Positions 1 to 64,000 of a DNA stretch of 64,000 bases are shown one piece after another. The stretch lies in contig NZ_JABDRI010000076.1 in assembly GCF_013041805.1 (NCBI RefSeq), positions 1 through 64,000 of the forward strand, in the 5' to 3' direction. Origin of the DNA: Lutibacter sp. GTDB lineage: Bacteria > Bacteroidota > Bacteroidia > Flavobacteriales > Flavobacteriaceae. The notes beneath the pieces are model-generated. The model worked only from the letters and a program-made list of their open reading frames with translations, was not told where the DNA came from and did not search any database. The position numbers were made by a program, and so were the translations under genes. The stretch's first letter is position 1. Each line of letters starts with the position of its first letter.

Positions 1-47
1 TTGCTGCTGAATATGAAGCTTTAATGTTAGCTGCATTAGGAAACTAA
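1..47 (+). CDS. 3' end of an unidentified gene (partial)
   Basis: An open frame enters from the left edge and ends at the TAA at 45-47, coding for AAEYEALMLAALGN. A strong terminator follows 23 bases later, as expected for a real gene end. Fourteen residues are too few to assign a family. Confidence 0.55.
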   Translation, partial: AAEYEALMLAALGN

Positions 48-70
48 GATATTCTTTAAGTAAAATATAT

Positions 71-92
71 AAGGGCTGTTAAGGCAGCCCTT
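71..92 (+). terminator. Intrinsic terminator of the left-edge gene
   Basis: The 8-bp arms AAGGGCTG and CAGCCCTT flank the loop TTAAGG. The tract after the right arm is only TTTATAAAA, so the U-run is short. It sits directly after the partial gene. Confidence 0.6.
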
Positions 93-130
93 TATAAAAC
101 AAATTTTTAACTCTTAAAGAACTAAAACAT

Positions 131-961
131 ATGAAAAAATATTTAATATTAAGCTTTATCCTACTGGTCTCACTTACGAGTGTGAACGCGCAGGGTAAAG
201 ATTCAAAATCAAGTTGTAAAAGTAGTGATACTTGCAATGTTGTTAAATATGCACCAGAGAAAGGAGACTTTACCGCTGCCATGCTTTTTGGTAGAGGGGC
301 GTTTCTAAATGGAGGTCTTGTAGTTCCTAGTTCTAACGGTTCTGTTTCAGGTGTTGCACCCTACGCAAATGACGTAGATGCAAACTCAAACAGTATTGGC
401 AATATGGTAGGTGCTGAAGGTAGATTTTATGTAACTGATAAATTTGCGCTTACTTTAAGCGGAGGTGCTATCATACGTAACACACCATCGCAATTATCAA
501 TACCAGCTGTTATTGATGGGAATGGAAATACAATTATCCAGTCTTACAATGCAGTAGTTGCTGATGAACGAATTGATGCAAACGCAACACTTGGTTTTCA
601 ATGGCTATTTAACACAAAAAATGATAGGCTATTTCCTTATGTAGGAGTTGCTCTTCCTTTTGATTACGCAAGAAGATCATTATTTGATCCATCTATTTCC
701 GTTGATGACAACGGTGATGTGAACATTACAGATTTAACTGCACGCCACGTTGATATAACAGCGTTTGGAATACAAGCAGTTGCAGGTGTAGATTATTACG
801 TACTCAAAGATGTATTCTTTGGTTTCGATATCAAACCAGTTTCTTATAACTATGCATTTAGTGTAAAATCTCCAGCAGATGGTCAGATTAAACTAGAAGC
901 AGATACAAATACAGTTTCATTCTTTGCCCAATTTTCATTCAAACTTGGGTTTAAATTTTAA
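131..961 (+). CDS. Outer-membrane beta-barrel protein, OmpW/porin-like, function unknown
   Basis: This is a 276-residue exported protein. Residues 1-20 form a classical signal peptide with likely cleavage after SVNA. The mature start is short, polar and Cys-containing (Cys29, Cys35). The remainder alternates hydrophobic and polar residues in a beta-strand pattern with many Gly and aromatic residues, and the protein ends in Phe (KLGFKF), as outer-membrane barrels do. A small outer-membrane barrel is inferred from composition; no family signature was recognised with certainty. It is a single-gene unit, with terminators on both sides and the convergent tex gene beyond. Confidence 0.8.
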   Translation: MKKYLILSFILLVSLTSVNAQGKDSKSSCKSSDTCNVVKYAPEKGDFTAAMLFGRGAFLNGGLVVPSSNGSVSGVAPYANDVDANSNSIGNMVGAEGRFYVTDKFALTLSGGAIIRNTPSQLSIPAVIDGNGNTIIQSYNAVVADERIDANATLGFQWLFNTKNDRLFPYVGVALPFDYARRSLFDPSISVDDNGDVNITDLTARHVDITAFGIQAVAGVDYYVLKDVFFGFDIKPVSYNYAFSVKSPADGQIKLEADTNTVSFFAQFSFKLGFKF

Positions 962-983
962 CTTGTAGGTTAATATGAAATGT

Positions 984-1013
984 AAAAAGGGTTACCTAAC
1001 GGTAACCCTTTTT
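984..1013. terminator. Bidirectional terminator between the barrel gene and tex
   Basis: A perfect 13-bp inverted repeat with loop TAAC at 997-1000. It carries an A-run on the left and a T-run on the right, so it can end the plus-strand barrel gene and also the minus-strand tex gene, whose stop codon is at 1038. Confidence 0.85.
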
Positions 1014-1037
1014 TTATTTATACTAATAATAATGATA

Positions 1038-3161
1038 CTAAAAATTTAAAGAAAGTTGAATTCTTTTCCGTGTACTATCAACTTCCAAAACTTTTACAAT
1101 AACTTGTTGGTGCAAATGAACAATGGCATTCACATCACTCACAAAGGTATCAGACAAATTAGAAATATGAACCAAACCACTTTCTTTTATACCAATGTCA
1201 ACAAAACAACCAAAATTTGTAATATTATTTACGATCCCAGGTAGCAATTGACCTTCACGTAGATCAGCAATCGTATGAATGTGTTGATTAAACGTAAAAA
1301 CCTTGGCAGTTTCTCTTGGATCTAAACCAGGTTTTTCTAACTCACTAATAATTCCTTTTAATGTAGGTAAGCCAATATTTATTGAAGTATAGTTTTGAAA
1401 TTCAATTCTTTGCAAAATTTGTTTATTTCCAATTAATTCTGAAATAGGTAAATTATAGTCATTTGCCATAGCAGATACAATTGGATAACTTTCAGGATGA
1501 ACCGCAGAATCATCCAAAGGATTTTTGCCGTTTTTTATCCTTAAAAAACCAGCGGATTGTTCAAAGGCTTTTGCTCCTAAACGAGGAACCTCTAACATTT
1601 GATTTCTAGTTGTAAAAGCTCCTTGCTCTTTCCTATACTTAATAATATTTTGAGCTAATTTCTCACTAATACCAGAAACATAGCTTAGTAACGAAACACT
1701 CGCCGTATTGATATTAACCCCAACAGCATTTACACAACTTTCAACAACCATATCTAAACTGTGTTTCAACTTATGTTGATCGACATCATGTTGATACTGT
1801 CCAACTCCAATAGATTTTGCATCAATTTTTACCAATTCGGCTAAGGGATCCGCCAAACGCCTGCCAATCGAAACAGCTCCGCGCACGGTAACATCATAAT
1901 TTGGAAATTCTCCACGAGCTATCTTTGATGCCGAATATATAGATGCTCCAGCTTCACTCACCACAAACACCTGAATATCCTTATTAAATCTTATTTTTCG
2001 AATTAATTGCTCTGTTTCTCTTGAAGCGGTGCCATTTCCAATAGCAATTGCTTCAATTTTGTAAGCATCAACCAAAGAACTAATTTTTTTTATCGCACCT
2101 ATTCGATCGTTTTGTGGCGCATGTGGATAAATTGTTTCATTATACGCTAAACCTCCTTGTGCATTTAAACACACAACCTTACAACCAGATCTAAATCCGG
2201 GGTCAACAGCCAAAATTGCTTTTTCTCCTAAAGGTGCTCCTAACAATAATTGCTTCAGATTAGTTGCAAAAACCTCAATTGCAACATCATCAGCCTTTTC
2301 TCTTGCGATATTTAAAATTTCATTGGAAAGTGCAGGAAATAAAATTCGTTTATATGCATCTTTTATGGCAAGCTCTATTTGTAAAGCGCAATCATTGCTT
2401 GAACGAATGATTCGGCTTTCAATTTTAGAAAGCGCTATTTCATCATCAATCTCAATTTTTAAGCGAATAAATCCTTCTTTTTCCGCTCTTAGCAATGCCA
2501 ATAAACGATGCGACGGACAACGTTTCAACAATTCAGAAAAATCAAAAAAATCTTTAAATTTTTGCGCTTTTTCATCATTTTCAACTTTTTTTATCACTTT
2601 AGTAGTAATCACAGCAAATTTATCCAACTGATATCGAATGATATTACGAATGTCCATTCGTTCATTTATCCATTCTGCCATAATAAACCTAGCTCCCTCT
2701 AGAGCTAATTCAATAGATTCTACCTCCTTATTCAGGTGTTTAGATGCTATACCATAAATATCAGTTGCTTTTTGACTCATTATGATTTTTGCCAAAGGTT
2801 CTAAACCATTTAAACGAGCTGTTTCAGCCTTTGTCTTACGTTTTTTCTTAAATGGTAAGTACATATCTTCTAACGCAATAAAGTCGGTTGTAGCTTTAAT
2901 TTTTTGCCTTAAGTCGTTGCTTAAAACATCTTGTTCATCTAATGCTTTTAAAATGGTTACTTTTCGCTTCTCTAACTCCTCAAATTGACTCTTGTACTTT
3001 ACTATTTCACCTATTTCAACTTCATCTAAATTACCAGTTCGTTCTTTTCTATATCGAGCAATAAATGGAATGGTACAATCTTCATTCAGAAGCAGAACCG
3101 TTTGATGTATGTTTTTTTCAGATAAATTAGTACTTGCTTTTATAAATTGTAGTGCGTTCAT
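1038..3161 (-). CDS. tex: Tex-family RNA-binding transcription accessory protein
   Basis: At 707 residues the length is slightly below that of proteobacterial Tex. Visible parts in order: a Tex N-terminal helical region including YLPFKKKRKTKAE at about 101; a YqgF/RNase H-like core starting near 315 (AILAVDPGFRSG); tandem helix-hairpin-helix segments at about 485-545 (LLSYVSGISEKLAQNIIKYR); and a C-terminal S1 RNA-binding domain at about 637-707 (GIVNNITNFGCFVDIG). Tex proteins bind nucleic acid and are linked to transcription and RNA turnover in the cytoplasm; the exact job here is not shown. The upstream region carries an unusual 22-bp tandem repeat array. Start is ATG with no better alternative. 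Confidence 0.95.
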   Translation of the reverse strand: MNALQFIKASTNLSEKNIHQTVLLLNEDCTIPFIARYRKERTGNLDEVEIGEIVKYKSQFEELEKRKVTILKALDEQDVLSNDLRQKIKATTDFIALEDMYLPFKKKRKTKAETARLNGLEPLAKIIMSQKATDIYGIASKHLNKEVESIELALEGARFIMAEWINERMDIRNIIRYQLDKFAVITTKVIKKVENDEKAQKFKDFFDFSELLKRCPSHRLLALLRAEKEGFIRLKIEIDDEIALSKIESRIIRSSNDCALQIELAIKDAYKRILFPALSNEILNIAREKADDVAIEVFATNLKQLLLGAPLGEKAILAVDPGFRSGCKVVCLNAQGGLAYNETIYPHAPQNDRIGAIKKISSLVDAYKIEAIAIGNGTASRETEQLIRKIRFNKDIQVFVVSEAGASIYSASKIARGEFPNYDVTVRGAVSIGRRLADPLAELVKIDAKSIGVGQYQHDVDQHKLKHSLDMVVESCVNAVGVNINTASVSLLSYVSGISEKLAQNIIKYRKEQGAFTTRNQMLEVPRLGAKAFEQSAGFLRIKNGKNPLDDSAVHPESYPIVSAMANDYNLPISELIGNKQILQRIEFQNYTSINIGLPTLKGIISELEKPGLDPRETAKVFTFNQHIHTIADLREGQLLPGIVNNITNFGCFVDIGIKESGLVHISNLSDTFVSDVNAIVHLHQQVIVKVLEVDSTRKRIQLSLNF

Positions 3162-3256
3162 GTGATTCTAAGTAAGCTAAACTTTTGTGCTCTTATAGCG
3201 TTAGACAAAAGACCTAAAATAACAATTTTAAATGAAGAAACTGCTCAAATTAAAAA

Positions 3257-3402
3257 AGTTAAGAAGCTTTTTATAAAAGTACAAGTGCTTTATACAAAAA
3301 GTAACTGAGCTTTTTGAAAAAGTACAAGAGCTTTGCATGAAAAGTACAAGAGCTTTTTGAAAAAAATACAAGAGCTTTTTGAAAAAAATACAAGTGCTTT
3401 TA
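3257..3402. repeat. Tandem array of about seven 21-22 bp units upstream of tex
   Basis: Units begin at 3257, 3278, 3300, 3321, 3343, 3365 and 3387 (last partial). The consensus is close to AGTACAAGAGCTTTTTGAAA plus one or two A. The units at 3343 and 3365 differ at a single base, and the outer ones are more diverged. The array fills most of the gap between the stop of the T9SS protein gene (3431) and the tex start (3161). It is noncoding: the 22-base period breaks any reading frame. Each unit has short inverted arms (AAAAG ... CTTTT), so the transcript could form weak hairpins. The function is unknown. Confidence 0.85.
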
Positions 3403-3430
3403 GCCATGTAAAAACATCACTTTACCTACA

Positions 3431-5767
3431 TTACCTTTTTAATGAAAAGTGACCATTAAACACTTTGCCATTTTCTAATACAATCTTATACCAATAATCA
3501 GCACTTGGTAACATCACACCATTAAAGGTTCCATCCCAACCTAGTCCAAAAGGAATAATTTCTTTAACCATTTTGCCAAAACGGTCAAAAACATAAATTT
3601 TAGTCGCTAAATTTCCTCCAATTTTCTCGATTGATGGGCTCCAAGTATCATTATAACCATCATTATTTGGAGTGAAAAATTTAGGAAAAGTTTCTAACAC
3701 CTCAACAAAAACCTCTACAGTTTCACAACCCTTATTATCTTTAATAAAAATAATATAATCTCCAGGAATTACATTTAAAAATACGTTACTCTCTTGAAAT
3801 ATTTCAATTGTATCTAAAGCATAGGTATAGTTTCCGTCACCTAACGTACTTACTTCAATGCTATTTAATCCGTTCACCTCTTCTATATAAATAGCATCAA
3901 CTATTGCAACCTCAGAAATAGTCACGTCAATATTTCTTTCTGAAGTACAACCATATGGATTAGTTACAATAACATGATAAAGTCCCGTTTCTAGGACTTC
4001 AATCTCAAAATCATCGAGTTCTAACTCAACACCATCTTTTTCCCAAACAATTATGTAATTCTCATTATAAGTATCACTTAAGAAACCAGCATTTATAGTA
4101 AAGCTAGTATTGTTATCATCTAAACAAAAAGTAATTTCTTCATATGGTAACAGTTCTTCAGGTGAAAGTACTTTTAGAGTAACTATAGTAAATAACTCAC
4201 AAGAAGTAGTTTGTGCTATTACATATATTTCTTCGATAAAAGCTGCACTATTAGTATATGAATCACTTAATTGATTGCTATGATTTACAGCATCTTCATA
4301 GGAAGCATAAAACATAATTTCTGCACTTTGAGATACCTCAGGTTCTAATAGAATTCGTAACTCATTTAAATTAAACATTGCAAACCCATCATTATCAACA
4401 TCACAAACTTCAAAAGAAGTAATGTTTGAAGTGGTGTAATTTGCAGTTAACGTAAGTGGTTCCACCGCAAAACAACCATACTCATTTTCAAGCCTCGCAA
4501 AGATAATTTGATTAGGTAGTGTAGCACTAAACTTAGTTGTATTAGAAATAGGATTTATACGTTGAATAGCATCACTCTCCAATACATAATAATTTTTTAC
4601 TGGTACCATTGAAAAAGAATCAATTGTAAATAAAGAATCGGCCAAATGTAAATCAAAGAAGGTCAAACCGTCGGTGTCATTATCACAAGATTCTAAATAA
4701 GCCTTAGTTGTATGAAGTTCTTCAGCATACTCAATCATAGTTTCTCCATAAGAAATGCAATTATTACCTAAAGTAGTTTCAAGTCTATAGGTTCCGGCTT
4801 CTGAAACCATAATAGTGCTATTAGTAGCCAAGGGAATTTCAATATTGTTTTTAAACCATTTATAAGTACTACCACTTGCAGGATTTGATTCACCAATTTC
4901 AATAATTTCTCCAAAACATAGTGGATTGTTATTTGAAATCAATCTATCTCCTCCCAAATCCATGCTAAGTTGAAAACTTCCTGCCTCTAAAAAAACAGCG
5001 GAGTCATACCTGTAATTTTGCTCATCAGCAATCACCAACTTCACGTGATACGTTTCATTTGGGATTGTAATTGCAGTAGCTGTTAATACTTTTGTTTGCC
5101 CATTAAAATTAATTGGGGCAGTAGCATCATTCCAACTTTCAAAATAGATATCGTTTTGAGCAGCACAACCATTAGGAATAAAAGGGTGAACAGTGGTAAC
5201 TTTTACAGGTGTTTGCGTATTAGGAACTAAGGCAATATTTGTATATTCCGCACTGTTAATAGGCCGAATTAAAAAGCCAAATAAATCTGAATAATTACAA
5301 GTATTACTATTATTCTCTTGATATTCCTCTGAAGCAAAAATATATTTAAAACTAATTTGATTTGCTACTGAAGTAAAATCAAACTCAATAATTGTGGCAT
5401 TGGTTGTGTTTGATTCGTTCAATGCAGTTTCTAAATCGCTATCTCCATCCCAATTTGGAGCATCATCATCACTTAATGTTGTATTAGGTCCTTGTGTGTT
5501 TTGAATCTTTCCAGTACTTAACATTACTCCTTTCTTAAAAGGAAATGATGTACCTGCTGCATCAAAAAAACCATAACTTTGATCTGCACCACTAAAATTG
5601 CCTCCAACAACGTTAGTAACTTCTACATTGGTAATACAATCACTATCAATTAAAATATCTTCTATTAGTTGTTGTGCAGTATAGGTATTGGTATCAACTT
5701 GGATATTTTGAGCATCTATTAAAAATGGTACTAAAAAAAATACAAAAACAATAGCATATTTCATCAT
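3431..5767 (-). CDS. Choice-of-anchor L protein with T9SS type B (gliding-associated) sorting domain
   Basis: A 778-residue secreted protein. Residues 1-19 are a signal peptide. The N-terminal part (about 25-260) matches the choice-of-anchor L domain, with features such as GVMLSTGKIQNTQGP and YIFASEEYQE. The middle has Ig-like/SprB-like beta-rich stretches with scattered Cys and DxDxDG-type acidic motifs. Residues 694-778 are the C-terminal type B sorting signal (FFTPNNDGYNDTW, VFDRFGK, GWDGTFNG, ending FSLKR). By family knowledge the protein crosses the outer membrane through the type IX secretion system and ends up on the surface or outside. An adhesin-like role is inferred. It stands alone, upstream of tex on the same strand. 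Confidence 0.92.
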   Translation of the reverse strand: MMKYAIVFVFFLVPFLIDAQNIQVDTNTYTAQQLIEDILIDSDCITNVEVTNVVGGNFSGADQSYGFFDAAGTSFPFKKGVMLSTGKIQNTQGPNTTLSDDDAPNWDGDSDLETALNESNTTNATIIEFDFTSVANQISFKYIFASEEYQENNSNTCNYSDLFGFLIRPINSAEYTNIALVPNTQTPVKVTTVHPFIPNGCAAQNDIYFESWNDATAPINFNGQTKVLTATAITIPNETYHVKLVIADEQNYRYDSAVFLEAGSFQLSMDLGGDRLISNNNPLCFGEIIEIGESNPASGSTYKWFKNNIEIPLATNSTIMVSEAGTYRLETTLGNNCISYGETMIEYAEELHTTKAYLESCDNDTDGLTFFDLHLADSLFTIDSFSMVPVKNYYVLESDAIQRINPISNTTKFSATLPNQIIFARLENEYGCFAVEPLTLTANYTTSNITSFEVCDVDNDGFAMFNLNELRILLEPEVSQSAEIMFYASYEDAVNHSNQLSDSYTNSAAFIEEIYVIAQTTSCELFTIVTLKVLSPEELLPYEEITFCLDDNNTSFTINAGFLSDTYNENYIIVWEKDGVELELDDFEIEVLETGLYHVIVTNPYGCTSERNIDVTISEVAIVDAIYIEEVNGLNSIEVSTLGDGNYTYALDTIEIFQESNVFLNVIPGDYIIFIKDNKGCETVEVFVEVLETFPKFFTPNNDGYNDTWSPSIEKIGGNLATKIYVFDRFGKMVKEIIPFGLGWDGTFNGVMLPSADYWYKIVLENGKVFNGHFSLKR

Positions 5768-5821
5768 TCAAATTGTAGGAAAATCGAGCAAACTATTACT
5801 TAAGCAGCTTGCAATTAAAAT

Positions 5822-7879
5822 CTAGCTTACCTGTTCACCATTGGCTACAGAATCATTTTCAGGTTCAATAAACGCTAATTTACCATCAGGTGTATCTGCC
5901 ATTAATATCATTCCTTGGCTTTCAACGCCACGTAATTTTCTAGGTGCTAAATTTACCAAAACAATTACTTTTTGGCCAATAATATCGTCAGGCTTAAAAC
6001 TTTCTGCAATACCTGAAACAATAGTTCTAGTATCAATCCCAACATCCACTTTTAATTGGAGTAATTTTTTGGTTTTTGGAACTTTTATTGCCTCAATAAT
6101 AGTTCCAACACGCATGTCTAATTTCGTAAAATCATCGAATTCAATGGTTTCCTTTTGAGGTTCAACAACTTTGTTTTCAGCTTCATTTGCTAATTTAGTA
6201 GCCTCTAATTTATCTAGTTGAGCCTGTACTTCATTATCTTCAATTTTAGCAAAAAGCAACTCTGCTTTTCCAATTTTATGATTTGAAGTAATTAACTCAT
6301 TTGTATCAGCTACATCATCCCAAGCAATACTATTAGAAACATTTAAAATTCCTTTTAATTTGGTGGATGTAAATGGTAAAAATGGTTCAGCTACAATCGA
6401 TAAACCGGTTGCAATTTGCAATGCAATATACATCACCGTTTTAACACGTTCTGGATCTTCTTTTATGACTTTCCAAGGTTCTTCATCTGCTAAATATTTA
6501 TTCCCTAATCGTGCTAAATTCATTAATTCTTGTGAAGCTTCTCTAAATCTATATCTGTCTATTGAACTTCCTATAATAGAAGGAAATTTTTGTAATTTTT
6601 CTAACGTTTCATTATCAATATCAGAGAATTCATTTGGTTCAGGAATAATTCCATCGTAATATTTATTGGTAAGCACCACTACTCTATTAATGAAATTCCC
6701 AAAAATAGCAACCAATTCATTATTATTTCTTGCCTGGAAATCTTTCCAAGTAAAATCGTTATCCTTTGTTTCAGGGGCATTTGCAGTTAATGCATAACGC
6801 AATACATCTTGCTTATCAGGAAAATCTTCTAAATATTCATGCAACCAAACTGCCCAATTTTTAGAGGTTGAAATTTTGTTTCCTTCTAAATTTAAAAATT
6901 CATTCGCTGGCACGTTTTCAGGCAAAATAAAACTTCCTTCTGCCTTTAACATAGCAGGAAATATAATACAGTGAAACACAATATTATCCTTTCCAATAAA
7001 ATGAATCAATTTAGTTTTTTCATCTTTCCAATAAGGTTCCCAATCTTTTCCCTCACGAGCTGCCCATTCCTTGGTTGAAGAAATATAACCAATAGGAGCA
7101 TCAAACCAAACATATAACACTTTTCCTTCTGCTCCTTCAACAGGTACAGGAATTCCCCAATCCAAATCGCGTGTTACGGCTCTAGGCTTTAACCCATCGT
7201 CTAACCACGATTTTACTTGTCCTAGTACATTTGTTTTCCAATCGTTTTTATGACCTTCAACAATCCATTCTCGTAACCATTTTTCATATGTATCTAGGGG
7301 TAAATACCAATGCTTCGTTACTTTTGTTGTTGGCACATTTCCAGTAATTGCAGATTTTGGGTTAATTAAATCTGTAGCATTATGACTTGTTCCACAACTT
7401 TCGCATTGATCACCATAACTTTCTTCATTCCCACATTTTGGGCATGTTCCAACAACAAATCGATCTGCTAAAAATTGATTTGCTTCTTCATCAAACAATT
7501 GTTCACTAGATTCTTCAATAAATTTACCCTCATCGTACAATTTCTTAAAAAATTCAGAAGCAGTATTGTGATGCACTTGTGCAGAAGTACGAGAATAATT
7601 ATCAAAAGAAATCCCAAAATCTTGAAAAGATTTTTTAATAATAGCGTGGTATTTATCTACAATATCTTGTGGTGTAACTCCTTCTTTTTTTGCTTTTAAC
7701 GTAATTGGCACCCCATGTTCATCTGATCCGCAAATATAAATTACATCATTTCCGGTTGCTCGTAAATAGCGCGCATAAATATCAGCTGGCACATAAACAC
7801 CTGCTAAATGTCCAATATGAACTGGTCCATTTGTGTAAGGTAATGCTGCTGTAATGGTATATCTCTGTAAATTGCTCAT
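5822..7879 (-). CDS. metG: Methionyl-tRNA synthetase
   Basis: A cytoplasmic enzyme that charges tRNA(Met). From the preferred start it has 685 residues. The HIGH motif is at 21-24, a four-Cys zinc knuckle (CPKCG ... CESCG) is near 145-162, and the KMSKS-type loop reads KISTS. The C-terminal part (about 590-685, [10 protein letters not shown]...) is the EMAP II/Arc1p-like OB-fold tRNA-binding and dimerisation domain found in longer bacterial MetRS. An upstream ATG at 7903 would add eight residues, but a TATTTTTG promoter box lies at 7901-7908, so the ATG at 7879 is chosen. Confidence 0.97.
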
Positions 7880-7900
7880 TAAAATATAATTAAGAAAGCA

Positions 7901-7908
7901 CAAAAATA
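7901..7908 (-). promoter_or_regulatory. Putative -7 box for metG
   Basis: Minus-strand TATTTTTG fits the Bacteroidota TAnnTTTG element and lies 22 bases upstream of the chosen metG start. No clear -33 TTTG is visible, so support is moderate in AT-rich DNA. Confidence 0.4.
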
Positions 7909-8022
7909 AGGATTAATGTTGATTTTTAGATTTGTTTAACTGCTGAATTGCACATAAAATGTTTCAGAGTTATACATTTGGGTTTCTACATAATAATAGT
8001 ATTTTTACTAAAAAGAGCCACA

Positions 8023-9033
8023 ATGCCTAAAACAATCCATATTTGTGTACTTAAAGTATTCATTTTTAGCTTATTAACAACTTGCCTTACATTTGCTCAA
8101 CCAAGTACATCCAATGTATCTTTAATTAGACCAGACTATCTAAAAGTTGGTGATACCATAGCTATTGTAGCACCTGCTGGTATCTTAAAAGACCAACAAC
8201 CTATAGAAGAAGCTGTTAAACTTGTTGAAAGTTGGGGATTGCAGGTGATTTTGGGAAAGCGTCTTTTTGGGAATAATTTTCATTTCTCAGGAACTGACAA
8301 TGAGCGTATTCAAGATTTTCAAACAGCTTTAGATTCAAAAAATGTAAAAGCCATTTGGTGCGGAAGAGGTGGCTATGGTACTGTTAGAATTATAGACGGA
8401 TTAGATTTTACTGAATTTAAGAAAAATCCGAAATGGATTATCGGCTATTCTGATATTACAGTGCTTCATAGTCATATACATAATTTAGGATATGAAACTT
8501 TACATGCAATGATGCCTGTAAATATGAACATTGAAGAAAAAAAGCGAATTAAAACTGTAAAAACGTTTAAAAAAGCACTTTTTGGTAAATCGTTGAGTTA
8601 TAAAATTAAGGAATCAAGCTTTAATAAGGTTGGAGAAGCAAAAGGTCAGTTAGTTGGTGGAAATCTATCGATTTTACAAAGTTTATTAGGTTCTGTTTCT
8701 TCCATAGATACCAATCAAAAAATACTCTTTTTTGAAGATGTGGGAGAATATCTTTATCATATAGATAGAATGGTATACGCTTTAAAACGAAGTGATTATT
8801 TTAAAAATTGTAGTGGAATAATTATTGGTGATATGACCAATGTTAAAAAAAATACAACTCCTTTTGGACAAACTGTTGAAAAAATTGTATTAGAAGCAAC
8901 AAAAGAATATAACTTTCCCATTTTATTTGGTTTCCCTGCGGGTCATGATGATGTTAATAAAGCCATTTTTTTAGGAAGAGAAATTGAAATGAAAGTTGGT
9001 AAAAAACACTCAACAGTTAAATTTAACGATTAA
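8023..9033 (+). CDS. LD-carboxypeptidase (peptidase family S66)
   Basis: This predicted exported enzyme trims the terminal D-Ala from murein tetrapeptides (LD-carboxypeptidase A family), a peptidoglycan recycling and remodelling step. The 336-residue form starts at MPKTIH with a signal peptide ending near TFAQ (26). The S66 Ser-Glu-His triad is visible: Ser143 in GYSD, Glu238 in FFEDVGE and His308 in FPAGHDD. The N-terminal IAIVAPAG motif is also typical. A longer frame from 7948 would put 25 extra residues before the signal peptide and is rejected. The cytoplasmic E. coli LdcA lacks a signal peptide, so the export here is a difference. YraN follows 23 bases downstream. Confidence 0.92.
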   Translation: MPKTIHICVLKVFIFSLLTTCLTFAQPSTSNVSLIRPDYLKVGDTIAIVAPAGILKDQQPIEEAVKLVESWGLQVILGKRLFGNNFHFSGTDNERIQDFQTALDSKNVKAIWCGRGGYGTVRIIDGLDFTEFKKNPKWIIGYSDITVLHSHIHNLGYETLHAMMPVNMNIEEKKRIKTVKTFKKALFGKSLSYKIKESSFNKVGEAKGQLVGGNLSILQSLLGSVSSIDTNQKILFFEDVGEYLYHIDRMVYALKRSDYFKNCSGIIIGDMTNVKKNTTPFGQTVEKIVLEATKEYNFPILFGFPAGHDDVNKAIFLGREIEMKVGKKHSTVKFND

Positions 9034-9056
9034 AGTAGCTTAAAAAAATTGCATAA

Positions 9057-9416
9057 ATGGCTAAACATAATGAGTTAGGAAAAGAAGGTGAAAAACTTGC
9101 CGAAGAATTTCTTTTAAAAAATGGTTATCAAATCATAGAAAAAAATTGGAGGTTTAAAAAAGCAGAAGTTGATATTATTGCTAAAAAAAATGAAATATTA
9201 GCTATTATTGAAGTGAAAACACGCTCTAATAACTACTTTGGAAATCCTCAAGATTTTGTGAATCAAAAGAAAATTAAACTTTTGGTTGAAGCAATTAACC
9301 AATATGTAATTTCAAAAGAATTAGACCTAGACGTTCGGTTTGATATTATTGCTATTCTAAAAAATAACAATGCCTTAGAAATTGAACATTTAGAAGATGC
9401 TTTCCTTTATTTTTAA
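9057..9416 (+). CDS. YraN/UPF0102 family endonuclease-like protein
   Basis: 119 residues, full length for the UPF0102 family. It begins with the typical NELGKEGEKLAEEFLLKNGY stretch, followed by a PD-(D/E)XK-like core (EVDIIAKKN ... IIEVKTRS). Nuclease activity is inferred from this fold only; the cellular role is not established. Its stop codon shares the TTAA at 9413-9416 with the convergent thioredoxin gene. Confidence 0.93.
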   Translation: MAKHNELGKEGEKLAEEFLLKNGYQIIEKNWRFKKAEVDIIAKKNEILAIIEVKTRSNNYFGNPQDFVNQKKIKLLVEAINQYVISKELDLDVRFDIIAILKNNNALEIEHLEDAFLYF

Positions 9417-10756
9417 TCCTCAAAAAACGCTTTTACGTCTCTAAAATAATCAGGTTTTGCAATAATTTTTTTATGCTCATCCAATATAAAATAGGTTGGT
9501 GTCGCTGTTATTTGATATTCTTTAACCATAGGATTTTGCCATTTTTCTAAGCCCAATATATTTGTCCATTTTTCATATTTAGGAGTGTATATGTTAAATC
9601 CTATATCATCATTCTCTAAGGTATGCCCAATTACATGAATATTTTCCTTTTCTTTTGTAAACTCATATAGTTGAGGGATTTCCACTAAACAATGCGAACA
9701 TCCAGTACTCCAAAAAACAACAATATAAATTTTAGCAATGGATAATTCAGATAATTTCTTTTGAATGCCATTTTCCTCCCAAGTAATTTCTGGTGCTGTT
9801 TTCCCAATAGCAAGCCTTACTTTTTCATGAATTTGACTTAAAAATGATTGATCTTGCAGTTGTTCTGGAAGTTTTAAATAATAGTTATCCATCACAAAAT
9901 CAAGTAAAACTGTATTTTCAATTTGAGAAAATGAATGTAATAATAACATTAACATATCACTTCTTAGATTCAAATCGTCACCTAATCTATTAATAACCTC
10001 ATTTACAGATTCTTTATACAGTCCATTTTGCATTTCTACGTCTTCTGAACCATTTAAATAAAAAACATAGTCTATCACCTTCTCACTTAAAAAAGTCGAA
10101 TTTAATAATTGCTTATCTGTAAAATCTAAAAAATCAAAATAATGTTCTTTTTCACTATTTAAATATTCTTGAGGTGTGTCAAAAAGTTGTTCTGAATAAT
10201 ATTTTTTATTCGCTTTTATAAAATGATTGGCTAAAAATTCTTTTGTTAAGGTTTCGTAAGTTTCCTGAATCTTTTGTTGTTTTTTAAATTCCGTAGTATA
10301 CAAATTCAACGTATTTGTTTTGTCAATTTCATCTTGTACGCTAAAATAATTAACCTGCAATGAGTCTAATGTTTGTTGCTGATTGGAATAATCAATTAAA
10401 TAGTTTTGATAGGTGCTATTCTCTTCTGAATTCAAAAACGCTACACTTTCTAATGGGTTATCTGGATTAAAACTTAATTCTACACTTTTTCCATTATAAA
10501 TAAAATCAACAAACCCATTATTTTGCTGACTGTATAGCAAACGATACATTCCTTCTGGCGTATTCTCGGGTAGATCAATAGTGAATTCTCCATTAGTAAT
10601 GGTTACATTTTTGATATACAACTGTTTTGTTCCTTGTAATTGGTATAACACAATCCAACTAAACTCTTGTGGCGGATTTAAAGTTCCTTTAATAAGTGTT
10701 TGACTTTGAGCCGAGAAAGATAGTAGTGCAATTACCACCAACATATTTTTAATCAT
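9413..10756 (-). CDS. TlpA-like thioredoxin-fold protein with DUF4369-like N-terminus
   Basis: 447 residues, exported by a signal peptide ending near AQSQ (19). Residues about 20-105 resemble the DUF4369 beta domain common in Bacteroidota. A helical linker follows, then a C-terminal thioredoxin/AhpC-TSA domain (about 315-445) with the redox motif Cys353-Ser-His-Cys356 in STGCSHC and the cis-Pro segment ATPTYF. It probably acts as a periplasmic thiol-disulfide protein; the partner is unknown. CSHC is less common than CPPC or CGPC. A divergent promoter region separates it from the SDR gene. Confidence 0.88.
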   Translation of the reverse strand: MIKNMLVVIALLSFSAQSQTLIKGTLNPPQEFSWIVLYQLQGTKQLYIKNVTITNGEFTIDLPENTPEGMYRLLYSQQNNGFVDFIYNGKSVELSFNPDNPLESVAFLNSEENSTYQNYLIDYSNQQQTLDSLQVNYFSVQDEIDKTNTLNLYTTEFKKQQKIQETYETLTKEFLANHFIKANKKYYSEQLFDTPQEYLNSEKEHYFDFLDFTDKQLLNSTFLSEKVIDYVFYLNGSEDVEMQNGLYKESVNEVINRLGDDLNLRSDMLMLLLHSFSQIENTVLLDFVMDNYYLKLPEQLQDQSFLSQIHEKVRLAIGKTAPEITWEENGIQKKLSELSIAKIYIVVFWSTGCSHCLVEIPQLYEFTKEKENIHVIGHTLENDDIGFNIYTPKYEKWTNILGLEKWQNPMVKEYQITATPTYFILDEHKKIIAKPDYFRDVKAFFED

Positions 10757-10790
10757 GTTCTGTTTTTTATGATTTTTTCAATAATCAAGC

Positions 10791-10798
10791 CAAATGTA
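10791..10798 (-). promoter_or_regulatory. Putative -7 box for the TlpA-like gene at 9413-10756
   Basis: Minus-strand TACATTTG matches TAnnTTTG exactly and lies 35 bases upstream of the start codon in the short divergent gap before the SDR gene. Confidence 0.45.
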
Positions 10799-10831
10799 AC
10801 TATTTTTATTATTTTGCGTAAAACTTAATGT

Positions 10832-11626
10832 ATGAATTTTACGAATAAAACTGTTTGGATTACGGGAGCGTCTTCTGGAATTGGAAAAGCACTCGCTATT
10901 GAACTTTCAAAACAAAACGTTCAACTTATTCTATCTTCTAGAAATGAAGTAAAGCTTAAACAGGTACAAAACGAATGTGACAATTCTTCAACTATAAAAA
11001 TACTACCGCTAGATTTAGAAAATTACAACAGTTTAGCGTCAAAAACTAAAGCCGCTTTATTGCTTTTTGATGGTATTGATGTCTTATTCAATAACGGCGG
11101 TATTAGTCAGCGTGCTTTAGCAAAAGATACTGAAATTGAAGTTGATAAACGCATTATGGATATTAATTATTTAGGAACTGTTGCACTTACAAAAGCATTG
11201 TTACCTCATTTTATCGAAAAAAATAGCGGCTATTTTGTTGTTACCACAAGTATTGTTGGAAAAATTGGAACTCCGTTACGCTCATCTTATTCTGCGTCAA
11301 AACATGCGTTACACGGTTTTTTTGATAGTTTACGTGCTGAAGTTTACAACAACAACATTAAAATTACCTTAGCTTGTCCAGGTTTTGTTCAAACGAACGT
11401 TTCTTTAAATGCATTAACTGGAGACGGAAGTCCTCAAGAAAAAATGGATCATGCAACTAAAAACGGATTATCAAGTGAACGTTTTGTGAAATTGCTATTA
11501 TCAGCTGTAAAAAGAGAAAAAGAAGAAGTTTATATTGGCGGTTTTAAAGAAAAATTAGCGGTTTATGTAAAACGATTTTTTCCAAAATTACTTTCTATAA
11601 TGATTCGGAAGTTAGCTGTAACTTAA
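10832..11626 (+). CDS. Short-chain dehydrogenase/reductase (classical SDR)
   Basis: 264 residues. The Rossmann dinucleotide motif TGASSGIG is at 11-18, NNGG is at about 87-90, and the catalytic residues are Ser140, Tyr153 and Lys157 (YSASK). The PG motif after strand 6 (ACPGFVQT) is present. The protein resembles the DHRS7-like SDR group, and an NADP(H)-dependent oxidoreductase is expected; the substrate cannot be read from sequence. It ends in a 4-base TTAA overlap with the convergent hypothetical gene at 11623. Confidence 0.92.
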   Translation: MNFTNKTVWITGASSGIGKALAIELSKQNVQLILSSRNEVKLKQVQNECDNSSTIKILPLDLENYNSLASKTKAALLLFDGIDVLFNNGGISQRALAKDTEIEVDKRIMDINYLGTVALTKALLPHFIEKNSGYFVVTTSIVGKIGTPLRSSYSASKHALHGFFDSLRAEVYNNNIKITLACPGFVQTNVSLNALTGDGSPQEKMDHATKNGLSSERFVKLLLSAVKREKEEVYIGGFKEKLAVYVKRFFPKLLSIMIRKLAVT

Positions 11627-11976
11627 ATCAGTTCTTTTTCTTTAAAATACAATACAATAGCTTCTTTCATAAGAACAGTTTGCTCGCCTGCTTTTAATTC
11701 TGGTAATTCCTCTATTAATTTATAATGCGGCCAACCATCATCATCAAAATAATCAAATTCATAATATCCAAAAGGCTCTAGCAACCTGCAAATTGCTATA
11801 TGCATTAAATTTACCTTATCATCTTTCTTATATTCAATAGTTCCTTTTCCTAATTCTTGAACACCAATTAAGTAAATAATAGCGTCTAAATTAAGTGTTT
11901 CTCCTTCACCAAATCTTGCCGTTAATATAGAGACTAACGTATTGTAATCTTCTTTTAATTTTTGATCTCTTGACAT
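11623..11976 (-). CDS. Conserved hypothetical protein, acidic, 117 residues
   Basis: No family recognised. The protein is soluble with no signal peptide, has an acidic/aromatic middle (FDYFDDDGWPHY), and ends in a short helix. A TATATTTG box at 11998-12005 gives it its own promoter, divergent from cvpA. Codon pattern and clean bracketing by neighbours support a real gene. Confidence 0.8.
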   Translation of the reverse strand: MSRDQKLKEDYNTLVSILTARFGEGETLNLDAIIYLIGVQELGKGTIEYKKDDKVNLMHIAICRLLEPFGYYEFDYFDDDGWPHYKLIEELPELKAGEQTVLMKEAIVLYFKEKELI

Positions 11977-11997
11977 TTGAAATTATTAGTTAGGCTG

Positions 11998-12005
11998 CAA
12001 ATATA
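11998..12005 (-). promoter_or_regulatory. Putative -7 box for the hypothetical gene at 11623-11976
   Basis: Minus-strand TATATTTG, an exact TAnnTTTG match, lies 22 bases upstream of the ATG, which implies a very short leader. Confidence 0.45.
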
Positions 12006-12040
12006 CAAATCGATTCATGTATATTTACAAAAACTATGAT

Positions 12041-12556
12041 ATGAATACTTTTGATATTATTATTGCCGTTCTTTTAATATTCGGATTTATTAGAGGTTTA
12101 TTAAAAGGATTATTTGTTGAAGTTGCTTCTTTAGTGGCTTTAATTGCTGGTGTTTATGGCGCTATCCATTTCTCTTATTTTGTTGGAGATTTTTTAGCTG
12201 AAAAAGTTATGTGGGATGAACGCTATATCACAATAATAGCATTTGCAATCACATTTGCAATCATTGTTTTGGTTATTGCATTACTTGGTAAAATGCTTAC
12301 AAAAATTGCTGATTTTGCTTCATTAGGTTTATTAAACAAACTACTTGGTGGTGTATTTGGAGCGCTAAAAATTGGACTTATTTTAAGTATCGTATTATTA
12401 GTTTTTACCAAATTAAATAACACTATTCCTTTTATTTCTGATGAACAAAAAGAGGACGCCATTTTATATGAACCTATTAAAAATCTAGCTCCAACTCTTT
12501 TTCCTAATTTTTTAAAAGTTGTTGAAGATGAGTCTGATAAAATTATTTCTGAATAG
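12041..12556 (+). CDS. CvpA family inner-membrane protein
   Basis: 171 residues from the ATG at 12041. Four hydrophobic segments (about 2-20, 25-45, 60-80, 95-120) and the FIRGLLKGLFVEVASL pattern are typical of CvpA-like proteins, which are linked to colicin V export and envelope integrity in other bacteria. An in-frame ATG at 12017 would add eight charged residues before the first membrane segment and is less likely. The C-terminal tail is acidic and cytoplasmic or periplasmic. Confidence 0.88.
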   Translation: MNTFDIIIAVLLIFGFIRGLLKGLFVEVASLVALIAGVYGAIHFSYFVGDFLAEKVMWDERYITIIAFAITFAIIVLVIALLGKMLTKIADFASLGLLNKLLGGVFGALKIGLILSIVLLVFTKLNNTIPFISDEQKEDAILYEPIKNLAPTLFPNFLKVVEDESDKIISE

Positions 12557-12626
12557 TTAAAGTCAACCTATTCTTGTTAGGAAATAAAAATACGTACGTC
12601 AAAAGTAACAATCAATTTAAATTTTT

Positions 12627-13745
12627 ATGACTTTTAAAACTAGTAACTTATTAATCACATTTCTTATATTACTCTTTATTGGTTGTACACCAAAAAATAA
12701 AAATTCTTTTAGTATTTCAGGAAAAGTAGAAAATCTAACTACTCAATATATCGTGTTTTCTAAAATTGAAAATCTTCAAAAGAAAACCGTGAAAATTATT
12801 GATACATTAACAGTTAATAAACGAGGTGAATTTAATACAGCTTATTTGCTAGAGCCCAACATTTACACCCTAACTTTTGATAAAAAAACAATACAACTAG
12901 CAATTGATAAAGACCAGCATCTAACAATTAAAGGAACTTCGAGTGAAAATATCAGCATTGTTGGCTCACCTGATACTGAACTGTTAAATGCGTATGAAGT
13001 TTTTAGAAAAGAATCACTCAATCGCTTAGTAAGCTCTGTTCGAAAACAAATCAAAGAATTAAAAAAATCAGGGGCAAATCAAACAACTATAGCCGAACTC
13101 CGAGAGCTCGAAGTTGAAAATTATAACAAACACTTAAATGAACTCACTGGATTTATAAAGGAGAATATGGGAACTTCTGTAGCTATTTACCCAACATCAA
13201 TTCGTTGGAATGGAAATGAAAATCTACCATTTCTCGAAGCATTAGTAGATGATTTTGAAGAAAAACGTCCAACACTAGAAATTACTCAAAAACTAAAAGA
13301 TAAAATTGAACTACTTAAAAAAACGAGTGTTGGAAGTATTATTTCTAACATAGAAATGCCTGACTCAACAAATAAAAACATTGATTTAGATAGTATAAAA
13401 AAAACATATACGTTAATCGATTTTTGGGCTAGTTGGTGTCCACCTTGCAGAACTGAAAGCGTCTTATTAAACGAATTATATGCAGCTTATAAATCAGAAG
13501 GATTTGAAATTTATGGAATCTCTTTAGACTCAAAAAAAGATCGTTGGCTGAAGGCTTTAGATCAGGACAAAAGAGTTTGGGCTGAAGTTTCAACTACAGA
13601 AGGTTTTGACACTCCTATTGCTATTGAATATGGTATTACCGCTTTGCCAACCAATTTTTTAGTTGACTCAAATGGCAAAATTATTGCAGTGAATATTCAC
13701 GGAAAAACTTTAAAAGAAAAGATTAATAGACTCTTTGCTAACTAA
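12627..13745 (+). CDS. TlpA family thioredoxin lipoprotein with DUF4369 domain
   Basis: 372 residues. A lipoprotein signal peptide ends at Cys20 (LLFIGC). An N-terminal DUF4369-like beta domain (about 25-110) and a helical connector lead to a C-terminal TlpA/ResA-like thioredoxin domain with Cys271-Pro-Pro-Cys274 (FWASWCPPC) and cis-Pro ALPTNF. It is predicted to be a membrane-anchored periplasmic thiol-disulfide oxidoreductase. It has the same domain plan as the gene at 9413-10756 but a canonical active site. Its stop overlaps that of the convergent batE by four bases (CTAA). Confidence 0.9.
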   Translation: MTFKTSNLLITFLILLFIGCTPKNKNSFSISGKVENLTTQYIVFSKIENLQKKTVKIIDTLTVNKRGEFNTAYLLEPNIYTLTFDKKTIQLAIDKDQHLTIKGTSSENISIVGSPDTELLNAYEVFRKESLNRLVSSVRKQIKELKKSGANQTTIAELRELEVENYNKHLNELTGFIKENMGTSVAIYPTSIRWNGNENLPFLEALVDDFEEKRPTLEITQKLKDKIELLKKTSVGSIISNIEMPDSTNKNIDLDSIKKTYTLIDFWASWCPPCRTESVLLNELYAAYKSEGFEIYGISLDSKKDRWLKALDQDKRVWAEVSTTEGFDTPIAIEYGITALPTNFLVDSNGKIIAVNIHGKTLKEKINRLFAN

Positions 13746-14494
13746 ATTTCTTTTAAATCATCTGCATAAATCCAACCAACTTTACCATCGGCAATTTTAA
13801 TTTTTCTCCACTTATCAAGTTCATCTAAGAGAATAACTTTTGTACCTTCGTGTAGCTCAAAAACAACTTCGCTACTTGTTGATGGTGCATTTTTTATTTC
13901 AACCTTAGCAACAAAAATAATAGCAGTTCTATCTTTTTGAACCGTTTTGTAATTATGGAATGCAAAAAACACGCTTATTGCTAACACAAAAATAGCAAAA
14001 ATTGAAGTATTAAAGTACAATAGCTTCTTTCTAGATGAATAAGAGAAATAATATAGAAGGAATAATATAGCGGCTAAAAACGACGCAGAAACGGCGATAA
14101 TTGCCCAAGTATCAAATGGTAGTTTTTGAATAACATTGGCCGAAAAACGTTGTAAAAACGTTTTAGGTAACTCTTCAATAACGTCAATTGACATTCGTTT
14201 TGCAAATGCCAAATTAATGGAAGCATCTTCATTTGCTGGATTTATTTTTAACGCCTTTTCAAAATAGTAAATGGATGGAGCAACTTTGTTTAATTTATAG
14301 TAACAGTTCCCTAAATTGAAAAATAAATCATCTGAAATTAATCCTTGCTTTTCAATAGTTGAATATACCTCAATAGCTTCTGTGTATTTACCTGTTTGAT
14401 ATAAAGTATTTCCTTTCGAAAATAAATCGTTTGATGTTTGAGAAACCGCTACCAAACTAAAAAGAAGTGCTATGCTAAAAACTAATTTTTTCAT
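13742..14494 (-). CDS. BatE-like TPR and SH3-domain protein
   Basis: 250 residues, the last gene of the Bat operon. Order of parts: signal peptide (1-18), TPR repeats (about 20-100), two membrane helices (about 130-150 and 160-180), and a C-terminal bacterial SH3 domain (about 190-250, ending VGWIYADDLKEI). The start at 14494 lies one base after the batD stop, suggesting translational coupling; an ATG at 14512 inside batD is less likely. Bat proteins are associated with aerotolerance in Bacteroides, but the biochemical mechanism is unknown. Confidence 0.88.
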   Translation of the reverse strand: MKKLVFSIALLFSLVAVSQTSNDLFSKGNTLYQTGKYTEAIEVYSTIEKQGLISDDLFFNLGNCYYKLNKVAPSIYYFEKALKINPANEDASINLAFAKRMSIDVIEELPKTFLQRFSANVIQKLPFDTWAIIAVSASFLAAILFLLYYFSYSSRKKLLYFNTSIFAIFVLAISVFFAFHNYKTVQKDRTAIIFVAKVEIKNAPSTSSEVVFELHEGTKVILLDELDKWRKIKIADGKVGWIYADDLKEI

Positions 14495-14495
14495 A

Positions 14496-16265
14496 TTACA
14501 AATACTTATCAATTTTGGTAATTATATTTTTTGCCTTATCAAAATCCTGATTCATCAGCACATTTGTTGAAGGTGTATAACGTGCAAAATCACAGTTATT
14601 TAATACCGATACAAATTCTTCAATAACAGTATCTTCTACATTTTTATTTTTTAAAATTTCAGCAATTCGTTCCTGTGAAATTTCTGAAGTTTCAACATGT
14701 AATTTTGCTTTTAAAAAGTTATGTAAGGCCTTTTCCAGAGCAATGTAAAATGCTTCTTGATTTCCTAATTGTTTTTTAGCTGTTGATAGGTATTTACGTG
14801 CTAATTTATCAGCTTTTCTAATTTTATTTCCAAATACATCTCCTGCTCGTTTTGCCCTCCTATTACCAATAATAATGGCTATTGGAATTGCTAAAAATGG
14901 AAAAAGTAGTAAGACATAAAACAATGTTGAATTTAAAAATTCTTCTTCAATAATTGGCTTAAATGTTGTGTTCAATGCTATAAACCTAAAATTATTATCG
15001 TTCGAAACTACTTGTTGTTTTTGAATAGTATTTCCATTAGCAGCTACTGATGAAGGTAATTCCTTTCCTTCTGTAACATCCACAATAATAGCGTCAGTTG
15101 TAATGGTTTTATATTTTTTTTCTTTTGGACTAAAATAAGAGAATGTAACTTCTGGAATTTTATATTTTCCTTTGAATTGAGGAACTACCGTATAGGTATC
15201 AGAAATAGTACCTCTTAAACCATTTAATGAAGTTGCTACTTGTTCTTTATGTTCTGGAGTATAAACTTCTAATTCAGCCGGAGTGGTTATTTTTGGTATT
15301 TCAAATAATTTTAAATTACCTCTTCCAGAAATTTCAACTTTTATTTGTGAAGCTTCATTTGCTTTTAATACTTTCTTATTCGCTGTTACTTTAAAATCTA
15401 ATTCACCTACTGCACCCGAAAAATCTATTGGTTTTCCTTCTTCTGGAAGTGCTTTCACCTGAATATTTTTTGTGGCTGATTTTGTAGAATAATTAATATT
15501 TCTGGTGATCATATTTCCGAAAAAATCACCTCTACCTGTTGGTATTCCTAATGAAAAATCCATTTCAATAGGTTCAATTACGAGTTTACCTGAGCGCTGA
15601 GGAATCAAGACAGCTTTTTTAAGAATTACATATCTATAGTCTTCCCCATTATACTTACCTCTTTTAAAATTTACATCTTTTACTAAAATATCTTGATTCC
15701 AAAAACCTTTATATTGAGGCGATTCAGTTATTCGTGAACCATTCAAATTAATATTTTCGCTGACGAATAACTTATAAACAACATAAATTCCCTCACCAAC
15801 ATAAGGACTTAAATTTGATACTTCTGCAACTAAATGAATACTTTGTTGTGCAACATATTCGGGATTATTAGGGTCTTTTGGAATTTCAACTTCTTTAGTT
15901 ACTGTAATTTTAACAGCATTTGAAGTAAACGTTTCGCCTTTGTATTCAATTTTTGCAGGCTCAATAGTAAATTCGCCTATTTTTTTTGGCTGAATGATAT
16001 AAATATATGCCTGAGAATAACTAGCTTTTCCATTAATCCAGGATTGATTTACAGACGAACTTGGTCCTCCAACAATTTTAAAATTAGTAAATGCTGGTGG
16101 TACAAAATTGTCTGCACCTTGCTTATTAACCGTAAACTCAATTTTAAAGCGTTGATTTACCCCTAATTTATTTTTGCTTACTTCTGCCTTAAACTCAATT
16201 TGAGCAATACTAATATGCGTGGTAAACAATAAAATAGCTAGTATGTAAAACTTCATAATTTTCAT
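14496..16265 (-). CDS. BatD (oxygen tolerance) family protein
   Basis: 589 residues. A signal peptide (IAQ at about 21) is followed by a long periplasmic beta-rich BatD region with repeated Ig-like modules. A membrane helix follows near 440-465 (FYVLLLFPFLAIPIAIIIG), then a basic cytoplasmic helical tail. Three bases separate the first ATG from the upstream batC stop. An internal ATG three codons later (16256) would also give a good signal peptide. It lies between batC and batE in the usual operon order. Confidence 0.92.
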   Translation of the reverse strand: MKIMKFYILAILLFTTHISIAQIEFKAEVSKNKLGVNQRFKIEFTVNKQGADNFVPPAFTNFKIVGGPSSSVNQSWINGKASYSQAYIYIIQPKKIGEFTIEPAKIEYKGETFTSNAVKITVTKEVEIPKDPNNPEYVAQQSIHLVAEVSNLSPYVGEGIYVVYKLFVSENINLNGSRITESPQYKGFWNQDILVKDVNFKRGKYNGEDYRYVILKKAVLIPQRSGKLVIEPIEMDFSLGIPTGRGDFFGNMITRNINYSTKSATKNIQVKALPEEGKPIDFSGAVGELDFKVTANKKVLKANEASQIKVEISGRGNLKLFEIPKITTPAELEVYTPEHKEQVATSLNGLRGTISDTYTVVPQFKGKYKIPEVTFSYFSPKEKKYKTITTDAIIVDVTEGKELPSSVAANGNTIQKQQVVSNDNNFRFIALNTTFKPIIEEEFLNSTLFYVLLLFPFLAIPIAIIIGNRRAKRAGDVFGNKIRKADKLARKYLSTAKKQLGNQEAFYIALEKALHNFLKAKLHVETSEISQERIAEILKNKNVEDTVIEEFVSVLNNCDFARYTPSTNVLMNQDFDKAKNIITKIDKYL

Positions 16266-16266
16266 T

Positions 16267-17082
16267 CTACCAGTCTTTTTCTTGTTTTATTTTTTTGCCT
16301 TTGGCCTTTTCTGCATTTAATTTTTTCTGAGTTTTATTTTCCTCATTATTCATGGCTTCCAATAATTGCTTTATTTGCTCAGGAGACAATTGATTTGGTC
16401 TTGGTTTTTGATCTTGTTTTTTATCGTCGTCTTTTTTATTGTCTTGGTCTTTCTTTTCGTCTCCTTTATCATCTTCCTTATCTTTTCCCTTATCTTTTTC
16501 TTTGTTTTTATCCTCTTTCTTTTCTTCGTCTCCTCCTTCTTTATCTTTCTCTTTTTTGTCTTTATTTTTATCGTCTTTATTATCCTTATTGTCCTTTTTA
16601 TTGTCTTTGTTATCCTTATTATCCTGCTGCTGTTGCTTTAAAAGCTCTTTTGCCAATGCTAAATTATAACGTGTTTCATCGTCCTTAGAATTATTTCTCA
16701 TTGAATTTTTAAAAGCCTCAACCGCTTTATCATATTGCTTTTCCTTCATAAATGAATTACCCATATTGTGGTAAGCTTCTGCTTTGCTCATTTTCTCATT
16801 GAAGGTCTTTTCAACTAATTCAAACTGACTAACTGCCTCTTTATTTCTGTCTTGTTGGTAGATAGCATTCCCTAAATTGTAAGAAGCTTTTGGATAATTT
16901 GGATTTTTTGACAACCCTTTTTTATAGGCAATTTCAGCTTCTTTAAACTTTAACTGGTTATACAACTCATTTCCCTCTCGTATATTTTCTCTAGCTTCTC
17001 GCTCTAATTCTTTTTGATTTTTTTGCTGCGAAAAAACCAAGTTTGCAAAACATACAAATAATATAAATATGATATTTTTCAT
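16267..17082 (-). CDS. BatC-like TPR protein with a long Lys/Asp/Glu tract
   Basis: 271 residues with a signal peptide (1-18). Four TPR-like units cover about 25-150 (NPNYPKASYNLGNAIYQQ, AEAYHNMGNSF). About 80 residues (155-235) are then made almost only of K, D, E, N and Q, a polyampholyte that is very likely disordered. The tail NQLSPEQIKQLLEAMNNEE is typical of BatC proteins in this order. It probably acts as a periplasmic scaffold within the Bat complex. The apparent hydrophobic frames on the opposite strand at 16366-16669 are shadows of this repeat. Confidence 0.9.
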   Translation of the reverse strand: MKNIIFILFVCFANLVFSQQKNQKELEREARENIREGNELYNQLKFKEAEIAYKKGLSKNPNYPKASYNLGNAIYQQDRNKEAVSQFELVEKTFNEKMSKAEAYHNMGNSFMKEKQYDKAVEAFKNSMRNNSKDDETRYNLALAKELLKQQQQDNKDNKDNKKDNKDNKDDKNKDKKEKDKEGGDEEKKEDKNKEKDKGKDKEDDKGDEKKDQDNKKDDDKKQDQKPRPNQLSPEQIKQLLEAMNNEENKTQKKLNAEKAKGKKIKQEKDW

Positions 17083-17085
17083 TTG

Positions 17086-18138
17086 TTACTTATTTTTTGA
17101 TGTTTCAGTTTGATTGAATAAATTCAACTTTTGAACCCATTTAGTTTTCTTTTCAAGCAATAGTATGTCAATTATTAAAAATAAAATTCCGAAAGCAATA
17201 AACCACTGAAATTGGTCTTTATAATCTGAAAATTGTTTAGATTCAAATTCATTTTTTTCAGCTTTCACCAATACATCATTAATAATATCAATAGTCTCTT
17301 GAGTTTTATTCCCATTTATATATCGCCCTTTTCCTTCATTCGCAATATCTTTTAAAACTTGCTCATTCATTTTGGTTATTACCACTTCACCTTTACTATC
17401 TTTCTTATAACTAATTCCTCCACCAACATTTCTCATTGGAATTGGGCCTCCATCAACTGAACCTATACCTACTGTATATATTTTTATTCCTTCTTTCTGT
17501 GCTTCTTGTGCTAAAGTAATGGTATTTTCTTCATGGTCTTCACCATCCGATACTATAAATAAAAATCGATTTGTCTGCTCTTCATTATCGTAATAGGTAA
17601 TTGCTTTTTCAATCGCTTCATTAATAGCAGTTCCTTGACTGGAAACCATATCTGGATTGGCATTTTGCAAAAACATTTTAGCTGCTGCGTGGTCAGTTGT
17701 AATTGGTAATAGCGGATATGAATTCCCTGCGTAAATAATAATTCCTACTCTATCACTACCCAGATTATCAATAATTTTTGTGACTATTTGTTTTGCTTTA
17801 TCTAACCGACTTGGAGCAATATCTTCGGCCAACATACTTTTTGAAACGTCTAAAGCAAAAACAATATCTACTCCTTGGCGTTTTACTGTTTCTAATTTCG
17901 TTCCCATTTTAGGGTTTGTTAAAGAAACAATTAAAAATGCCAACCCTAAACTTACCATCACAATTTTTAAAAACGATTTAAAAGTGGATGAAGAAGGACT
18001 TAACTTTTGCATTAAATGAGCATCTGTAAAACGTTTTTGGGTTTTCTTTTTCCACCAAAACACTAGTAAAAACAACACAAATATTACTGGAATAATTGCT
18101 AGGTATATAAAATATGTTGGTTCTTCTATTTGATACAT
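17086..18138 (-). CDS. BatB: von Willebrand factor A domain membrane protein
   Basis: 350 residues. N-terminal membrane helices are at about 10-28 and 57-75. A VWA domain begins near 90 with an intact MIDAS motif (Asp97-x-Ser99-x-Ser101, DVSKS), and a C-terminal membrane helix lies near 318-335. The VWA domain should face the periplasm and bind a metal and partner proteins. Three bases separate it from batC and 65 from batA upstream. Confidence 0.93.
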   Translation of the reverse strand: MYQIEEPTYFIYLAIIPVIFVLFLLVFWWKKKTQKRFTDAHLMQKLSPSSSTFKSFLKIVMVSLGLAFLIVSLTNPKMGTKLETVKRQGVDIVFALDVSKSMLAEDIAPSRLDKAKQIVTKIIDNLGSDRVGIIIYAGNSYPLLPITTDHAAAKMFLQNANPDMVSSQGTAINEAIEKAITYYDNEEQTNRFLFIVSDGEDHEENTITLAQEAQKEGIKIYTVGIGSVDGGPIPMRNVGGGISYKKDSKGEVVITKMNEQVLKDIANEGKGRYINGNKTQETIDIINDVLVKAEKNEFESKQFSDYKDQFQWFIAFGILFLIIDILLLEKKTKWVQKLNLFNQTETSKNK

Positions 18139-18203
18139 AATTAGTGTTAAATCTGTTATTTAGTAAATTGTATGTTTTAGTTTTAAATCCATTTTATTTA
18201 AAT

Positions 18204-19208
18204 TTATATAAAACTTCTAAATATTGTATGCTTCAACAATATTTCAATTAAAATTAAAAATGCAGCAAGTGCCACTAAAATTCTGTATTTTTCTTGATAA
18301 TTGTAATATTTAAACTCTTCAATTTCTGTTTTTTCTAACTTATTTATCTCGTTATAAATTGCTTTTAATTTTAAGTTATCTGTTGCTCTAAAATATTTAC
18401 CTTCTGTTTCTTTTGCAATATATCGTAGTAAATCTTCATCAATCTCAACAGGTGAACTTCTAAACAGTAGTTTGCCTGTTGTGGGGTCTTTCGCATAAGG
18501 GAATGAGGCCGTTCCGTTAGTTCCTAAACCAATGGTATAAACTTTTATTCCAAGTCCAATAGCTAATTCTGTTGCTGTTTTTGGATCTACAAAACCCGTA
18601 TTATTTACACCGTCAGTTAACAAAATAATAACTTTGCTTTTCGCTTTACTTTCTTTTAAACGGTTTACTGCAGAACCCAAGCCCATTCCAATTGCAGTAC
18701 CACCATCTAAATCTCCCCATCTAATTTCAGAAATGGTGTTTCTAATTATTCGTTTATCACTTGTAATTGGAGTTCGCGTAAAACTTTCTCCCGCATAAAC
18801 TACAATTCCAATTCTGTCATTAGGACGTTGATTTACAAACTCAGTAGCCACAAGTTTTAAAGCCTCTAAACGATTCGGTTTTAAATCACGCGCTAACATA
18901 CTTGCTGAAACGTCAATTGCCATTACAATATCAATTCCTTTATTTGTTTTAGTTCGTTTACTTACTTCAACGTTTCTTGGTCTTGCTAATGCAACAATTA
19001 ATAACGTTAAGGCGGCTAATCTTAGAATATAGAGTAGTGGCTTAAATTTAGTGATTATAGAAGGTTTTACTTTAAAACCTTTTGTACTTGCAATAGTTAA
19101 CGTTGCACTGTCTGTATTTCTAATTAAAAAATACCATCCAGCTAAAAGTGGGATTACCACTAGTAACCATAAAAATTGCGGATTTAAAAATTCAAAATTC
19201 TGTAACAT
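18204..19208 (-). CDS. BatA: von Willebrand factor A domain membrane protein
   Basis: 334 residues with the same plan as BatB. Hydrophobic segments are at about 11-29 and 58-76, the MIDAS motif is Asp99-x-Ser101-x-Ser103 (DVSAS), and a C-terminal helix (ILVALAAFLILIEILL) is present. BatA and BatB are paralogues. The start codon follows the stop of the upstream gene by two bases. Confidence 0.93.
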   Translation of the reverse strand: MLQNFEFLNPQFLWLLVVIPLLAGWYFLIRNTDSATLTIASTKGFKVKPSIITKFKPLLYILRLAALTLLIVALARPRNVEVSKRTKTNKGIDIVMAIDVSASMLARDLKPNRLEALKLVATEFVNQRPNDRIGIVVYAGESFTRTPITSDKRIIRNTISEIRWGDLDGGTAIGMGLGSAVNRLKESKAKSKVIILLTDGVNNTGFVDPKTATELAIGLGIKVYTIGLGTNGTASFPYAKDPTTGKLLFRSSPVEIDEDLLRYIAKETEGKYFRATDNLKLKAIYNEINKLEKTEIEEFKYYNYQEKYRILVALAAFLILIEILLKHTIFRSFI

Positions 19209-19210
19209 AC

Positions 19211-20803
19211 TTATTGGTTTAAAGAAATTGATGTTACTATTCGTTCATTTACTTCTTTGGCATTTTCATCTTCAGCTAATTGAGTAATAATTACCTGACG
19301 AATGTTCTTGCTATCTTCAAAAAACAACAAGGTTAAAATATTACTACTTGTTTCTTGAGTGACTGGATTTTCAACTTCATAATTCGCAGTTACTATTCTA
19401 CCCTCCACACCATTATTAATTCTAATTTCTTGATATAAATTTGTGAAATTAGTGTCAATTTTTTGCGCAATTTGTTGCAGTGTAAGTTGAATACCTGCAT
19501 CAAAATCAAAATTTTCTAACTCATTTACAAAATTGGTTGTAGATACTTCTACATAAAAATCGCCAATTAAACTTCCGTAATTGTAGGTAGTAACTCCTTC
19601 TACAACACCCATTAAATCATCTGGAATTTCAACATTTTGTGCTTGTAAAATTTCTGGAGTTTCAATAGATACTGAAGGATTTCCATAAGAAGATGTATAC
19701 CATTCACCAGCTTTCATTTCTGATGTGCTATTTCCAGTATAGGTATCTTTTAAATAGGTATAACCAAAATAGCCAGCAGTTCCAATAATAATCACAAAAA
19801 CAGCAATAAAAATGAAAAGATACTTTGAAAAATTACTTTTCTTAACTTTAGGAACCTCTTCTTCAGTGAGCTTATCAGTAACTATATTGTTTTGCTCTTC
19901 AGCGTTCTTTGTTTGAACTGCATGTTGAGTGTTTTTTAATATATCTTCGACCGTGGTTCTATCATTCCTTATTTCATCAATAATAGGTTTAGATTTCGCA
20001 AATTTTACTAAATCGGCACTTTCTAACACCTCTTTTAACTGCTTAATAGTTTCTTTTGATATTCCTAAATTACTAGACTCATTAAAGTCATTAATTGTTT
20101 CAATTAATTCATTTGTTGTTGACTCTAGAGCTGGAATATGAATATCTTTCTCAATATATGTTCTTACAATATCTGTAAGTTCAGAATAGTATATTTTTAT
20201 TTTATTTTGTTGAACAAGTTGTTTTTCATCAAGCTCTTTTAATCGTTGTAAAGCCTCTTGAATTGGAGCTACATATACTTTTGGAGTTAATATCTTTTCT
20301 TTTTTTCTAAGAACAACATATAAAATAACAGCAATCAAAATTAAAATTGGAATTAACCACCATAATAAGTGTCTATAATCATCAAAAGTTTTTGGTTCCT
20401 TTTTGATAGATTTTATAGGAAACATATTTTGTTTCAGTGTATCAACTTTTACGGTTGCCACATTTACCAAAAGTGAATCTGTAAAAAACTGTTTATTGTT
20501 AATGAGCACCATTTGACTTGGTACTACGTATTGACCACTATCAAAACTTGTGAGTAGATACTTCTTTTCTAATCTGTTTTTTAACGTATCTATTGGCAGC
20601 GATTCAACTACTTCAACTTTTCCTAAACTATCTAGCTGTAACTTTGGAAAAATAACATTGTTAATTTCATCTACGGCTATTTTGTATTGAATTTGCTCTC
20701 CAATTTTTATAGTTGTAGTATCTGTTTCAATAGAAACAGCGTTTTCTTGAGAAAACCCAAAGAAACCAATTAAAAACACTAAAAAAAATAATACTTTTTT
20801 CAT
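19211..20803 (-). CDS. BatD-like multidomain membrane protein of the Bat operon
   Basis: 530 residues from MKKVLFF. It has a signal peptide (GFSQ), a short periplasmic beta domain (about 20-135), a membrane helix (WWLIPILILIAVILYVVL), a cytoplasmic helical/acidic region, a second membrane helix (FIFIAVFVIIIGTAGYFGY, near 330) and a C-terminal periplasmic alpha/beta domain. It occupies the position between DUF58 and batA usual for Bacteroidota Bat operons. An upstream ATG at 20836 directly abuts the DUF58 stop and could be used, but would extend the signal peptide by 11 residues. Its function is unknown. Confidence 0.85.
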   Translation of the reverse strand: MKKVLFFLVFLIGFFGFSQENAVSIETDTTTIKIGEQIQYKIAVDEINNVIFPKLQLDSLGKVEVVESLPIDTLKNRLEKKYLLTSFDSGQYVVPSQMVLINNKQFFTDSLLVNVATVKVDTLKQNMFPIKSIKKEPKTFDDYRHLLWWLIPILILIAVILYVVLRKKEKILTPKVYVAPIQEALQRLKELDEKQLVQQNKIKIYYSELTDIVRTYIEKDIHIPALESTTNELIETINDFNESSNLGISKETIKQLKEVLESADLVKFAKSKPIIDEIRNDRTTVEDILKNTQHAVQTKNAEEQNNIVTDKLTEEEVPKVKKSNFSKYLFIFIAVFVIIIGTAGYFGYTYLKDTYTGNSTSEMKAGEWYTSSYGNPSVSIETPEILQAQNVEIPDDLMGVVEGVTTYNYGSLIGDFYVEVSTTNFVNELENFDFDAGIQLTLQQIAQKIDTNFTNLYQEIRINNGVEGRIVTANYEVENPVTQETSSNILTLLFFEDSKNIRQVIITQLAEDENAKEVNERIVTSISLNQ

Positions 20804-20836
20804 TTTATCCAACTTCAAACTATTCAACATCTTCAT

Positions 20837-21709
20837 TTATCTTGCGCCTTTATGTTTAAAATAGCCCAGTAATTTTTTTACATAACTTTCATCAATTCGG
20901 GTACTTATAACACCCGAACCACTATGACTAAAAGACTTCTCGAAATAATCAACCACTTTTAAATAATGAGCTTCATACCCATTTCTAACACTTTTAGATG
21001 CTGTATTCACCAACATTGTTTTTCCTGTTTCAGCATCTAGCATAGGAACCATTCCTAAATTTGGTATTGAAACATCATGTTTATCAAATACTCTAATTCC
21101 TGTTACATCATGTTTTTTTCCAGCAATTTTTAATGTTTGTTCGTAATTATCATCCATAAAATCTGATAACATAAAAACAATTGCTTTCTTTTTCATAACG
21201 CCTGACAAAAATTTCAATGCTTCAGAAATATTTGTTTTTGTGCTTTTTGGGTGAAACTCTATTAATTCTCTAATAATTCGTAAAACGTGACTTTTTCCCT
21301 TTTTGGGAGGAATAAATAACTCAACTTCATCAGAAAATAATAGTAATCCTACCTTATCATTATTTTGAATTGCAGAAAATGCTAATGTTGCTGCGATTTC
21401 AGTTATAGTATCTCTTTTAAATTGTTGTGTTGTTCCAAAAAATTCAGAGCCGCTAACATCAACTAGCAACATCATGGTTAATTCTCGCTCTTCTTCAAAA
21501 ACTTTTACATAAGGTTCATTATAACGAGCCGTAACATTCCAATCAATTGCCCTCACATCATCTCCATATTGGTATTGACGTACTTCAGAAAAAGTCATAC
21601 CTCGTCCTTTAAATGAACTGTGGTATTCGCCAGAGAAAATATGATCAGACAAACGGCGTGTCTTAATCTCTATTTTTCGAACTTTTTTAAGTATTTCTTT
21701 AGTATCCAT
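20837..21709 (-). CDS. DUF58 domain protein of the moxR-bat operon
   Basis: 290 residues, soluble. The DUF58 signature is clear: RQYQYGDDVRAIDWNVTARY, followed by EPYVKVFEEERE and a VWA-like start with DVSGSEFFG. DUF58 proteins are nearly always encoded beside MoxR ATPases and VWA proteins, as here. They are thought to work with MoxR as chaperone-like adaptors, though the mechanism is unproven. Confidence 0.94.
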   Translation of the reverse strand: MDTKEILKKVRKIEIKTRRLSDHIFSGEYHSSFKGRGMTFSEVRQYQYGDDVRAIDWNVTARYNEPYVKVFEEERELTMMLLVDVSGSEFFGTTQQFKRDTITEIAATLAFSAIQNNDKVGLLLFSDEVELFIPPKKGKSHVLRIIRELIEFHPKSTKTNISEALKFLSGVMKKKAIVFMLSDFMDDNYEQTLKIAGKKHDVTGIRVFDKHDVSIPNLGMVPMLDAETGKTMLVNTASKSVRNGYEAHYLKVVDYFEKSFSHSGSGVISTRIDESYVKKLLGYFKHKGAR

Positions 21710-21722
21710 GTTTTAAAGTTTA

Positions 21723-21787
21723 CAGTATTCAGTTGCAGTATTCAGTTGAACAGTTTTAAAAACTGTTAACTGTGACTATTAACTGTG
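21723..21787. repeat. Short tandem and inverted repeats between moxR and DUF58
   Basis: The 83-base gap holds two perfect tandem copies of CAGTATTCAGTTG (21723-21735 and 21736-21748). A 9-bp inverted repeat, AACAGTTTT/AAAACTGTT, lies at 21749-21767 with one spacer base. A doubled TTAACTGTGA-type motif then runs to about 21787. It lies in an operon gap, so the transcript would form a hairpin there. Confidence 0.75.
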
Positions 21788-21792
21788 AACTA

Positions 21793-22800
21793 CTAAGGTA
21801 CCTCTACTTCATTTACAATTTTATTGATAATATCTTCTGAAGTAACGTTTTCCGCTTCGGCTTCATAAGTGATTCCAACTCTGTGACGTAAAACATCATG
21901 AACAACAGCACGAACATCTTCAGGAATCACATAACCTCTTCGTCTAATAAATGCATAACATTTAGCAGCCATTGCTAAATTAATACTTCCACGAGGTGAA
22001 GCTCCAAAACTTATCAATCCTTTTAAATCTGGTAAGTTGTACTTTTCTGGATAACGAGTTGCAAAAATAAGATCAAGTATATATTTTTCAATTTTTTCAT
22101 CCATATACACTTCTTTCACTGCATTTCTTGCTCTATTAATTTGCTCTACAGATGCAACAGCATTCACGCTATCATAATTTCCAGTTAAATTCTGACGCAT
22201 TATTATTTGTTCTTCATTCAATTTTGGATAATCAATAACTGTTTTTAACATAAAACGGTCAACTTGTGCTTCAGGTAAAGGATATGTTCCTTCTTGTTCT
22301 ACCGGATTTTGAGTTGCCATCACCAAAAAAGGTTCTTGTAACTTAAACGTTGAATCTCCAATAGTAACTTGACGCTCTTGCATGGCTTCTAATAAAGCAG
22401 ATTGTACTTTAGCTGGAGCGCGATTAATTTCGTCAGCTAATACAAAATTTGCGAAAATAGGACCTTTTTTAATGGTAAAATCATTGTCTTTTACACTATA
22501 AATCATTGTTCCAATAACATCTGCTGGTAATAAGTCAGGCGTAAACTGAATTCTACTAAATTTTGCATCAATAGCTCTTGACAAGGTGTTAATTGCCAAT
22601 GTTTTAGCCAAACCTGGAACACCTTCTAATAAAATATGACCATTTCCTAGCAAGCCAATCAGTAATCGCTCGATCATATGCTTTTGACCAACAATTACTT
22701 TATTCATTTCCATCACTAGCAAATCAACAAAAGCGCTTTCCTTTTCAATTTTCTCATTGATAGCCTTTATATCTATCGAAACATTATTTTCTTCAATCAT
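21793..22800 (-). CDS. MoxR family AAA+ ATPase
   Basis: 335 residues. Walker A is GVPGLAKT at 60-67, Walker B contains LADEINRAP, and sensor elements include ATQNPVEQEGTYPLPEAQ. The C-terminal AAA lid domain follows. As first gene of the operon it is expected to power assembly or metal insertion for the VWA proteins downstream. The longer frame from 22851 adds a non-conserved basic stretch, so the ATG at 22800 (MIEENNVSID) is preferred. Confidence 0.95.
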   Translation of the reverse strand: MIEENNVSIDIKAINEKIEKESAFVDLLVMEMNKVIVGQKHMIERLLIGLLGNGHILLEGVPGLAKTLAINTLSRAIDAKFSRIQFTPDLLPADVIGTMIYSVKDNDFTIKKGPIFANFVLADEINRAPAKVQSALLEAMQERQVTIGDSTFKLQEPFLVMATQNPVEQEGTYPLPEAQVDRFMLKTVIDYPKLNEEQIIMRQNLTGNYDSVNAVASVEQINRARNAVKEVYMDEKIEKYILDLIFATRYPEKYNLPDLKGLISFGASPRGSINLAMAAKCYAFIRRRGYVIPEDVRAVVHDVLRHRVGITYEAEAENVTSEDIINKIVNEVEVP

Positions 22801-23028
22801 TTTTATTGTTTTTAATCGCGTGAATTTAATATACTTTATTAACCCATGCAAATAGCTGAATTTTTTTTTGAAAATCTTGTTAAAAATTGGTTAAAAATAA
22901 TAGTAAAACCTAAGGTTTAGTAAGAATTTAACAACTATTGGTCAATCCAAATCAGGTATTACTTTTTTTAAAATATGTTATATTTTAAATCATTTTTCAA
23001 AAAAATGAATCTTCAAAAAAATTGAACT

Positions 23029-23058
23029 AAAAAAAGAGGCAAATTTGCCTCTTTTTTT
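23029..23058. terminator. Perfect 15-bp palindromic terminator after lpxH
   Basis: Arms of 15 bases (A-run, GAGGC, AAA, then its exact complement) form a hairpin with runs on both sides. It ends the minus-strand lpxH transcript and overlaps the lpxH stop codon at 23057-23059. Confidence 0.85.
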
Positions 23059-23809
23059 AGTTTTTAAAGTTTTCTAAACTTAGTTTATTTCTTTCGAATT
23101 TAGCAAAAGTATAATGCGTAATCCAATCTCCTGTATTGATATATTTTGAATTTTCCGAAATTGCTATTTCAAGTGGCAAATGTCTATGGCCAAAAATAAA
23201 ATAATCGTAATGTTTTTCCGTTAGTTTTTTCTTACAATACTGAACCAGCCATTCATTTTCTTCGCCTAAAAATTTCACATCTTCCTCACCTGAAATTAAC
23301 TTGTTTTTAACTGATAAATATTGGGCTAACCGTATTCCAATATCGGGGTGCAACCATCTATAAAACCATTTAGAAATTGGATTTGTAAATACTTTTTTCA
23401 TTCGTTTATAACCTTTATCTCCAGGTCCTAAACCATCGCCATGACCAATTAAAAAGGTTTTATGGTTAAATGTGAATTCCTTTGGTTCGTAATAGGTTGG
23501 TATATTTAATTCTGATTCAAAATAATCACGCATCCAAAGATCGTGATTACCTACAAAAAAGTGAATTTGAATTCCACTATCTCTTAATTCAGCAAGCTTT
23601 CCTAAAACTCGTACAAATCCTTTAGGAACTGCTTTTTTATATTCGAACCAAAAATCAAATAAGTCGCCTAATAAAAAAATAACTTCAGCATCATATTTTA
23701 TGGTATCTAACCAAGCTACAAACTTTTGCTCTCTAATTTTACTTTTCTCAATAGTTGGAGCACCAAAATGTTGGTCTGAAGCAAAGTATATTTTTTTATT
23801 GATTGTCAA
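23057..23809 (-). CDS. lpxH: UDP-2,3-diacylglucosamine diphosphatase (LpxH-like)
   Basis: This calcineurin-like metallophosphoesterase releases lipid X precursor from UDP-diacylglucosamine in lipid A synthesis. The 250 residues carry the expected metal motifs: SDQHFGAP (11-18), GDLFDFW, GNHDLW and GHRHLP. The N-terminus starts with a TTG codon at 23809 (MTINKKIYFA); no ATG is in a sensible position. A perfect terminator overlaps its stop. Confidence 0.9.
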   Translation of the reverse strand: MTINKKIYFASDQHFGAPTIEKSKIREQKFVAWLDTIKYDAEVIFLLGDLFDFWFEYKKAVPKGFVRVLGKLAELRDSGIQIHFFVGNHDLWMRDYFESELNIPTYYEPKEFTFNHKTFLIGHGDGLGPGDKGYKRMKKVFTNPISKWFYRWLHPDIGIRLAQYLSVKNKLISGEEDVKFLGEENEWLVQYCKKKLTEKHYDYFIFGHRHLPLEIAISENSKYINTGDWITHYTFAKFERNKLSLENFKN

Positions 23810-23866
23810 AAGATTGAATGATTTTAACTTTTAAAATGATATAAATATATAAAGTTACTATATTTT

Positions 23867-25501
23867 TTATTCATTATTTGATTTTTCATCTAGCTCTAAC
23901 ACCTTCATAATCATCGGGTCTTTCTTTTGTGTAATCATGTAAAAACCTGTTTCTTGAAATAAATTTCTGGCTATAACAGCTTTCAAATACATTTTTAAAT
24001 TTTCTCTTTCCTTTGGAAAAATTGGCGTTGTTAGATCTAGCTGATCTATATATAGGTTATATATTTTAGCGTCTTTATCAAAATTATTTACAAAATTTTC
24101 CAATTCCCATGTATTCATTTCTTCTCTATGATTATCAATGTATTTAAATACAAAATCATTAAGCCTTCTATACAATCTGTTGCTATAAGTACTTGCAGTA
24201 TCAATAGCTACAAAAACATCAGGAACTATACCTCCACCGCCATAAACAACTTTTCCTTTTGGTGTAGTATATTTTAAATCTTCATCAACTTTAATACTAT
24301 CCTTATAAATTAATTCACCATTATGAATTCTTTCTACATAATCATTTTTATATTTTTTAGTATCTTTTTCACTGTAGGGTTTTTGAATTGACCTGCCTGT
24401 TGGGGTATAGTAACGAGATGTTGTTAGCCTTACCGCAGAACCATCGCCTAAATCCATTTCTTGCTGCACCAATCCTTTTCCAAACGATCTACGACCTACT
24501 ATAGTCCCTTTATCATTATCTTGAAGCGCGCCTGCAACAATTTCACTTGCTGATGCTGAGTTTTGATCAATTAAAACATATACTTTTCCATCTTCAAAAT
24601 CACCCTTACTGGTTGCAAATGAATTATCAACTTCTCCTGTTTTATTTTTAGTAAAAACAATTAATTTACCATCTTCTAAAAATTCATCAATAATTCTGTT
24701 GGCAATATCCATAAAACCTCCCGGATTGCCTCTTAAATCGAGCACCAGCGAATTCATTCCTTTAGAAATTAATTCATCAAGACCAACTTTAAACTCTTTA
24801 TAAGTGGTTCTTGCAAATCTATCAATATTGATATATCCTAAGGTTTTATTAATCATATAATACGCTGAAACACTTTTTATAGTCACTTCTCCTCTTTCGA
24901 TAGGTATGTTTAAAATTTCGTCACTAGAACGTCTATAAATTGCCAAATTAACCGTTGTCTCTGGTTCTCCCTTTAGCGATTTCATAACGGCATCACTCAC
25001 TTTTCTATTTCCAAAAGTTGTTCCAATCTCTTTTTCCTTTAGTTGAGCTTTATTTATAATGCTCTTGCCAAATAAGGTATCAGTATCAGCAACTAAAATT
25101 CTATCTCCATCTTGCAATCCTGCGCGTTCACTTGGACCTCCTTTAATTACACTTGATACTACTACAGAATCTTCGTGCATTAAAAAAGTAACTCCAATAC
25201 CAACAAATTTACCTTGCATACTTTCAGTAACTCGTTTCAATTCTTCTTTAGGTATATATACAGAATGTGGATCTAGTTTTACCAGCATATTTGTAATGGC
25301 ATCATCTAATAAACTATCGGTATCTACTTTATCTACATAGTCATATTGTATGTAGTTGATTAACTTTTTTATTTTAGCTTCATTTGTATTGGAACTAAAT
25401 AAAACCGATTTATTTTTATAATTAAATGTACTTCCTATTAGAATACCTATAGCAATAGATAGTCCTATAAAAAATGGTATACTTGCTTTTCTTTTTGTCA
25501 T
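23867..25501 (-). CDS. S41 family C-terminal processing peptidase
   Basis: 544 residues. An N-terminal signal anchor (about 7-25) precedes a helical domain, a PDZ domain (about 85-165, GIGVTF ... GLQDGDRIL), and the S41 protease core with nucleophile Ser317 (NSASASE) and general base Lys342 (SFGKGLVQ). A helical C-terminal extension completes the protein. It should act in the periplasm, cleaving proteins at C-terminal ends, like CtpA/Prc. The start follows the dCMP deaminase stop by two bases. Confidence 0.95.
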   Translation of the reverse strand: MTKRKASIPFFIGLSIAIGILIGSTFNYKNKSVLFSSNTNEAKIKKLINYIQYDYVDKVDTDSLLDDAITNMLVKLDPHSVYIPKEELKRVTESMQGKFVGIGVTFLMHEDSVVVSSVIKGGPSERAGLQDGDRILVADTDTLFGKSIINKAQLKEKEIGTTFGNRKVSDAVMKSLKGEPETTVNLAIYRRSSDEILNIPIERGEVTIKSVSAYYMINKTLGYINIDRFARTTYKEFKVGLDELISKGMNSLVLDLRGNPGGFMDIANRIIDEFLEDGKLIVFTKNKTGEVDNSFATSKGDFEDGKVYVLIDQNSASASEIVAGALQDNDKGTIVGRRSFGKGLVQQEMDLGDGSAVRLTTSRYYTPTGRSIQKPYSEKDTKKYKNDYVERIHNGELIYKDSIKVDEDLKYTTPKGKVVYGGGGIVPDVFVAIDTASTYSNRLYRRLNDFVFKYIDNHREEMNTWELENFVNNFDKDAKIYNLYIDQLDLTTPIFPKERENLKMYLKAVIARNLFQETGFYMITQKKDPMIMKVLELDEKSNNE

Positions 25502-25503
25502 TC

Positions 25504-25920
25504 TTAATTCTTAAGGTGTGTAAGTTCTACTCCTGCTTTTTCTAAAAACTCCAGTCCTGAAGTATCTTTATAAGCTTTTGCGTAAACTACTCTTTTAATT
25601 CCTGATTGATGTATTAATTTACTACATTCTTTACAAGGTGATAATGTGATATACAAGGTAGAATTTTTACATGATTGCGTTGAACTTGCCACTTTTAAAA
25701 TGGCATTTGCTTCAGCGTGTAAAACATACCATTTTGTAAGTTCATTCTCTTCACAGGGATTTTCAAACCCTGTTGGTGTACCGTTAAAACCATCAGAAAT
25801 AATCATTCTATCTTTTACTATTAATGCACCAACCTTTTTTCTTTCACAATGCGATAATTTAGCCCATTCTAGTGCCATTCGCATATAAGCCTGATCGTAT
25901 TTTAGTTGTTTTTTATTCAT
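25504..25920 (-). CDS. dCMP deaminase (ComEB-like)
   Basis: 138 residues, cytoplasmic. The zinc site is His68-Ala-Glu70 (VLHAEANAIL) plus Cys96 and Cys99 (SPCKEC), the standard dCMP deaminase arrangement, with conserved FNGTPTGF. It converts dCMP to dUMP for thymidylate synthesis. In Flavobacteriaceae this gene commonly precedes the S41 peptidase, as here. Confidence 0.94.
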   Translation of the reverse strand: MNKKQLKYDQAYMRMALEWAKLSHCERKKVGALIVKDRMIISDGFNGTPTGFENPCEENELTKWYVLHAEANAILKVASSTQSCKNSTLYITLSPCKECSKLIHQSGIKRVVYAKAYKDTSGLEFLEKAGVELTHLKN

Positions 25921-25977
25921 AAATTATAATGATACGCACGAATGTAAAAATATTCTTTTTAAATCCACGTTAAATGT

Positions 25978-26562
25978 TTACCAAAATATAGCTGCTTTTA
26001 ATATTGGCAATACTATCCCAATTACAATTGAGGATATTATAAGTATCCAATCTCTCCTTGAAAAACGAAAAATAGTTTGGAAAATAAAACCAAGTAGCAA
26101 AACAATAAATACAATAACTATTTGAGCTATTTCTATACCTAGTGCAAACTCTAATAAGGGAATAAACTTATTGTTAGAACTACCTATAAGCATTTTAAAA
26201 TACCCTGAAAATCCTAACCCATGAATTAAACCGAAAAATAGCGCAAAAAATAAATTTATATTGGTTTTTGCGTTTTTAGTAGTTCCTTTTGCGTACAGAA
26301 TATTTACCAATGCAGTAATAATAATTGTAACAGGAATTAAAAACTCTATCAAGTTTGAATTTATTTGAACAATTTTATAGGCGGCTAAAATCAAGGTTAG
26401 TGTATGACCAACGGTAAACAAAGAAATTAACCATAATACTTTTTTCCAATTTTTAAAATCATAAATAACTGCCAACGCAATTAAAAATAAAATATGATCA
26501 TAAGCATTCCAATCCAAAACATGAAAAAGACCTTGCTTCACAAAAAAAATAAAATTATCCAT
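25978..26562 (-). CDS. HupE/UreJ family membrane protein
   Basis: 194 residues with about seven membrane helices. Family motifs are present: an N-terminal YDHILFLIAL (helix with DH), GLIHGLGFSG in the middle, and FALGIEIAQI. HupE/UreJ proteins are proposed nickel or cobalt transporters, but no hydrogenase or urease genes are nearby, so the substrate is open. Confidence 0.88.
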   Translation of the reverse strand: MDNFIFFVKQGLFHVLDWNAYDHILFLIALAVIYDFKNWKKVLWLISLFTVGHTLTLILAAYKIVQINSNLIEFLIPVTIIITALVNILYAKGTTKNAKTNINLFFALFFGLIHGLGFSGYFKMLIGSSNNKFIPLLEFALGIEIAQIVIVFIVLLLGFIFQTIFRFSRRDWILIISSIVIGIVLPILKAAIFW

Positions 26563-26613
26563 TCACTATTTTTTTAACATTTAAATATTGAAGAAACTTT
26601 TGCTGAAAAACCA

Positions 26614-28101
26614 TTACTTAAACCAATTGTTAACGATATCAATTTCAATAAGTTTAGCGGTTTTATGAATAAACTCATTTTTGCTGCTCTCATAACTATA
26701 ATCTTCAGACCACTTTGAAATATTTTCTGCCACTTGTTTTATACTATCGCAAATATAAAGAACTTCACTATTAGTTAATGTTGGATGAATAGACATTCGA
26801 ATCCATCCTGGTCTATCAATCAAACAACCTTCAGTAATTTGTTCTTCAATAGTTTTTGATGTTTGTTGGTCTACATTTAATAAAAAGTGACCATAGGTTC
26901 CTGCACAAGAACAACCTCCTCTTGTTTGAATTCCAAATCGATCGTTTAATAATTTTACTACTAAATTAAAATGTGCATTTTCAATAAAAAATGAAAAAAT
27001 CCCTAATCGATCTTTATGTTGCTCTGCTAATATTTTTAAATTAGGTATCTCAGAAAGTTTTTCAAAAATAAGCTCGTTAATTTCGTGCTCTCTATTTAAA
27101 ATATTTTCAATACCCATTTGCTCTTTCAATTGAATAGAAAGGGCGATTTTTATAGCTTGTAAAAAACCAGGGGTTCCGCCATCTTCCCTAGTTTCAATAT
27201 CATTAATATAATCATGATCTCCCCATGGATTTGTGTAATTCACAGTTCCTCCTCCTGGATTATCAGGAACAACATTATGATAAAGTTTTTTATTAAAAAT
27301 TAAAACACCTGAAGTTCCTGGTCCACCTAAAAACTTATGTGGTGAAAAGAAAATAGCATCTAAATAAGCTTGTTCATTCTTTGGGTGCATATTCACTTCA
27401 ACATAGGGTGCTGAACAAGCAAAATCAACAAAGCACAAGCCACCATGTTGGTGAATAATTTCTGCAATCTTATGATAATCGGTTCTAATACCTGTAACAT
27501 TAGAACACGCAGTTACTGAGGCTATTTTTATAGGCCTGTCTTTATATATATCTAATAATTTTCTAAAACTTTGAAAACAAATTAAACCTGAGTCTTGACA
27601 AGGAATAATTTCAACATCTGCTATAGTTTCTAACCAAGATGTTTGATTAGAATGATGTTCCATATGAGTAATAAAAACGATTGGCTTTAATTCATCTGGA
27701 ACCTTTGTATACTGTTTTAAATTCTCTGAGACTTTTAACCCAAGAATTCGTTGAAATTTATTAATCATTCCTGTCATTCCAGTTCCAGAAGTAATTAAAA
27801 TATCATCTTCATTTGCATTTACATGCCTCTTAATAATACCTCTAGCTTTATGGTAAGCCATTGTCATAGCAGACCCCGTAACAGAAGTTTCGGTATGTGT
27901 GTTTGCAACAAACGGCCCAAATTCGTTTATTAATTTTTCTTCAATTGGGCGGTACATTCTTCCACTAGCAGTCCAGTCTGTATAAATAATTTCTTTCTCT
28001 CCATAAGGTGATTGAAATGTTTTATTGACACCGACAATATGTTTTCTGAATTGTTGAAAATAGGTTTCTAATTCAGTTGGAGTATTAGATTTAGCACTCA
28101 T
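26614..28101 (-). CDS. Class V aminotransferase / cysteine desulfurase-like PLP enzyme
   Basis: 495 residues, longer than NifS/SufS (about 400). The PLP-binding Lys256 lies in FFSPHKFLGGPG and the pyridine-binding Asp226 in FVDFACSAP. A Cys-rich loop, GGCSCAGTYGH, corresponds in position to the active Cys loop of desulfurases and also occurs in related non-desulfurase enzymes. N-terminal YTDWTASGRMY is typical of this subgroup. Its substrate is not known, and no sulfur-trafficking neighbours are visible. Confidence 0.85.
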   Translation of the reverse strand: MSAKSNTPTELETYFQQFRKHIVGVNKTFQSPYGEKEIIYTDWTASGRMYRPIEEKLINEFGPFVANTHTETSVTGSAMTMAYHKARGIIKRHVNANEDDILITSGTGMTGMINKFQRILGLKVSENLKQYTKVPDELKPIVFITHMEHHSNQTSWLETIADVEIIPCQDSGLICFQSFRKLLDIYKDRPIKIASVTACSNVTGIRTDYHKIAEIIHQHGGLCFVDFACSAPYVEVNMHPKNEQAYLDAIFFSPHKFLGGPGTSGVLIFNKKLYHNVVPDNPGGGTVNYTNPWGDHDYINDIETREDGGTPGFLQAIKIALSIQLKEQMGIENILNREHEINELIFEKLSEIPNLKILAEQHKDRLGIFSFFIENAHFNLVVKLLNDRFGIQTRGGCSCAGTYGHFLLNVDQQTSKTIEEQITEGCLIDRPGWIRMSIHPTLTNSEVLYICDSIKQVAENISKWSEDYSYESSKNEFIHKTAKLIEIDIVNNWFK

Positions 28102-28162
28102 TATTCCTCATTTTTAAAAAAATTTCTTGCCATTTTAACTTATAAAATCGTGTGTAAATTAA

Positions 28163-30157
28163 TCAATTAAAATCAAATTTCTTAAAGTTACTTAAACCAT
28201 TTTTTAACCAAGTATAATATTCATCAACATCAGGTGTATAAGCAGCTGGATCATTTAAATTTTCTTCGTTGTGATTCATTAAAACATAAAACGGTTGCGC
28301 ATTTGCACCGTATTTTATTGTTTGAAATTCACTCCATTTTTGCCCAATATATTTTAATTTTTTTCCAGGTCGAAGTTTTGACTCTATAATTTCATTCTCT
28401 GAGAGTTTTCTTTTGTCATCAACATATAAAGATATTAAAACCACATCATTTTTTAATATCGGTAATATTTTATCTTTTGCCCAAACATTCTGTTCCATTT
28501 TTCTACAATTCACACAAGCAAAACCCGTAAAATCAAGCATTACTGGTTTATTTACTTTTTTAGCATATGCCAATCCTTTGTCATAGTCATTAAAAGCCAA
28601 AATATTATGAGGTGCCATCATATGAGCTCCATCAGGTATTTCACCATGGTTTGCACCTTCGGCTATGCCTCCTCCAGTTTTAGTGAATCCTACACCATAA
28701 GGAGATTCAGCATAATGTTGTGCTGGTGGAAATGCACTTATTAAATTTAAAGGAGCACCCCATAAACCAGGAATCATATAAATAGTAAAAGCCATTGTAA
28801 CTAATCCTAAACATAATCTTCCTACTGAAATATGTTCTAAAGGAGAATCATGGGGTAATTTAATTTTACCAAATAAATAAAATGCCAAGGCTCCAAAAAT
28901 TGTAATCCAAATTGCTAAGAAAACTTCACGTTCTAACCAATGTAATTGTAATACTAAATCGGCATTTGATAAAAATTTAAATGCTAGTGCTAGCTCTAAA
29001 AATCCTAAAACAACCTTTACCGTATTTAACCAACCACCAGATTTTGGTAAAGAGTTCAACCAACCTGGGAATGCAGCAAATAATGCAAAAGGAATTGCTA
29101 ATGCTAAAGAAAATCCTAACATTCCAACTATTGGACCTATTTGGTTTCCTCCTGCTGCTGCTTCAACAAGCAAAGTTCCAACTATTGGACCTGTGCACGA
29201 AAAAGAAACAATAGCCAACGCTAACGCCATGAAAAATATACCAATTATTCCTCCTTTATCTGCTTGTGCATCTACTTTTGTTCCCCAAGAACTTGGTAAA
29301 ACTATTTCAAAAGCGCCTAAAAATGAAATTGCAAAAATCACTAATAACAAAAAGAATATAATGTTAAACCACACATTTGTAGATAACGCATTTAAGGCGT
29401 CAGCACCAAAAACAGCACTTACTAGAGTTCCTAACAATACATAAATTATAACTATTGATAAGCCATAAATAATAGCATTTCTAATTCCAGATGCTTTACT
29501 TTTACTTTGCTTTGTAAAGAAGCTTACTGTCATTGGAATCATTGGAAAAACGCACGGAGTTAACAATGCAGCGAAACCAGAAAAGAAGGCTATAATAAAA
29601 ATGGTAAGTAAACTTTTATCTGGATTTTTTTTTGATTTTTCTTGTTTAATTTCTTTCACTACTTGCTTGGTAGCTGGCTCATTCAAATTAACCTTTTTAG
29701 AAGTGTCCCCATTAAAATTAAATTCTAAATCTACTAATGTTGGTGGTAAGCATCTTTCATCATCACAAACCATAAACTCTAATTCACCAATAATCGCTGA
29801 GATTTCTTTAGATCCTATTTTAACGCGTTGCTTAAAAATTGCTTTCTCTTCAAAATATTTTATTTCCATTTGAAAAACAGGATCAAAAACCGTTTTCCCA
29901 TCCTCTTCTACTACACCTTCTACTAATTGAAAACTATCATTTTTTTCAAAATTAAACGAAGTTGCAATTGGACCATTTTCAGGGACATTTTGTGAATATA
30001 AATGCCAACTTTCCTCTATGGACGCAGTTATTATTAAATCATATTCTGACTCTGAAATTTTATCGACAGATGTTTCCCATTTTACAGGATCGTAAATTTG
30101 TGAAAAACTTGAGAGACTAAAAACTAATAAGGATAGAAGTACAACTATTTTTTTCAT
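28163..30157 (-). CDS. DsbD-like thiol:disulfide interchange protein
   Basis: 664 residues in the full DsbD layout. A signal peptide (1-19) precedes a periplasmic N-terminal domain with Cys131 and Cys136 (CDDERC). A membrane domain of eight helices follows, with the redox Cys in LLTPCVFPMIPM and FSCTGPIVG. The C-terminal thioredoxin domain has Cys548-Val-Asn-Cys551 (FACVNC). It carries electrons from cytoplasmic thioredoxin to periplasmic thiol proteins, plausibly including the TlpA-like proteins in this window. A 411-base noncoding region lies upstream. Confidence 0.94.
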   Translation of the reverse strand: MKKIVVLLSLLVFSLSSFSQIYDPVKWETSVDKISESEYDLIITASIEESWHLYSQNVPENGPIATSFNFEKNDSFQLVEGVVEEDGKTVFDPVFQMEIKYFEEKAIFKQRVKIGSKEISAIIGELEFMVCDDERCLPPTLVDLEFNFNGDTSKKVNLNEPATKQVVKEIKQEKSKKNPDKSLLTIFIIAFFSGFAALLTPCVFPMIPMTVSFFTKQSKSKASGIRNAIIYGLSIVIIYVLLGTLVSAVFGADALNALSTNVWFNIIFFLLLVIFAISFLGAFEIVLPSSWGTKVDAQADKGGIIGIFFMALALAIVSFSCTGPIVGTLLVEAAAGGNQIGPIVGMLGFSLALAIPFALFAAFPGWLNSLPKSGGWLNTVKVVLGFLELALAFKFLSNADLVLQLHWLEREVFLAIWITIFGALAFYLFGKIKLPHDSPLEHISVGRLCLGLVTMAFTIYMIPGLWGAPLNLISAFPPAQHYAESPYGVGFTKTGGGIAEGANHGEIPDGAHMMAPHNILAFNDYDKGLAYAKKVNKPVMLDFTGFACVNCRKMEQNVWAKDKILPILKNDVVLISLYVDDKRKLSENEIIESKLRPGKKLKYIGQKWSEFQTIKYGANAQPFYVLMNHNEENLNDPAAYTPDVDEYYTWLKNGLSNFKKFDFN

Positions 30158-30551
30158 ATGTTTAAATTTTATTTTTTAGCGGTAACATATGCTGTTCGCT
30201 ATTAATCATTCCGCAGTGTGTCAACATTTGACATGCTCGTTTCATATTAAAAGCTTGTTTCTTTTATTATAATTTGTCAAAAATAAACAATATTACTTAC
30301 TATGTTGTTTTGTTCGTCTTTTTACCTTACTGAAAGGTGTTAAACTTTTCTTAATGTATAACAATTATAGCCTTTAATTTATAAATACTTCAAAAAAAAA
30401 CGATTTTTCCATACCAAAAGAACGTTAAAACCATAAACATTGAGCAATTACTCTAAATAATTTGAAAATAATTTTTTGTAGTTAAATTTTAGTATAAATT
30501 TGGTTTAGCTATAAGGATAAATAAATCATCCCCAAAGACATTTTTTATAGC
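30158..30551. other. Noncoding gap upstream of dsbD
   Basis: No credible gene on either strand. A 15-base palindrome, TGTCAACATTTGACA (30219-30233), and a minus-strand TATTTTTG box (30278-30285) could belong to the dsbD promoter region. The rest is AT-rich with no other structure that I can support. Confidence 0.5.
30219..30233. promoter_or_regulatory. Candidate operator palindrome upstream of dsbD
   Basis: Six-bp arms TGTCAA/TTGACA with spacer CAT, 62 bases upstream of the dsbD start and 44 bases downstream of a possible TATTTTTG box. The size fits a dimeric repressor site; no regulator is identified. Confidence 0.35.
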
Positions 30552-30585
30552 AAAAAGGGTTTATTTAATTAAATAAACCCTTTTT
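30552..30585. terminator. Terminator after the response regulator gene
   Basis: A perfect inverted repeat with arms AAAAAGGGTTTATTTAA and its complement, centred on TTAA, with T-runs at both ends. It overlaps the stop codon of the minus-strand response regulator (30569-30571). Confidence 0.85.
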
Positions 30586-31246
30586 CTTTTGCTTTTAATA
30601 CCAATGCTCTATCATCACCCTCATCAACATCGAAAATTATTTTTAGGTGTTTTTTTCTTTTTTCTAAACCAGTCATTGACATAGGTATAACATTTGGTAA
30701 TTCTTTCATTTTTGTCCCTATTGACATTTCATATAATAACTGCCTATCTATTTTGTCTAACTGAAAATCAACTGAAGATTGCTTGCGGAATAATTCTAAA
30801 ACAGATTTACTATAATAAGGCGAGTTATCTAGCACCGTTTTTATGGATGTTACTAGCTCATCTTTATTAATGTCGTTTTTAATCAAAAACCCATTTGGAT
30901 TTACATTTTTTAGAATAACTTGTATTCTGTAATTATCGTTAAAAGTTGTTGCAACAATAATTTTACACTTAGGCAATAACTGCTTGATCTTAATTCCTAT
31001 ATCTTCTCCAGATAAAATTTTACCATCAGCTGACGGCGGTATTGAAATATCAAGAAATACAAAATCAATTCTATTATTTTTAGAGGCTTTTGTTATTTTT
31101 TGAATAGCATCGTCTGAGTTGTGAACAATATCTATTTTAAACTTTACATTTTCATTTTCCGTTTCAATAAATTCAAAAGCACTCTTATAAGCGTCTGCTA
31201 TAATAGGATGATCGTCAATTATTAGTACTTTATAAATTTTTTTCAT
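30569..31246 (-). CDS. NarL/LuxR-type response regulator
   Basis: 225 residues. The receiver domain is canonical: Asp11/Asp12, phospho-acceptor Asp66 (FVFLDISIPP), Thr100-Thr101 and Lys123 (FLIKND). A short insertion (SADGKILSGED) follows beta-3. The C-terminal helix-turn-helix (about 165-225, LYEMSIGTKMKELPNVIPMS) is LuxR-like but diverged. The ATG at 31246 follows the kinase stop by four bases, marking a co-translated cognate pair. A frame extension to 31261 starts with TTG inside the kinase gene and is rejected. Confidence 0.92.
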   Translation of the reverse strand: MKKIYKVLIIDDHPIIADAYKSAFEFIETENENVKFKIDIVHNSDDAIQKITKASKNNRIDFVFLDISIPPSADGKILSGEDIGIKIKQLLPKCKIIVATTFNDNYRIQVILKNVNPNGFLIKNDINKDELVTSIKTVLDNSPYYSKSVLELFRKQSSVDFQLDKIDRQLLYEMSIGTKMKELPNVIPMSMTGLEKRKKHLKIIFDVDEGDDRALVLKAKEKGFI

Positions 31247-31250
31247 AATC

Positions 31251-33299
31251 CTAATTTTCAATTAAACATGATACAAAGATAGTTGTTCCTTCGTTAATTG
31301 TCGAATCTACATAAAATAACCCATTTAATTTCTGTGCTCTAGACTGCATGTTTTTTAGTCCTATCCCTTTTCTTTTATCGTTAAATTTAAATCCAACACC
31401 ATTGTCTTTTATGGTTAGTTTTAGTAGTTCATCATCTAAATCAAATTGAATAGCTACTTGAGTTGCTTTTGAATATTTAATACAGTTTTGTAATGCTTCT
31501 TGTATAATTCTATAAAAATTAATTTTTATATGATCACTTATTTTATCCCAAAAAATAGTATCACGAGCGTCTAAATTACATTCAAAATTTCCTAATTTAC
31601 TTTTTTCAGTAATCAAGCTTTCTACAATTTTTAAAAAATCTACTTTTGATGATAATACTTCACTTTTTAATTCATGAGAAATTGCTCTTATTTCTTTTTC
31701 TATTGATTGAAGTTCATCTATATAAAATTGATGCTTTTTGGTGTCACTTTCATCTCCTTTAACACTTAAAAAACCTAACCCTATTCTTGTTCCAAAAATT
31801 TTACCAAGTACACCATCATGTAAATCTTCTGATATTCGATGCCTTTCTTTTAAGCGACCTTCCTCTAACTTTGATTGTTGCTTAAGCATTAAAGAAAAAA
31901 TTTCTTCATTAGATTTTTGTTGCTCTCGCTCAAATAGTAATTCCTTATTTTTTGTTCTTTGAACCATTAAAAAATACGAGAGTGAAATAAATAAAAGCGC
32001 TATAAAGGTTCCGATTAAAATTAATACTTTTTGTTGTGAAAGTTTTTCAGTTTCTTCAATATATTCATCAGTTTCAAAACGAATTCTTGTAAACTTGTTT
32101 CGTGCTTTTCGCTCTTCTACTTGAAGGCTATCTTCTAGGTGAACATAATATTTTAAATATTTACTAGAATTTAGCTTATCTATTTTTGAAAGTAATAATA
32201 ACGACTCTAACTTATCTCTATTGTTTTCAACTTTATTAGCCAGGTTTAGCGCCTCTGTAGCTAAATTAATTGCTTGTAAGGTATCTGATTTTGAAGCAAA
32301 AAATTCCGATAAATGTCTTTTAACAATAACAATTCCTTGAGAGTTTTTTAAACTATCCCTTATTTTTAGTGATTTTTCTAAATCTTTAAAAACATTTAAT
32401 GTATCTCCATCTAAAAACTTAGTATATGCAATATTATCGATTAAGCGTGCATAAAAATTAATATCACGTTCTTTTAAATTGCTATTATTTAAAGCCTCTT
32501 CAAAACTTTCTATTGCTTCATCGTACTTGCTAAGTTTTTGATAAACCAACCCCAAATTACTTAAGCTCCATTCTCTAAAGGTACTTTTATCGTTGATTTT
32601 TTTTAAGTATTCTAGGGCTTTTTTATTGTAATATATGGCTCTATCAAATTCTTCCAATTCCATATAAATCAATCCTAAATAATTATAACATTGATATAAG
32701 TCTTTATCTCTATTTAGTTTTTTATAAATTGTAAGCGCTTCAAACATGGAAATTTCGCTACCCGTATAATCTTTTAAACGTCCTTGCGCAAATGCCATAT
32801 TATACAGCATTTTGGCAGTATAAAGCTCATGCTTTATTTTCTTAAAATTTTCATAGGCTTTGTGGTAATGGTAATATGCACTATCCACTACCTCGTTTTT
32901 AGAATAATAAAAAGCATAGTTCCAATGGGCTTCCCCAATTTTTAAGGTATCATGTAACTTATTTGATAAAGACAACGATTTAGCGTTAACTATTTTAAAT
33001 AAGTTTACACTATTTAAATTTACAGCTTCAAATGAAATTTTAGAATAATAATTATTTTTAACTGAATCTGAATGAAGTATATTGGTATTTTCAAAAGCCT
33101 TCTCCAGAGCTTTTTGCCGATCACTTATTACAAGTTTTCTATTTTTAGATTGTTGTATCCAACTATTAATGCTATCAGTAAGATCATTATTAAAAGAAAC
33201 ACTAAAATTCGATGTATCAGAGCAACTCACTATACAAGCAAATAATAAGCTTGCAAAAATAAATTGAATGTATTTAAAACTGTACAATGAAGCTTTCAA
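31251..33299 (-). CDS. TPR-containing sensor histidine kinase (HisKA_3 family)
   Basis: 682 residues. The N-terminal lipoprotein-like signal ends near Cys26 (ACIVSC). A long periplasmic TPR array (about 70-390) follows, then one membrane helix (about 424-446), a coiled segment, a HisKA_3 domain with phospho-acceptor His494 (RHRISEDLHDGV) and an HATPase domain (NGVGF, GIGLKNM). It is paired with the response regulator immediately downstream; the TPRs may sense a protein or peptide. No ATG exists at the start. TTG at 33320 overlaps a TAGCTTTG promoter box, so the TTG at 33299 (MKASLYSFKY) is preferred. Confidence 0.9.
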   Translation of the reverse strand: MKASLYSFKYIQFIFASLLFACIVSCSDTSNFSVSFNNDLTDSINSWIQQSKNRKLVISDRQKALEKAFENTNILHSDSVKNNYYSKISFEAVNLNSVNLFKIVNAKSLSLSNKLHDTLKIGEAHWNYAFYYSKNEVVDSAYYHYHKAYENFKKIKHELYTAKMLYNMAFAQGRLKDYTGSEISMFEALTIYKKLNRDKDLYQCYNYLGLIYMELEEFDRAIYYNKKALEYLKKINDKSTFREWSLSNLGLVYQKLSKYDEAIESFEEALNNSNLKERDINFYARLIDNIAYTKFLDGDTLNVFKDLEKSLKIRDSLKNSQGIVIVKRHLSEFFASKSDTLQAINLATEALNLANKVENNRDKLESLLLLSKIDKLNSSKYLKYYVHLEDSLQVEERKARNKFTRIRFETDEYIEETEKLSQQKVLILIGTFIALLFISLSYFLMVQRTKNKELLFEREQQKSNEEIFSLMLKQQSKLEEGRLKERHRISEDLHDGVLGKIFGTRIGLGFLSVKGDESDTKKHQFYIDELQSIEKEIRAISHELKSEVLSSKVDFLKIVESLITEKSKLGNFECNLDARDTIFWDKISDHIKINFYRIIQEALQNCIKYSKATQVAIQFDLDDELLKLTIKDNGVGFKFNDKRKGIGLKNMQSRAQKLNGLFYVDSTINEGTTIFVSCLIEN

Positions 33300-33317
33300 T
33301 TTTCTGACTTTGAAAAA

Positions 33318-33325
33318 CAAAGCTA
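33318..33325 (-). promoter_or_regulatory. Putative -7 box for the histidine kinase
   Basis: Minus-strand TAGCTTTG matches TAnnTTTG. It lies 18 bases upstream of the preferred TTG start and just after the terminator of the lipoprotein gene, where a new promoter would be expected. Confidence 0.45.
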
Positions 33326-33327
33326 CT

Positions 33328-33361
33328 AAAAAAAGCCTTAAATAAATTTCAAGGCTTTTTT
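33328..33361 (-). terminator. Terminator after the small lipoprotein gene
   Basis: Arms AAAAAAGCCTT (33329-33339) and AAGGCTTTTTT (33351-33361) enclose an 11-base loop. In the minus direction the hairpin is followed by a T-run. It lies 38 bases after the lipoprotein stop and supports that gene as a separate transcript. Confidence 0.8.
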
Positions 33362-33399
33362 AAAACTATTTCGTACTATTAAAGTATGTTTAAAACTCT

Positions 33400-33561
33400 T
33401 TAGTCTCTTGTGTTATCCCAAGTCGCACTTCCATCATCACCTGTTGCGAAAAGTTCATCTTGTGAATAGAGATCTTCATCTGCCGATAAATTATCAGAAG
33501 TACAAGAAGTTAATGCTATAGATAAAATAGAAAATGCGAAAATAAATTTTAATGCTTTCAT
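33400..33561 (-). CDS. Small acidic lipoprotein, 53 residues
   Basis: This is a short gene, easily missed. From the ATG at 33561 it codes for MKALKFIFAFSILSIALTSC, a clean lipoprotein signal with lipobox ALTSC (Cys20). A 33-residue mature part follows, rich in Asp, Ser and Glu (SDNLSADEDLYSQDELFATG ... NTRD). Its own terminator follows (33328-33361). Upstream are a TAATTTTG box (33604-33611) and three 21-bp direct repeats (33641-33703). It is flanked by a histidine kinase gene and a LytTR regulator gene on the same strand. No family was recognised. It may be a secreted signal or regulatory peptide, but this is inference. Confidence 0.8.
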   Translation of the reverse strand: MKALKFIFAFSILSIALTSCTSDNLSADEDLYSQDELFATGDDGSATWDNTRD

Positions 33562-33603
33562 AATATTGGGGTTTAAAATTTGTAATTACTTAATTAGTAA
33601 ACC

Positions 33604-33611
33604 CAAAATTA
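33604..33611 (-). promoter_or_regulatory. Putative -7 box of the small lipoprotein gene
   Basis: Minus-strand TAATTTTG, 42 bases upstream of the start codon. The expected -33 region (about 33631-33638) has no TTTG, which suggests dependence on an activator bound at the adjacent repeats. Confidence 0.5.
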
Positions 33612-33640
33612 ACGAACTAAAAGGTTAAAAAATAATTTAA

Positions 33641-33703
33641 ATACCTTTTATTAGTGTAAACATACCTTTTGTTAGTATAAACATACCTTTTGTTATGTAA
33701 AAC
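33641..33703 (-). promoter_or_regulatory. Three 21-bp direct repeats, candidate LytTR regulator binding sites
   Basis: Units 33641-33661, 33662-33682 and 33683-33703 all begin with ATACCTTTT on the plus strand. Units 1 and 2 agree at 19 of 21 bases, units 2 and 3 at 17 of 21. An inverted copy of the ACCTTTT core is at 33619-33625. LytTR proteins bind 9-bp direct repeats separated by about 12 bases, a 21-bp period, and TACCTTTTG resembles the published LytTR half-site loosely. The array starts 29 bases upstream of the -7 box, the usual activator position. Confidence 0.6.
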
Positions 33704-34428
33704 TAACTTACCGACAAATAAGAATATTCGGATAATGCTTTATTTATATTCCTAATATTATTAATATACGTTTTTGTAAATGGAACTTCGTAACTATTCC
33801 GTTTTATTGTACAAATAGATTTTCCAAACTGAATTCTTGATATAAAATTTTTATTAATAATATAACTTTTATGTATTCTATAAAAATTATTAGGTAATAC
33901 GTCTTGAAAAGTCTTCAATGTTTTAAAAGCGGTAATTCTATTTCCATCATTCATATAAAAATCGGTACTATTATTATCTGCTTTTAAAAAAAGTATCTCG
34001 TCAGTTTTCAAATATTGATAATCTTTATATGATTTTAAGCAGATGTTTTTTCTTGACTTTGCAGGGATTCGTTTCAAAATTTTTAAAATTGACTTTCTTA
34101 TCTCTAATTCTTCTATAGGATTTAATAAAAAGTCGAAAAAACCATTTTTAATAACATCATATACCTTCCCTTTAGAGGAAGATATTGCAATAAAAATTGG
34201 AAAATCATCATTAAACAAATTAAGTTCTTGAGCAAACTTAAAAGGATTATTAAATGTAGAATCAATATTAAAAAAAACTAAATCTGGTGTTTCTCTTAAT
34301 ATTATGTTCATTGCTGAATTGTAGTCACTAGAAGTTCCAATACAATTAAATTCAAAGTAATCTTCTAAAACATCTTTAATACTTTGAATGGTAAAATTAT
34401 CGTGGTCAATAATAAAGTAATTTCGCAT
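33703..34428 (-). CDS. LytTR-family DNA-binding regulator with degenerate receiver domain
   Basis: 241 residues from MRNYFIIDHD. The N-terminal receiver fold (1-115) lacks the phosphorylation chemistry. The acceptor position is Asn54 (LVFFNID where LVFLDI is usual), the second acidic residue is His9 and the conserved Lys is Asn103 (FLLNPIEE). The C-terminal LytTR domain (about 135-235) is intact, with EILFLKADNN and FYRIHKSYIINKNFISRI. It is predicted to bind direct repeats of about 21 bp without classical phospho-control. A longer frame to 34539 is rejected because a TAAATTTG promoter box lies at 34458-34465. Confidence 0.88.
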   Translation of the reverse strand: MRNYFIIDHDNFTIQSIKDVLEDYFEFNCIGTSSDYNSAMNIILRETPDLVFFNIDSTFNNPFKFAQELNLFNDDFPIFIAISSSKGKVYDVIKNGFFDFLLNPIEELEIRKSILKILKRIPAKSRKNICLKSYKDYQYLKTDEILFLKADNNSTDFYMNDGNRITAFKTLKTFQDVLPNNFYRIHKSYIINKNFISRIQFGKSICTIKRNSYEVPFTKTYINNIRNINKALSEYSYLSVS

Positions 34429-34457
34429 AATTTGGAGGGGACAAATTTTGTTCTTAG

Positions 34458-34465
34458 CAAATTTA
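34458..34465 (-). promoter_or_regulatory. Putative -7 box for the LytTR gene
   Basis: Minus-strand TAAATTTG, an exact TAnnTTTG match, 30 bases upstream of the ATG at 34428. It fixes the short form of the protein as more likely. Confidence 0.5.
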
Positions 34466-34642
34466 CTAAAAATTTCAAGAAATATTGTATGGTTTCTCCT
34501 TCCTTTTTTTATGGTAAAATCTTTAAAGACATGGATCAATAGTATTAATTTTATAGATATAATCTATCTATGATAGATTCTTTTAAGTTAACCCCCTTTT
34601 AAGACATACTTATCTATTAATTAAATTTTAGGTTAACACAAA

Positions 34643-34840
34643 ATGAAGAAGAAAATCAATAAATATAAAAAATCAAAAACCCCTACAAACATGAAAAAAA
34701 ATACTAACACAAATTCTAAAAATAGCAATTACTGCTCAGAAAATTCTAAAAATAGTACTTCTGAAAATAATCAAGATCTTAAAAAAAATAGCTATCCAAG
34801 TGATATTCTAGGTTTATTTCAGCGCTTAGGGATTGAGTAA
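34643..34840 (+). CDS. Possible small Lys/Asn/Ser-rich peptide gene
   Basis: 65 residues from the ATG at 34643, or 49 from an internal ATG at 34691. It is basic and very rich in K, N, S and T, with an in-frame 30-base direct repeat giving NSKNS twice, one Cys, and a less biased end (YPSDILGLFQRLGIE). There is no signal peptide. It diverges from the LytTR gene and is followed by a strong hairpin at 34929. The composition could also come from noncoding AT-rich DNA, so reality is uncertain. Confidence 0.35.
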   Translation: MKKKINKYKKSKTPTNMKKNTNTNSKNSNYCSENSKNSTSENNQDLKKNSYPSDILGLFQRLGIE

Positions 34841-34928
34841 ATCCACTATTAAATAGTCTAAACTAACTAATAATGTAAGTCTATACTCCTAAAATTTAAT
34901 TCATTATTTTAAAAGTTCCATAAATAAC

Positions 34929-34962
34929 AAAAGCTGAATGACGTTAACATCATTCAGCTTTT
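34929..34962. terminator. Bidirectional terminator between susD and the small ORF
   Basis: Thirteen-bp perfect arms AAAAGCTGAATGA and TCATTCAGCTTTT around an 8-base loop. It ends the minus-strand susCD transcript (susD stop at 35003) and could also end any plus-strand transcript from 34643. Confidence 0.85.
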
Positions 34963-35002
34963 AATCTTCATATAAACTTTAATTACATAAAGTTCCTATT
35001 CA

Positions 35003-36652
35003 TTAATTTTGATCACCAGGTCCAATATTTGGATTGGCATCAATTTCCTTTTGTGGAATTTTAAAGATCCAATTATTATTTAGTGATGGTTTTTCTTGAC
35101 GGAATCCATCTTGGTAAAGTACTTCAGATGCTCCAGATCCACCATTTGCAGCGTGGTCAATACCTTGATCCCAACGTATATAATCAGTATATCCAAATCC
35201 TTCTCCCCATAATTCTAAACCACGTTGAAATTTAATATGATCCATTAATGAAGATTGGCTATTATAGATTGAAACATCGTATGCACTATCACGTGCTTCA
35301 CCTAATGGTCTTAATGCATTTTGTGCAGCAGAAACATTATTTAGCATAGCTTCTGCTTCTGCTTCAATTAAGTACATTTCAGAAGAACGCATATAAATAA
35401 TATCATCTGGGTCAATAGATCCAGGATTTTTTTGTCTTTGTTTCATGTGCATATATGGGTGCGTTCTATGACCAGAAACCATTCCATACGTAGCTTTAAT
35501 AGCAGCAATAGCCGCATTAAATTCAGCTTCAGTAGTATATAAAGGGTTTGTATTATTGGCCCAACCACCAGTACCATTAGACGCTGAACTACTAGAATTT
35601 GGTGCATCTATTAAAAATACATTTTTTCTATAATCAGTATCAGGAATTGCATCAACCAATCTTCTATCAGCAATTTTAGGATTACCTCTAATCTGACTTC
35701 CATTGAATGTATTACTCATTAAATAAAAATAAGAACGGAAGTAGGTAGTTTCTGCATCAATTACATTACTACCCCAAATAACTTCAGGAAGTGTATTTTT
35801 ATTAAATCCATCCATCCAATCACTTTCATCCATTATTGGATAATTTTGACGCGCTAATTTAGCAGCATCAGCAGCAATTCTCCATTGTCCACTATTTAAT
35901 GCAATTCGCGCTTTTATACCATAGGCAACATCAATGTTTAATTGTGATTTGGCAGCAGCAGTTCCAGTTGGTCTAGCTGTAGCTCCTTGGAAATATCCAA
36001 TTGCAGTATCAATATCTAACATACATTGATCATAGATCTCTTGTACTGTAGATCTTGGTGCACTTGTAAATGGTGCTTCAGAAGCAAATAATAATGGTAC
36101 TCCTGGATCAGTAGATGGGTTTCCAATCAAATATCCTTTAGCAAAATGCTGAATTAACGATAGATACGCATAAGCTCTATAGGTATAAGCTTGTCCAATA
36201 ATTTCTTTAAGTCTAGCATCTTCTGGAATACTTCCGTCAGTTGCTTTATTAATTATGGCATTTGAACTAGCAATAATATTATAACGGTGATACCAAAGTA
36301 TTTCATTCGTTAATGATGTTTCTTGCGTATGATCTATCCACTGCGTTGTATTTTGCCAGCTTAAATTATTCGCTCTAGCTGAATGTATAACACCACCTAC
36401 TAAGTTATCTCCCATAGGCACCCAATAGTGCTCACCTGCTCTTGCAGTATTCCCTCCAGGCAGTATAGTTTGAGATTGAGAATACAATCCTCGGTGTAAC
36501 CCTTGTAATATTAAAAACATATTATCAGCAGTTGCCAAGGCATCAGCAGACGAAATAGCGTCTGTTGGTTTAGTTTCCAGAAAATCTTCTGAACACGATG
36601 TTACTGTAATAGCTCCTATTACGAATAACAATAAAATTAGTTTTTTTAACAT
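35003..36652 (-). CDS. SusD/RagB family outer-membrane nutrient-binding lipoprotein
   Basis: 549 residues. The lipoprotein signal ends at Cys20 (VTSCSEDFLE, a typical SusD start). The TPR-like helical core and SusD C-terminal elements (MRSSEMYLIEAEAEAML, QRGLELWGEG) are clear. It lids the TonB-dependent SusC pore on the cell surface and binds an oligosaccharide or other ligand. susD is 29 bases downstream of susC. No glycoside hydrolase, sulfatase, peptidase or regulator of the usual loci is adjacent, so the substrate is unknown. Confidence 0.95.
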   Translation of the reverse strand: MLKKLILLLFVIGAITVTSCSEDFLETKPTDAISSADALATADNMFLILQGLHRGLYSQSQTILPGGNTARAGEHYWVPMGDNLVGGVIHSARANNLSWQNTTQWIDHTQETSLTNEILWYHRYNIIASSNAIINKATDGSIPEDARLKEIIGQAYTYRAYAYLSLIQHFAKGYLIGNPSTDPGVPLLFASEAPFTSAPRSTVQEIYDQCMLDIDTAIGYFQGATARPTGTAAAKSQLNIDVAYGIKARIALNSGQWRIAADAAKLARQNYPIMDESDWMDGFNKNTLPEVIWGSNVIDAETTYFRSYFYLMSNTFNGSQIRGNPKIADRRLVDAIPDTDYRKNVFLIDAPNSSSSASNGTGGWANNTNPLYTTEAEFNAAIAAIKATYGMVSGHRTHPYMHMKQRQKNPGSIDPDDIIYMRSSEMYLIEAEAEAMLNNVSAAQNALRPLGEARDSAYDVSIYNSQSSLMDHIKFQRGLELWGEGFGYTDYIRWDQGIDHAANGGSGASEVLYQDGFRQEKPSLNNNWIFKIPQKEIDANPNIGPGDQN

Positions 36653-36681
36653 AATTATATTTTTTTATTATTATGAATCAA

Positions 36682-39600
36682 TTAAAATGATACGTTTAAA
36701 CCTACTGAGAAAATTCTTGAAGGATTAAAATCATTACCTGCTGCAGTTCCTGCTAAAGAGTATTGAGGGTCTAAACCATCCCTTTTACTTTTCAAAAATA
36801 AATTTTCTCCAGTAACAGAAAGTCTTAAATTGTCAACTCCTATTTTGTTAGTAATAGAACTATCAAAAGAGTATCCTAAGTTAATATTCTTAAGTGCCCA
36901 AAACGAAGCATCTGTTAAAAAACGAGTAGATTGAGATTGTACTAAATCAACATTTCCATTTTCTAATCTAGGTACACTTGTAACATCTCCAGGTGCACGC
37001 CATGCGTTTAAAATATCTGGGTGGTAAGATCTTCCAAAAGTACCACTGTGCATCATTGCTGAATATCCATTATCTAAAACTTTTCCTCCAATACCATAAG
37101 TTATTAAAACATTTAAATTAAATCCTTTATAACTAAAGCTATTTGTAATTGAACCTAAAAGATCTGGCAAGGTAGAATCTCCTGTGTAGGCTCTTTCTGT
37201 ATCTTGCCAATCGTTTGTTGTTTCTTGCTCACCATTTGCATCTAAAACAGGTACACTGTTACCATCATCATCTATTTCAAACATTAAAAATAATTGATCA
37301 CCTGTTGCAGGGTCTACACCTGCTGTATGAAGTAAGAAGAAATCATATCTTGATCTACCTATTTCCCATCTTTTAGAACCATTTACAAATGGATCTGGCA
37401 AACTTGTAATTTCGTTTTTAAATGTTGAACCTTGTAATGTTAAGTCCCATTTAAAATCAAGCGTATTTACTAAATGTCCTGTTAAACCAACTTCCCATCC
37501 TGAATTATACATATCAGCTACGTTTGCAGGATATGAATTCAATCCATTACTCAATGCAATTGGTAAATCATATAAAAGATCTGAAGAATTTCTTTTGTAA
37601 TATTCTATCGATCCATCTATTAAATTATCGAATAAACCAAACTCTAAAGCTACATCAAAACTTTCAACAGTTTCCCATTGTAAATTTGCATTCCCTATTT
37701 CACTCCATATAATTGCAGGACTGGCAGCATTAGATGTTAAACCATATCTAGGTTGTGATAAGAAAAAGTCTCCTAAATCATCATTACCAACTTCACCGTA
37801 AGATCCTCTTAATTTTAAATCATCTACAAATGTTACATTTTCCATAAAATCTTCTTGATCAATTCTCCAAGAAGCACCTACAGAATAAAAGTTACCCCAT
37901 CTTGCATCTGCACTAAACACAGAAGAACCATCTCTTCTTGCAGAAGCACTTAAATAATATTTATTATCAAAATTATAGTTAGCTCTTAAAAAATAACCTT
38001 CGATAGTTTTATTTGTTGTTGCACCACCTAAACTAATGATATTTGCAAAATTGTCAAATTCATAAATTCCTTCAGCAGTTTGTTCAATAGCCATACCATT
38101 CATAGAAGAAAATTGTCTGTCAAAACTTTCATGTCCCGCCGTAATTTCTAAATTATGCAGATCGTTAAAAGTTTTATTGTATGATAAAATTTGATTGAAG
38201 TTTTCTACCTCTCTTCGAGATCTTGTTTCTGCGTATCTTCCTGTAGGTTGCGCATCTCCAATAATATTATTTTCGTATTCCTTACTTAGTAATTCATTGA
38301 TATCTCTACCGTAGTTAACTCTAAAGTTAAGACCATCTACTATTTTGAAGTCTGCGTAATATCTAAAACCATACGTATTATTTCTAGTACGTTCATCATT
38401 TAATAATAATTCTTGAAGTGCGTGACGACCTTGACTAATTGGTCTTGTATTGATATTATATTCTGAATATCCTTCACCATTATCAAAAACAGGATTTCCA
38501 GCTGCATCAAGTACTAAATTTCCTTGCAAATCATTCACATATACTGGATACACTGAACCTATGTTTTTAGCAAAACCAAATGGGTTTACTATACTTCCAG
38601 AACCTGCAGATGTTGGGCCTGTAGAATTAGAAATAGTAATATTAGCACTACCTCCCATACTTATTCTGTCATTCACATCAAAATCAGCATTTAAACGAGT
38701 TGTTAAACGGTCGAATGATGTTGTAACCACATATCCTTCTTCATCTAAATAAGAAGCAGAGAAAAATACTTTATGCTTGTCTCCACCACCTGCAATGTTT
38801 ATATTGTAATTTGATCTAACAGCATTTTGTTCCATTTCATCGTACCAATCTAAACCTTTATAAATTACATTTGCATTTGGATTTAAACGCCCGTCAGTCC
38901 CTACAATTTGATCATTAGGCACATCGAAAGGATTATACCCTAATTGACTAAAAATATTTGCTGATGCATATGCTGGATCTCCACCACCTGCACTTGAATT
39001 TTTAAGCGCTTCCCACATAGTTTCATAATACTGACCAGGGGTAATTTCTTCAAAATTAGGTATACCTCTATCTACTAAACCATACTGAGTTGAAACACTT
39101 GCTTTTATATCTCCCTTAGTACCACTTTTTGTTGTGATTAAAACCACACCATTTGCAGCCCTAGAACCATATAATGAAGTAGAAGCAGCATCTTTAAGTA
39201 TGGTAAACGATGCAATATCTTCTTGGTTAATTGTACTTAAAGCACCTTCATATTGCATACCATCTACAATATATAGTGGCGTTGCGTTACCATTAAGAGT
39301 TCCAACACCACGAATAATAATTCCTGGAGACGAACCTGGCTGCCCAGAAGCTGAAGTAAATTGTACCCCAGTTGCTTTACCTTCAATCGCTGCGATTGGA
39401 GAAGTAACATTTCTAATAGCTAAATCTTCTGATCCAATTACACTAGCAGATCCTGTAAAGGCTTCTTTTGTAGATGTACCATAAGCCGTTACAATAACTT
39501 CATCAAGTAAATTTGCATCTTCTTGCATTGTAACATTTAATGTACTACTTGCCCCAACTTTGACATCCTTAGATTTCATACCCATATATGAGAATCTTAG

Positions 39601-39807
39601 AACATCACCAACACTTGCCATAATAGTAAATTTCCCATCAAAATCTGTTTGAGTTCCATTCGAAGTTCCTTTAACTAAAACGGTTACACCCGGCAAAGGG
39701 CCACTACCATCTGTTACAGTACCTGAAATTGTTTTCTCTTGTGCAAAAGAAAATTGCACCACCAACGCTAATAAAAGCGTTAAAATTCCATTAAACTTTG
39801 TTTTCAT
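36682..39807 (-). CDS. SusC/RagA family TonB-dependent outer-membrane transporter
   Basis: 1041 residues. A signal peptide (1-22) precedes a carboxypeptidase D regulatory-like domain (about 25-100, ISGTVTDGSGPLPGVTVLVKG). The DEVIVTAYGT segment leads into the TonB plug (ADKSS-type IASFTILKDAASTSLYGSRA near 205-225), followed by a large beta-barrel ending in Phe (VGLNVSF). It imports ligand delivered by SusD using TonB energy. It is the first gene of the pair. Its 5' region includes a large inverted repeat (39843-39885). Confidence 0.96.
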   Translation of the reverse strand: MKTKFNGILTLLLALVVQFSFAQEKTISGTVTDGSGPLPGVTVLVKGTSNGTQTDFDGKFTIMASVGDVLRFSYMGMKSKDVKVGASSTLNVTMQEDANLLDEVIVTAYGTSTKEAFTGSASVIGSEDLAIRNVTSPIAAIEGKATGVQFTSASGQPGSSPGIIIRGVGTLNGNATPLYIVDGMQYEGALSTINQEDIASFTILKDAASTSLYGSRAANGVVLITTKSGTKGDIKASVSTQYGLVDRGIPNFEEITPGQYYETMWEALKNSSAGGGDPAYASANIFSQLGYNPFDVPNDQIVGTDGRLNPNANVIYKGLDWYDEMEQNAVRSNYNINIAGGGDKHKVFFSASYLDEEGYVVTTSFDRLTTRLNADFDVNDRISMGGSANITISNSTGPTSAGSGSIVNPFGFAKNIGSVYPVYVNDLQGNLVLDAAGNPVFDNGEGYSEYNINTRPISQGRHALQELLLNDERTRNNTYGFRYYADFKIVDGLNFRVNYGRDINELLSKEYENNIIGDAQPTGRYAETRSRREVENFNQILSYNKTFNDLHNLEITAGHESFDRQFSSMNGMAIEQTAEGIYEFDNFANIISLGGATTNKTIEGYFLRANYNFDNKYYLSASARRDGSSVFSADARWGNFYSVGASWRIDQEDFMENVTFVDDLKLRGSYGEVGNDDLGDFFLSQPRYGLTSNAASPAIIWSEIGNANLQWETVESFDVALEFGLFDNLIDGSIEYYKRNSSDLLYDLPIALSNGLNSYPANVADMYNSGWEVGLTGHLVNTLDFKWDLTLQGSTFKNEITSLPDPFVNGSKRWEIGRSRYDFFLLHTAGVDPATGDQLFLMFEIDDDGNSVPVLDANGEQETTNDWQDTERAYTGDSTLPDLLGSITNSFSYKGFNLNVLITYGIGGKVLDNGYSAMMHSGTFGRSYHPDILNAWRAPGDVTSVPRLENGNVDLVQSQSTRFLTDASFWALKNINLGYSFDSSITNKIGVDNLRLSVTGENLFLKSKRDGLDPQYSLAGTAAGNDFNPSRIFSVGLNVSF

Positions 39808-39842
39808 ATTTTAATTATTTGAATTAATTCTTTCACAAGTTT

Positions 39843-39885
39843 AAGGAATTTTTAACTGTTATTTAAGAACTTTGTTAAATTCCTT
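39843..39885. repeat. Inverted repeat in the susC leader region
   Basis: The 9-bp arms AAGGAATTT and AAATTCCTT extend to TTAAC/GTTAA with a two-base slip. The centre is 57 bases upstream of the susC ATG on the minus strand. It could be an RNA hairpin or an operator. Confidence 0.5.
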
Positions 39886-40207
39886 CATTTTATTAACATA
39901 ATTTTGTGTTTTTTTTAACAAAAACAGGTTTAAGGGCAGGTTCCAAGCTGTTCTTTACAATATATACCCCTTTATTTGTAATACTTCTTAAGGAACATAT
40001 TTATAAGTATTGACGTGCTTTTTTTGTAAAATAGTACATTTAAAAATAAAAAAATAGAATAAAGTGATTTTTTAAAGTTCAGAAAAGAGCCACAAATAGG
40101 TTTTACTTCAAAAAAAGTTATTTATTTCAAATAATAATTAAGTAAGTGAGCAGTAAAGTATTTTCAGTAACAATATAGTCCCAATTAATAAAAAAATGGT
40201 CATAAAA

Positions 40208-40280
40208 AAGGAAAGTAATAGAAACTTTTTTAAATTAAACAGCTAATTATTAGTGTTTTAAGTTTCTTTTACTTTCCCTT
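40208..40280 (-). terminator. Long imperfect hairpin after tRNA-Leu
   Basis: Arms 40208-40227 and 40260-40280 (GGAAAGTAATAGAAACTT against GGAAAGTAAAAGAAACTT) match at 17 of 18 positions plus flanks, with a loop of about 32 bases. Read on the minus strand it follows the tRNA and ends in a T-run, so it probably terminates tRNA transcription. The stem is longer than a usual terminator. Confidence 0.55.
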
Positions 40281-40294
40281 GGTTAGTAAACTAG

Positions 40295-40376
40295 TACCTC
40301 GAGCGGGAATCGAACCCGCACTCCCGAAAGAACTGGATTTTGAATCCAGCGCGTCTACCAATTCCGCCATCGAGGC
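40295..40376 (-). tRNA. tRNA-Leu(CAA)
   Basis: 82 bases on the minus strand, a class II tRNA with a variable arm. The acceptor arms are GCCTCGA and TCGAGGT. The anticodon arm is CTGGA-TTCAAAA-TCCAG with anticodon CAA, and the T arm is GCGGGTTCGATTCCCGC. The CCA end is not encoded. The first acceptor pair is G-U rather than G-C. A TAAATTTG box lies 18 bases upstream. Confidence 0.95.
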
Positions 40377-40393
40377 AATTCACAATTGGAATG

Positions 40394-40401
40394 CAAATTT
40401 A
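40394..40401 (-). promoter_or_regulatory. Putative -7 box for tRNA-Leu
   Basis: Minus-strand TAAATTTG, 18 bases before the tRNA 5' end at 40376. Confidence 0.45.
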
Positions 40402-40465
40402 ATAATTATTTTTATCTAATTGATAAAAACTTTATGAAGTTATACTATTAACATATAAATAATTT

Positions 40466-40473
40466 TAAATTTG
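40466..40473 (+). promoter_or_regulatory. Putative -7 box for prs
   Basis: Plus-strand TAAATTTG, 52 bases upstream of the prs ATG; no clear -33 element. Confidence 0.45.
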
Positions 40474-40525
40474 TACCTAACAAACAACAACACAAAAAAA
40501 ATCAATCAATTAACACAACTAAAAA

Positions 40526-41467
40526 ATGGAAAGACCTTATCTAGAACCTAAAATTTTTGCTTGCTCACAAAGTAAGGAATTAGCCAAAAATATTGCCAAA
40601 TATTACGGTGTAAAACTTGGAAATGTAGTAGTTACAAGATTTAGTGATGGTGAATTCCAACCAGCTTTTGCAGAATCTGTTAGAGGAAGACGAATATTTA
40701 TAGTAGGTTCAACTTTCCCATCGTCTGATAATTTAATGGAGATGTTGTTAATGTTAGATGCTGCAAAAAGAGCTTCCGCTAGACATATTACTGCAGTAAT
40801 TCCTTATTTCGGTTGGGCAAGACAAGATCGTAAAGACCAACCTCGTGTGGCCATTGGAGCAAAATTAGTAGCAAACCTTTTACAAACAGCTGGAGCAACT
40901 AGAATAATGACAATGGATTTACATGCAGATCAAATTCAAGGTTTTTTCGAAAAACCTGTTGATCACTTATTTGCATCTACCATATTTTTACCATACATAC
41001 ATAGTTTAAAACTAGATAATATTACAATTGCTTCACCTGATATGGGTGGATCTAAACGTGCTTATGCCTACTCCAAATATTTAGAAAGTGAAGTGGTTAT
41101 TTGTTATAAGCAACGATTAAAAGCTAATATCATCTCTACCATGGAATTAATTGGGGAAGTTAAAGATCGCCACGTAATTTTAGTTGATGATATGATTGAT
41201 ACAGGGGGAACCTTAGCAAAAGCTGCCGATTTAATGATAGAAAAAGGCGCTTTAAGTGTCCGTGCAATATGTACACATCCAATACTTTCAGGAGAGGCTT
41301 ATGAAAGAATTGAAAAATCAAAATTATTAGAATTAATAGTCACCGATACAATTCCTTTAAAAAGAGAAAGTTCTAAAATAAAAGTTGTATCTTGCGCCCC
41401 TTTGTTTGCAGATGTGATGCATAAAGTACAAGATAACACATCAATAAGCGGGCAATTTTTAATGTAA
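40526..41467 (+). CDS. prs: Ribose-phosphate pyrophosphokinase
   Basis: 313 residues, the normal length. It makes PRPP from ribose 5-phosphate and ATP, feeding nucleotide, His, Trp and NAD synthesis in the cytoplasm. Visible motifs: FSDGEFQ, the catalytic flexible loop (WARQDRKDQPR), the metal/ATP site MDLHADQIQGFF, and the PRPP loop VDDMIDTGGTLAKAA. rplY follows 23 bases later, likely co-transcribed. Confidence 0.97.
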   Translation: MERPYLEPKIFACSQSKELAKNIAKYYGVKLGNVVVTRFSDGEFQPAFAESVRGRRIFIVGSTFPSSDNLMEMLLMLDAAKRASARHITAVIPYFGWARQDRKDQPRVAIGAKLVANLLQTAGATRIMTMDLHADQIQGFFEKPVDHLFASTIFLPYIHSLKLDNITIASPDMGGSKRAYAYSKYLESEVVICYKQRLKANIISTMELIGEVKDRHVILVDDMIDTGGTLAKAADLMIEKGALSVRAICTHPILSGEAYERIEKSKLLELIVTDTIPLKRESSKIKVVSCAPLFADVMHKVQDNTSISGQFLM

Positions 41468-41490
41468 ATAATTAATAAATAGATAAATAA

Positions 41491-42129
41491 ATGAAATCAA
41501 TTACAATCTCAGGATCTAAAAGAGAAAGCGTAGGTAAAGTAGCTACTAAAGCCTTACGTAATGCTGGAAAGGTACCTTGCGTTATGTACGGAGGGGATAA
41601 ACCATTACACTTTTCAGCGGATGAAACATCATTCAAAAAATTAGTGTATACTCCAAACGTTTATACTGCTACGATTGAATTAGAAGGAACCAAATACCAT
41701 GCAATTTTGCAAGATATTCAGTTTCATCCAGTGACGGATAAAATTTTACATATAGACTTTTACCAATTATTTGATGATAAATTGGTAACAATGAATATTC
41801 CAGTAAGATTAATTGGAACTTCTCCTGGAGTTATTAATGGTGGGTCTTTAAGTTTCCCAATGCGTAAATTAAGTGTAAGAGCTTTACCTGCTAACTTACC
41901 TGATTTTATTAATGCTGATATTTCTAAATTAAAGATTGGAAATAAATTAGTAGTTAGTGAAGTAGCAGATGACTCATTTACCATTTTACATCCAGAAAAC
42001 ACTGTTGTTGTTCAAGTTAGAACTGCACGTGCAGCACTTGTAGAACTTGGTGATGAAGAAGATGAAGAAGATGGTGAAGAAGGTGCAGAAGGTGGAGAAG
42101 AATCATCAGAAGAAGCTGCTACAGAATAA
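41491..42129 (+). CDS. rplY: 50S ribosomal protein L25 (Ctc/TL5 type)
   Basis: 212 residues. The N-terminal L25 domain (about 1-90) binds 5S rRNA, and the C-terminal TL5 beta domain (about 95-190) follows. The protein ends in an acidic Glu/Gly-rich tail ([17 protein letters not shown]). The prs-rplY-pth order is common in bacteria. A strong terminator closes the unit before pth. Confidence 0.96.
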
Positions 42130-42150
42130 TTCATTCTTAGATAAAACAAT

Positions 42151-42179
42151 AAAAAGCGTTGCATTTTGCAACGCTTTTT
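42151..42179 (+). terminator. Terminator after rplY
   Basis: Thirteen-bp arms AAAAAGCGTTGCA and TGCAACGCTTTTT with a TTT loop and a T-run. Confidence 0.88.
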
Positions 42180-42187
42180 CTTTTTAG

Positions 42188-42195
42188 TACTTTTG
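42188..42195 (+). promoter_or_regulatory. Putative -7 box for pth
   Basis: TACTTTTG, an exact TAnnTTTG match, ends four bases before the first possible ATG of pth (42200). If it is used, the mRNA would start at or after that ATG, favouring the second start at 42266 or a leaderless mRNA. Confidence 0.4.
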
Positions 42196-42199
42196 CTAT

Positions 42200-42832
42200 A
42201 TGCAATTATTTAGGTTTATTAAACTACTTTTTAAATCAGAAAAAGAAATCACATCTAATACTTCTATGAAAAAATTCTTAATTGTTGGCTTAGGAAATAT
42301 TGGTTCAACATATGATGATACTCGTCATAATATTGGTTTCAAGACTATAGATGAATTAGCTTCAAAAGAAGCTATTCATTTTGAAAGTGAAAAATTAGGT
42401 AGTATTGCAACATTTAGGTTTAAAGGAAGAACTTTTATTTTATTAAAACCTTCAACTTTTATGAATTTAAGTGGAAAATCAGTAAAATACTGGCTTACAA
42501 AAGAAAAAATTCCTATTGAAAATTTATTAGTTATTTGTGACGACTTAAATCTAACTTTTGGAACTATTAGGCTGAAGGCAAAAGGAAGTGATGGTGGTCA
42601 TAATGGGCTAAAAGATATAAATACGGTTCTACAAACTCAGCAATATGCACGATTTAGATTTGGTGTTGGATCAGAGTTTTCAAAAGGTCGACAATCAGAC
42701 TTTGTTCTCGGAAAATGGGATGAAGAAGAAAGCAAATTATTACCTGAACGACTAGAAGTAGCTTGCAAACTAATAAAATCGTTTGGTACTGCCGGCTTAA
42801 ATAATACAATGAATACTTTTAACGGAACTTAA
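42200..42832 (+). CDS. pth: Peptidyl-tRNA hydrolase
   Basis: 210 residues as drawn. It recycles tRNA from prematurely released peptidyl-tRNAs. Core motifs: FLIVGLGNIGSTYDDTRHNIGF with the catalytic His, KPSTFMNLSGKSV, VICDDLNLTFGTIRLKAKGSDGGHNGLK and RFGVGS. The domain proper starts at Met23 (42266), giving 188 residues, close to the usual length. The preceding 22 residues resemble short N-terminal extensions seen in other flavobacterial Pth proteins, so the start is left at 42200 with doubt, because a promoter box sits directly in front of it. Confidence 0.95.
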   Translation: MQLFRFIKLLFKSEKEITSNTSMKKFLIVGLGNIGSTYDDTRHNIGFKTIDELASKEAIHFESEKLGSIATFRFKGRTFILLKPSTFMNLSGKSVKYWLTKEKIPIENLLVICDDLNLTFGTIRLKAKGSDGGHNGLKDINTVLQTQQYARFRFGVGSEFSKGRQSDFVLGKWDEEESKLLPERLEVACKLIKSFGTAGLNNTMNTFNGT

Positions 42833-42870
42833 TTCTCATTAAATAATTAGCAGCTAAGACCTGATTTAGG

Positions 42871-43323
42871 CTAACTTTGGTCTGAAGCATACCACTCAGC
42901 ACTAGATGTACCTGTCTCTTGTAATTTTAATGAGTGTAATTCAATGGTTTTAGGTAACCTTTTTTTAATTTTATCAGCAAAATCAATTAACATCATTTCG
43001 CTTGTTGGCTGATACCCAACCAAAATAACATTGTGACCTCTTTTTTCTAGTTCGTTTGCCAACTCAATATGAGGTGTGTTTTTATTAAATACTGTTGCGT
43101 GGTCAAATTTATCAACAATTTCTGAAGCCACAATTTTTTTTAAATCACCAAAATCTATCACCATTCCAAACTTAACATTGTCAGAATCTGCAATTGGAGT
43201 ACCAATTACAGTAACCGAAAGCTTGTAACTATGACCATGCACATTTTTACATTTTCCATCATATCCATATAACGCATGGCCTGTCTCAAAATAAAATTGT
43301 TTTGTTATTCTAATATTACTCAT
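42871..43323 (-). CDS. queD: 6-carboxy-5,6,7,8-tetrahydropterin synthase (QueD)
   Basis: 150 residues. It makes 6-carboxytetrahydropterin from dihydroneopterin triphosphate, the second step toward preQ0/queuosine. The zinc ligands are visible in FETGHALYGY and NVHGHSY, the catalytic Cys is in GKCKNVHGH, and the later Asp-His (DKFDHATVFN) and C-terminal Glu (LQETGTSSAEWY) are present. It is the last gene of the minus-strand cluster that starts at addB. Confidence 0.94.
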   Translation of the reverse strand: MSNIRITKQFYFETGHALYGYDGKCKNVHGHSYKLSVTVIGTPIADSDNVKFGMVIDFGDLKKIVASEIVDKFDHATVFNKNTPHIELANELEKRGHNVILVGYQPTSEMMLIDFADKIKKRLPKTIELHSLKLQETGTSSAEWYASDQS

Positions 43324-43338
43324 TTAATTGTATCTAAA

Positions 43339-43521
43339 TTAATCATCCAAATCTTTTCTGTTTTTTGCCTTGTAGTACACAAAATAAGCAAGTAATACTA
43401 ACAGAACAAACGGTAAATAGGTTCCAATTATTACACCAATTTCATATCCTCCATCTGGCGCATTCTTCATTTTTTCTTCAACATTAACTTGTTGTAAAAT
43501 TGCTATAAAATTTGCAAACAT
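43339..43521 (-). CDS. Small single-pass membrane protein, 60 residues
   Basis: A short hydrophilic N-terminus with Asn/Glu/Lys precedes one membrane helix (about 30-50, GTYLPFVLLVLLAYFVYY) and a positively charged end (KAKNRKDLDD). It sits between the enoyl-CoA hydratase gene (6-base gap) and queD (15-base gap), so it is translated as part of the cluster. No family was recognised. Confidence 0.75.
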   Translation of the reverse strand: MFANFIAILQQVNVEEKMKNAPDGGYEIGVIIGTYLPFVLLVLLAYFVYYKAKNRKDLDD

Positions 43522-43527
43522 AACCTG

Positions 43528-44283
43528 CTATTTCTTAAATTTTTGTAACGCTTTTTTTGTGAACTCTGAAAGAACTAATTTTCCGCTAATTTCAGCACGT
43601 TCTTCTAATAATTGATTCCAACTATCAGTATGTTTCCATAAAATATTTTTCATTTCAAATAGTGCTTCCGGATTATATTTAGCGAGCTTATTAGCTAAAA
43701 CTTCTACTTCAAAATCCATTTCTTTTATTGTTTCAAAAACTTTAGCATATAATCCTTTTTCTTTTGCCCAATAGGCATTTTGCCAACTTGTAGCATCTAT
43801 TGTAAGTTCACTAAAAGCTGCTAATCCAATTTTTCTTGTTACAACTGGCTCTATTACAAACGGACCAATACCAATTGTAAATTCTGAAAGTTTAATTGAA
43901 GCTTTTTCTGTGGCAAAGCAATAATCACAAGCAGCGGCTAAACCAACCCCTCCTCCAACAGCTTTTCCTTGAATACGACCCACAGTTAATTTTGTGCAAT
44001 TTCGCATGGCATTAATAACATTTGCAAAACCTAAAAAGAATTGCTTTCCCTCCTCAAAATTCGAAATTTCTACTAATTCATTAAATGAAGCCCCAGCACA
44101 AAATGTAGTATCTCCTTGACTTTTTAAAACTATGACATGAACGTCATTATTAGCACTCAATTCATTTAGTGATACCGTTAACCTATTCAGGAGCTCACTT
44201 GGAAGCGAATTGCTTGCTGGATGTACAAACTCAATAGTAGCGATATTATTTTGAATATGTGTATATAAACTTCCGTTGCTCAT
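43528..44283 (-). CDS. Enoyl-CoA hydratase/isomerase family protein
   Basis: 251 residues with the crotonase fold. The oxyanion-hole segments are CAGASFNEL (about 62-70) and VGGGVGLAAACDYCFA (about 108-123). The usual catalytic Glu of the second motif is not obvious in the expected position (KLSEFTIGIGPF), so the reaction may be isomerase- or thioesterase-like rather than hydratase. The substrate is unknown. A TAACTTTG box at 44289-44296 lies right before the start. Confidence 0.9.
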   Translation of the reverse strand: MSNGSLYTHIQNNIATIEFVHPASNSLPSELLNRLTVSLNELSANNDVHVIVLKSQGDTTFCAGASFNELVEISNFEEGKQFFLGFANVINAMRNCTKLTVGRIQGKAVGGGVGLAAACDYCFATEKASIKLSEFTIGIGPFVIEPVVTRKIGLAAFSELTIDATSWQNAYWAKEKGLYAKVFETIKEMDFEVEVLANKLAKYNPEALFEMKNILWKHTDSWNQLLEERAEISGKLVLSEFTKKALQKFKK

Positions 44284-44288
44284 AATGC

Positions 44289-44296
44289 CAAAGTTA
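44289..44296 (-). promoter_or_regulatory. Putative internal -7 box before the enoyl-CoA hydratase gene
   Basis: Minus-strand TAACTTTG ends five bases before the start codon and overlaps the end of the MATE gene. It would give a near-leaderless mRNA. Confidence 0.3.
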
Positions 44297-45628
44297 CGTG
44301 TTTTTATGTAAATACTTACGCCTAAATTTCACTACTAAAATTCCTGATCTTAATAACATCCAAACGGTAAAGGCTATCCATATCGCATATAACTTTAAAT
44401 TAAAATAATCTCCAATCAAAAGTGCGGGCAAAAATCCTAAAAAAGTAGCAACTAATAGTAAATTTCTTAATGTAACCGCTTCAGCTAATCCTTTAAAAAT
44501 TCCATCATAAACAAAAGCAACTGCATTTATTGGTTGCATAACTAGTACGATCCAAAAAATACCATAAAAAGAATCTAACACTAATAAGTCCTTAGAAAAA
44601 AGTATTCCTATTGGGTAATAAAAAATAGCACAAAAAATAGCGAGAATTAATGAAATAACTATTGAATATCGGCTTAATTTAATACTTAGCGCCCACATTG
44701 TACTATAATCTTTTTCGCCTAATAGTTTTCCTGAAACTATATTTCCAACACTAGCGTAGCCATCAATAAAAAAAGCAAAAAATAACCAAATTTGAAAAGC
44801 AATTGTTTGAGCTGCAATATAATTATCTCCATATTTGGTTGCATAAGAGTTGGCTAAATACAACGCAACATTTAAAGCGATAGCTCTTATAATTAAATTA
44901 AAACTTATCGCTAATAAGTTTTTTATTTCTTTATTAAAAGGAAATGATAGTTTTAAACTGAATGGCGTTTTTTTCAAGATTAAAATAAGGGCAAAAATTG
45001 CCATTACACCTTGCGAAATTACACTTGCCCAAGCAGCTCCTTTTACATTCATTGGATTGATAAATCCTTCAATTCCATAAACTAGTATAAAATCTAAGCC
45101 TATATTTAAGACTGCGCCAACAATACTAATTACCATTGGCCAAAATGTATTTTGAAGCCCTCTAAAAACACCAAATGAAGAAAACACAAACAAGGTTAAA
45201 GGAAAACCTAAAGCGCGAATTTTAAAATAATCAACAGAATAGTTTAAAATAAGCCCCTCAGCATTATATAACTGAAATATTTGATTGGCAAAAATAATGG
45301 TTGCAACATATATTATACAACTTAACACTAAATTAATTGCTATAATTTGAGCAGGTAATGTGGCAATTTCATCTAATTTTTTCGCTCCTAAATACTTAGA
45401 AACTGTTGCTGAAATAGCCGAACGAGTTTGGGCTAATATCCACACCAAAGCCGATATAAATGAACCCGCAATACCAACTGCCGCTAACGCTTCGGTAGGA
45501 TTTACTTGAATATTTCCTACAATGGCAGTATCTGTAATTGAAAGTAGTGGCTCTGCAATACCAGAAATTATTGCTGGTATCGCTAATTTATTAATTCCTT
45601 TAAACGTAATATTTGATTTTTTATACAT
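44294..45628 (-). CDS. MATE family efflux transporter
   Basis: 444 residues with twelve predicted membrane helices in two MatE repeats. The N-terminal LAIPAIISGIAEPLLSITDTAIVG is characteristic of the DinF-like branch. A cation-coupled drug or metabolite exporter of the inner membrane is expected; the substrate is unknown. Its start overlaps the GNAT gene end by eight bases. Confidence 0.93.
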   Translation of the reverse strand: MYKKSNITFKGINKLAIPAIISGIAEPLLSITDTAIVGNIQVNPTEALAAVGIAGSFISALVWILAQTRSAISATVSKYLGAKKLDEIATLPAQIIAINLVLSCIIYVATIIFANQIFQLYNAEGLILNYSVDYFKIRALGFPLTLFVFSSFGVFRGLQNTFWPMVISIVGAVLNIGLDFILVYGIEGFINPMNVKGAAWASVISQGVMAIFALILILKKTPFSLKLSFPFNKEIKNLLAISFNLIIRAIALNVALYLANSYATKYGDNYIAAQTIAFQIWLFFAFFIDGYASVGNIVSGKLLGEKDYSTMWALSIKLSRYSIVISLILAIFCAIFYYPIGILFSKDLLVLDSFYGIFWIVLVMQPINAVAFVYDGIFKGLAEAVTLRNLLLVATFLGFLPALLIGDYFNLKLYAIWIAFTVWMLLRSGILVVKFRRKYLHKNT

Positions 45629-46127
45629 TTAATACTTTTTCATAACAAAAAAATGGAAACTCACTTTGGTTAGGAAAATAAATAGACCCCAATTTTTTAT
45701 ACTTTCGTTTTTTGTAAAATTTCTGATTTCTTTTATTCTTGCTATACGTATCTAATCGAATCGATTTGTAGCTATTTTTACTTGCAAAATTTTCTGCAAA
45801 ATCCATTAATTTTTGAGCATATCCTTTTCCTTGAAAATTTGGATGCACAGCTAAGCGGTGAATATATAGGTTTTTGTCATTTTTAGTAAGCCATTTAACT
45901 CCTGCATATTCCTTATCTTCAATTTCAGTTAAAACAATAATACCTACAATAGTGGCTTTATGAGTTAATTTCCATATTTGTTGTAATTCAATATCTTCTT
46001 GCAATACCTGCTTAGACGGATAACTATCATTCCATTGAAAAATAGCATTCTTAATCATATAATTTGCACAACTTTTTGTTATGGTATGTAACTCTTCTAA
46101 ATCATCTAATAAAGCTTTTACAATCAT
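45621..46127 (-). CDS. GNAT family N-acetyltransferase
   Basis: 168 residues. Acetyl-CoA binding motif A is clear (RLAVHPNFQGKGYAQKLMDF), as are downstream SIRLDTYSKN and a C-terminal FYKKRKYKK (the usual NxxAxxFYEKxGF position). The substrate is not predictable. It is translationally coupled with the MATE gene. Confidence 0.92.
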   Translation of the reverse strand: MIVKALLDDLEELHTITKSCANYMIKNAIFQWNDSYPSKQVLQEDIELQQIWKLTHKATIVGIIVLTEIEDKEYAGVKWLTKNDKNLYIHRLAVHPNFQGKGYAQKLMDFAENFASKNSYKSIRLDTYSKNKRNQKFYKKRKYKKLGSIYFPNQSEFPFFCYEKVLNV

Positions 46128-46135
46128 ACTTCTAT

Positions 46136-46984
46136 TTATTTCTTAAGTATAAAATCAATACTTTTCATAACTACTTTTTTTAAATGAATAGGCATTGAAG
46201 AACTTTTGTGAGGTTGAGAACTTCCTAAAGGATGATTCATTTCTTTAATAAAAAAAAGTTCACTTTTTGGATTCCATGAATGTAAATTTTTGGCTTCAAT
46301 TGGTAAAACAACTTCATCATTTTCTCCTTGGATGATTAAATGTGGAATTTTAATTTTATTTACAGCATTTTTAATAGTTAATCGAGTTTCGTTTTCTTTA
46401 AAGTTTTGAAAAAAGCTATATAAATGAGGCATCTTTTGGTTGGTTCTAGAATTTAAAATATAAGAAATACCTTGTTCTTTCCAAGCCGCTAACTGTTCAC
46501 CTCTTGGAAATCTAGCTCCAAAATCTGAAACTCCAGCCCAAGAAATAAGCTTTGTTATTTTTTTGTTTTCTGAAGCTTTTATAGTTACAATTCCACCGCC
46601 GCGTGAATGCCCAATTAATGTAATGCGTTCTGGATTAATTTCATTTTTAAACATTGGATTATTAAGTACCCAATCAATAATATCATCCAAATCATCTAAT
46701 TCTTTAATGAAGTTATTTTCACCAAATGCCTGTAAATCTGGAAAATCTATTGGGTTTTCAATGGTACCTCCATTATGGGAGAAATTAAACTTTACAAAAA
46801 AAAGTGATTTTTTAGCAAATACTTTTGCGGCTAAATTCCAAGCGCCCCAATCTTTATAACCTTTATATCCATGACAAAATATAACTAATGGTTTTTTAGT
46901 ATTATTTTTTATAAAAAATACATCTGTTGCAATTGGTTTCGCATGTTGTGTACTGTTTACTGCAATGTTTTTTATGATTTTCAT
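46136..46984 (-). CDS. Alpha/beta hydrolase
   Basis: 282 residues. The nucleophile elbow is GHSRGGG (Ser about 128), the oxyanion region is FCHGYKGYKDWGAWN, and the acid/His part is IIQGENDEVV ... EMNHPLG. No signal peptide is seen. Resembles serine aminopeptidase/S9-like esterases; substrate unknown. Gaps of eight and nine bases join it to GNAT and addB. Confidence 0.9.
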   Translation of the reverse strand: MKIIKNIAVNSTQHAKPIATDVFFIKNNTKKPLVIFCHGYKGYKDWGAWNLAAKVFAKKSLFFVKFNFSHNGGTIENPIDFPDLQAFGENNFIKELDDLDDIIDWVLNNPMFKNEINPERITLIGHSRGGGIVTIKASENKKITKLISWAGVSDFGARFPRGEQLAAWKEQGISYILNSRTNQKMPHLYSFFQNFKENETRLTIKNAVNKIKIPHLIIQGENDEVVLPIEAKNLHSWNPKSELFFIKEMNHPLGSSQPHKSSSMPIHLKKVVMKSIDFILKK

Positions 46985-46993
46985 CTATTATAT

Positions 46994-49735
46994 TTAGAAT
47001 GGTAAATTAATATTTTCGATAAAAGGTTTTTCTGAGTCTAAAATTTCCTTGATCAAATTTTTAATTTCAATCATAAAATCTTGAATTCTCTCTTCTGAAA
47101 TATCATTATCTATTCCTTTATATTTTTCAGAAAAATTCATTTTTAAAAACCCTGAATTTAAATTTTTAAATGAAATTACCCCACTTTGTAATGGTTCAAT
47201 TACTTTATTTATGTTAGCCGTATATAGATATGAATACAACATAACTTGTATGGCTTTTGTATATTTATAATCGTCCTTCATCATAGCAAAGTTTGTAATT
47301 TTTAATTGATTCGCTTCAACTTTACCTGTTTTGTAATCTATAATTCTTGTAACACCGTCTAATTGATCAATTCTATCAACAATTCCGTGTATTTTTATAG
47401 GAAAATCAATCTCTTCAATTTTAAATTGACATTCCAATTTCTCTTCTAAAGCAATAATTTTTAATTTTTTATTTTGTTTTAACAGCGCTAATTCTTTTGA
47501 TAGAAATCTATTGATATGGTTTTTACTTACCTCAAAAATTAGCTTGTTTTTACCCGTTTCAATATTACCTTTTAAATAGTGTTTTTCAAAATATTTAATA
47601 AGCAATGTATTGCTTCTTTTTTGCATTTTAACAATATTTTCTATCGTTAAAAATTTTCCAATAAAGGGTTTGAATAATTCTTCAAGTACATCATGAATTA
47701 CTGATCCCATGGTATTCACAGCAATGGTTTCTTCAACATCATTATCTTCTCTAATATCAAGTACTTTTTGCTCGTAAAAACTAATAGGGTTATAAATATA
47801 CGTTGCAAGAGCAGATGGTGATATGCCTTTTTTAAAGAGTTCTTTTAATTTTTCTAAAACTGCTGGAGTTTTTACTAATTCAAGTAACGGATTTTTATGG
47901 TGTTTAACTTTAGGGCTAATAAAAATGTGTTTAATTTCTGGGTTACTAATTTCAAGCTGCGTTAAAAATCTACTTTTTTCACCAGCACCGTAACCATCGT
48001 TTTCTGTATTATAAATTAAGTAAATGTTTTTTGCCCGTTGCGCTAATCGTTGAAAATGATAGGAGAAAATAGCATCTTTTTCTTGATAGGTCGGTAAACC
48101 GAAATATTTTTTAACGTCATAAGGAATGAATGAATGATCATTCTTTCCTGCTGGTAAAATTCCTTCGTTAACAGATGTAATAATTACCGTTTCAAAGTCT
48201 AACACTCTAGTTTCTAACATACCCATTAATTGCAGTCCTTGTAATGGCTCTCCCTGAAAAGATAGCTTTTCATTTTGTAGTATTTGGTTGAAAAATAAAT
48301 GAAGTGTTTTTAAATCGGAAATATGCTTATAGTTAAAGTTTAAGGTCTCCAATTGCTGAAAAATAGTATAAAAACGAAATAAATATTCCTTTTCAATACC
48401 AACAGTAAATTCCTTTAACTCACTTATTAAATTGCAACATTGCTTAATAATGGCATTAATATTTGTTGAAAATTCAAACAGACAAAATAATATAGAAGCT
48501 TCTTCTTGTTCCTTCGAGATAATTAAATCTTTTAATGTTTCTAAATTGATAAAAACGCTATTTTCACTTTTTATTTTAGCGTCTATTTTTAAAAGAACTT
48601 CACCATATAACTTATTTAAAAAAGGATCATTTACAAGGTTTAAAACATCTTTATAATAAAATTGTTGGTCTGTTACTTTATTAAATTTTTGTTGGTTTAA
48701 ATGCAATTTAAACAGTTTATTAAACAAACTTGCAATGGGAATATCTTTTAATGCATACCCCATAGTAATATTAATATTCTTTACGTTATTTGGTAATGAA
48801 TTTAACGTAAGGTTTAATAAGTTTTCATCTGCCAAAACCAAAGCTACCTTATTAAAGTTATCTAAATTAGAAAGTAATTCTCCAGCATACTTTATTTGAG
48901 AAATATTTTTAGGTGCTCCAATAAAATTTATATTTTTTGAATCCAATATATTGCTGTCGCACCATAAAAAATCATTCTTTTTATAATAATCCCAATCATT
49001 TTTATATTTTCTTAAAAATACACCTGCTTCATTCGAAGTGTTTAAAATCTTTTCATTGACATCCCAATATACAGAAGCTATATTGCTGTTTAATAACTCT
49101 TGAAATATATGCTCTTCAGCTTTATTTAGTGCGTTAAACCCAACAAAAACAATATGCTTGTTACTATTACTTTTTATATACGCTTCTAAATTATCTTTAG
49201 CTTCTTTATAAATTAAACCTTGGTAACCAAATTTATTGCTTTTAAGTTTATTGTTTAACTCGTAGTATAATATATGTAGATACTCAAAAAATTGAAGGTA
49301 ATTTAATGCTAACTCACTTGGTTTCTTATCTTGAAACCATTCTTCCAATCGTTTAACGTCTCTTAGATTTGTAAAAAAGTATTCAGCATTGACTAAATAA
49401 CTATCTATTTCATTAAAATCATGCAAAGCAATTGTTGCCCATTGTGAAAAGGCATCAAATGATTCAATATTTTTATTAGGAAGGCATTTTTTGTAAACAC
49501 TATAAAATTCAAAAAGTAATTGTGTGGTATCAATTAATTTAATTTCACTTATTTCTTGAATATAATTCTCAATACTTATAATTTTAGGCAAAAAAGATGC
49601 TTTAGGTAATTGTTTTAAAACCTCTTCTTTTAGAAAAACACAAGAACGTTGACTAGGTAATACAAATATTAAATTTTCATAATTCTTTTGCTTCCTAAAA
49701 ATATCATCAACAACCTTTGCAATAAATGTATTCAT
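46994..49735 (-). CDS. AddB-like exonuclease subunit (PD-(D/E)XK nuclease family)
   Basis: 913 residues, first gene of the cluster. An inactive helicase-like N-terminal half begins at NLIFVLPSQRSCVFLKEEVL with no Walker A. A C-terminal PD-(D/E)XK nuclease is shown by [20 protein letters not shown] and an upstream His in GSVIHDVLEEL. No C-terminal Cys cluster is present, so the Fe-S staple of Bacillus AddB is missing. It is expected to process double-strand DNA ends for recombination together with the AddA-like protein at 54040-57213, from which it is separated by three genes. Confidence 0.88.
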   Translation of the reverse strand: MNTFIAKVVDDIFRKQKNYENLIFVLPSQRSCVFLKEEVLKQLPKASFLPKIISIENYIQEISEIKLIDTTQLLFEFYSVYKKCLPNKNIESFDAFSQWATIALHDFNEIDSYLVNAEYFFTNLRDVKRLEEWFQDKKPSELALNYLQFFEYLHILYYELNNKLKSNKFGYQGLIYKEAKDNLEAYIKSNSNKHIVFVGFNALNKAEEHIFQELLNSNIASVYWDVNEKILNTSNEAGVFLRKYKNDWDYYKKNDFLWCDSNILDSKNINFIGAPKNISQIKYAGELLSNLDNFNKVALVLADENLLNLTLNSLPNNVKNINITMGYALKDIPIASLFNKLFKLHLNQQKFNKVTDQQFYYKDVLNLVNDPFLNKLYGEVLLKIDAKIKSENSVFINLETLKDLIISKEQEEASILFCLFEFSTNINAIIKQCCNLISELKEFTVGIEKEYLFRFYTIFQQLETLNFNYKHISDLKTLHLFFNQILQNEKLSFQGEPLQGLQLMGMLETRVLDFETVIITSVNEGILPAGKNDHSFIPYDVKKYFGLPTYQEKDAIFSYHFQRLAQRAKNIYLIYNTENDGYGAGEKSRFLTQLEISNPEIKHIFISPKVKHHKNPLLELVKTPAVLEKLKELFKKGISPSALATYIYNPISFYEQKVLDIREDNDVEETIAVNTMGSVIHDVLEELFKPFIGKFLTIENIVKMQKRSNTLLIKYFEKHYLKGNIETGKNKLIFEVSKNHINRFLSKELALLKQNKKLKIIALEEKLECQFKIEEIDFPIKIHGIVDRIDQLDGVTRIIDYKTGKVEANQLKITNFAMMKDDYKYTKAIQVMLYSYLYTANINKVIEPLQSGVISFKNLNSGFLKMNFSEKYKGIDNDISEERIQDFMIEIKNLIKEILDSEKPFIENINLPF

Positions 49736-49762
49736 TTAGCGATTTTTAGACTTGATAAAAAT

Positions 49763-49794
49763 AAAAAAACCATTCGTAAACGAATGGTTTTTTT
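49763..49794 (-). terminator. Terminator after the first OmpA/TSP3 gene
   Basis: Arms AAAAAAACCATTCG and its complement around a TAAA loop, about 55 bases past the stop at 49850 in the minus direction. Confidence 0.85.
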
Positions 49795-49849
49795 AGAATT
49801 AAAACTTTTTATTAAATCATCTAACTTGATTTAAAAATTTTAAAGTTTA

Positions 49850-51214
49850 TTAGTTCATTAATTTTACTTCAACTCTTCTGTTTTGAGATCTACCAGATCT
49901 TGTATTGTTTGAAGCAATTGGCATGTTTGGACCAAATCCTTTAGCGGTTAAATTACTAGAAGAAACTCCTTTAGAAACTAAATAATCTTTTACTGCATTA
50001 GCTCTGCTTTCAGATAATTCTTGGTTTCTTGATTTACTTCCAGTACTATCAGTATGACCTGAAATACTAAATTTAGCTGTTGTAAATTTTGCCATTATTG
50101 AAGCTGCTTCATCTAATTTAGAAATTGTTTCTGACTTAAATGTATTTTTCCCTGAATCGAAATAAACAGTTTTGAATAACTCTTCTAATTTTGCAACTTC
50201 AGCTTTTGAAATCTCTGGACAACCACTGTTAGAAGCAGGTCCTGCTTCATTAACACAATTGTCATCTTTATCTAAAACTCCATCACCATCAGTATCTGGC
50301 CAAGGGCAACCTTTATTTGCAGATGGACCTGCTACTTGTGGGCAACCATCATTTTTATCTACAACACCATCGCCATCAGTATCAGGGCAACCTTTATTTG
50401 CTTTCGTTCCTTTAGCATTAGGGCAAGCATCGTCAGCATCTGTAATTCCATCTTCATCAGCATCAGGACAACCGTTTAAAGTTGCTAAACCAGCAACATT
50501 AGGACAATTATCTTTTGAATCAATAATTCCATCACTATCTGAGTCTGGACATCCGTTGTATTCAGCTAAACCAAATACTTCAGGACAAGCATCAAAATTA
50601 TCATAAACACCATCACCGTCTGAATCAATTCCTCCAAACTTAACAACTAAACCTAAAGAGTGTTGAAAATGTTGTACAATGTTACTTTCGAAAGAATGCT
50701 TATATTTTGATTCTAGGTTTAAACCAACTTGTTCAGAAAACCAGTAATTAATACCTAAACCTGCGTTAAAAGTAGCAGTTCCAAAATCATCCAACCAAGT
50801 GTAACCTCCACCAACAGAAGCATAAGGATTAAAAGCTCCTGTATCTCCAAACGCATTGTTAAGGTCTAATCTTAAGGCTCCATCTAAAGCATAATACGTT
50901 AAATCACTTGCAGTATTATCTCCAACTTTAGTTATTTGATTGATAGATCCTCCTACTTCAAAACTAAAACCATCAACTAAATATTTGCTCACTGTAAGTT
51001 TACTTATATTTGGAAGAATATTATAATGATCTCCAACATTCACAAACTCGTCAAACCAAGCTCCATGACCTGCTAAACCAGCGTTAGTTGGATAAAAATC
51101 TACAGCATTTGTAGCAATTCCAATTGCCCAAGTATTGTTTTCATCTTGTGCATTTACATTGTTAAAACCTGCAATTAATAATAAAGCCATTAAGGCTACT
51201 TTTAAATGTTTCAT
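49850..51214 (-). CDS. OmpA family protein with thrombospondin type 3 repeats
   Basis: 454 residues. A signal peptide ends at NVNAQ (about 22). The N-terminal eight-strand barrel spans about 25-195, with conserved YDLNKxFGD-type and [12 protein letters not shown] strands. Five calcium-binding TSP3 repeats (DxDGDGV...DxCP...NGCP) run from about 200 to 335. The C-terminal OmpA peptidoglycan-binding domain (about 345-454) has [14 protein letters not shown] and NRRVEVK. It anchors the outer membrane to murein. It is a close relative of the gene at 51393. Confidence 0.95.
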
Positions 51215-51272
51215 TTTATAAAATTTAAATTTCTTTTTATTATTTTAAGCATTACTAGCTTAAACATTTCTG

Positions 51273-51288
51273 CAAAAATACAAAATTA
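51273..51288 (-). promoter_or_regulatory. Putative promoter box of the first OmpA gene
   Basis: Minus-strand TAATTTTGTATTTTTG contains two overlapping TAnnTTTG boxes. A nearly identical element precedes the second OmpA gene at 52769-52784, which supports a shared promoter design. Confidence 0.5.
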
Positions 51289-51338
51289 TCTTATATTTAT
51301 TATATTTTATTCTTACCTCTTTTAATTATAGAATTAAT

Positions 51339-51375
51339 AAAAAAAAAGCCAACTTAAAAAAGTTGGCTTTTTTTT
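51339..51375 (-). terminator. Terminator after the second OmpA/TSP3 gene
   Basis: An inverted repeat with core arms GCCAACTT/AAGTTGGC plus long A and T runs, just past the stop at 51393 in the minus direction. Confidence 0.85.
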
Positions 51376-51392
51376 ATTATTATTAAATGAAA

Positions 51393-52700
51393 TTATTTCA
51401 TTTCTTTAATTTCAACCCTTCTGTTATTTAATCTCCCTGCATTTGTAGCGTTTGTATCAATAGGCTTTGATTCTCCATAACCTTTTGTTACTAATCTGCT
51501 TGCATCAACACCTTTACTAATTAAATATTCTTTTACTGCATTTGCTCTATTATTTGACAATGTCATATTTAGAGCTTCTGAACCAGTACTATCAGTATGA
51601 CCATCAACTGCAAATCTAAACTGTAATGCATAATCTTGGTTTAAAAGAACAGCTACATTGTCTAAAATTTCTGTTACACCAGGTCTGAACGAGTATTTAC
51701 CTGTGTCAAAATTAATTCCTTTAGCAGCTAAGTCAACTGTTTCTTGATCAAGGAAATTTTCTGGGCAACCTTCGTTTGAAGCAGGCCCTGGTACAGTAAT
51801 ACATTTATCTAAGATATCAATTACTCCATCCCCATCATTATCAATGTAAGGACAACCACTATTTGGCTCTGGTCCAAAAACATCTGGACATTTATCTTCT
51901 GCATCTGTAACACCATCACCGTCTTTATCTGGACAACCATTCAATTCCATTAGACCTGGAATTTCAGGACAAGCATCTTCTCTGTCTTCTACACCATCAC
52001 CATCGGTATCAGGACAACCATTAAATTCAGCTAAACCAGCTACATCTCTACATTCATCACAACAATCTTCAACACCGTCATCGTCAGCATCAGTATCTGG
52101 ACAACCATTCAACTCCGCTGGACCAGCATCTCTAGGACAAGCATCATCTCTATCTCTAATACCATCACCATCAGTATCAGAATTACCAAATCTAAACGCT
52201 AGACCAAGTGAATGTTGAAACATTTCAAAATCTATTGGAGTATTTACTTTTCTATATTCACTTCTAAGAGTTAGTCCTACATTGTTATTAAACCAAGTAT
52301 TAAATCCTGCTCCCAATTTAAATCCTAATCCGTCTTCATTTGCTAAGAAATTTTGGCCTATACCTGTGTATAAAAATGGATCAAACCATTTTGTATCTCC
52401 AAATACCTTATTTAAATCATATCTTACATTCATATCTACTGCAAAAAATGTAGCTTCAGCACCTGTACCCCAAGGTCTATCAACTCTATTACCTGAAGCG
52501 GCTAGCTCTAAGCTAAAACCTTTTCCAAGATATCTTCCTAATGAAGCATATGGAAGAAATGTTCCTGTATCTCCATCTTTAATATCAATGTAATTTGCTC
52601 CAAAAGTTGTCATCCAAGGATTTCCTTCATCCTGTGCATTAACGTTACTATAGGATACAATTAGCAACAAAGCCAGTACGGCAATTTTTAAGTGTTTCAT
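51393..52700 (-). CDS. OmpA family protein with thrombospondin type 3 repeats (second copy)
   Basis: 435 residues from MKHLKIAVLA, matching the start of its neighbour ([10 protein letters not shown]). The plan is the same: signal peptide, barrel, TSP3 repeats (about 175-310), OmpA C-terminal domain ([22 protein letters not shown]). One TSP3 repeat is odd, with CCDECRD. The frame to 52706 uses TTG and is rejected. A tandem duplication with the gene at 49850 is inferred from shared leader, promoter box and domain order. Confidence 0.95.
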   Translation of the reverse strand: MKHLKIAVLALLLIVSYSNVNAQDEGNPWMTTFGANYIDIKDGDTGTFLPYASLGRYLGKGFSLELAASGNRVDRPWGTGAEATFFAVDMNVRYDLNKVFGDTKWFDPFLYTGIGQNFLANEDGLGFKLGAGFNTWFNNNVGLTLRSEYRKVNTPIDFEMFQHSLGLAFRFGNSDTDGDGIRDRDDACPRDAGPAELNGCPDTDADDDGVEDCCDECRDVAGLAEFNGCPDTDGDGVEDREDACPEIPGLMELNGCPDKDGDGVTDAEDKCPDVFGPEPNSGCPYIDNDGDGVIDILDKCITVPGPASNEGCPENFLDQETVDLAAKGINFDTGKYSFRPGVTEILDNVAVLLNQDYALQFRFAVDGHTDSTGSEALNMTLSNNRANAVKEYLISKGVDASRLVTKGYGESKPIDTNATNAGRLNNRRVEIKEMK

Positions 52701-52768
52701 TTTCAAAAATTTAAATTTAATGTTCTTTATTTTTTTTTTAGTAAGCCGATTTATCTTAAGCTTAATGA

Positions 52769-52784
52769 CAAAAATACAAAATAA
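52769..52784 (-). promoter_or_regulatory. Putative promoter box of the second OmpA gene
   Basis: Minus-strand TTATTTTGTATTTTTG differs by one base from the element at 51273-51288. TATTTTTG fits TAnnTTTG and lies about 69 bases upstream of the ATG. Confidence 0.5.
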
Positions 52785-52814
52785 TATGAAATATTGTGTT
52801 TTTTTACTGATTTT

Positions 52815-54008
52815 CTATACGATATTCAATTTTTTTCCAACCTTTATAAATGCATTTATAGCTTTATCTAAATGTTCTTTGTCATGTGCAGCAGATAATT
52901 GAACTCTAATTCTAGCTTTTTCTTTTGGTACTACTGGAAAAAAGAACCCTATTACATAGATTCCTTCTTCTAAAAGCATATTTGCCATGTCTTGAGATAA
53001 TTTTGCGTCGTAAAGCATCACAGGAACTATAGCTGAATTTCCTTTAACAATATCAAAACCAGCATTTATCATACCTTCTTTAAAATAGTTTGTATTCCAT
53101 TCTAGCTTATCTCTTAAAGAAGTGTCATTAGAAATTAATTCAAACACTTTTAATGATGCCCCAACAATTGCTGGTGCTAAAGAATTTGAAAATAAATAAG
53201 GTCTTGACCTTTGTCTTAACAATTCAATAATTTCCTTTTTACCAGTTGTATAACCACCCATAGCGCCGCCTAGAGCTTTTCCAAGAGTTCCAGTTACAAT
53301 ATCAACTCTACCCATTACATTTTTTAACTCTAAAGTACCTCTTCCGGTTTTTCCAATAAAACCTGCCGCGTGACATTCATCTACCATAACAAGTGCGTCA
53401 TATTTATCAGCTAAATCACAAATTTTATCTAAACTTGCTACAATACCATCCATTGAAAAAACACCATCAGTAACTATTATTTTAAACCGATGCTCTTTTT
53501 TATTGGCAGCAATAAGTTGATCTTCTAATGAAGTCATGTTATTGTTTTCATATCTATACCTTGCTGCTTTACATAAACGAACTCCATCAATAATTGAGGC
53601 GTGATTTAACGAATCTGAAATTATGGCGTCTTCATTTGAAAGAAGAGGTTCGAAAACACCTCCGTTTGCGTCAAATGCCGCTGCATATAAAATTGTATCT
53701 TCAGTTTGATAAAACTCTGCTATTTTATCTTCTAATTTTTTATGAATATCCTGAGTCCCACATATAAAACGAACGGATGACATTCCAAAACCGTGAGAGT
53801 CTAACGTATCTTTTGCAGCTTTAATTATTTCCTTATTATTTGAAAGTCCCAAATAATTATTAGCGCAAAAATTTATTACTTCTTCACCTGTACTAATTTT
53901 AATTACAGCATCTTGTGATGTAGTGATAATACGTTCTGATTTAAATAAACCAGCCTCTTTAATTTCCTTTATTTCTTGTTGTAAATGTTGTTGTATTTTG
54001 CCGTACAT
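52815..54008 (-). CDS. kbl: Glycine C-acetyltransferase (2-amino-3-ketobutyrate CoA ligase)
   Basis: 397 residues, full length. A PLP enzyme of the alpha-oxoamine synthase family that splits 2-amino-3-ketobutyrate to glycine and acetyl-CoA in threonine breakdown. Lys244 ([14 protein letters not shown]) is the PLP lysine, with [10 protein letters not shown] and [12 protein letters not shown] also present. No threonine dehydrogenase gene is next to it. A TAATTTTG box sits 18 bases upstream, within the short gap to addA. Confidence 0.95.
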
Positions 54009-54025
54009 TGTTATTGTATTTTTTA

Positions 54026-54033
54026 CAAAATTA
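54026..54033 (-). promoter_or_regulatory. Putative -7 box for kbl
   Basis: Minus-strand TAATTTTG in the 31-base gap between addA and kbl, 18 bases before the ATG. Confidence 0.35.
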
Positions 54034-54039
54034 TAGTAA

Positions 54040-57000
54040 TTAAATTTCTTCTACTAGTATTTTATTATTTATATATACCAATAATTTTTTTTCTATCACA
54101 TAGCCCAAGTTCATTAATGTTCTAGCGTAATTCTCAACTTGTCTATGATATTTTTTATCTGACTTTCCTGTTTTATAATCAATAATTGTTATTTTATTTT
54201 CTTTTAAAACCAGTCTGTCAGGAATTAGAATATGTTTATCCGAAGTAACTATTTCTTGCTCAGTAAAAACTTGAATAGATTTTTCAAAATATTGCTCCAA
54301 TTGGTGGTGATTTACAACTTCTAATAAAATAGTTGTAATTTCTTTTTTTTGAAGTTCATTTATTGTTCCCTCAAAAATATATTGATTTACAATAGTTGAA
54401 ATATCTTCCTTACTAACAATTTTTGATAAAATCTCATGAATCAAATTACCATAAATAATAGATTTACCCTGCTCTGTATCCCAGAGTAATGATGAACTTG
54501 CAACAATTGAAATGTTGTGATTCTTCCACGAATTAGTAATAAAACTTTGTTGGTTACTTATGGTATTTTCGTCAACTAATCTAACGTAATTTGGTGTTTT
54601 ATCACCAAATTCATATGTTGTATTTTCATCATTCCAAAGATTTAATTCCTTCAAATAATTAATAAATAAACCTGAAGTATGACTTAAATTTTCTTGATTG
54701 GTTTTAGAAATATTTTTTTCTGAAACAATATATAATTGCTCAACCGCCCTAGTAAGTGCTACATATAAAACATTGAAATTATCTAATTCCAACTCATCTC
54801 TTCGCACATTATATAATTGCTCACCTTGAGTTCCTGTATATTTCAATTTACTACCATAGTTCACTAATATAGATTTTATGGTGCTTGTTTGATTATAGTT
54901 ATACCAAGCTTTTGGGTTTATTTGATTATAAATATATGTTGAATACGGATAAATTACTACTGGAAATTCCAAGCCTTTGGCCTTATGTATTGTCATGATT
55001 CTAACTGCATTTTTAGCTTCAGGTGCTACAATACTTAATTTATCTTTTTTCAGTTCCCAAAACTCTAAAAAAGTCGAAAGTGAAACTTCTTTCTTTTGCT
55101 GAAATTCAAAAATGACGTCTAAAAAAAATTGAATATTAGAATCTGATTCAGAAATTAGGTGAAAACTTCTAATCACATACTCTATACTTTCGTAAAACGG
55201 ACATTGAATAAATTCATTATAATTAAAAAAGATATTTAAACTTTTCAATTCTTCAAAAAAGTTTAAGTTATCCAAATCAATAAATTTAATAAAAAATGAA
55301 TGCCTTAGTTCTTGAATTTGTAATTTTTCATATAAAAAATATAGTACTTTTATTTTAAACTCCTTATTTAGTGGATTTTGCAAAACATTTAATAAGTTAA
55401 TTATAAAATTAACCTTTGAACTATTACTTAAAAGTAATGTTTCTGAAGAAATAATTTCAATTCCGTTTTCAGACAAATATTTCGCAACTGCAACTCCCTG
55501 TTTTCTAGTTCTAACTAAAACACATACATCATTATTTTGAAATGCAGTATCTAAATTTTTAATAATATCTAACACTTTTTTGGGGTAAACTAACGCTCGT
55601 TCTTCATCATCCTTTTCCTTTTCCACAAAGGATAATTGCACAAAACCTCCTTGCTTACTTGTTGATTTTTGGTTATTACCCTCCAAAAATAACTTCTTAA
55701 AACTCTCATTGTTCAAAAATTTTGAAATATGTTTAAAAAACGAGTTATTGAAATCTATTATTTCTGAAAAACTACGGTAATTTGTTTCTAAGTTAGCTAC
55801 GTTTTTTTCAATGTAAAAAGGGTTGTTTTTTTGTTCATTTTCTTTAGAAGAAAGTGAAATAAATTGTTCTGCCTTTCCTCCTCGCCAACGATAAATGGAT
55901 TGTTTTGCATCACCAACTAGCAATAGTTTTCCTCGTTCTCCATATTCGTTCTCTGAAGTAACCACATTATCAATTAACGGAATCAAATTTTTCCATTGCA
56001 ACTCTGAAGTATCTTGCATTTCGTCAATAAAATAATACCTGAATTTTTCACCAATACGCTCGTAAATAAAGGGTGCTGGTTCATTTTTAATAGTATCATT
56101 TATTTTTTGATTAAATTCTGCATTCAATAAAATATTATTTTCACTTTTAATATCATCTAATGAGCTATTTATAAAATTAAGAACCGCTAAAGGAATCAGA
56201 CTTTCAATAATTAAACCATTTAATATATAATTTTTGTAAGTATCAATATATACTCTTTTTGATTTGTAATACAAATCTTTTAAATCGGTTGCAATACTTT
56301 CAATAATTCGTTTTGAGCTATTTGTACATTTGCCAGCAAATAAATTTTTATTTTCTTCGATAACTTTATTTAACCTACCCTCAAATTTTAAATCATCGAC
56401 CTTTAATCGTTTAATTTTAGTAAGTTTTACAAAATGATTTGGAAGTTCACCTGAGTTTGCAAACTCAGTGATTTGAACCCCACTTTCCTTAATAATTTTT
56501 AAACCAATATTTCCAATTTCCAATAATTTAGTTTCAATTTCTTTATTTTCTTTTTGAAGTTTTGCTTTAAGCAATTTAAATTCTAACATTGATACATTGC
56601 TTAATTCTTTTAAATAGCTGGTATTATTTTCATTTAAAATAACTTTGGCAAAATCTTTTAATTCTCTTGAAATATCCCAAGCTTTATCATCATCAAGTCT
56701 TTGTATCGAATAACTCACCAATAAATCGGTTAATTCTCTATCCTCTCCAATTTTAGAAATAACAATGTCTACCGCTTCATTTAATAAACTTTCTGCATCC
56801 ATTTCTACTTCAAAATTCATAGGAAGTTTCAAATCATATGCAAAAGTTCTAATTAATTTGTGTGTAAAGCTATCAATGGTAGTAATACTAAATGCCGAAT
56901 AATTTTGTAAAATAGCATTCAAAATCAGTTTTGATCTATTAAAAACAGTTTCTTCAGTTAAATTTGACTCTACACAAATTAACGAAAGCATATCATTAGA

Positions 57001-57213
57001 TTTTTCTTCTGAAAATAATTTCAAATTTTCAATAACACGACCTTTCATTTCGCCAGCTGCTTTATTAGTAAAAGTAACTGCTAAAATTTGTTGAAACTTA
57101 TAACAATTAGAACTTGATAGAAGAATTTTTAAATATTCTTTTACCAATGTAAAGGTTTTTCCGCTACCCGCAGATGCATTATAAACTTGAAAAGATATTG
57201 TTGATTTTTGCAT
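54040..57213 (-). CDS. AddA-like UvrD-family helicase/nuclease
   Basis: 1057 residues. Walker A is ASAGSGKT (14-20). Further superfamily 1 motifs include [66 protein letters not shown] and [17 protein letters not shown]-terminal PD-(D/E)XK nuclease is shown by [20 protein letters not shown]. It unwinds and trims broken DNA ends with the AddB-like partner at 46994. Compared with Bacillus AddA (about 1230 residues) it is shorter. Confidence 0.92.
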
Positions 57214-57268
57214 TCATAGAAATTAATAATGCAAGTTAGTAAATTATTAAAGTACTAAATAATTTTTA

Positions 57269-57895
57269 TTATCTACCTCTCCATTTAAATTTTGAAGTGC
57301 TATTTAATTTAAAAACTACCCCAATACTATGCTGAAAGTAATCTGTTGCAGTGGATTGTGGATTGTGGTTATAATCTGATTGAATATTCACACCAACAAC
57401 GCCAGAGAACCAAAAATTACATCCCCAGCCTGCCGCTATATTAAAATTACTTGTTTCACCTATTTTAGAATAACCTCCTCCAACTAAAACATATGGGTCA
57501 AACCAAGGATTATCACCTATCAATCTATTTAAATCGTATCTCAGTTTTGCATCCATTGCAAAAAATGAGTCATCTATTAAATCTTCTTTTGTGCTATATC
57601 CAAATCCTTTTTTTACTGTATTGCCAGAAGCTGAAACTAGAATACTTATATCGTTTTTTATATGTCTTCCAACAAAAACTCGAATAAAGCCTCCATTCAT
57701 ATTTAAATCTTCTATATCCCCATTAAAGTAGTCTTTTGTAAACCCAACAAAACCATCAGGTGTTCTAATATCTACTGCATTCACTCCAATTCCAACTACC
57801 CATTTATCATCTTCATCTTGAGAATAAACTGCATGATTTATTAAAAATAATAATACAAAAAGATATACTATTTTTCTATATACTCTAAAATTCAT
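57269..57895 (-). CDS. OmpA-type N-terminal barrel protein lacking TSP3 and OmpA C-domains
   Basis: 208 residues from MNFRVYRKIV. After a signal peptide (YSQD) it aligns by eye with the barrel of the two OmpA/TSP3 proteins: KWVVGIGVNAVDI, RYDLNRLIGDNPWFDPYVLVGGGY, NFWFSGVVGVNIQSDY, DYFQHSIGVVFK. It stops at a basic tail (KFKWRGR), where the relatives go on into TSP3 repeats. No frame continues the missing domains downstream, so this is a natural short form, not a frameshift visible here. An upstream start at 57928 adds a non-signal extension and is not favoured. Confidence 0.85.
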   Translation of the reverse strand: MNFRVYRKIVYLFVLLFLINHAVYSQDEDDKWVVGIGVNAVDIRTPDGFVGFTKDYFNGDIEDLNMNGGFIRVFVGRHIKNDISILVSASGNTVKKGFGYSTKEDLIDDSFFAMDAKLRYDLNRLIGDNPWFDPYVLVGGGYSKIGETSNFNIAAGWGCNFWFSGVVGVNIQSDYNHNPQSTATDYFQHSIGVVFKLNSTSKFKWRGR

Positions 57896-58002
57896 AGTTT
57901 TCTTGGGGGTTTTGTTATTAACAACCATAAACGTAAATTACGGATATAAATTTTGCTAAAGATAATAAAATACTGCTTCAATAATAAAAAATAGAAGAAA
58001 TT

Positions 58003-58437
58003 CTAAATTCTATTTACATATTTTATTGCTTTCGTAAAATCTTCAAGGTTATTGTTATTTAATATTAAATGAATTGTTTCATCAGCTACTTTTTCAACAT
58101 TATCTAGAGGAAAACCTAAGCCTACACATATTTTTGTTAAAACTTTTGCTTCGACTCCTGACACTTCTTCATCTGCATAAATCATTTTCCCCAAATCGTA
58201 TAAACGTTCTATACGCTTATCGTACTCGTTTGGTGTGTGGATAGGATACTCTGATGGGTTTTCAACTATTTCATTATATTTTTCATCTAAAATATGAAAA
58301 TGTTTAGCTAACCTTTTCAATAATGTCTCCTCTTCTTCTGTAATTATATTATCAGCCAAAGCCAACATCACAATACTTGAAAAATGTTCAATATTTCTAT
58401 TTTGATCACCACTTAAATTATAGTCTGATAATGCCAT
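58003..58437 (-). CDS. TerB-like helical protein (copy 1)
   Basis: 144 residues, all-helical, acidic, with no signal peptide. The layout IVMLALADNIITEEEETLLKRLA followed by LYDLGKMIYADEEVSGVEAKVL resembles the TerB/DUF533-type fold, with acidic loops that may bind metal. No other ter genes are nearby, so a tellurite role should not be assumed. It is paralogous to the next gene upstream (58501). It has its own TATATTTG box. Confidence 0.8.
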   Translation of the reverse strand: MALSDYNLSGDQNRNIEHFSSIVMLALADNIITEEEETLLKRLAKHFHILDEKYNEIVENPSEYPIHTPNEYDKRIERLYDLGKMIYADEEVSGVEAKVLTKICVGLGFPLDNVEKVADETIHLILNNNNLEDFTKAIKYVNRI

Positions 58438-58454
58438 TTATTAACTTTTTAAAG

Positions 58455-58462
58455 CAAATATA
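58455..58462 (-). promoter_or_regulatory. Putative -7 box for TerB-like copy 1
   Basis: Minus-strand TATATTTG, 17 bases before the ATG at 58437. Confidence 0.4.
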
Positions 58463-58500
58463 AAAAAATCATCAAAACAATTGATATTTAAAATGTTAGA

Positions 58501-58941
58501 TTAATGATTTATTGGGTTTACTTTTTTTATGGCTGATTTAAAATCTTCAATATCAGGCTCTTTCAAAAAGAATTTTATTGCTTCTTTTACAATTTCTCTT
58601 GCGTTATCAAGAGGGAAACCTAAACCGACAGCAATTCTATCCATCATAGAGGTTTTATCTATAGTGGGGTTTCTATCTAAAAAAAGCATTTTTGTTAAGT
58701 CATATAAGCAAACTAAACGGTCATCATAACTTATTGGAGAAGTAGCTGGATAATTTGATGGGTTTTTTAAAATACGCTCAAATTCAACCGATGTAATATC
58801 AAGTCTAGCTGCCAATCGTTTTAATAATTTATGCTCTTTATCACTAATTTTATTGTCTAACAATGCTAATTTAACAATAGTAGCGAAATGGCCAATATTT
58901 CGTTCGTGCAATCCTGTTGGATATAAATCTGAAATAGACAT
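58501..58941 (-). CDS. TerB-like helical protein (copy 2)
   Basis: 146 residues with the same order of motifs as copy 1: RNIGHFATIVKLALLDNKIS, KEHKLLKRLAARLDIT, YDDRLVCLYDLTKMLF, IAVGLGFPLDNAREIV. The two share GLGFPLDN and NPSxYPxxxPxxYDxR, showing a tandem duplication. It is divergent from mfd. Confidence 0.8.
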   Translation of the reverse strand: MSISDLYPTGLHERNIGHFATIVKLALLDNKISDKEHKLLKRLAARLDITSVEFERILKNPSNYPATSPISYDDRLVCLYDLTKMLFLDRNPTIDKTSMMDRIAVGLGFPLDNAREIVKEAIKFFLKEPDIEDFKSAIKKVNPINH

Positions 58942-59016
58942 AATTCATGTTTTTAAATTCTCTCTTATAAATTTAAGGATTTATGACTTAATATTTCTAT
59001 TTTTTTGATAAAATGC

Positions 59017-59024
59017 TACCTTTG
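59017..59024 (+). promoter_or_regulatory. Putative -7 box for mfd
   Basis: TACCTTTG, an exact TAnnTTTG match, lies inside the longest possible mfd frame and thereby argues for the TTG start at 59041. Confidence 0.45.
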
Positions 59025-59040
59025 GCAAAATTTGCAACTT

Positions 59041-62000
59041 TTGAGCAAACAACATATTATTAAAACTTTCGAACAAATTGTTCAAAAGAAACAGTTAGTT
59101 CAACAATTATCAAAACAAAGTCACCATTTTCAACTTACGAATTTGGTTGGGTCTTCGTTGTCTTTTATTATTTCTGAAAGCTTTAAAAAAGCTGAAAAAC
59201 CATTTCTTTTAATCTTTAATGATAAAGAAGAAGCTGCCTATTATTTGAACGATTTAGAGCAACTTTTAAATGAAAAAGATGTACTTTTTTATCCAGGATC
59301 CTACAGAAGGCCTTATCAAATTGAAGAAACTGACAATGCCAATGTTTTATTGCGTTCTGAAGTATTAAACCGTATTAATTCTCGAAAAAAACCAGCAATA
59401 ATAGTAACCTACACCGAAGCGCTTTTTGAACAGGTTGTTACGAAGGCTGAATTAAACAGAAATACACTAAAAATAAGTTTAAATGATAATTTAAGTCTAG
59501 ATTTTGTGAACGAAGTGTTATTCGAATACAATTTTAATAGAGTTGATTTTGTTACTGAACCTGGTGAATTTTCAGTTAGAGGTGGAATTATTGATGTATT
59601 TTCATTTTCACATGATGAGCCTTACAGAATAGAATTTTTTGGTGATGAAGTAGATAGCATTCGAACTTTTGATGTCGAAACTCAATTATCTACCGAAAAA
59701 CTAACTAAAATTAGTGTAATGCCTAATGTTGAAAACAAAACATTAGATGAAAAACGAGAAAGTTTTTTAACATATATCTCATCCAAAACAATTGTTTTTT
59801 CTAAAAATGTTGAACTACTTACCCATAAATTAGATCAACTTTTTTTAAAAGCTGAAGAAGCGTTCACAAAACTGTCATCAGCCATAAATCATGGAAAACC
59901 AAATGAACTATTTTGCAATGGTGACTTTATAAAAAAACAATTAAAAGAGTTTACTTTTGGTGAGATTGTTAATGCACAACTTTCAGAATCTAATGAAAAA
60001 ATGCTGAATCAAATTCAGCATGATGTTGTGTCATTCAACACAAAGCCTCAACCTTCATTTAATAAGCAGTTTGAATTGTTAATGGAGGATTTTCATAAAA
60101 ATACTGAAAATGGGTTTAAAAATTATTTGTTCTGCGATTCGCAAAAACAAGCAGATCGTTTCCATGATATTTTTAAAGACATTGATGCTGAAATTGAATA
60201 TAAAACAATTGTTTTTCCATTATATCAAGGTTTTATTGATATTGAAAATAAATTAGTTTGTTATACCGATCACCAAATTTTTGAACGTTACCATAAATTT
60301 AGATTAAAAAACGGGTACGCTAAAAAACAATCAATTACCTTAAAAGAACTTACTAATTTAGAAATAGGTGATTTTGTAACACATATAGATCACGGTATTG
60401 GGAAATTTGGAGGCTTACAAAAGATTGATGTTGAAGGTAAAAAACAAGAAGCTATTAAATTAATTTATGGCGATCGTGATATTTTATATATCAGCATTCA
60501 TTCACTTCACAAAATTTCAAAATATACAGGGAAGGATGGAAAAGCTCCTAAACTTTATAAATTAGGTTCGGGTGCTTGGAAAAAATTAAAACAAAAAACC
60601 AAATCTCGCATTAAACATATTGCATTTAATTTAATTGAATTATATGCAAAACGAAAAATGCAAAAAGGTTTTCAATACAATGCTGATAGTTACTTACAAC
60701 ACGAATTAGAAGCTAGTTTTTTGTACGAAGACACACCAGATCAATCTGCATCTACACAAGATGTAAAAGCAGATATGGAAAAAGAACAACCAATGGATAG
60801 ATTGGTTTGTGGAGATGTTGGTTTTGGAAAAACTGAAATTGCCATTAGAGCTGCATTTAAAGCAGTTGATAATGGAAAGCAAGTTGCTATTTTGGTACCA
60901 ACCACAATTTTAGCTTTTCAACATTTTAAAACATTTAGCGAGCGTTTAAAAGATTTTCCTGTAACTGTAGATTACCTCAACAGATTTAGAACCGCCAAAC
61001 AACGAAAAGGAGTTTTAGAAGGATTAGCAAATGGTTCTGTAGATATTGTTATTGGAACGCATCAACTCACAAATTCAAGTATTAAATATAAAGATTTAGG
61101 GTTGTTAATTGTGGATGAAGAGCAAAAATTTGGTGTCGCCGTTAAAGACAAATTAAAAACCATAAAAGAAACTATTGATACGTTAACACTTACCGCTACT
61201 CCAATTCCAAGAACATTACAATTTTCATTAATGGCTGCTCGTGATTTATCAATTATTAACACGCCTCCTCCAAATCGTGTACCAATTGAAAGTCATATCA
61301 TTCGTTTTTCAGAAGAAACAATAAGAGATGCACTTCGGTATGAAATTCAACGAGGTGGACAAGTATTTTTTATTCATAACAGAATTGAAAATATTAAAGA
61401 AGTTGCCGGGATGCTTCAACGATTAGTTCCTGATGCAAAAATTGGGATTGGCCACGGACAAATGGAAGGTAAAAAACTAGAGCAATTAATGCTGTCTTTT
61501 ATAAATAATGAATTTGATGTATTGGTGTCAACTACTATTGTAGAAAGTGGTTTAGATGTACCAAATGCCAATACTATTTTTATAAACAATGCGAATAATT
61601 TTGGATTGTCAGATTTACATCAAATGCGCGGTAGAGTTGGGCGTTCAAATAAAAAAGCGTTTAGTTATTTTATAACTCCACCATATCATATGATGACTGA
61701 TGATGCCAGAAAACGAATTGAAGCCATTTCAATGTTTACTGAATTAGGAAGTGGAATTAATATTGCTATGAAAGATCTTGAAATTCGTGGTGCGGGTGAT
61801 CTATTGGGTGGTGAGCAAAGTGGTTTTATTAATGATATTGGCTTTGAAACCTATCAGAAAATTTTAAATGAAACGATTGAAGAATTAAAAGAAAATGAAT
61901 TTAAAGAATTGTATAAGACTGATTCAGATGAACCAAAAGAGTATGTAAAAGATATTCAAATTGATACTGATTTTGAAATTTTATTTCCTGATGACTATAT

Positions 62001-62403
62001 CAATGTAATTTCTGAACGATTAAATTTGTATAATCAATTAAGCGACCTAAAAAATGAAGATGAATTACAAAAATTTGAGTTAGAGTTAATAGATCGTTTT
62101 GGAGAAATTCCTTTCCAAGTTGAAGATTTATTAAATAGTGTTCGCATTAAATGGGTTGCAAAAAGTTTAGGACTAGAGCGCTTGATTTTGAAAAAACAAA
62201 GAATGATTGGTTATTTCGTATCAAATCAGCAAAGTTCATTTTATCATACACCTACTTTTACAAGAGTTTTACAATTTGTTCAACAAAATGGAACCATTTG
62301 TGTTATGAAAGAAAAACAAACCAAAAGCGGGTTGCGTTTATTAGTAACTTTTATCAAAATTAATTCAGTTAAAAAAGCATTAGAAACGCTTCAAAAAATA
62401 TAA
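59041..62403 (+). CDS. mfd: Transcription-repair coupling factor
   Basis: 1120 residues from the TTG at 59041 (MSKQHIIKTF). It removes stalled RNA polymerase and recruits UvrA. Domains in order: UvrB-like N-terminal region (about 10-280), CarD-like RNA polymerase interaction domain (about 435-510, LEIGDFVTHIDHGIGKFGG), and a RecG-like helicase core with Walker A GDVGFGKTE, Walker B VDEEQKFGV, TLTATPIPRTL and QMRGRVGRS. The TRCF C-terminal domain (about 960-1090) follows. The longer frame from 59005 also begins with TTG but contains the promoter box, so it is not used. Confidence 0.95.
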   Translation: MSKQHIIKTFEQIVQKKQLVQQLSKQSHHFQLTNLVGSSLSFIISESFKKAEKPFLLIFNDKEEAAYYLNDLEQLLNEKDVLFYPGSYRRPYQIEETDNANVLLRSEVLNRINSRKKPAIIVTYTEALFEQVVTKAELNRNTLKISLNDNLSLDFVNEVLFEYNFNRVDFVTEPGEFSVRGGIIDVFSFSHDEPYRIEFFGDEVDSIRTFDVETQLSTEKLTKISVMPNVENKTLDEKRESFLTYISSKTIVFSKNVELLTHKLDQLFLKAEEAFTKLSSAINHGKPNELFCNGDFIKKQLKEFTFGEIVNAQLSESNEKMLNQIQHDVVSFNTKPQPSFNKQFELLMEDFHKNTENGFKNYLFCDSQKQADRFHDIFKDIDAEIEYKTIVFPLYQGFIDIENKLVCYTDHQIFERYHKFRLKNGYAKKQSITLKELTNLEIGDFVTHIDHGIGKFGGLQKIDVEGKKQEAIKLIYGDRDILYISIHSLHKISKYTGKDGKAPKLYKLGSGAWKKLKQKTKSRIKHIAFNLIELYAKRKMQKGFQYNADSYLQHELEASFLYEDTPDQSASTQDVKADMEKEQPMDRLVCGDVGFGKTEIAIRAAFKAVDNGKQVAILVPTTILAFQHFKTFSERLKDFPVTVDYLNRFRTAKQRKGVLEGLANGSVDIVIGTHQLTNSSIKYKDLGLLIVDEEQKFGVAVKDKLKTIKETIDTLTLTATPIPRTLQFSLMAARDLSIINTPPPNRVPIESHIIRFSEETIRDALRYEIQRGGQVFFIHNRIENIKEVAGMLQRLVPDAKIGIGHGQMEGKKLEQLMLSFINNEFDVLVSTTIVESGLDVPNANTIFINNANNFGLSDLHQMRGRVGRSNKKAFSYFITPPYHMMTDDARKRIEAISMFTELGSGINIAMKDLEIRGAGDLLGGEQSGFINDIGFETYQKILNETIEELKENEFKELYKTDSDEPKEYVKDIQIDTDFEILFPDDYINVISERLNLYNQLSDLKNEDELQKFELELIDRFGEIPFQVEDLLNSVRIKWVAKSLGLERLILKKQRMIGYFVSNQQSSFYHTPTFTRVLQFVQQNGTICVMKEKQTKSGLRLLVTFIKINSVKKALETLQKI

Positions 62404-62406
62404 CAC

Positions 62407-63267
62407 TTGAAAAATCAGCACCTAAAAAACATTTTAGAACTAAATATTGCTGTACTTTTAATAAGTACTTCGGGGATTTTAGGAAGATATATTTCAATGC
62501 CTCCTCCAATTACAATTTGGTTTAGATGTTTGCTTGCTGCCCTTTTTTTAGGACTATTTATTTGGCACAAAAAGATTGATTTAAAAGTAACAAACAAAAA
62601 AGATTGGAAAACAATTTTGCTTAGTGGTTTGTTTTTTGGAATTCATTGGATCACCTATTTTTATGCGTTGCAATTATCAAACGTTGCCATTGGAATGCTT
62701 TCGTTATTTACATATCCAGTAATTACTGCTCTTTTAGAACCTATTTTTTTTAAAACCAAATTAAATAATAAGCACGTATTTTTAGGCATCTTAGTATTAA
62801 TTGGAATCTACTTTTTAACACCAGAATTTAACCTCAAAAACAACTATACACTCGGTGTGATTTTTGGTGTAATTTCATCTGTTTTTTATGCATTAAGAAA
62901 TATTTTATTAAAAAAGAAAGTTGCAAATTATAATGGTTCTATGCTTATGTTTTACCAAATGCTAACGGTGACTTTAATTTTATGGCCAGCTTTTTTTATT
63001 TTTGATGTAAACCCCATTGCAAATGATATCCCAGCATTAGTTGTTTTAGCTTTAGTTACAACTTCAATTGGTCATACTCTTTTTGTAATGAGTTTTAAAA
63101 ATTTCTCAATTAGCACAGCAAGTATCATGAGTAGTATTCAACCCATTTATGGTATCATTTTCGGATTTTTAGTTTTAAGTGAAATACCTGCGTCCAAAAC
63201 TTTAATTGGTGGTTTTTTAATACTTTTAACAGTAATTTTTGAAAGTATTCAATCAAAAAAAATATAA
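62407..63267 (+). CDS. EamA/DMT family transporter
   Basis: 286 residues with ten membrane helices in two EamA repeats (VLLISTSGILGRYI, GIHWITYFYALQLS, and GVISSVFYALRNILL, STASIMSSIQPIYGIIFGF). An inner-membrane metabolite exporter of unknown substrate. It starts with TTG, three bases after the mfd stop; no ATG is suitable. Confidence 0.9.
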   Translation: MKNQHLKNILELNIAVLLISTSGILGRYISMPPPITIWFRCLLAALFLGLFIWHKKIDLKVTNKKDWKTILLSGLFFGIHWITYFYALQLSNVAIGMLSLFTYPVITALLEPIFFKTKLNNKHVFLGILVLIGIYFLTPEFNLKNNYTLGVIFGVISSVFYALRNILLKKKVANYNGSMLMFYQMLTVTLILWPAFFIFDVNPIANDIPALVVLALVTTSIGHTLFVMSFKNFSISTASIMSSIQPIYGIIFGFLVLSEIPASKTLIGGFLILLTVIFESIQSKKI

Positions 63268-63268
63268 T

Positions 63269-63637
63269 ATGGAGTTTTTTAGAATTATTGATAAACAAAC
63301 CACTGAAGAATTTATTCAAGAGAAAATTAATCCGAAAGATTTAGAAAAGTTTACTGAGTCTATGTTTTTCCTTGAAAAAAGTAATAATAACTTTAAAGGA
63401 GCTACACTTTGGGGAGAATTTGAAATTAGTTTTGATAAAATTAATGGCGGAATACGTTTTACCTTATTAAATTGCCCTAATGCGCTATCTTGGACAATTA
63501 CAACTGGCTTTCCTCCTGAAAGAACTAAAATTATAATTCACTGTACCATAAACAGAACGCAAAAACCAACTGAGTTTATTGAAGAAATTGATGAGTTTTT
63601 AGATGAATGGGTAGCTGGTATTGAAAGAAATTTTTAA
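63269..63637 (+). CDS. Conserved hypothetical protein, 122 residues
   Basis: It starts at the ATG one base after the EamA stop, indicating coupling (a frame from 63239 would overlap that gene). Mixed alpha/beta, no signal peptide, with FKGATLWGEFEISF, a Trp-rich middle (LSWTITTGFPPER) and an acidic helical end (EEIDEFLDEWVAGIE). No family recognised. The stop overlaps the convergent dprA stop by four bases (TTAA). Confidence 0.75.
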   Translation: MEFFRIIDKQTTEEFIQEKINPKDLEKFTESMFFLEKSNNNFKGATLWGEFEISFDKINGGIRFTLLNCPNALSWTITTGFPPERTKIIIHCTINRTQKPTEFIEEIDEFLDEWVAGIERNF

Positions 63638-64000
63638 ACTGCTTCAAATAATTTTCCTGGTAATGGTTTTACAACACCTTTCATTTCCAAATTAAATAAA
63701 ATAGTTGTGGTTTGGTGAATTGGCAACTTGCAATTCAAAGAAATTAAATCTAATAGTTCTTTTCCGTTTTCAAGTAGAAAATCATATACTAATTGTTCAA
63801 TTTCTGATAGTTCAACAAATAGTTGTTTTTGAATTGGATTAGATTTTATTTCCTCTAATTCCCAATTTAAATTTTCGATTAAATCTTTGGCCGAGGTTAA
63901 AATTGCAGCTTGGTTTCGTTTAATTAACTCATTACAACCTTTGCTATAAACATCAGTACTTCTACCAGGAACTGCAAACACATCTCTACTATATGAATTT
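63634..64000 (-). CDS. dprA: DNA processing protein DprA (C-terminal part, cut by window edge)
   Basis: The frame stays open to the right edge, so the gene is partial at its 5' end. It reads NSYSRDVFAVPGRSTD, a conserved DprA segment from the end of the Rossmann-like domain, then KGCNELIKRNQAAILTSAKD and a C-terminal winged-helix-like domain (EIEQLVYDFLLENGKELLD). DprA loads RecA on incoming single-stranded DNA during transformation. Confidence 0.9.
   Translation of the reverse strand, partial: NSYSRDVFAVPGRSTDVYSKGCNELIKRNQAAILTSAKDLIENLNWELEEIKSNPIQKQLFVELSEIEQLVYDFLLENGKELLDLISLNCKLPIHQTTTILFNLEMKGVVKPLPGKLFEAV

Follow-up and report, generated by a model that had tools for sequence, protein, structure and literature searches.

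A conserved LytTR, small-peptide and TPR-kinase gene cluster of Flavobacteriaceae that looks like a peptide-based signalling system

The window analysed here (64,000 nucleotides from a Lutibacter sp.) encodes four neighbouring genes on the minus strand: a LytTR regulator (33703–34428), a small gene (33400–33561), a histidine kinase (31251–33320), and a response regulator (30569–31246). The LytTR product joins a degenerate receiver, with Asn54 at the expected phospho-Asp position, to a LytTR DNA-binding domain (PF04397; E 8.4e-15, 55.2 bits against a cut-off of 22.6); the receiver matched Response_reg at 2.9e-5, under the curated cut-off. The small gene encodes a 53-residue lipoprotein-type precursor with the lipobox LTSC (recognised by eye), as the sequence-only reading of this DNA had proposed, and its product matched no Pfam or NCBIfam family above that family's cut-off. 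The kinase carries HisKA_3 and HATPase_c domains (Pfam) behind a TPR region (32061–33221, minus strand) that precedes a hydrophobic helix (by eye) and is presumably a periplasmic sensor; the proposal developed below, that this kinase is a peptide receptor, draws on its place beside the small gene in relatives as well. At residue 33 it has a Cys at a lipobox-like place that is conserved in >85% of the rows covering it, and the sensor may thus be lipid-anchored too. The response regulator, the presumed partner of the kinase, retains its phospho-Asp and has an output domain that is weakly LuxR-like (GerE 0.0099 in one relative, below cut-off). On the plus strand, a 65-aa Lys/Asn-rich open reading frame (ORF; 34643–34840) lies divergently to the LytTR gene and has no Pfam match at E 0.1.

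Three head-to-tail 21-bp units (33641–33661, 33662–33682, and 33683–33703; identity to the first copy of 100, 90, and 76%; TRF score 101) follow the LytTR gene, confirming the direct repeats first reported from the letters of the sequence. They represent three candidate LytTR-type operator sites on the minus strand with a period of 21 bp and core starts at 33697, 33676, and 33655. The array begins at 33703, the last base of the LytTR stop codon, and spans just 62 of the 141 bases between the LytTR gene and the small gene, rather than filling that gap as had been stated. The other details of the promoter region were borne out: a box, TAATTTTG (33604–33611, minus strand), which we take to be of the Bacteroidota -7 type, follows the array at 29 bases and the third site at 44 nt, and no TTTG is visible by eye at -33. 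A sigma-70 promoter scan performed no better than it did on shuffled sequences (13 found versus a mean of 11.5). Within the same genome, a two-site array pattern with up to three mismatches yielded two matches at the array and one elsewhere; the reversed control yielded none.

To place these features among relatives, we searched 199 genomes of the family with the LytTR protein of the window and took 56 loci from 53 of them. Further loci comprised 20 from the same genus, 20 from one large genus (g127), and seven more. We infer that g127 is Flavobacterium; named Flavobacterium loci have the same precursor type. Across Flavobacteriaceae the LytTR gene is followed on its own strand by the peptide, TPR kinase, and response-regulator genes, in that conserved order, with a kinase match downstream in 100 of the 103 other loci and a response-regulator match in 95. 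Nine of the 103 loci are incomplete: contig ends occur in six, while L034 is without kinase and peptide, L134 without a kinase or regulator match, and L165 without a regulator match within 4 kb. In two loci (L083 and L145), the peptide frame is broken and the LytTR, kinase, and regulator frames are open; these are possibly signal-less strains or sequencing errors.

In a set of named loci, the best 80 of at least 482, 74 had a kinase match and 68 a regulator match. With the window added, the family counts were 79 for LytTR, 75 for the kinase, and 71 for the response regulator, against 30 for the next neighbour family; this set overlaps the other genome samples, and its counts are not independent of them. 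Holders include Zobellia, Maribacter, Arenibacter, Muricauda-type genera, Aquimarina, Cellulophaga, Dokdonia, and many Flavobacterium. At E ≤1e-25, and with the window's own genome included, 24 of 38 same-genus genomes had a LytTR match (21 at ≥60% identity, the rest near 38%), as did 34 of 296 genomes drawn from the order and 28 of 395 drawn from the phylum, all of them within the family. Two modules with different peptides occur in one genome in G156, G021, and G027, and one locus (L067, from G032) has two LytTR genes.

The 21-bp spacing is conserved across these loci. In a pattern-free test of the family's intergenic regions (no more than 300 nt apiece, with the final bases of the LytTR gene; window left out), a spacing of 21 with a match of at least 8 of 10 was found in 33 of 54 relatives; ten shuffle sets averaged 5.7 and reached 10 at most, and the other spacings between 8 and 60 were each matched in 10 of the 54 regions or fewer. 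An array score based on a pattern picked by eye from the very loci that it scored was 18 or higher in 60 of 99 regions, whereas 20 shuffle sets gave 2–10 of 99 (mean 5.6); peptide starts had been set by hand for six and four loci in two of the array comparisons. The remaining 39 regions scored below 18 and included 18 of the 19 scored loci among L146–L165, which suggests that the operator there has changed or been lost. Alignment of relatives reveals a conserved part of about 13 bases per unit (near TTYACTMAYARAA) and a varying spacer, near-identical spacers like those of the window being confined to some loci of the same genus.

When the 60 arrays were aligned on their repeats alone, conservation of letters inside the sites was partly by construction, and a second conserved block, which the score does not use, appeared 44 nt past the third site (T in 53 at +44, A in 53 at +45, T in 57 at +48, T in 60 at +49, and G in 43 at +51; n = 60). 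A strict TAnnTTTN box, sought 25–75 nt away, was found in 20 of the 60 arrays at 44 nt and in one at 45 nt, and at six other distances once each. This fixed distance fits an activator bound at a set position upstream of a Bacteroidota -7 element. Collectively, the three repeats look like a conserved LytTR operator, with predicted binding, in front of the small gene. The sequence-only reading had suggested that the LytTR protein switches on the small gene from these repeats and that related genomes be searched for the gene trio and the repeats; both are conserved across genera of Flavobacteriaceae, as are the sites, their spacing, and the distance to the promoter, in agreement with such a role.

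The same reading had proposed that the array may also affect the end of the LytTR transcript, a suggestion for which there was no sign, in that a terminator scan of 33200–34900 listed none. That scan also missed an inverted repeat resembling a terminator hairpin at 33329–33361 (minus strand), in the gap between the peptide and kinase genes, and it is this later position that is conserved: a terminator-like hairpin within 170 nt past the peptide stop was present in 81 of 98 loci and in none of 98 mononucleotide-shuffled counterparts (one shuffle each). Together with its own promoter box, this suggests that the small gene carries its own promoter and terminator within the cluster.

Related arrays occur elsewhere. 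In the genome of the window, a two-site array precedes a CAP-domain (PF00188) lipoprotein gene by about 220 nt (L176, 3400–3483; G000:C54, sites 36896–36928), with TACATTTG 55 nt past the second site. Similar arrays precede CAP genes of same-genus genomes, some of which are without the peptide module, and another precedes a CAP gene in G202. We considered these genes as a regulon of the LytTR protein described here and rejected them as evidence for it, because such arrays are also present in genomes with no LytTR match at E 1e-25 (L214, L220, L189, L204, and L190). They are probably a separate LytTR regulon.

These arrays bear on an alternative explanation, namely that the repeats at the window locus are the operator of another LytTR paralogue and that the small gene is unrelated to the kinase. 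The occurrence of related 21-bp arrays before CAP-domain genes, also in genomes that have no close match to this protein, indicates that other LytTR proteins probably use similar sites. However, no more than some 12 nt usually separate the array from the stop of this particular LytTR gene, the C of the core is missing (by eye) from many CAP-gene arrays, and the four genes stay together across genera. We therefore consider this explanation very improbable.

The precursors themselves have two parts, a steadier leader and a C-terminus that changes fast. A lipobox-like motif was identified in 77 of 102 precursors, three of which were entered by hand for this and the tandem-repeat count; those without it comprise 19 of the 20 loci L146–L165, L087, and five others. 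A repeated stretch of at least nine residues at 80% identity was present in 17 of the 102 (in shuffled sets, none in nine sets and one in one), and strict tandem repeats of two to six copies were present in 12 (none in 20 shuffle sets). Among the named loci (best 80 of at least 482), 11 were dropped from the count since the chosen ORF was implausible or missing, and 19 of the 69 remaining precursors had repeats, compared to none in five shuffle sets. Copy numbers reached ten in Zobellia barbeyronii (L261), seven in an uncultured Dokdonia (L291), and five each in Arenibacter troitsensis (L273) and Flavobacterium frigidarium (L331). Repeat units are 12–29 residues long, mostly 12–20.

The window precursor has one core copy only. 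Like other single-copy precursors, it ends in a stretch of the same style as the repeated units, and from this style and position we propose its last 15 residues, ATGDDGSATWDNTRD (33403–33447, minus strand), as the signal core. Repeated and fast-changing cores behind a steadier leader are as expected for a peptide signal or effector, and the small product looks like a peptide-signal precursor with a repeatable core.

Alternatively, the peptide could be an antibacterial or RiPP-like product of which the LytTR and kinase genes are the regulators: some cores contain CxxC pairs, bacteriocin genes of Streptococcus mutans are activated by two LytTR regulators according to an excerpt of PMC6193735, and part of PMC12636315 describes a RiPP routed through the lipoprotein pathway. 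Against this explanation, no dedicated protease, exporter, or modification enzyme recurs beside the module among ORFs of at least 130 aa, and core change tracks the sensor alone in the family set (below), such that we regard an antibacterial or RiPP-like role as improbable. The L067 precursor has six CDDC-type cores, and this six-repeat peptide is the one among the relatives' peptides scanned that passes a Pfam zinc-ribbon cut-off, which no single stretch of it does; we read the match as a composition effect.

The TPR half of the kinase varies more than the kinase half (mean pairwise identity of 0.26–0.35 versus 0.44–0.49; 53 rows). Partial Mantel correlations between core and TPR distances, with the kinase distance removed, were 0.26 in the family set (n = 45), 0.68 in the same-genus set (n = 13), and 0.35 in the g127 set (n = 18), with p = 0.002 in each, the minimum for 499 permutations and a value with which 999 permutations agree, although for related sequences, with their shared ancestry, this test can return permutation p-values that are too low. 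Left out were L034, L083, L145, L161, L165, and L168–L172, in which peptides are broken, missing, or odd, and loci whose TPR part was poorly covered or in which a long kinase frame was missing.

Within the family set, the core was not significantly linked to the kinase or linker, to the receiver or domain of LytTR, or to the response regulator. The signal peptide of the same precursors followed the kinase, linker, LytTR receiver and domain, and response regulator and did not significantly follow the TPR part (p = 0.064). The other sets were less clean: in the same genus the core also tracked the response regulator and the signal peptide also tracked the TPR part, and in g127 the core also tracked the kinase, LytTR domain, and response regulator. 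Across the three sets, 59 of 60 partial correlations were positive in 30-residue windows within residues 106–420, and from residue 421 on, the start of the membrane helix by eye, 44 of 48 were at or below 0.15 and four kinase windows ranged from 0.19 to 0.38, these sliding windows carrying no per-window significance. That the core co-diverges mainly with the TPR sensor lends indirect support to the earlier claim that the kinase could sense the small product.

Co-divergence with the sensor also fits an intact lipoprotein that is not a released signal but acts as a membrane-anchored accessory subunit and gates the TPR kinase in the same cell, and the lipobox-like motif in 77 of 102 precursors would suit such a subunit. 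However, the motif is absent from 19 of the 20 precursors of L146–L165 and from six others, and units of 12–29 residues repeated up to six times, with up to ten copies in Zobellia, fit release of the unit better. An accessory subunit is therefore unlikely in our view, if less so than either of the explanations set out above.

A structural model of the TPR region, built from a 47-row alignment (pLDDT 93.3), had as its leading matches TPR domains of LGN/Pins in partner-bound entries (LGN-peptide complexes), followed by Rap-CSF, the pLS20 Rap with Phr*, RapI (TM 0.71), and NprR. A profile of its sequence placed designed TPR proteins at the top and RapF among the matches. The model resembles peptide-binding TPR domains, including RRNPP pheromone receptors, a likeness that is supporting only, since TPR folds are generic.

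The two regulators differ in their capacity for phosphorylation. The phospho-Asp column of the LytTR receiver (n = 104) holds N in 56 rows, E in 25, D in 15, H in four, R in two, and C and S in one each, with all 20 rows of L146–L165 among the 25 with E. The corresponding Asp of the response regulator is present in 96 of 96. The LytTR receiver is thus mostly a pseudo-receiver; the kinase most likely signals to the response regulator, and the LytTR protein probably answers to its own level or some other input rather than to phosphate.

We consider it fairly probable that these genes constitute a peptide-signalling module in which the LytTR protein switches on the peptide gene, whose product is sensed by the TPR kinase. 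Specifically, the LytTR protein would bind the three phased sites and activate the promoter of the small gene, a step with strong comparative evidence behind it. Export of the precursor would take the lipoprotein route or, for almost every g127 locus, that of an ordinary secreted protein. A core of mostly 12–20 residues at the C-terminus of the precursor would be released or displayed as the signal, and the TPR superhelix of the kinase would, as co-divergence suggests, bind the core and drive the adjacent response regulator. Feedback of the response regulator on the LytTR gene is one possibility. The original observation was real, and the module is larger than first described, with a probable peptide precursor with repeated cores, a response regulator, and the usual absence of the LytTR receiver Asp now added. 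The broader proposition, on which we find the case evenly balanced, is that the module represents a new, genetically encoded class of cell–cell signalling in Bacteroidota, with lipoprotein or Sec-exported precursors bearing one to ten copies of short, species-specific peptides, matched periplasmic TPR kinases, and a dedicated pseudo-receiver LytTR amplifier.

Several known systems share parts of this arrangement. The Agr system (AgrD-AgrC-AgrA) likewise has a small variable peptide gene, an adjacent sensor kinase, and a LytTR regulator that acts on direct repeats; its sensor, AgrC, is polytopic. In contrast to Agr, the module has a TPR sensor, a separate response regulator, and a LytTR protein mostly without phospho-Asp, and no conserved processing gene was seen with it. 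Among its neighbour families, from which the presence of an AgrB-type protease was judged, no further one is widely conserved, and the LytTR protein scored 28.8 bits against the AgrA model NF046049, for which the cut-off is 400. The modelled TPR superhelix resembles Rap and NprR of the RRNPP receptors (Rap, NprR, PlcR, and PrgX), whereas in the module the TPR region is the sensor part of a histidine kinase and import of the peptide may not be required.

FimS/FimR of Porphyromonas gingivalis is likewise a TPR histidine kinase with a response regulator, and the NCBIfam FimS model matched the TPR part at E 4.4e-14 (51.7 bits, far below its cut-off of 600). Unlike the module, FimS/FimR is presented in the excerpts at hand without a LytTR or peptide gene. 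The signal of FimS is not known, and a polypeptide ligand has been suggested (PMC11053733, in part). In LRS, direct repeats are mostly 12 bp apart and upstream of the regulated promoter (excerpt of PMC6193735), and the LytTR gene is paired with that of an inhibitory membrane protein, whereas the partners in the module are a peptide, a kinase, and a regulator. The RiPP-lipoprotein DybA resembles the small product in that a small precursor takes the lipoprotein route, but DybA is modified by the enzyme DybH (PMC12636315, in part) and no such enzyme recurs beside the module. Accounts of peptide signals come mostly from Gram-positive bacteria; part of PMC13419125 names peptides as the signals of Gram-positives and N-acyl-cyclolysines as those of Bacteroidota. 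We recognised no earlier description of such a module in search listings of the open-licence literature; the repeats, peptide gene, and kinase together look like an undescribed peptide-based signalling system.

Flavobacteriaceae are polysaccharide degraders. If the proposed system is real, it would represent a widespread private language for this family and would offer many natural peptide-receptor pairs for study. By extension, it would point to a class of ligand for TPR kinases such as FimS, an extension against which counts the action of a foreign peptide on P. gingivalis without FimS/FimR (excerpt of PMC5431200). With a candidate ligand encoded next to the kinase, the question of what TPR kinases sense becomes directly testable.

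Elsewhere in the window, a further array (3252–3401) comprises about seven imperfect 22-bp repeats with the consensus AAAAAAGTACAAGAGCTTTTTA.
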